Below are positions 1-20,007 of a stretch of DNA of 20,007 nt, piece by piece. Positions within the stretch are counted from its first letter, which is position 1; each line of letters begins with the position of its first letter. The DNA is taken from positions 1 to 20,007 of IMG/VR virus record IMGVR_UViG_3300046656_000042, one strand, 5' to 3'. Origin of the DNA: a virus. Made by a program: the position numbers and the translations under genes. Under the pieces are notes generated by a model. The model had not been told where the DNA came from, searched no databases, and saw nothing but the letters and a program-made list of their open reading frames with translations.

Positions 1-1
1 G

Positions 2-805
2 TCCCGCAGGGCTCAGACGCCTCAACAGCGAGTCGAGAACTACTTTAGAGACGTGCTGCGTATCGCAGGGGAGATCCTCTGCGAGCACTTCTCGTCCGAC
101 ACGCTACAACGCATGACAGGTCTTCAGGTGCCGTCTGAGCTCAGGATGCTGCTGCAAGACGATCTACAGCGTCAGTATCACCTGGACATTGAGACCGACT
201 CCACGGTGGCCCCGGACGAGGAACGCGAGCAGGCCAACATGGCCCAAGCGCTTCAAGCCGTGACCGAGTTCCTGACGGCGATGGGACCGCTCGTTCAGGA
301 AGGTTTGCCGATGGAGCTGGCCTTACAGCTTCTCAAGTCCTATCTGCGCAAGTTCAAGTGGGGCCAGGAGATCGAGGACACGCTCGACAAGCTCGAGCGA
401 ATGCCTCCGCCGCCTCCAAAGCCTGATCCCGAGATGCAGAAGATGCAGGCTGAGATGCAGATGAAGCAGCAGCAGGCGCAAGTCGATCAGCAGCAAGCCC
501 AGCAGAAGGCCCAACTCGAGCAGCAGCAGGCCATGATGGAAATGCAAATGCGCCAGAAGGAGCTCGAGATGAAGCTCCAAGAGATGGTGATGAAGCTGCA
601 ATTCGAGAAGGCTAAGAGCGACCAAGAGCTACAGACCGCACAGGTTCAAGCGCAGTCGGATCAGCAGATTGCTCAACAGCAAGTCGGCCAGCAGCAAATG
701 GATCACGACCAGAAGATGAAGATGAACGCCGAGTCGCATCAGCAGGCCATGCAACAGCAGAGGCAAAAGAGTGCGCAGAACGTACCGGTACGACCCCGAA
801 ACTAA
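2..805 (+). CDS. Phage portal protein, C-terminal part (5' truncated by window)
   Basis: The reading frame is open from the window edge, so this is the tail end of a larger protein. A GTG at 53 is internal to the frame and is not taken as the start. The first visible residues (RVENYFRDVLRIAGEIL, then SSDTLQRMTG) match the pattern of podophage portal proteins just before their C-terminal region. Portal proteins form the dodecameric ring at one capsid vertex through which DNA is packaged and ejected. From about codon 125 of the visible part the protein becomes a long helix rich in Gln, Met and Lys, with a short poly-Pro stretch before it. This is probably the extended barrel or coiled-coil tail. 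The next gene starts 35 nt before the stop. The family call is from remembered resemblance and gene order (portal, scaffold, capsid). Confidence 0.8.
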   Translation, partial: SRRAQTPQQRVENYFRDVLRIAGEILCEHFSSDTLQRMTGLQVPSELRMLLQDDLQRQYHLDIETDSTVAPDEEREQANMAQALQAVTEFLTAMGPLVQEGLPMELALQLLKSYLRKFKWGQEIEDTLDKLERMPPPPPKPDPEMQKMQAEMQMKQQQAQVDQQQAQQKAQLEQQQAMMEMQMRQKELEMKLQEMVMKLQFEKAKSDQELQTAQVQAQSDQQIAQQQVGQQQMDHDQKMKMNAESHQQAMQQQRQKSAQNVPVRPRN

Positions 806-1118
806 GTCCCTCATCCCGCTTCATCAGTGGATGAAGAAGTACGGACAGAAGGTTCAAGTCCATCACATCGTCCCCGACATCGAGCCTTATGTGGCGGTGG
901 CGGGCGACATGGCCGGCAAGGTGATTAGCTCACGCAAGGAGCATCGGGAGTTCCTGCGGCGGAACAACTTCCAAGAGATCGGCAACGAAAAAGACTACAT
1001 GACGAGAAACGGCGGGATGTCCGATGACAACCCCAATCTCGTCTCAGACAAGGCAAGAGAGGAGAGACTTTTATGGAACCTGAAACAGACCGAGCAGACA
1101 CTTCGGAATCGCAGGTAG
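771..1118 (+). CDS. Conserved small podophage head-module protein, unknown function
   Basis: A 115-residue protein starting at GTG 771 inside the 3' end of the portal gene (35-nt overlap), with an AGCAGAGG Shine-Dalgarno-like stretch about 7 nt upstream. It has the recognisable arrangement of a small protein found just after portal genes in many podophages: an N-terminal RRTYRYDP, a central VPDIEPY, then SSRKEHREFLRRNN and EIGNE. Its function is not established. It is basic and probably helical in the second half. Its position between portal and scaffold suggests a head-assembly role, which is inference only. Its 3' end overlaps the scaffold gene by 46 nt. Confidence 0.75.
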   Translation: MRRTYRYDPETKSLIPLHQWMKKYGQKVQVHHIVPDIEPYVAVAGDMAGKVISSRKEHREFLRRNNFQEIGNEKDYMTRNGGMSDDNPNLVSDKAREERLLWNLKQTEQTLRNRR

Positions 1119-2095
1119 ACAACTGGGAGACTGCTCTACTCAAAGAATTCAAGACTGCAACCTCGGACGCACCCGTGTCCGAGAGTGCGACGGAATCTCC
1201 ATCCGCTCAATCAACAACGGTTGAGAAACAGGGGGAAAGCAAGGTTGTAGAGTCGGCGAAGTCCGATGCCCTACAGCCGCTTGAGAAGTGGACAGACGAC
1301 GTAAAGACCCGGTTCACCACGCTAGACAAAGAGTCTCAGAAGTTCCTGCTCGATCGCCACTCGGAGTTAGAAGGTGACTACACCAAGAAGACTCAGGAGA
1401 TCGGTGATACGAGACGGCGCTATGAGCGACTCGATGAAGTTCTAAAGCCCTACGACGAAATCGCGAAACGTCAGGGAGCCGACATTGCCCCGCACCTAGC
1501 GCAGGCGATGCAGCTCTATATGAACGTGCAGCGCGATCCCTTGGCCGTAGTCAGGAACTATGTCATGGCGAACAAGCTCACTCCAGAACAACTGGGACTT
1601 GTGGGACCCGATCCAAACGAAGATCCGTCCATTGGCGCGCTACGTTCCCAGCTGGATCAAACCCGGCAGGAACTGGCGCTATTGAGACAAGGCCAAGTCC
1701 AGCAGACCGACAGTCAACTCACCGGCCAGATCCAAGCGTTCAAAGACGCCAAGGACGAGGCTGGAACCGCTAAGTATCCGCACTTCGAGAAGGTCCGCCA
1801 TCTCATGGCCCCTCTTGTTGAGCAAGGGAAGAGTCTTGCCGAAGCCTATGAGGCCACGGCCTGGACCCTGCCTGAGCATCGACAGGCAGCCATGAAAGCG
1901 GAAGTCGAGAAGGCCGAGAAGGAAGCGAAGAAGGAAGCCGACAAGGCGCGCATGGAGAAAGTGCGTAAAGCCAAGACGGCGGAGACTCTTCCCTCTTCCG
2001 ACACGGACAAGAGTGCGGGGCGGAAGTCGTTGAAGGAAGTCGGTGGCTGGGTGGGTGCCTTAGCGGAAACAGCGAAGCAACTCAACAATCACTAG
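1073..2095 (+). CDS. Putative capsid scaffolding protein
   Basis: A 340-residue, strongly charged, predicted helical protein directly before the major capsid gene, the usual place for a scaffold. ATG 1073 follows a GAGAGGAGA Shine-Dalgarno at 1057-1065. Residues 1-70 are acidic and low in complexity (Ser/Thr/Glu). Residues about 70-150 contain the best recognisable block (EKWTDDVKTRF, LDRHSELEGDYTKKTQEI, LDEVLKPYDEI). Residues about 265-310 are a Lys/Glu/Ala helix, and the C-terminus ends in a short Trp-containing helix. Scaffolds guide capsid assembly through a C-terminal helical contact with the coat protein and leave the procapsid before packaging. The call rests on composition, size and position as well as partial resemblance to podophage scaffolds. 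Confidence 0.75.
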   Translation: MEPETDRADTSESQVDNWETALLKEFKTATSDAPVSESATESPSAQSTTVEKQGESKVVESAKSDALQPLEKWTDDVKTRFTTLDKESQKFLLDRHSELEGDYTKKTQEIGDTRRRYERLDEVLKPYDEIAKRQGADIAPHLAQAMQLYMNVQRDPLAVVRNYVMANKLTPEQLGLVGPDPNEDPSIGALRSQLDQTRQELALLRQGQVQQTDSQLTGQIQAFKDAKDEAGTAKYPHFEKVRHLMAPLVEQGKSLAEAYEATAWTLPEHRQAAMKAEVEKAEKEAKKEADKARMEKVRKAKTAETLPSSDTDKSAGRKSLKEVGGWVGALAETAKQLNNH

Positions 2096-2108
2096 GAGTT
2101 AAGTAGTC

Positions 2109-3092
2109 ATGGCAAGTCCAAATCTGGACGAAATCACGACCACGACACTCCGTAACCGTAAGAAAGAGTTCGCTGACAACGTCTCAAAGAGCAATGCCCT
2201 TCTCTCGCGGCTTGAGGCCAAGGGGAACATTGATCTTCTGGACGGTGGTCGGACGATCGTCAAGGAACTTGAGTACGCGGAGAACGCGACCTTCAAGTAC
2301 TACTCGGGCTACGAGCAGCTTGACATCAGTCCCAGCGACGTTTTTACGGCTGCGGAATATGCGTGGAAGCAAGCAGCAGTCAACGTGTCCTGGTCCGGTC
2401 TTGAGAACCGCGTGCAGAACGCGGGTGCCGAACAGTCTTTGCGACTGATCGCCTCCCGTATTCGAAACGCGGAGAAGACGATGTCGAATCAAATCAGCAT
2501 CGGCATCTACTCGGACGGCTCGGGCAGCGCAGGCAAGCAGATCACGGGACTTCAGTCCCAGGTCGCGGACACTCCGACCACGGGGAGTCCGGGTGGCATC
2601 AACCGAGCGAACTTCGCCTTCTGGCAGAACCAGACGAAGACCCAGACCTCGGCTGATAACTCCACCGAGCTCCTGACCAATATGATGACGTTGTGGACGG
2701 CGTGTTCGCGCGGTGTGGATCGACCCGATCTCATCGTGGCGGGCGCGACGTACTACAATCTCTTCTGGTCGGGTCTCACTCCGATCCAACGTCTGAACGA
2801 GGCTGACAAAGGTGTGCGCGGCTGGAAGTCCTTCCAGTTCGTGGACGCCGATGTCGTGCTCGACGGCGGGCAGGCGATTGGAGCAGCGAACGATTGGGGC
2901 TCGGGTCTATCGGCAACAAGAATGTACTTTCTGAACACGGACTATATCTACTGGTCTGTTCATTCAGGGACGAACATGGAGCCGATGAGCGAGAAACTGT
3001 CCTTGAGTCAGGACGCAACCGTTAAGCCCATTCTGTGGGCCGGCAATCTCACGATGAGTAACGCCGGTCTTCAGGGTGTGCTGCACGCCTAA
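2109..3092 (+). CDS. Major capsid protein (HK97-fold type)
   Basis: A 327-residue protein that resembles a well-known podophage and prophage major capsid family. Landmarks are TTTLRNRKKEFADNV near residue 11, DGGRTIVKELEYAENATF near 46, YSGYEQLDISPSDVFTAAE near 65, then SRIRNAEKTMSNQI, a central RPDLIVAG, FLNTDYIYW and the C-terminal LTMSNAGLQGVL. It would form the hexamers and pentamers of the icosahedral head. No N-terminal delta domain or prohead protease is seen, in keeping with the separate scaffold gene upstream. ATG 2109 follows AGGAG at 2094-2098. It lies between the scaffold and the putative decoration protein. The HK97 fold is inferred from the family, not visible directly. Confidence 0.9.
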   Translation: MASPNLDEITTTTLRNRKKEFADNVSKSNALLSRLEAKGNIDLLDGGRTIVKELEYAENATFKYYSGYEQLDISPSDVFTAAEYAWKQAAVNVSWSGLENRVQNAGAEQSLRLIASRIRNAEKTMSNQISIGIYSDGSGSAGKQITGLQSQVADTPTTGSPGGINRANFAFWQNQTKTQTSADNSTELLTNMMTLWTACSRGVDRPDLIVAGATYYNLFWSGLTPIQRLNEADKGVRGWKSFQFVDADVVLDGGQAIGAANDWGSGLSATRMYFLNTDYIYWSVHSGTNMEPMSEKLSLSQDATVKPILWAGNLTMSNAGLQGVLHA

Positions 3093-3104
3093 AGGAGCAC
3101 CAAC

Positions 3105-3626
3105 ATGAGCGATACAGCTTGGACTCTTAAGGACACTGCGGTTGGTCAATTGGGTGTGAACTTCAACACGGTCTATACGAGCGCGGATGCACTCCCGCAC
3201 GCACAAGGGACGATTGTCGATACGGCGGTGGGCAAGGTCATTCTTGTCCAAGCGCAGTCGGCGATTCCTACGTACGCGCTGTGCGTCTATGGCCCGTCTT
3301 CGGCCGCGGCTGCGCAGTCCGTGGATGCGTATCCGGCCTCGTTGACGAACGTGTCCGGTAGGCTCTTTGCGGTGGCTCAGACGAGCATCGGAAAGTCGGC
3401 CTATGGGTGGTTGCACATCGATTGCGCAATCGGTGGTCGTGTCAACTGCGCTGCCATGGAGATGGGGATCATCCCCTACCTCACGGCAACGGGTGGCACG
3501 ATTGACGATGCGGCGACTTCCGGCAAGGCACTCGCGAATCTTTGGATTCAAGAGTCGGCCACGTCGGCGTCCGCACCTCGCGCAATCTGGAGGAACATCA
3601 CCCTCGACCGCGATCAGTTGGCGTAA
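3105..3626 (+). CDS. Putative head decoration or minor head protein
   Basis: A 173-residue protein, Ala/Thr/Ser-rich and mostly beta-prone, starting at ATG 3105 after an AAAGGAG ribosome-binding site just past the capsid stop codon. No catalytic motif or membrane segment is visible. Genes in this position, immediately after the major capsid gene and last before a terminator, are often capsid decoration or stabilising proteins, and the composition would suit that. I do not recognise a specific family, so the role is inferred from position. A strong hairpin terminator begins 10 nt after its stop, so the capsid and this protein could share an abundant transcript ending there. Confidence 0.55.
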   Translation: MSDTAWTLKDTAVGQLGVNFNTVYTSADALPHAQGTIVDTAVGKVILVQAQSAIPTYALCVYGPSSAAAAQSVDAYPASLTNVSGRLFAVAQTSIGKSAYGWLHIDCAIGGRVNCAAMEMGIIPYLTATGGTIDDAATSGKALANLWIQESATSASAPRAIWRNITLDRDQLA

Positions 3627-3635
3627 TAGCTAACG

Positions 3636-3664
3636 AAGCCCCTAGTAGGCCTAGGGGCTTTTTC
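3636..3664 (+). terminator. Rho-independent terminator after the capsid genes
   Basis: The arms AAGCCCCTAG (3636-3645) and CTAGGGGCTT (3651-3660) are perfectly complementary around the 5-nt loop TAGGC, followed by a T run (TTTTT, 3659-3663). This is a textbook intrinsic terminator on the plus strand. It separates the head genes from the glycosyltransferase cassette. Because no clear promoter is seen between it and the next gene, readthrough or antitermination probably feeds the downstream genes. Confidence 0.9.
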
Positions 3665-3694
3665 TTTCCATTGTTTTGAAATAGGAGGAGCGTC

Positions 3695-4603
3695 TTGAGT
3701 GGCGTACCGCAGAATCTTGCACCCTTAAAAATCCTGGCTCGTTGTGTGGCTGACTTCCCGACCATCAGAGGGAACGTCGAGTACTGCGCGAAGCTCGGCA
3801 TCAAGTTCTTCATCCCCACGCTCGAACCGCATGGGCTTGAAGCTGTACTAGTCGGTTCCGGTCCTTCGGTTCGCGATCAGGTGAAGAACCTGCAGAAGAA
3901 GTATCGCGAGGCGGGACCGCGAAGCCGTTATATGTTCTTCGGCATCAAGGGAGGACACGACTTCCTGCTCGAGAACGGCATGAACCCGCACTTCGGGATT
4001 GCAGTTGATCCACTGGAGCGGATTCACAAAGAGAACTTCTTGAAGAAGGCGGTGGAGTGCAAATACTTCATCGCGAGTCAGTGTCATCCGACTCTATTCG
4101 ACTCCCTCATCGCACGAGGGGAGCAAGTCATCATCTGGCACTTGCTCACCGACAACTTGCTCAAGTGGAGCCAAGAGGAAGGCTCGCCGATCTTTCAGCA
4201 CTACTTCATTCCGGGCGGATCAACGTCTGGTTTGCGGTCCATAGTGCTTGCTTACGCAATGGGCTTTAGAAAGTTCCATCTCTACGGCTACGACTGCTGT
4301 CTCTCGCTTGCCAAGCCGAACGACAAGAAGCCCACGCTCCGCAAGGTCAATGGCGAAATCTGTGACGGCAAGGACGAGAAGGATCGCGAGAAAGCGATCG
4401 AGGTCTTCGTCGGTGAAGGTACAGATCGCAGAGGCTTCTGGGCTGACAGAGCTATGGCGAGTCAGTGCACGGAGTATCAGCAGCTCCTGAAATCGATGCA
4501 GAAGGACCATGACCCCTTCACCGTGCGGGCATACGGTCAGGGCATGATCCAGCACATCAATCGGCTCCTCTACAAAGAGGGTTCGCCGACGTGTCTCCCT
4601 TAG
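3695..4603 (+). CDS. DUF115/MptE-like protein, putative glycosyltransferase
   Basis: A 302-residue protein starting at TTG 3695, placed there because AGGAGG (3683-3688) lies 6 nt upstream. The motif LVGSGPS at about residues 52-58, VDP at 104-106, the GGSTSGLRSIVLAYAMG segment at about 174-190 and the final GYD at 198-200 fit the DUF115/MptE-like family. That family includes 6-hydroxymethylpterin diphosphokinases and the Maf proteins that add nonulosonic sugars to flagellin. In a phage with glycosyltransferase neighbours, a sugar-transfer role is more likely than pterin metabolism, but this is inference. No signal peptide or membrane segment is seen, so it should act in the cytoplasm. It is the first gene of a four-gene overlapping block and shares 13 nt with the next. 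Confidence 0.7.
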   Translation: MSGVPQNLAPLKILARCVADFPTIRGNVEYCAKLGIKFFIPTLEPHGLEAVLVGSGPSVRDQVKNLQKKYREAGPRSRYMFFGIKGGHDFLLENGMNPHFGIAVDPLERIHKENFLKKAVECKYFIASQCHPTLFDSLIARGEQVIIWHLLTDNLLKWSQEEGSPIFQHYFIPGGSTSGLRSIVLAYAMGFRKFHLYGYDCCLSLAKPNDKKPTLRKVNGEICDGKDEKDREKAIEVFVGEGTDRRGFWADRAMASQCTEYQQLLKSMQKDHDPFTVRAYGQGMIQHINRLLYKEGSPTCLP

Positions 4604-5250
4604 CGATCACGACGTTCCCCGCTAACGCTTGGGACGTGTACGCAAGGGTCTGTCTCTCTCGGATGGTCAAGTTTTGGCCGGGCTCGATCCGAGCCTACAT
4701 TGAGAGCCAAACTCCTCCGGCGCTCGATGGGATCGAGTTCCGGCCTTTTGATAGTGACGAGAGGACTGCTTTTCTAGCCCTCCCGCCGCCGTTCCCGATG
4801 AAAGGCTTCCTCTGGGACGCGAAGCGGTTCTGTCACAAGGTCTTCGCCCAGCTTGATGCGGCGAAGGACGGAGAACCTTTCTGGTGGATCGACGCCGATG
4901 TCCTGATGGGTGCGACACCGCCTGAAGACCTCTTGGAGCAGTCAGAACTCACGACCTTCATGGGGCGCAGTTCCTACACCGAGACGGGATTGGTGGGCTT
5001 CAACCCGAAGCATGAGAACTGGCCGCTCTTTGAGGCCAAGTATCGATATATGTATCACGGAGGGATCTACACCCTACAGAACGGTTGGACGGACTGTCAC
5101 GCCTTCGATTGGGCTCGGAGCGGACAGGGTAAGAACTTAACCCCGACTGGGCAGGGGTTTGACAACGTGATGAGGCAAAGCGTGTTCGCCCCTTACATGG
5201 CTCACTACAAGGGGCCTTTGAAAATGAAATTGGTTGGAGGAGTCAAGTGA
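4591..5250 (+). CDS. Putative GT-A type glycosyltransferase
   Basis: A 219-residue protein starting at GTG 4591, inside the end of the upstream gene, with AAAGAGGG about 9 nt before it. The core evidence is WWIDADVLM at about residues 98-106, a hydrophobic strand followed by a DXD motif (Asp101-Ala-Asp103). In GT-A enzymes this motif binds the metal and the sugar nucleotide. The order of the remaining elements (GLVGFNP, then a tyrosine-rich segment, then TGQGFDNVMRQSVF near the C-terminus) also suits a small cytoplasmic glycosyltransferase. The donor and acceptor cannot be told. It is followed by the methyltransferase with a GTGA stop/start overlap. Confidence 0.65.
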   Translation: MSPLAITTFPANAWDVYARVCLSRMVKFWPGSIRAYIESQTPPALDGIEFRPFDSDERTAFLALPPPFPMKGFLWDAKRFCHKVFAQLDAAKDGEPFWWIDADVLMGATPPEDLLEQSELTTFMGRSSYTETGLVGFNPKHENWPLFEAKYRYMYHGGIYTLQNGWTDCHAFDWARSGQGKNLTPTGQGFDNVMRQSVFAPYMAHYKGPLKMKLVGGVK

Positions 5251-5879
5251 ATAGATTCGGTCAGATTTACTCATGGTGCGAGGCGCACAAGCCGAAAGTG
5301 ATCTTAGAGATCGGCACCTGGAACGGCCACAACGCCGCCAGGATGATGAACGAGATCGGCAAGGACGCGAAGGTCAAGTACATCGGCTTTGACCTTTGGG
5401 AAGACGTGGATGAGATCGAGAACATCAATGAGCTGGAGAACAACGCCAAGGCTCGGGTGACGGAAGAGGACGCGAGGAAGTATTTGAAGTCCTACGATAT
5501 CGAGCTCATCAAGGGCAACACGCGAGAGACGTTACCGAAGTACGTCAAGGGCAAGAAGCCGTTCGTGGATCTTGCGGTGATTGATGGGGGTCACTCGCAG
5601 GGCACGATCAAGAGTGACTTCTTGACGGTACTCGAAGTCGTGAAGCCCACAGGGATCATCATTCTGGACGACTACTACTACGGCTGTCACATCCCGAAGA
5701 TGGGTGCGCAGACCGTGATGTGTAACATCCAGGCGCCCTATACGGTTCTCCCGGTAGCGGATCGTGCGAAGGATGGCTCGATCATCAAGCTGGTGCAGGT
5801 GAACATGAGGGATGTTCCGAGAATCGACTTCCATGACGTGCCAGAGGAGAACGCATGGCGCTTCAATCCAGCGGCGTGA
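5247..5879 (+). CDS. Class I SAM-dependent methyltransferase
   Basis: A 210-residue protein starting at GTG 5247, overlapping the previous stop by 4 nt and preceded by GGTTGGAGGAG. VILEIGTWNGHNA (residues 18-30) is a motif I SAM-binding glycine loop. FVDLAVIDGGHSQGTIKSDF (106-125) and IIILDDYYYG (137-146) match the acidic post-motif positions of the Methyltransf_24 group, whose members often methylate sugars or their precursors. It probably methylates a small molecule or glycan rather than DNA, as no nucleic-acid recognition element is visible. Its place between two glycosyltransferase genes supports sugar O-methylation, which is inference. The next gene starts 25 nt before its stop. Confidence 0.8.
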   Translation: MNRFGQIYSWCEAHKPKVILEIGTWNGHNAARMMNEIGKDAKVKYIGFDLWEDVDEIENINELENNAKARVTEEDARKYLKSYDIELIKGNTRETLPKYVKGKKPFVDLAVIDGGHSQGTIKSDFLTVLEVVKPTGIIILDDYYYGCHIPKMGAQTVMCNIQAPYTVLPVADRAKDGSIIKLVQVNMRDVPRIDFHDVPEENAWRFNPAA

Positions 5880-6586
5880 TACCGCTCTTTGTTGGTTATG
5901 ACCCGAGAGAGTCGGTTGTCTATCACGTCTTGAACCAATCGATCTTGGAGACCGCGTCGATTCCGGTCGCGGAGATTCCGCTCCATACGCGGATGCTGAA
6001 GGACTTCGACGGTCAGCAGGACGGGACGAACGCCTTCATCTACTCCCGCTTCCTGATCCCGTGGGTAATGGGCTTCAACGGCTGGGCGCTTTACTGCGAC
6101 AGCGACATGCTGTTCCGCGACGACATCGCGAAGCTCTGGGCACTCAGGGATGACTCCAAAGCGGTGATGGTGGTCAAGCATGACTACAAGACTCGGCACA
6201 GCTTGAAGTCGATTGGGACCGCTCTGGAGAGCAGGAACGAGGACTACCCCAGGAAGAACTGGAGTTCGATGGTCTTGTGGAACTGCGGACATCCCAGGAA
6301 CCGGATCGTCACGCGAGACTTCGCCTCAAGCGCCGGGGGCAAGACGCTGCACCGCTTCCAGTGGTTACAGGATGACGAGATTGGTGAGATCCCAGGAGAG
6401 TGGAATCACTTGGTTGGCGAGAAGCCCTACGACGCCAAGGCCAAGCTGGTTCATTTCACTTTGGGATCTCCCTGCTTTGACTTCTATCGCAAGTGTGACT
6501 ACTCCGACGAGTGGCACCGAACGAAGGCACAACTAGAACGCGCGGACTGTTTGAGACTCACAAAGGTTGGAGGAGCATATGGCTGA
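5855..6586 (+). CDS. Putative glycosyltransferase, GT8-like
   Basis: A 243-residue protein starting at ATG 5855 after AGAGGAGA. The N-terminal strand IPLFVGYDPRES is followed by FIYSRFLIPW (61-70) and WALYCDSDMLFRDD (77-90), which carries the DXD metal and sugar-nucleotide motif (Asp82-Ser-Asp84). The segment YPRKNWSSMVLWNC (131-144) and a late LVHFTLGSPCF complete a pattern familiar from phage and prophage proteins annotated as glycosyltransferases. It should act in the cytoplasm with a nucleotide-sugar donor, with an unknown acceptor. It is the last gene of the transferase cassette and overlaps the next gene by 8 nt. Confidence 0.75.
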   Translation: MALQSSGVIPLFVGYDPRESVVYHVLNQSILETASIPVAEIPLHTRMLKDFDGQQDGTNAFIYSRFLIPWVMGFNGWALYCDSDMLFRDDIAKLWALRDDSKAVMVVKHDYKTRHSLKSIGTALESRNEDYPRKNWSSMVLWNCGHPRNRIVTRDFASSAGGKTLHRFQWLQDDEIGEIPGEWNHLVGEKPYDAKAKLVHFTLGSPCFDFYRKCDYSDEWHRTKAQLERADCLRLTKVGGAYG

Positions 6587-7166
6587 AGGTGGATTCGACA
6601 TTGCGGCGTATCGCAGAGAGAAGGCGGGGGGTGATCCAGATCGCGGGCTCTTGGTGACGTTTCGCTATGAAGCCGTCAAGCAATCGGATGGCTCGTACGA
6701 CAACGTCGAGTATCTCAACGTCTTCATCAGTAACATCGATCAGATCGATCGTCCCGTGACGCCGGCTGATCGGGTCCGGTTCAAGACTCGCTACGACGCC
6801 TTCAAGGCGGGCGAGGTTGAGCCGCAGGAAGGAATGCCGATCAAGATGTGCGCCTTTGCGACTCCGGCCAATGTGGCGGCATGCAAGTCGGAGAAAATCT
6901 ATACCGTCGAGCAGTTGGTGGAGACGCCGGATGAACGACTGATCCGGGCGCAGCTCATCACGTTTAAGTACATGTGCTCGGATTGGCTCAAGTCGTCCAA
7001 GAATGCGGGCTACATGGGCCAGATGCGGGAACAGATCGAGACGCTGAAGCTCCAGGTTGAAGCTCTGAAGAACCGACTGGCTGATCGAGGCGAGTCGGTT
7101 GAGACACCCAAACGTCGGGGCCGACCCCCGAAGGTGAAGGACGAAGATGCCAGCGACGCCGCTTGA
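6579..7166 (+). CDS. Conserved podophage head/connector-region protein with coiled coil and AT-hook-like tail
   Basis: A 195-residue protein. ATG 6579 is preferred over the in-frame TTG 6567 because the GGAGG at 6569-6573 fits the ATG and would lie inside the longer form. The layout matches a conserved podophage protein of unknown function: an N-terminal FDIAAYRREK, a beta-rich middle with IDRPVTPADRVRF, then IYTVEQLVETPDERL, a leucine-heptad helix at about 148-172, and a basic C-terminus with KRRGRPPK. The last motif resembles the Arg-Gly-Arg-Pro core of AT hooks, which bind the DNA minor groove. A link to packaged DNA or to the connector is inference. It overlaps the transferase upstream and the adaptor gene downstream (20 nt). 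Confidence 0.75.
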   Translation: MAEGGFDIAAYRREKAGGDPDRGLLVTFRYEAVKQSDGSYDNVEYLNVFISNIDQIDRPVTPADRVRFKTRYDAFKAGEVEPQEGMPIKMCAFATPANVAACKSEKIYTVEQLVETPDERLIRAQLITFKYMCSDWLKSSKNAGYMGQMREQIETLKLQVEALKNRLADRGESVETPKRRGRPPKVKDEDASDAA

Positions 7167-7863
7167 GATAGCGAACAACATCCTGTTGCGCACGGGCTAT
7201 CAGACCCTCTCTACGCTCGTCGGTAACAATGCGCTGAACGCCCGGAAGATTCTTGGCGTGATGCAGATGGAGGGTAGAACGCTCTCGCGGATGAACTGGA
7301 AGATTCTCGTCAAGCGCAACATCATCACGACCGCTTCGTCGGCTGAGTCCTACTCACTCCCCACCGACTTCGATCACTTCATCGACAACACCTTCTGGAC
7401 TGTGAGCGAGTCGATTCCGATGGACGGACCCGTGACGACTCAGCGCTGGCAGTCGAATAAGTCCGGTATCACGACATTGGGACTTTTTGACCGCTTTCAG
7501 ATTCGGGCCGATGCCAATAGCAATCGCTTCTTCATCGATCCGGTGCCGACGAGCTCGGAGCAGGTGACGTTCTACTACGTGACCAATACTTGGTGCCGAG
7601 CGAAGGGTGGTACACGACAGACCCAGTGGAAGGCGGACACCGATTGTCTCTTGCTCGATGACTTGGTCTATGAACTCGGGGTCGAGGTTCGCTGGCTAAA
7701 AGCTAACGGCCGACCTTTCGACATGAACGCCATGGAGTACGAACGGGAGAAGCTGAAAGCCTTTGCTCGAGACGGTGGAATGCCGGATCTCACCATCTGG
7801 GCACCGCGTGACGACGACATCTTCACGGCGGCGAATGTTGGAGAGACGAACTTTGGCACGTAA
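7147..7863 (+). CDS. Head-to-tail connector adaptor protein (gp11/tail tubular A-like)
   Basis: A 238-residue protein starting at ATG 7147. The order of its motifs, TPLEIANNILLRTGYQTL at the start, RTLSRMNWKILVKR near 44-57, SYSLPTDFDHFIDNTFW near 69-85, the tryptophan-containing PVTTQRWQ and a C-terminal helix ending in AFARDG, fits the adaptor family of podophages that binds under the portal ring and links it to the nozzle. Its size fits that family. The gene is coupled at both ends: 20 nt overlap with the gene before and 11 nt with the next. The connector role is supported by resemblance and by its place just before the large tail protein gene. Confidence 0.75.
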   Translation: MPATPLEIANNILLRTGYQTLSTLVGNNALNARKILGVMQMEGRTLSRMNWKILVKRNIITTASSAESYSLPTDFDHFIDNTFWTVSESIPMDGPVTTQRWQSNKSGITTLGLFDRFQIRADANSNRFFIDPVPTSSEQVTFYYVTNTWCRAKGGTRQTQWKADTDCLLLDDLVYELGVEVRWLKANGRPFDMNAMEYEREKLKAFARDGGMPDLTIWAPRDDDIFTAANVGETNFGT

Positions 7864-9322
7864 CGAGACCTCGCTACCGGCGCCCTTTGGCGGCTGGAAC
7901 ACTCGCGACGCCATCTCCGACATGCCTTCGACCGACGCGATTCGCTTCACCAACATGATCTCGGATGAGAACGGGGTCAGGGTCAGGGACGGCTATACCC
8001 ATCACGCTCATGGCGGTCAAGGCAATGTGGAGTTCCTGAAGAACTTCGACACGCCCTATGGGCCGCGCTTCTACTCCTGTACGGGGGGCGAGCTCGTAGA
8101 CATCACTTCGACCAGCGCGGTCTCGCTCAAGACGGGTTGCACGCGAAGCAACTGGAAGTCGGGCGCCATGAACGGCTTCCTCGCGATGGTGAATGGGGCC
8201 GATGATCCGATCGCGATCTCCTACGCACCCTCGACGGGCTCGGTCTATCAGCCATTGCCGATCAGCGGGATCGCAGCACCCGAACGCTTGAGCATCATTC
8301 ATATCTTCAAGTCCCGTTCCTACTTCGCGACGGGGGACGAACCGGCGTTCTACTACTCCGCGGTCAATGCGCTCGGTGGACTGCTCACGAGGTTCCCGCT
8401 CGATAGAGTCTCCAATTCCGGCGGCAACGTCATCGACATCAAGAGTTGGACGGTGGACGGGGGTAACGGACCCGACGACTATTTCGTCGCCTTTCTGCAG
8501 AGCGGGGAGGTACTTGCCTATCAGGGAAGCGATCCTTCTAACGCCAACGACTGGGCGATAGTCGGTCGGTTCACGGCCGGCAAGATCATCACCGTGGAGC
8601 AGTTCTCCGGTCAGATCCACGCCGTGACGAGCTTCGACTACAACGTCTTTCCGAGAGACTTCCAGACGCAGGGTCTTGCTCCGCCGTCGAAGTTGGTCGG
8701 TGCTGCTCAACAGGCGGTGAGGGAGAAGTCGGGGCTATCAGGTTGGCAGATTCTCTTCGTGCCGCATCTCGGACTTCGGATCATCAACGTCCCGGTAGAT
8801 GTGAGTCACTTCGAGCAGCACGTCTTGAACCTCAACAACGGTACGCCGGCGCACTGGACGATCAGAGCAACCCGCTGGGAAGTGTTCAATGGCCGCCTGT
8901 ATTTTGGGAGCACGGACGGGAATATCAGTGTCTTTGGTGGCAGCACGGATGAAGGAGCGGCAATACCGTGGGAATTTGCTACGGCTCCCGCAAGGCTTGG
9001 CGGCGGTGCCAAGGTGAACGTGCTCGAGTATCGCAGCGTGGTGTCTGGCGACGGCGAACTCTCCGAGTCTACTGGGCTTGGGTATGACTATCAGTTGCCG
9101 GAGTTCATTCAGGACAGCACCACAGAGGCGCTAGGGACTCCGTGGAATACCTCGCCCTGGGATACCTCTTCATGGAGCCAGAACCCGCAGACGCGCTCTG
9201 AGTGGCTGACAGCCGTGGGTTCTGGTCAGACCGTGCAGTACTACTCACGAGGCGAGGTGAATGGATTCACGCCCACTTGGCACAGCATCGACTATGCCTA
9301 TGAAGCGGCGGACATCCATTGA
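7853..9322 (+). CDS. Large tail protein, putative nozzle (beta-propeller-like)
   Basis: TTG 7853 is chosen as start because GGAGAG (7840-7845) lies at normal distance and because the protein then begins LARNETSLPAPFGGWNTRDA, matching the LPAP-GGWNTRD N-terminus of a widespread podophage tail family. In-frame earlier starts (ATG 7835 and further upstream) would extend into the adaptor gene without a better ribosome-binding site. The product is about 489 residues, beta-rich, with regularly spaced Tyr/Trp/Gly strands (for example NVEFLKNF, LFVPHLGLRIINVPV, RLYFGSTDGNISVFGG) that suggest repeated propeller blades. In podophages the protein after the adaptor usually forms the tail nozzle through which DNA exits. 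The exact role is inferred from position. Confidence 0.7.
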   Translation: MARNETSLPAPFGGWNTRDAISDMPSTDAIRFTNMISDENGVRVRDGYTHHAHGGQGNVEFLKNFDTPYGPRFYSCTGGELVDITSTSAVSLKTGCTRSNWKSGAMNGFLAMVNGADDPIAISYAPSTGSVYQPLPISGIAAPERLSIIHIFKSRSYFATGDEPAFYYSAVNALGGLLTRFPLDRVSNSGGNVIDIKSWTVDGGNGPDDYFVAFLQSGEVLAYQGSDPSNANDWAIVGRFTAGKIITVEQFSGQIHAVTSFDYNVFPRDFQTQGLAPPSKLVGAAQQAVREKSGLSGWQILFVPHLGLRIINVPVDVSHFEQHVLNLNNGTPAHWTIRATRWEVFNGRLYFGSTDGNISVFGGSTDEGAAIPWEFATAPARLGGGAKVNVLEYRSVVSGDGELSESTGLGYDYQLPEFIQDSTTEALGTPWNTSPWDTSSWSQNPQTRSEWLTAVGSGQTVQYYSRGEVNGFTPTWHSIDYAYEAADIH

Positions 9323-9335
9323 TTGCGGAAGCCGC

Positions 9336-9788
9336 ATGATCGAGTTTCCGGGGACTGAGCAACGCAATCAGTTCTTGAAGGCTTGGATCGAACTGCGCCT
9401 GCAATCCAATCTCGGTCAGTGTGCGTGTCTTGGGGTATGGCGAGACGAGCGTCTAATCGCCGTCAGTGCCTACAACAACTTCAAGACCTTCGACATCGAA
9501 CTCAACTTCGCCGCCGACTCACCGCGTTGGGCCACGAAGCAAGTGGTCACTTGGATACTGAGTTACCCCTTTATCCAGCTCAAGACGCAGAGAGTGACGG
9601 CTCTTGTGAAGAAGTCTAACCGTCGAGCTCGAAAGCTCCTGACGGGGATTGGATTCAAAGAGGAAGGCTGTCACCGACACAGTGCCGCAAACTTAGAGAC
9701 CGTCTTCAGCTACGGACTACTCAGAACCGAATTCGTGGAGAAGTATCTTGGGAAGCAAGAGTCAATCCTTTCGGCCACCCGCGCCTAA
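9336..9788 (+). CDS. GNAT-family N-acetyltransferase-like protein
   Basis: A 150-residue protein. ATG 9336 is preferred, with GCGGAAG just upstream; earlier in-frame ATGs at 9300 and 9261 would extend it into the nozzle gene. The pattern of a central strand (ACLGVWRDERLIAVSAYNN), then LKTQRVTALVKKSNRRARKLLTGIGFKEEG (residues about 82-111), fits the GNAT fold: the Asn and the Arg-Lys-Leu-Leu helix before G-F-x-x-E-G lie in the acetyl-CoA region. The canonical Q/R-x-x-G-x-G/A loop is not obvious, so activity is uncertain. GNAT-like genes occur among podophage tail genes; the substrate is unknown. Its 3' end overlaps the next gene by 41 nt. Confidence 0.65.
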   Translation: MIEFPGTEQRNQFLKAWIELRLQSNLGQCACLGVWRDERLIAVSAYNNFKTFDIELNFAADSPRWATKQVVTWILSYPFIQLKTQRVTALVKKSNRRARKLLTGIGFKEEGCHRHSAANLETVFSYGLLRTEFVEKYLGKQESILSATRA

Positions 9789-10092
9789 TCAGAGTCAGAT
9801 GATGGGCGGTCAGGGCGGCATGATGCGGACGATGCCGATGCCGCAGCAGCAATATCAATTGCGTGCCGCTCCTGTCATGGCCCAACAAATTCAGCCACAA
9901 GTTCCGCCTCCGCCTCCTGGTGGTGGGATCTCTGGAATGATCCTCGCAACAACAGCCTCCGCCTCAGCCGATCGCTCCAGCTCCGCAAGTGGGTCAACAG
10001 ATTCAGGGTTCACAGATGCAGGGTCCATGGCAGCCGCCGCAGCCGCCTCAGCAGCAGACATTTACACCAAGCTTTGGAATTACTCGATTTGA
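9748..10092 (+). CDS. Gln/Pro/Met-rich virion-type protein, upstream frame
   Basis: Starts at TTG 9748, with GGAG (9737-9740) at good distance, inside the acetyltransferase gene. The first ~60 residues (MGSKSQSFRPPAPNQSQ, then Met/Gly/Gln-rich, then QIQPQVPPPPPGGG) look like the start of a small Gln/Pro-rich structural protein and resemble the start of the next gene (MGKKSQPSPPPPPDPNQ). After about codon 64 the composition flips to Ser/Ala (ASASADRSSSASG, then a run of Ala), as expected from reading Gln/Pro codons in a shifted frame, and it stops at 10092. The Gln/Pro-rich character continues in the +1 frame. I think this is the N-terminal part of one gene whose C-terminus is the next entry. 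Confidence 0.55.
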   Translation: MGSKSQSFRPPAPNQSQMMGGQGGMMRTMPMPQQQYQLRAAPVMAQQIQPQVPPPPPGGGISGMILATTASASADRSSSASGSTDSGFTDAGSMAAAAAASAADIYTKLWNYSI

Positions 10093-10246
10093 CCAAGGAA
10101 GAGACCAGACAGGAATGCCTTATGCGCAAATGCAGCAGGGGCCGCCGCAGCAACAGGGCGGCATGAAGAATTCCTCAGTGCAGGGCGGTCCGCCGAGTCC
10201 TAACCAAGGGTTTCTCGGCCAGATGCTTAGAAACTGGGGGGCTTAG
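9989..10246 (+). CDS. Gln/Pro-rich virion-type protein, downstream frame
   Basis: The frame is open from 9941, right after a TGA at 9938-9940, to the stop at 10246, and is Gln/Pro-rich throughout (PPPQPIAPAP, QPPQPPQQQ), with a more specific C-terminus (GFLGQMLRNWGA). The GTG at 9989 and the ATG at 10016 are the available starts, but neither has a convincing Shine-Dalgarno, so an independent start is doubtful. The composition before the TGA belongs to the upstream frame, so this looks like the C-terminal half of the gene beginning at 9748, joined by a +1 (or -2) frame change somewhere in 9941-10089. It ends 9 nt before the next gene, whose ribosome-binding site lies in the gap. Confidence 0.5.
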   Translation: MGQQIQGSQMQGPWQPPQPPQQQTFTPSFGITRFDQGRDQTGMPYAQMQQGPPQQQGGMKNSSVQGGPPSPNQGFLGQMLRNWGA

Positions 10247-10255
10247 GAGAAAGTC

Positions 10256-11785
10256 ATGGGAAAGAAGTCGCAACCGTCGCCGCCGCCTCCGCCTGATCCT
10301 AACCAGATCATCAATACAGAGGCTCAGGCGAATCGGGTCAACCAGATCACGCCCTATGGAAGCCTGACCTACGGCGGTCCCGACAACAACACCGCGACGC
10401 TCAATTTTAGCCCCGAGCTTCAGAACCTCTTCAGCGGGCAGATGGGAATCAGCCAGGGAGTACTGAATCAGGCTCAACAGCAACTTGGTTCGCTTCCACA
10501 GGGCAATCCCTATGCTGGGTTTGGGGTTGGCAATAACGTTCCTGGATTACAGACGGTCTCTCAGAGTCAGGTTCCTCTTGCCCCCCAGCTAAACAATATA
10601 GGCATCACCCCGCAGTCGGTTCCTGGGCTTCAGACTTCAATTCCTGGGCTTGGAGATTTGCAGAATCCAACGCTCCAAAGATCCATTGGTAATCTTGATT
10701 TTAGTGGTGCGAATCCGCTCCCCAAAAACTATCAGGGTTTCAATCAAGACGCTGCGAACGCTTTCTATAACAACTCATCTGGATTGCTCAATCAGCAGTT
10801 CAGCCGAGATCAGAACGCGCTCGATCAGAAGCTAGCTAATCAAGGACTGCAATCCGGCGGGGCAGCCTATAACGATCAAATCAATCAGTTCCTGACTAAC
10901 AAAAATCAAACCTTCAGCAACCTGGCTAATCAAGCCGTTCTATATGGCGGTCAGGACGCATCCAGACAACTTTCAGACATGCTCAATCTGAGGGGGGCTG
11001 GGACTAATGAAGCACAAGCACAATTCGGCGCAGGACTGACGCAGGGTAATTTTGGAAACCAAGCTGCACTCAGTCAGGCCGACGCGAACAACGCCAATCA
11101 GCAAGCAATCTTTAATGCCCAAGCGACAGCCGCTGGATTCGGTAATCAGGCTCAGACGCAGCAATTTGGTCTTGGTACTACAGCCTATAATCAAGCCTTA
11201 CAAAATCAACTGTTCGGCAATGATGTAATCCAACAGGGGTATCAAAACCAAAACCAGCAGTTTGCTAATCAAAATACTGCTGCTGGTCAGGCCAACGCCA
11301 CACGAGGTCAAGCCTTCAACGAAGCCGGTACGCAGCAGAATGCGCAGTTCAATCAGCTCGCGTCTCTGCTTGGACTACAGCAAGTCCAGACTCCGCAGTT
11401 AAGCAGCTTCTCGCCTCCTGGCTCGATCAATGCCATCGATCCCTACGCGCTGCAACAAAGCGCTCAACAGAGCAACTACAACACTCAAGCCGGTAACGCG
11501 GGATCTAAGAAGGGTTCGATGGCGAATCTTGGAGGCACTCTTGGCGGGGCAATAATTCAGAATCCAGGAAGCCTTAGTCAAATCTTCTCCGATCGCAGGC
11601 TCAAGAGCGCCATTCAGAAGATCGGCCGATACAAGTCCTACAACGTCTATCTATGGGTCTGGAATAAAGCGGCCGAGAAACTTGGGCTCAATGGCTTCGG
11701 CTTAGGCGTGCTTGCTGACGAGGTTCCGATCTACTTCGTGTCCATGAAGAACGGTTATCTCGCCGTGGATTACGGAGCACTTTAA
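10256..11785 (+). CDS. Gln/Asn-rich virion protein with S74-like C-terminal chaperone domain
   Basis: A 509-residue protein; ATG 10256 follows TTAGGAGAAAG. It opens with MGKKSQPSPPPPPDPNQ and then RVNQITPYGSLTYGG, a start seen in podophage structural proteins. Residues about 60-400 are rich in Gln, Asn, Gly and Ala with short repeats such as VPGLQT. From residue 445 the C-terminus reads SDRRLKSAIQKIG, then GLGVLADEVP and GYLAVDYG, which matches a short S74/intramolecular-chaperone domain. In that family the Ser before Asp is the self-cleavage site and the domain trimerises fibres. Here the body is not a beta-helix fibre, so the domain may help assembly of another virion component. Self-cleavage is possible but unproven. 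It is followed 2 nt later by the next gene. Confidence 0.65.
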   Translation: MGKKSQPSPPPPPDPNQIINTEAQANRVNQITPYGSLTYGGPDNNTATLNFSPELQNLFSGQMGISQGVLNQAQQQLGSLPQGNPYAGFGVGNNVPGLQTVSQSQVPLAPQLNNIGITPQSVPGLQTSIPGLGDLQNPTLQRSIGNLDFSGANPLPKNYQGFNQDAANAFYNNSSGLLNQQFSRDQNALDQKLANQGLQSGGAAYNDQINQFLTNKNQTFSNLANQAVLYGGQDASRQLSDMLNLRGAGTNEAQAQFGAGLTQGNFGNQAALSQADANNANQQAIFNAQATAAGFGNQAQTQQFGLGTTAYNQALQNQLFGNDVIQQGYQNQNQQFANQNTAAGQANATRGQAFNEAGTQQNAQFNQLASLLGLQQVQTPQLSSFSPPGSINAIDPYALQQSAQQSNYNTQAGNAGSKKGSMANLGGTLGGAIIQNPGSLSQIFSDRRLKSAIQKIGRYKSYNVYLWVWNKAAEKLGLNGFGLGVLADEVPIYFVSMKNGYLAVDYGAL

Positions 11786-11787
11786 GC

Positions 11788-12462
11788 ATGGCGCTCGACT
11801 GGTCGAAGCTCACGCCAGATCAAGCAGCGGCCGTGCAGGCGGCTATTGCGAAGACTCAAGTCGGCGGCTCGGCTCCTTCCGCTCCTGTGTCGAAAGACCA
11901 AGCGCTGCAGCTCCTGGTCGATGCCTACAATCAGTCGGGCGGACAAGTCACGCCCTACATCCAGAACTTCGGCGCGCAGAACGGCATCACGCTCGATGAC
12001 ATCAAGGCGACGAGCGACGCCCGCCACAAGCAGTACAGCGGCGGGATGGATGTCATCGACTGGACCAAGGATGTAGCGGGTCTCGTTGGTGTCGTCGGCG
12101 GGGCCTCGGCGCTTGCTGGGGCGCTAGGCGGGGCGGGCGGGGCAACAGCGGGGGCCGGGGCGGGGACAGGCGGGGCCGGGGCAGCCGCGACCACGACGCC
12201 CTATGTTGCTCCGGGGGCGAGTATCACGGGGAGCGCGCTGGGGCCAGAGGCTGCAACCGCGGGTGCGGGGACGGGGGCGGGGGCTCAGACGGCCGGCGGG
12301 GCCAGTCATTGGCTCAAACTCGGCAACCAACTCCGGGGACTTCTGCCTCAACCGCGACGACCACAGCAGCAACAGCAAATGGCGTATCAACTACAGTCCA
12401 GTGATCCAACACGGTCGGCGTTAGTTCAACAACTTCTAGCGAGAGCACTACGAAATGGCTAG
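11788..12462 (+). CDS. Gly/Ala-rich putative internal virion protein
   Basis: A 224-residue protein; ATG 11788 follows GGAG (11774-11777). The N-terminal ~85 residues form an ordinary soluble segment (LDWSKLTPDQAAAVQAAI, QALQLLVDAYNQSGG). Residues about 95-185 are almost only Gly, Ala and Thr, encoded by GGGG-rich codons, and include a hydrophobic stretch (LVGVVGGASALAGALGGAGG) that could enter a membrane. The last 25 residues (VQQLLARAL within) are repeated near the N-terminus of the next protein. I do not recognise a family. Its place among Gln-rich and ejection-like proteins suggests a virion component that reaches the host membrane, which is inference. It overlaps the next gene by 8 nt (ATGGCTAG). 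Confidence 0.6.
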   Translation: MALDWSKLTPDQAAAVQAAIAKTQVGGSAPSAPVSKDQALQLLVDAYNQSGGQVTPYIQNFGAQNGITLDDIKATSDARHKQYSGGMDVIDWTKDVAGLVGVVGGASALAGALGGAGGATAGAGAGTGGAGAAATTTPYVAPGASITGSALGPEAATAGAGTGAGAQTAGGASHWLKLGNQLRGLLPQPRRPQQQQQMAYQLQSSDPTRSALVQQLLARALRNG

Positions 12463-13606
12463 CAGATATCGAGGCCACAATCCCTTCTCAGTGCAGCTTC
12501 AATCAGATCCCTCTCGCTCGATCTTTGTCCAACAGCTTCTCGCTCGAGCTCTACAGAACAACGGGCGTCCATCACGATCAGTTGCAGAGTCGGCCGATAT
12601 CGCTTCGGCTCCGATCATTGCGGCACTGCTCGCAAGGCAAGATCAGAAGTCTCAAGCCGCGCAGCAGGCCAATAACAAAGCGATGGCTAACCAGCTCGTC
12701 GGCGGCTCTATGCAGACCAAGATCCCGCTAGAGAACTTGGACGGACAGCCGCCCGATGTTTATTCGGTTCCGACTGAGGGTCCTACTGGAGCGATGAGAA
12801 GTGCACTAGCTGGTGTTCTAGCACAGAGTCCGCAGGCAATGGCCTCAATGGCGATGCAGCAAGCAATGCCGCAGCAGCAGAAGCCGGAGGCTTACACGCT
12901 AAGTCCTGGCCAGGTCAGATACCAGGGCAGCCAAGCGATTGCTGGCGTGCCGGCCGCGCCAGATAAAGACACGACCGACGCACAGAACTACGCGCTAGCC
13001 GTGAAGGGCGGTTACAAGGGCAGCTTTGTAGAGTACCAAGAGCAGATCCGCAGAGCTGGTGCGAGCAATATCAATACTGAACCTCTTGTGCCTACGGTCG
13101 ATCCCAAGACCGGCAAGGGAGTTCTTACGCCGCGCTCTCAGGCTGCTGGCGCGGAGCCATATTCAGCGCCCAAGCCGCCGAACGAGGTAGCGCAGAAGAA
13201 TCTAGGTCTTGTTACGAGCATGAGCGAGGCTGGTAGTCGGATAAACGGATATGAGAAAGCCGGAACCATTGACAGTTCCGACATGAAGAACGCGGCGCTT
13301 GCCTCGAATCCGGTGACACATACTTTGACGAGCGAAGGTTATCGACAATATGAAAGCGCGGCTAAGCAGTGGATCACTAATTACGTCTTTCTGAAGTCTG
13401 GTTCAAACACAAATCCACAAGAAATTTCTGACGCCTGGAAAACCTTTTTCCCGCAACCAGGAGACAGTGCGGAGGTGAAGAAAACGAAGGCCAAGGCGCG
13501 AACTGCGGAAGAAGGCATTTGGCGCGATAAGTTTGGCAGTTCTGATAGCGGCTCATCGGGTCAATCGGTGCTGACCTATGACCCAGCTACAGGGACGTTC
13601 AAGTAA
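12455..13606 (+). CDS. Putative internal virion/DNA ejection protein
   Basis: A 383-residue protein beginning at ATG 12455 inside the end of the previous gene. Residues about 13-37 repeat the C-terminal peptide of that gene product. The middle (residues about 40-150) is Gln/Ala/Met-rich. The C-terminal third, with YRQYESAAKQWITNYVFLKSG, then EISDAWKTFFPQPGDS and TAEEGIWRD, resembles a helical segment common in podophage internal proteins, where the sequence around FPQPGDS is a strong landmark. Such proteins leave the capsid with the DNA and help it cross the envelope. A short linker with repeated Ser/Gly ends the protein. The stop overlaps the next start by 1 nt (TAATG), so translation is coupled. 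Confidence 0.6.
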   Translation: MASRYRGHNPFSVQLQSDPSRSIFVQQLLARALQNNGRPSRSVAESADIASAPIIAALLARQDQKSQAAQQANNKAMANQLVGGSMQTKIPLENLDGQPPDVYSVPTEGPTGAMRSALAGVLAQSPQAMASMAMQQAMPQQQKPEAYTLSPGQVRYQGSQAIAGVPAAPDKDTTDAQNYALAVKGGYKGSFVEYQEQIRRAGASNINTEPLVPTVDPKTGKGVLTPRSQAAGAEPYSAPKPPNEVAQKNLGLVTSMSEAGSRINGYEKAGTIDSSDMKNAALASNPVTHTLTSEGYRQYESAAKQWITNYVFLKSGSNTNPQEISDAWKTFFPQPGDSAEVKKTKAKARTAEEGIWRDKFGSSDSGSSGQSVLTYDPATGTFK

Positions 13607-15351
13607 TGGTTCAGAGGGTCAATGTTCCTGGTGTTGGAACGCTCAAGTTCCCCGATGGAATGAGCCAACAGGATATGGCCGCTGCAATCAGGCAGAACTA
13701 TCCGCAGATTCATCCGACCCAGATGGCGGGTCCGCAGCCGCCTCCAGTTGCGCCTCCGGCTCCGCAAGATCACTCTGCACTCATGGCCTCGAATCCAGGT
13801 GGATACGATCCGAGCTCGCCGCAGTTCAAAGCGAAATACGGTAACTCCTGGGTCGATGCTGTCAAGGAAGGACTGAAGGGCGCGCCGTCTGCGATCAAAG
13901 CAACTCTGCTCGGTGCTTTGCAAGGGGCGACATTCAACACTGGCGATGAGATGGCGGCTGGAGCAGCGATGGCAGATCAGCGCGACCTTCCTCTATCGCA
14001 GCAGACCATCAATAGTCCGGAGGAATATCAGGCACGGAACCAGCAAGTGCTCGATGCCTCTCGGCGCCAACTGGCTCAGTCCGCTCAAGAGCATCCCTAT
14101 CTCACGGCAGAAGGTAACTTGGTCGGTGGTACGGCACTCGGTAGCAATCTCGCCAAAGGTGGACTGACGCTCGCTGGGAGGGCGACCTCAATCCCAGGCG
14201 CAATCGGTGCGGGGGCACTTGAAGGCGCTGGCTATGGAGCAGCTTATGGAGCTGGAGCCGGGACAACTCCTGAGGATCGATTAGCACAAGCTGGGAAGGG
14301 CGCTGCGATGGGGGCGGCGACTGGAGCCGTTACAGGTGGCGTAGCTGCCTTCGCGGCTTCTAAAGGCGTGAAGTTGCCGACTACGCAAGAGATTAAGGAT
14401 AAATCACAAGCGGCCTACCAAACTGCCGAGAACGCTGGCGTGGTTCTCACTCCGCAGGCATCTATTGATCTTGCCGACAAAGTAGACGTTGCCTTGCAGG
14501 CCGCGAACATAAACCCGCGGATTCATGGTCAAGCAACAGCGGCATTACAGGCTTTGAAGGAAGACGCCCAGAAAGGCTTCACGCTGACGAAGCTCGATCA
14601 AGCACGTCAACTCTTTCGAGATGCCTCGATGACTTCGGACGCCGGCAACAATCGCGTCGCCAAGTTAGGCATAGCAGCAATCGACTCGGAAGTGAAAAAC
14701 CTACAACCCGCGCAGCTCCAAGCCGGTAATGCTCCGGTAGCGCTTGCCGCTTTGAAAGACGCCAGAAGTTCGTGGTCTCAGTACAGCAAGGCTCAAGTCC
14801 TCGATGATGTGATGGAGATCGCCGATGTGAAGGGCGGCGAATATAGCGTGTCAGGCAAGGAGAATGCGGTCAGGGCTGGATTCAAAAATCTCTATACCTC
14901 GCTCGTCAGGGACAAGGCCGAGCGCGCCATGTGGACCGATCAGGAAGTGGCCGCTATTAAGAAAGTTGCCCAAGGCGGTCCCGTCGTTAACTTCTTGCGA
15001 TTTATCGGCAAGGGTGCTGTGCGTGGTCCCGTGTCTGGATTGCCTGCCCTAGCTGGATACGCCTTGGGTGGACCAGTGGGAGCTGGAGCAGTCGCTGCAG
15101 TCGGTGAAGCCGGTAAGTATGGCGCTCTACTCGCGAGACTCAAAGACGCCAATCTAGCGCAACAATTGATTCGGACTGGAAGTAATGCTGCCGCGCCATT
15201 AGCGATGGGGCCAGGAATGTCGGCGGCTAATGCGGGACTAGCTGCGCTACTAAACCAACAGCAGATGCCGGCTGGTGGGGGCGTTCTGTCGCTTGAGGAA
15301 CAGAAGAAACTCAGCGAGAAGTTAAGGAACGCGCGAGCGGCGGGACTCTAG
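13606..15351 (+). CDS. Large Ala/Gly-rich internal virion protein, putative ejection protein
   Basis: A 581-residue protein starting at ATG 13606. The N-terminal VPGVGTLKFPDGMSQQDMAA is a short module seen at the start of phage and prophage virion proteins. After a Pro-rich linker (about 40-55) comes a helical region. Residues about 170-250 are a long Gly/Ala segment with hydrophobic helices (for example AGALEGAGYGAAYGAGAG), and residues about 465-500 form a second one (LPALAGYALGGPVGAGAVAA). The rest is charged, helical and Ala-rich. Alternating soluble helices and glycine-rich amphipathic segments are typical of podophage ejection proteins that build a channel across the envelope. No lytic transglycosylase or other catalytic motif is visible. 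The role is inferred from composition and position before the tail fibre gene. Confidence 0.6.
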   Translation: MVQRVNVPGVGTLKFPDGMSQQDMAAAIRQNYPQIHPTQMAGPQPPPVAPPAPQDHSALMASNPGGYDPSSPQFKAKYGNSWVDAVKEGLKGAPSAIKATLLGALQGATFNTGDEMAAGAAMADQRDLPLSQQTINSPEEYQARNQQVLDASRRQLAQSAQEHPYLTAEGNLVGGTALGSNLAKGGLTLAGRATSIPGAIGAGALEGAGYGAAYGAGAGTTPEDRLAQAGKGAAMGAATGAVTGGVAAFAASKGVKLPTTQEIKDKSQAAYQTAENAGVVLTPQASIDLADKVDVALQAANINPRIHGQATAALQALKEDAQKGFTLTKLDQARQLFRDASMTSDAGNNRVAKLGIAAIDSEVKNLQPAQLQAGNAPVALAALKDARSSWSQYSKAQVLDDVMEIADVKGGEYSVSGKENAVRAGFKNLYTSLVRDKAERAMWTDQEVAAIKKVAQGGPVVNFLRFIGKGAVRGPVSGLPALAGYALGGPVGAGAVAAVGEAGKYGALLARLKDANLAQQLIRTGSNAAAPLAMGPGMSAANAGLAALLNQQQMPAGGGVLSLEEQKKLSEKLRNARAAGL

Positions 15352-15434
15352 TTCAAGTCTCTCGTTTTCTCGATCACGCCTTGTCGTAGTCCCCACACGA
15401 CATAGACGATCAACAAGATTGTCCAGATATCCAT
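15348..15434 (-). CDS. Possible 28-residue membrane micro-protein (antisense)
   Basis: The 94-nt gap between the ejection protein and tail fibre genes contains a minus-strand frame from ATG (15434) to TAG (15348) encoding 28 residues. It starts MDIWTILLIVYVVWG, a compact hydrophobic helix, and continues with a short polar tail with basic and acidic residues. The shape of a single membrane segment plus charged tail is typical of small phage membrane proteins, but no good Shine-Dalgarno is seen and it points against all neighbours. It may be chance. Confidence 0.25.
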   Translation of the reverse strand: MDIWTILLIVYVVWGLRQGVIEKTRDLN

Positions 15435-15445
15435 AGGAGACTCAC

Positions 15446-16420
15446 TTGGGTTGGAACGGTGCAGGCGGCTATGTAAGGGCCGAGAACTTCAGTGCGGATA
15501 GTAGTGCAGGGATCAAGATCCTGGCTACCAGAATGGATACCGAGTTCGATGACGTAGCGTCCGCGATGACGCTGTGTCTCACTCGAAACGGTCAGAACTC
15601 CCCCACGGCCAATATCCCGATGGCGGGCTATAAGCTCACCAATGTCGGGGCTGCGGCGAGCGCTGAAGATTATCTTCGGGTCAAGGAGTTCATTAGAGAC
15701 ATCCCGATCTACGCAAGGGACAGCGGTAACGTCAATACGGTTCGGGTCTCTGTTACCTATTACGCCAGCGTATCGGCCGGTCAATCTCCACCTGATGGTG
15801 CTCGAATCAAGGTACTGATGGGGCCGAGCACTGGCACCAAGACGAGCACGAGCTGTACGTTCAATCTCTTTACCCCGCTCAACACGAGCGTGGGCGGGGC
15901 TGCGCATGTAGCTCCGGTCTGGACGCGGGGACACAAGTACGACGCCGGCGCTCTACGGGCTAACAAGCTCTATGAGTTCGCCTATGACTCTTCGGCCAGC
16001 GGCTGGAACTGTCTCAATCCCTCACCGTCTTTCTACACGACTCAGGCTGTAGTCAAAGCCATGTCAGGGGCGACGGTGGCAGGCCGTGCTTCAGCCTCGG
16101 CAGACGTGGTGTTTTCACGCCTGGGTCCGCAGCTCGTTTTCTCCTTACTCCATGCGGCATCGGTATCGACCTCGATCAGCGCTGCAGTCGTCGTGTTTTC
16201 AGTAGCCGGTGTGACCAGTCTCACCTCGGGCATTCAGACTCAGCACGCCATTCCGATCACCGTCAAAGACGTGTTCAGTCCGATGTGGAGTTTGTCGCTG
16301 AACGGGACTTATCAGCTACAGGCGGCGGCTGCCTATCCCAGCTTGGCGCTGACCACGGTGAGTGCGGCCTGTACCGTTCGCGCGGCACCCTTCACGGCGA
16401 TCTTCGTCGGTCAGCCGTGA
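15446..16420 (+). CDS. Tail fibre/receptor-binding protein
   Basis: A 324-residue protein starting at TTG 15446, with AGGAGA (15435-15440) at normal distance. Residues 1-70 (GWNGAGGYVRAENFSADSSAG, in which IKILATRMDTEFDDVASA follows) match the conserved N-terminal virion-attachment region of many podophage tail fibres, including the PMAGYKLTNVGAA segment near 58-70. The remaining ~250 residues are beta-prone, Ser/Thr/Ala-rich and show no resemblance I recognise, as expected for a receptor-binding part that diverges quickly. There is no visible enzymatic motif and no C-terminal chaperone domain; the S74-like domain in this window sits on a different protein. It overlaps the endolysin start by 4 nt. 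Confidence 0.75.
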   Translation: MGWNGAGGYVRAENFSADSSAGIKILATRMDTEFDDVASAMTLCLTRNGQNSPTANIPMAGYKLTNVGAAASAEDYLRVKEFIRDIPIYARDSGNVNTVRVSVTYYASVSAGQSPPDGARIKVLMGPSTGTKTSTSCTFNLFTPLNTSVGGAAHVAPVWTRGHKYDAGALRANKLYEFAYDSSASGWNCLNPSPSFYTTQAVVKAMSGATVAGRASASADVVFSRLGPQLVFSLLHAASVSTSISAAVVVFSVAGVTSLTSGIQTQHAIPITVKDVFSPMWSLSLNGTYQLQAAAAYPSLALTTVSAACTVRAAPFTAIFVGQP

Positions 16421-16884
16421 CGCAGCTCACGCCGCACTTCACCAAAGAAGAACTCACAGTCAGTCAAGCCGCGGCACGTTTAGGCATCGACAATAACCCC
16501 TCAGCAGAAGTCTTTCAGAATCTCGTCAGGCTCTGCGATCAGATCCTGGAACCTATCCGTAACGCTATTAGCCGTCCGGTGATCGTGAGTAGCGGCTATC
16601 GATCCTGGCCGCTCAATGTCGAGGTCCACGGCTCGAAGAACTCCGACCATATGAAGGGCCTCGCCGCAGACATCACGGCCGCAGGTATGTCACTGGACGA
16701 ACTCGCCGACAAGGTGAGAACACTGGCGCCCTACATCCCGCTCAAGCAGTGCATCAAGGAGTTTGGCTCTTGGGTGCATGTGTCTTGTTTGCCTGCAGCG
16801 GACGCTGACGACTACATGCCACAGTTTCTGATTGCGTCGCTCAACGACAAGAAAGAGACGGTGTACTCCACATGGGTGCTTTAG
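16417..16884 (+). CDS. Endolysin, M15-family peptidase
   Basis: A 155-residue protein. GTG 16417 is chosen because it makes a GTGA overlap with the tail fibre stop and because the protein then begins TQLTPHFTKEELTVSQAAAR, the usual N-terminus of this family. An in-frame start at 16285 would extend it into the fibre gene with unrelated sequence. SGYRSWPLN (59-67), SDHMKGLAADI (76-86, His78 and Asp85 as zinc ligands) and WVHVS (119-123, His121 as third ligand) form the D-alanyl-D-alanine peptidase signature (Peptidase_M15_3). The enzyme cuts peptide cross-links in the host cell wall at the end of infection. There is no signal peptide, so it needs a holin. The holin-like gene follows directly, with a 13-nt overlap. 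Confidence 0.9.
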   Translation: MTQLTPHFTKEELTVSQAAARLGIDNNPSAEVFQNLVRLCDQILEPIRNAISRPVIVSSGYRSWPLNVEVHGSKNSDHMKGLAADITAAGMSLDELADKVRTLAPYIPLKQCIKEFGSWVHVSCLPAADADDYMPQFLIASLNDKKETVYSTWVL

Positions 16885-17252
16885 AGCTCGCACAGCTGTG
16901 GATGGTCATTAGGCCGATTCGACTTCTCCGTAACCGCCGCCGTGCCAAGCACGGTCTTCCGCCACTTGAGGATTCAGAGGGAGTTATGCCTGAGCAAGCC
17001 AATGTCACTATGGCCGATGGTACGCAGTTCACGAGAACCGAACCCGTCATCCCGCTCCGATCATCGTCCAAGCTCGCCGTTACGGGCGGTAGCTCGATTC
17101 TGTTGCTACAGCTTCTGCAGAGCATTCCCTGGCCATGGCCTTGGGTGAATGAGCTTCTACAAAGCGCGGCTTTTGCTTCGCTCTTTACACTTGCAGTTAG
17201 CTATGTAACGGCCAGGTTCACCAAAAGCCCGATTCAATCCCAGCCGCTATAA
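16872..17252 (+). CDS. Putative holin with two in-frame starts
   Basis: A 126-residue protein from ATG 16872, or 88 residues from ATG 16986. The C-terminal part has two likely membrane helices (about 68-85, LAVTGGSSILLLQLLQ, and about 95-115, LLQSAAFASLFTLAVSYV) separated by a Trp/Pro-rich turn (IPWPWPWV), which suits a two-segment holin. The extra N-terminal 38 residues are strongly basic (RPIRLLRNRRRAKHG). The second ATG has the better Shine-Dalgarno (AGAGGGAG). A holin forms holes in the inner membrane and sets lysis timing. The call depends mostly on position next to the endolysin and on the membrane profile. It is the last gene before the first regulatory gap downstream. Confidence 0.6.
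   Translation: MGALELAQLWMVIRPIRLLRNRRRAKHGLPPLEDSEGVMPEQANVTMADGTQFTRTEPVIPLRSSSKLAVTGGSSILLLQLLQSIPWPWPWVNELLQSAAFASLFTLAVSYVTARFTKSPIQSQPL
16976..16988 (+). promoter_or_regulatory. Internal ribosome-binding site and in-frame ATG in holin gene
   Basis: AGAGGGAG at about 16976-16983 sits just before ATG 16986, in frame with the longer holin product. It would start an 88-residue form lacking the basic N-terminal extension. The long form's start at 16872 has no comparably clear Shine-Dalgarno. Confidence 0.5.
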
Positions 17253-17263
17253 GTGTCATTTGG

Positions 17264-17305
17264 TTGACAGACTCGGAGTGTTTGTAAGCCTATGCTAACG
17301 TTAGC
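17264..17305 (+). promoter_or_regulatory. Possible promoter/operator in the gap after the holin gene
   Basis: The 73-nt gap 17253-17325 contains a consensus -35 box TTGACA (17264-17269) and, 21 nt later, TATGCT (17291-17296), which is a weak -10 at a spacing longer than optimal. Directly overlapping is the perfect 12-bp palindrome GCTAACGTTAGC (17294-17305), suitable for binding a dimeric regulator. This is the only plus-strand gap here that combines such signals. The weak spacing keeps confidence low. Confidence 0.35.
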
Positions 17306-17325
17306 CAAGCTATGTAACTTATGAA

Positions 17326-17619
17326 ATGGCAGATCCACCTTACGAAGATTCAGAGGACAGCGAGCTTTATGACGATCGGCGTTTCTATGGCCCACACGTT
17401 CCGGCGCCGGTCATAAACGGCAATTACACTAAGCTAGTTGTAGCATGGGCGACAGTCATCACATCGGTGCTGATATTGACATTAGGGTACCTGTGGAGCG
17501 CGAAGGACTCACGAGACGCACGCCAGGAAGACGAAATCCAGATACTTCGGGAGACAGTGAGCAGGCAGGAAGCCCATATCGAATACCTACAAAAACAGAT
17601 CGATCGAGAGCAAAGGTGA
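17326..17619 (+). CDS. Small bitopic membrane protein with coiled coil
   Basis: A 97-residue protein from ATG 17326. Residues 1-36 are acidic and Tyr/Pro-rich. Residues about 37-58 (LVVAWATVITSVLILTLGYLW) form one membrane helix. Residues 65-95 are a charged coiled coil with heptad-like spacing (RQEDEIQILRETVSRQEAHI). The membrane-then-coil layout is similar to the inner-membrane subunit of spanin pairs, which bridges to the outer membrane at lysis, but the N-terminal cytoplasmic part is long for that. Its place after endolysin and holin fits a lysis role. I do not recognise a family. It overlaps the next gene by 4 nt (GTGA). Confidence 0.6.
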   Translation: MADPPYEDSEDSELYDDRRFYGPHVPAPVINGNYTKLVVAWATVITSVLILTLGYLWSAKDSRDARQEDEIQILRETVSRQEAHIEYLQKQIDREQR

Positions 17620-17855
17620 GAGACTCCGGAAACACGGTCCAGAATCTCACCCAGGTCAATCAGCTCTCGACTCCGGTTCTAATCGCCCTCATGTTGGGGC
17701 TCGCGGTTTGTATAGCTCTCTCTGCTGATGCTCTCTTCATCGCTCAGCAGGCCAAGACCGAAGCTCGAGTGGCGTTGAACCATGCAGAGGAAGGCCGGAT
17801 CGCGAACGAAGTGAACAAGGCTCTGATTCAGGCTTATCTACCCAAGAAGGAATGA
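17616..17855 (+). CDS. Small bitopic membrane protein
   Basis: A 79-residue protein. GTG 17616 is chosen because it overlaps the previous stop as GTGA and because the upstream extension to 17445 lies entirely in another frame of the preceding gene. Residues about 19-43 (TPVLIALMLGLAVCIALSAD) form a membrane segment, followed by an Ala-rich amphipathic helix with several Glu and Lys. No lipobox is seen: the only Cys lies within the membrane segment, so it is not an obvious outer-membrane spanin lipoprotein. It may partner the preceding coiled-coil membrane protein. No family is recognised. Confidence 0.55.
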   Translation: MRDSGNTVQNLTQVNQLSTPVLIALMLGLAVCIALSADALFIAQQAKTEARVALNHAEEGRIANEVNKALIQAYLPKKE

Positions 17856-17856
17856 C

Positions 17857-18090
17857 ATGGCAGGCTCTGGAGACATCATCATCTGCAACGGCGTGGGGCC
17901 CGTGATCCGTCAGGACACCATCACGATCCCGCACTATGAGAACGGGATTTGCATCATCGCCTGGGAGTCGCCTGCGGGGATGGCTCAGGACAAGATAGAC
18001 CGAATCACTGCACGTCTACAGACAGCGCACGACAAGGCGCTAAAGGTGATCGAGAAGGCTACGGGCGGGGAAGAGTACGATCCGGGTTAG
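17857..18090 (+). CDS. Small conserved-looking protein, unknown function
   Basis: A 77-residue protein from ATG 17857, with AAGAAGGAA upstream. It has a beta-rich first half (DIIICNGVGPVIRQDTITI, ICIIAWESPAG) and a helical second half (DKIDRITARLQTAHDKALKVI) ending in an acidic tail. No transmembrane segment and no motif that I recognise. It is the last plus-strand gene; its stop is 13 nt from the stop of the convergent minus-strand gene, with no obvious terminator between them. Confidence 0.55.
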   Translation: MAGSGDIIICNGVGPVIRQDTITIPHYENGICIIAWESPAGMAQDKIDRITARLQTAHDKALKVIEKATGGEEYDPG

Positions 18091-18103
18091 CCTCACTCAG
18101 ACA

Positions 18104-18583
18104 CTAGAAGAATACGCACGGCCCTTCGTGGCGTGGCATCTTGATGCAATGGTTCGGGCAAAATCCACCGGCCTCTAGCGCCCGCGCAGATATCTCCGTA
18201 TTGGGTAACTGACTCTCTACGGCACGGCTACAACTCCCCAGATGAGCATCCATGATGCCATTGCACTCCGGGCACCGATGTAGCGGATTCTCTACAGCAC
18301 TGTCGTCGCGCGTCATCCATGCCAGGTCAGCGCGGACAATCTCGCCAGCCAAAAACCCGCGAACCGCTCTAAGCACAGAGTCTAGACGGGACTGTAGCTC
18401 TCCACACCGCTCGATATTGGCACCGTTCAGTTGCTCGAGAGCGCCTAGCTTGGACTCTACGGCTAACAGCTCGGACATTGGCACGAATCGTTGATCGCAC
18501 GCGGCGCAAGACCATAGCGCGGCCGGCTTCTGAGTCTTCGTGTCGACCCACGCCACGATCTTCGGATGCGCGCAATCGTTCAT
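18104..18583 (-). CDS. Cys-rich zinc-ribbon-like protein
   Basis: A 159-residue protein from ATG 18583, chosen because GGAGA lies about 8 nt upstream. The frame extends to 18691, but that part overlaps the upstream gene and an operator-like palindrome. It has three cysteine clusters: C4 with C26-x-x-C29 near the start, C104-x-x-C107 with C118, and C142-x-x-x-C146 with C156 (His nearby) at the end. Between the first and second lies a helical, Leu/Glu-rich stretch (about 38-75). The arrangement suggests two or three structural zinc sites around a coiled coil. The function is unknown. Similar Cys-rich small proteins are common in phage accessory regions. Confidence 0.5.
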   Translation of the reverse strand: MNDCAHPKIVAWVDTKTQKPAALWSCAACDQRFVPMSELLAVESKLGALEQLNGANIERCGELQSRLDSVLRAVRGFLAGEIVRADLAWMTRDDSAVENPLHRCPECNGIMDAHLGSCSRAVESQLPNTEISARALEAGGFCPNHCIKMPRHEGPCVFF

Positions 18584-18614
18584 CGTTCGTCTCCGCGGGG
18601 CCAATAAGAATCCC

Positions 18615-18633
18615 ATAACAATGGCATTGTTAT
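18615..18633. promoter_or_regulatory. 19-bp perfect inverted repeat, operator-like
   Basis: ATAACAATG and CATTGTTAT form a perfect 9-bp inverted repeat with a single central base (ATAACAATGGCATTGTTAT on the plus strand). It sits in the 56-nt gap between the 94-residue and 159-residue minus-strand genes. The arms are AT-rich and no T run follows, so it is more likely a dimeric regulator site than a terminator. No clear promoter is visible beside it. Confidence 0.45.
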
Positions 18634-18639
18634 CCCCTT

Positions 18640-18924
18640 CTATTCGCCACTGGGTCCAGTAGGCGAAGGCACTTTCCCGGTTCCTCCGCACTCAGAACAA
18701 TTGCGCGTCGGACGATAGCTACCATCCGGGTAGTCGATGCCGCCGCCGAAGCCATAGCCATGGCATGCTGGGCACCTCTCATTGATAGACCTTTGATATT
18801 TAGCTCTCTGCTTACAAGCCTCGGAGCAATGCTTACCAGTTTTCAGCCCTTTGAAGCGCTTACCGCACGCGCAGACATGCCAGACCTTGCAGCGCTTGGC
18901 AGCGAGCTTCTGAGCAGCTTTCAT
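18640..18924 (-). CDS. DnaJ-type CxxCxGxG zinc-ribbon protein
   Basis: A 94-residue basic protein with two metal-binding layouts. The first is a ribbon with CACGKRF (C18, C20) and HCSEAC (C33, C37), like the zinc ribbons of small phage proteins. The second is CPACHGYG (C51, C54) and CSECGGTG (C76, C79), the repeat of the DnaJ cysteine-rich domain. The role could be binding of nucleic acid or a partner protein; there is no J domain, so it is not a DnaJ. ATG 18924 overlaps the upstream gene's stop by 4 nt (ATGA), which means coupled translation with the gene at 18921-19139. Confidence 0.65.
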   Translation of the reverse strand: MKAAQKLAAKRCKVWHVCACGKRFKGLKTGKHCSEACKQRAKYQRSINERCPACHGYGFGGGIDYPDGSYRPTRNCSECGGTGKVPSPTGPSGE

Positions 18925-19139
18925 CGCAGCTCATACTCCAGAATAGCCGCCCCAGGATTGGTACATCGGATGATCTCTTGACGCTCCAGCGCTTTCACCG
19001 TCTGCGGTGAGACGTGATAGAAGTGCCCGCCCTTCTGTAATCTGGCGCCACCCTCGGCCCGCCCCCAGGACAGCACATATCCATCCGTGAGTCGGATAAA
19101 CGTGCCGCTATACGGCAGATACTTGTATCCCTTCCTCAT
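18921..19139 (-). CDS. Small unknown protein
   Basis: A 72-residue basic protein from ATG 19139, 4 nt after the stop of the gene upstream, with GTTGAGG as a plausible ribosome-binding site. Several Tyr, Gly and Lys residues at the start (RKGYKYLPYSG) are followed by a possible helix near the end (SPQTVKALERQEIIR). No family recognised; a small winged-helix-like or DNA-binding role is possible from the last segment but cannot be shown. Confidence 0.5.
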   Translation of the reverse strand: MRKGYKYLPYSGTFIRLTDGYVLSWGRAEGGARLQKGGHFYHVSPQTVKALERQEIIRCTNPGAAILEYELR

Positions 19140-19143
19140 GGCC

Positions 19144-19341
19144 TCAACCCCAGTGAATCACTTCAGGAGTCCAGGTGGGCAGGTAATAACCGGGCGTTGT
19201 AGCGCGGCGAAGTGCTTCAGCCTCGGTCAGGTGGATTCCCTCGCCGCCGTCGTCCCGGCCATCGTCCTCTTGGGAGCCATTCGCATCCGTAAGACGCACG
19301 AAGTAGTCGCGGCGGGCTGCTTGTCGGTTTTGCTTGCTCAT
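19144..19341 (-). CDS. Small unknown protein, first gene behind the minus-strand promoter
   Basis: A 65-residue protein from ATG 19341 (MSKQNRQAARRDYF). The frame extends to a GTG at 19356, but that would lie upstream of the predicted transcript start, so the ATG is preferred. The protein has a basic N-terminus, an acidic Gly/Asp-rich middle (QEDDGRDDGGEG) and a C-terminal Tyr/Trp/Pro-rich segment. No recognised family. The ATG falls about where transcription should begin for the promoter at 19348-19375, implying a leaderless message. Confidence 0.5.
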   Translation of the reverse strand: MSKQNRQAARRDYFVRLTDANGSQEDDGRDDGGEGIHLTEAEALRRATTPGYYLPTWTPEVIHWG

Positions 19342-19347
19342 GGGTTC

Positions 19348-19375
19348 ACTATACACGATAGCGCTACCGTGTCAA
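19348..19375 (-). promoter_or_regulatory. Sigma70-type promoter with embedded operator palindrome
   Basis: Reading the minus strand, TTGACA (19375-19370) and TATAGT (19353-19348, five of six matches to TATAAT) are 16 nt apart. The 20-bp sequence ACACGATAGCGCTACCGTGT (plus strand 19353-19372) is palindromic with one mismatched pair and lies across the spacer, touching both boxes, as repressor operators often do. The start of transcription would be near 19341, the ATG of the first gene. Confidence 0.65.
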
Positions 19376-19378
19376 CAC

Positions 19379-19996
19379 CTATTTGAGAGAGTCTCCCGAG
19401 AACGTTGCCACTATTCCCTGAAAGATAAGCTCGGCAGCTCGAGGGACGATCGCGTTACCGAGGGCATGACGTCGGTCCACCCAATAGGGTAGCCCATCAT
19501 CCGTTCCCAATCTTCGGGGTGCAGAATCCCAAGACTCTGCAAGCTCGGCCGCCATTTCCCCGCCCTCCCTGCTCCACCACCCCGACAGCTCCCGTAAGCG
19601 CTCGCAGTCGGCGTGGGCAACCAACCACCCACGGGCTCGGTGATGGACCGCTCCAACGTCAGAGGCTCGCACGCGAAGCGGCACGCTGGAATACCCTCGC
19701 TCATACAAGCGGCGCCGCAGCTCGGGCATCCATCGACGCCAGGTGTGGTAGACGTTCTCGATAACAAGCCAATCAGGAGCAATCCCAGCGAGCTCCTTTG
19801 CCCGTTCTCGAGACCGGCTTGGCGCCCCGCGATGCTGAGATCCTGGCAAGGAAACCCAGCCGTCACCACCAAACTGTTGCTCCAGTACGCCGAGGCAAAA
19901 CGGGTCAATCTCGCAGAACCCAACGGTCTGCCATCCGAATCGGCGGGCGGCAATGGCGAATCCTCCGATCCCGCTGAATAGGTCAAGGTGCTTCAC
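19379..19996 (-). pseudogene. C5 DNA cytosine methyltransferase, frame-disrupted
   Basis: The 205-residue frame from GTG 19996 begins HLDLFSGIGGFA (motif I, SAM-binding loop) and FCEIDPFC, and later has DWLVIENV (motif VI), VGAVHHRARGWLVAHAD (motif VIII-like) and HALGNAIVP (motif X-like). The catalytic Pro-Cys of motif IV is absent in this frame. It occurs instead in the +1 frame as TAGFPCQDLS at about 19864-19835. The region from there to motif VI is also shorter than usual. The upstream frame continues as GWVSLPGSQHRGAPS, which is not family-like. So the gene has an indel before motif IV and another between motif IV and VI, and may be inactive. Because the motif set is otherwise complete, assembly errors or frameshifting are also possible. 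C5 enzymes in phages protect DNA from restriction. Confidence 0.65.
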
Positions 19997-20007
19997 TGCC
20001 TTCCCGA

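Follow-up and report, generated by a model that had tools for sequence, protein, structure and literature searches.

A predicted leaderless promoter with an operator-like palindrome in its spacer, ahead of a block of small orphan genes in an uncultured phage

A repressible leaderless promoter of the sigma-70 type appears to lie inside the virus sequence IMGVR_UViG_3300046656_000042, where a conserved early operon gives way to a variable block made up of small orphan genes. Judged from the DNA, this is the reading towards which the evidence leans. The sequence gives good support to a narrower description of the site, that of a predicted leaderless promoter whose spacer carries an operator-like palindrome. 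The promoter match, the palindrome, the spacing, the missing Shine-Dalgarno sequence and the operon layout are all read directly from the sequence.

Results

Genomic setting

The record analysed comprises 20,007 bases (hereafter the window, meaning the whole stretch) and is probably a fragment. Its plus-strand structural genes converge on a minus-strand block at 18104-19341, upstream of which a C5 cytosine methyltransferase gene lies on the same strand, with the end of its frame A at 19379. The major capsid protein (2109-3092, plus strand) is 52% identical to the capsid protein of Bradyrhizobium phage ppBjS10J-1 and 46% identical to that of Myxococcus phage Mx9. No close relatives of the 2-kb region of interest were found in named phages, and Rfam and tRNA searches gave zero matches. 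Between the capsid and tail genes, a run of plus-strand genes at 3695-6586 (302, 219, 210 and 243 residues) resembles, by eye only, sugar-transfer or methyl-transfer enzymes, which is odd inside a structural block.

Promoter and predicted start

The promoter site reads in full, on the minus strand, 5'-TTGACACGGTAGCGCTATCGTGTATAGTGAACCCATGAGC-3', and the region from the methyltransferase stop to the ATG reads GTG-TTGACA-CGGTAGCGCTATCGTG-TATAGT-GAACCC-ATG on the same strand. Its elements are as follows.

19370..19375, minus strand: -35 box TTGACA, 6 of 6 consensus bases, from sequence
19348..19353, minus strand: -10 box TATAGT, 5 of 6 consensus bases, spacer of 16 bp, from sequence
19341, minus strand: predicted transcription start, the A of the ATG, placed by spacing from the -10 box
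19341-19339, minus strand: ATG of the 65-codon gene, separated from the -10 box by the six bases GAACCC
19353..19372: near-perfect 20-bp palindrome ACACGGTAGCGCTATCGTGT (minus strand), 9 of 10 pairs matching, presumed operator to which a repressor may bind

No other promoter-like site in the 20-kb fragment scores as well as TTGACA-16-TATAGT (19375-19348, minus strand), which has 11 of 12 consensus matches; with spacers of 15-19 allowed, none of the others in the window reaches even 10. Dinucleotide shuffles gave a chance expectation per window of 0.07 sites with at least 11 matches and 1.4 with at least 10. The site occupies the 37-bp gap between two genes, on the coding strand, and the methyltransferase stop falls 3 nt ahead of the -35 box. 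Sigma-70-type promoters have hexamers near consensus and spacers of 16-18, as found here; the optimal spacer is 17.

Counting from the -10 box, the seventh base is the A of the ATG, a purine preceded by C, and this is therefore the expected start point. The first-pass annotation had placed the -10 box TATAGT just before the ATG and predicted a start at this A, and the spacing of six intervening bases bears this out. Shine-Dalgarno pairing before the 65-codon ATG amounts to -0.4 kcal/mol (upstream 20 bases against the 16S tail), among the weakest values of the genes listed, most window genes having about -5 to -10 kcal/mol. Since the ATG sits at the expected start and the bases before it pair so poorly, a leaderless message, with its predicted +1 at the AUG and no Shine-Dalgarno sequence, would be the natural reading if the promoter works.

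Palindrome

The palindrome fills the spacer and covers the last three bases of the -35 box and the first base of the -10 box. Its near-perfect 20-bp symmetry across the spacer, described in the first-pass annotation, was confirmed. The window holds 2 palindromes of such quality against 0.71 expected per shuffled window, the second lying within a gene at 3416, and the palindrome alone is therefore not significant. The pattern ACACG-N10-CGTGT, further copies of which the same annotation had suggested looking for, was found 8 times in the 20-kb fragment with up to 2 mismatches against 8.35 expected, which is chance level.

The coincidence of palindrome and strong promoter, unlike the palindrome alone, is significant. 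There are 21 distinct strong promoter-like sites, with 11 or more matches, in 121 loci (0.97 Mb) from phages related through either the capsid or the methyltransferase gene. Of these sites, 3 bear such a palindrome, compared with 42 of 20,000 random positions (0.2%) and with 0.2-0.6% of weaker promoter-like sites (7 to 9 matches); because the counting rules were fixed after the site was seen and the set includes the site itself, these figures are guides and not strict probabilities. On this post hoc count the palindrome lies on promoter elements beyond chance, as a repressor operator would. The two other strong phage promoters overlapped by palindromes lie at L056 6706 and L104 3741 (both minus strand). 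The genes behind them are small and, by reading of the sequences alone, ribbon-helix-helix-like. Ribbon-helix-helix proteins usually repress the promoters from which they are expressed.

No second operator copy was found within the 20-kb window and no copies were found in nine related records. The exact palindrome was not found in 2.9 million viral contigs and about 85,000 genomes, nor was the exact promoter-plus-operator pattern in the viral contigs. The proposal of direct repression through this palindrome thus stands in part: the element is operator-like and such elements are enriched on strong phage promoters, but no repressor gene, for which the first-pass annotation had suggested looking, was recognised in the 20-kb fragment.

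Genes of the block

Four minus-strand genes follow the promoter.

19144..19341, minus strand: 65-codon orphan gene, first of the block, predicted strand-strand-helix-strand fold
18921..19139, minus strand: orphan gene of 72 codons, separated by 4 nt from the end of the 65-codon gene
18640..18924, minus strand: 94-codon gene with a DnaJ-type zinc-ribbon motif CxxCxGxG, 4-nt overlap with the 72-codon gene
18104..18616, minus strand: last minus-strand gene of the block, about 170 codons, cysteine-rich, possible starts at 18616 and 18583

Homologues of the 65-codon gene were found neither in phages, viral contigs and genomes nor in five related records and PDB sequences, and the codon-position composition of its frame is inside the range of the other genes. 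The 65-residue protein has no Pfam or NCBIfam match, matched no DNA-binding family, and gave against PHROG only a weak match to a family of unknown function (E 0.036). An AlphaFold2 single-sequence model (mean pLDDT 77, pTM 0.61) predicts strand-strand-helix-strand, with neither a helix-turn-helix nor a ribbon-helix-helix, and a structural search with it returned zero significant matches. These results lend no support to the earlier suggestion that the gene encodes a phage regulator like cI.

Relatives of the remaining block genes were not found in phages. The 94-codon gene has the zinc motif alone in common with five contigs, and its product resembles a DnaJ-like zinc ribbon in Pfam at E 6e-4, which is below the cut-off. 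Weak likenesses of this product to Q-like antiterminators (E 0.022) and to anti-TRAP are leads only. A convincing terminator was not found behind the block.

Position of the promoter in related phages

The nearest related phage, G001 (45.5 kb), has a capsid 91% identical to that of the window and a methyltransferase with 77% DNA identity. There a recombination gene like NinB (PHROG E 9e-32) comes immediately after the methyltransferase, and beyond it lie a different set of small genes and then a convergent structural block. G001 lacks a promoter-like site of comparable strength behind its methyltransferase, as well as any good copy of the palindrome. In L042 and L043 the methyltransferase runs gaplessly into other genes and the promoter site is absent. 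Because the genes behind the methyltransferase differ in G001, the promoter sits where conserved genes give way to variable ones; the relatives lack the site, and it therefore goes with the variable genes, in the manner of moron-like cargo.

Two-frame methyltransferase upstream

The methyltransferase ahead of the promoter is spread over two overlapping frames.

19379..19996, minus strand: C5 cytosine methyltransferase frame A, with motif I, ENV, an R-x-R-like element and GNAIVP
19411..19986, minus strand: C5 cytosine methyltransferase frame B, with the catalytic FPCQDLSIAG and PTPTASAYGSCRGGG...HPEDWERMMGYPIGWT (the PTPTAS...GWT stretch)

Frame A matches positions 2-42 of the NCBIfam dcm model and frame B positions 63-88. 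The layout is kept in L040 (5112-5769), L042/L128, L043/L129 and L130, in at least five phages, with L127 and L131 also having an open frame B. Pairwise comparisons revealed that over codons 150-180 substitutions shift to position 1 of frame A, equivalent to position 3 of frame B (positions 1:3, for example, 13:2, 10:3 and 18:3), and that over codons 180-210 they are back at position 3. Because these patterns shift between the frames, both frames are under selection and the arrangement is no sequencing error. C5 methyltransferases of two polypeptides are known, namely M.AquI and M.EcoHK31I, the small subunit of the latter holding only motif IX (PMC3404938). Here the catalytic PCQ is in the second frame, a split unlike those of M.EcoHK31I and M.AquI as described in that paper. 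We note in passing that this gene is more striking than the promoter. One phage (L043/L129) carries tandem C5 methyltransferases at L129 581-2021, an ordinary single-frame gene and then a two-frame gene.

Discussion

Under the favoured reading, the variable block (the 65-, 72-, 94- and about 170-codon genes) would have its own transcription from the internal promoter. RNA polymerase would bind TTGACA-16-TATAGT and start at 19341, the A of the ATG. The first gene would then be read from a leaderless message, and translation of the later genes would rely on their own Shine-Dalgarno sequences or on coupling. A dimeric repressor, encoded by phage or host, most likely sits on the 20-bp palindrome, and the dimer occupying the spacer would block the polymerase. 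We infer transcription from the site, its 5' end and a repressor, together with that repressor's identity and timing. Against this reading, the site is unconserved, no second operator, repressor gene or homologue of the 65-codon gene was found in the searches above, and the spacer is 16. The further claim that the site is a control switch of the accessory block is not supported, the window having no second operator and no recognised repressor gene and a near relative lacking the site; such a switch may nevertheless exist.

Several other explanations were weighed. The leaderless promoter may be genuine but constitutive, the palindrome being coincidental or merely tuning the spacer; we hold this to be somewhat unlikely. 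Palindromes of equal quality arise about 0.7 times per shuffled window, and the site has neither a second operator copy in the window nor a known repressor, as a constitutive promoter would have it, but a palindrome would hit the single strong promoter by chance in only about 0.2% of cases. It is decidedly unlikely that the promoter match itself arose by chance and is silent, with read-through from the early operon transcribing the block. The near relative does manage its post-methyltransferase genes without an internal promoter this strong; against this, only 0.07 such sites are expected, position, strand and spacing all fit, and translation of a read-through message would need a Shine-Dalgarno sequence, which the first gene lacks.

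Very unlikely, too, is that the inverted repeat works in RNA, as a hairpin in the stretch of read-through message that separates the 65-codon gene from the methyltransferase, with a role in processing, stability or attenuation. On the minus strand the single mismatch would turn into a G-U pair, and the resulting 8-bp stem, closed by a GCGC loop, has an energy of -8.6 kcal/mol, but folding of the region is not better than that of shuffled sequence (z -0.07), neither a T run after the stem nor an Rfam match is present, and the promoter boxes would be left unexplained. Most improbable of all, the orphan 65-residue protein might be a new DNA-binding autorepressor, or the two-frame methyltransferase might methylate AGCGCT at the palindrome centre and so couple DNA modification to expression of the cargo block.

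The favoured arrangement has precedents. In the acuR-acuI-dddL operon of Rhodobacter sphaeroides an inverted repeat, tested as operator by mutation, overlaps the promoter of a leaderless operon (PMC3017554). Both systems have a -35/-10 promoter, an overlapping inverted-repeat operator and a leaderless first operon gene, but acuR is itself a TetR-family repressor (PMC3017554) and the first gene here encodes no recognisable DNA-binding protein. Leaderless starts are documented in phages for lambda cI (PMC4965119), for cI and cro of PY54, which has a single 16-bp palindromic Cro operator (PMC4488713), and for paaR2 of a cryptic prophage (PMC8630535). Like these, the present site is a phage promoter starting at the AUG with a palindromic operator nearby, those of the precedents being of 16-18 bp (PMC4488713, PMC8630535). 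They are, however, immunity switches with divergent promoters and repressor genes, unlike the single promoter at an operon end with one operator and no repressor gene seen here. What chiefly sets the site apart from the acuR and phage-repressor precedents is a first gene that cannot be recognised as a regulator.

The block also resembles phage morons. Its small genes are variable, absent from the relative and served by a predicted promoter of their own next to a conserved operon. Unlike this block, behind which no convincing terminator was found, morons are as a rule intergenic and end in a terminator of their own.

The regulatory principle is thus already known, and the genes it would drive here are orphans. 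The promoter would mark a separately controlled set of small orphan genes in an uncultured phage, and it predicts a 5' end at the AUG. The enrichment of spacer palindromes on strong phage promoters may offer a simple route to regulated phage promoters in metagenomes.
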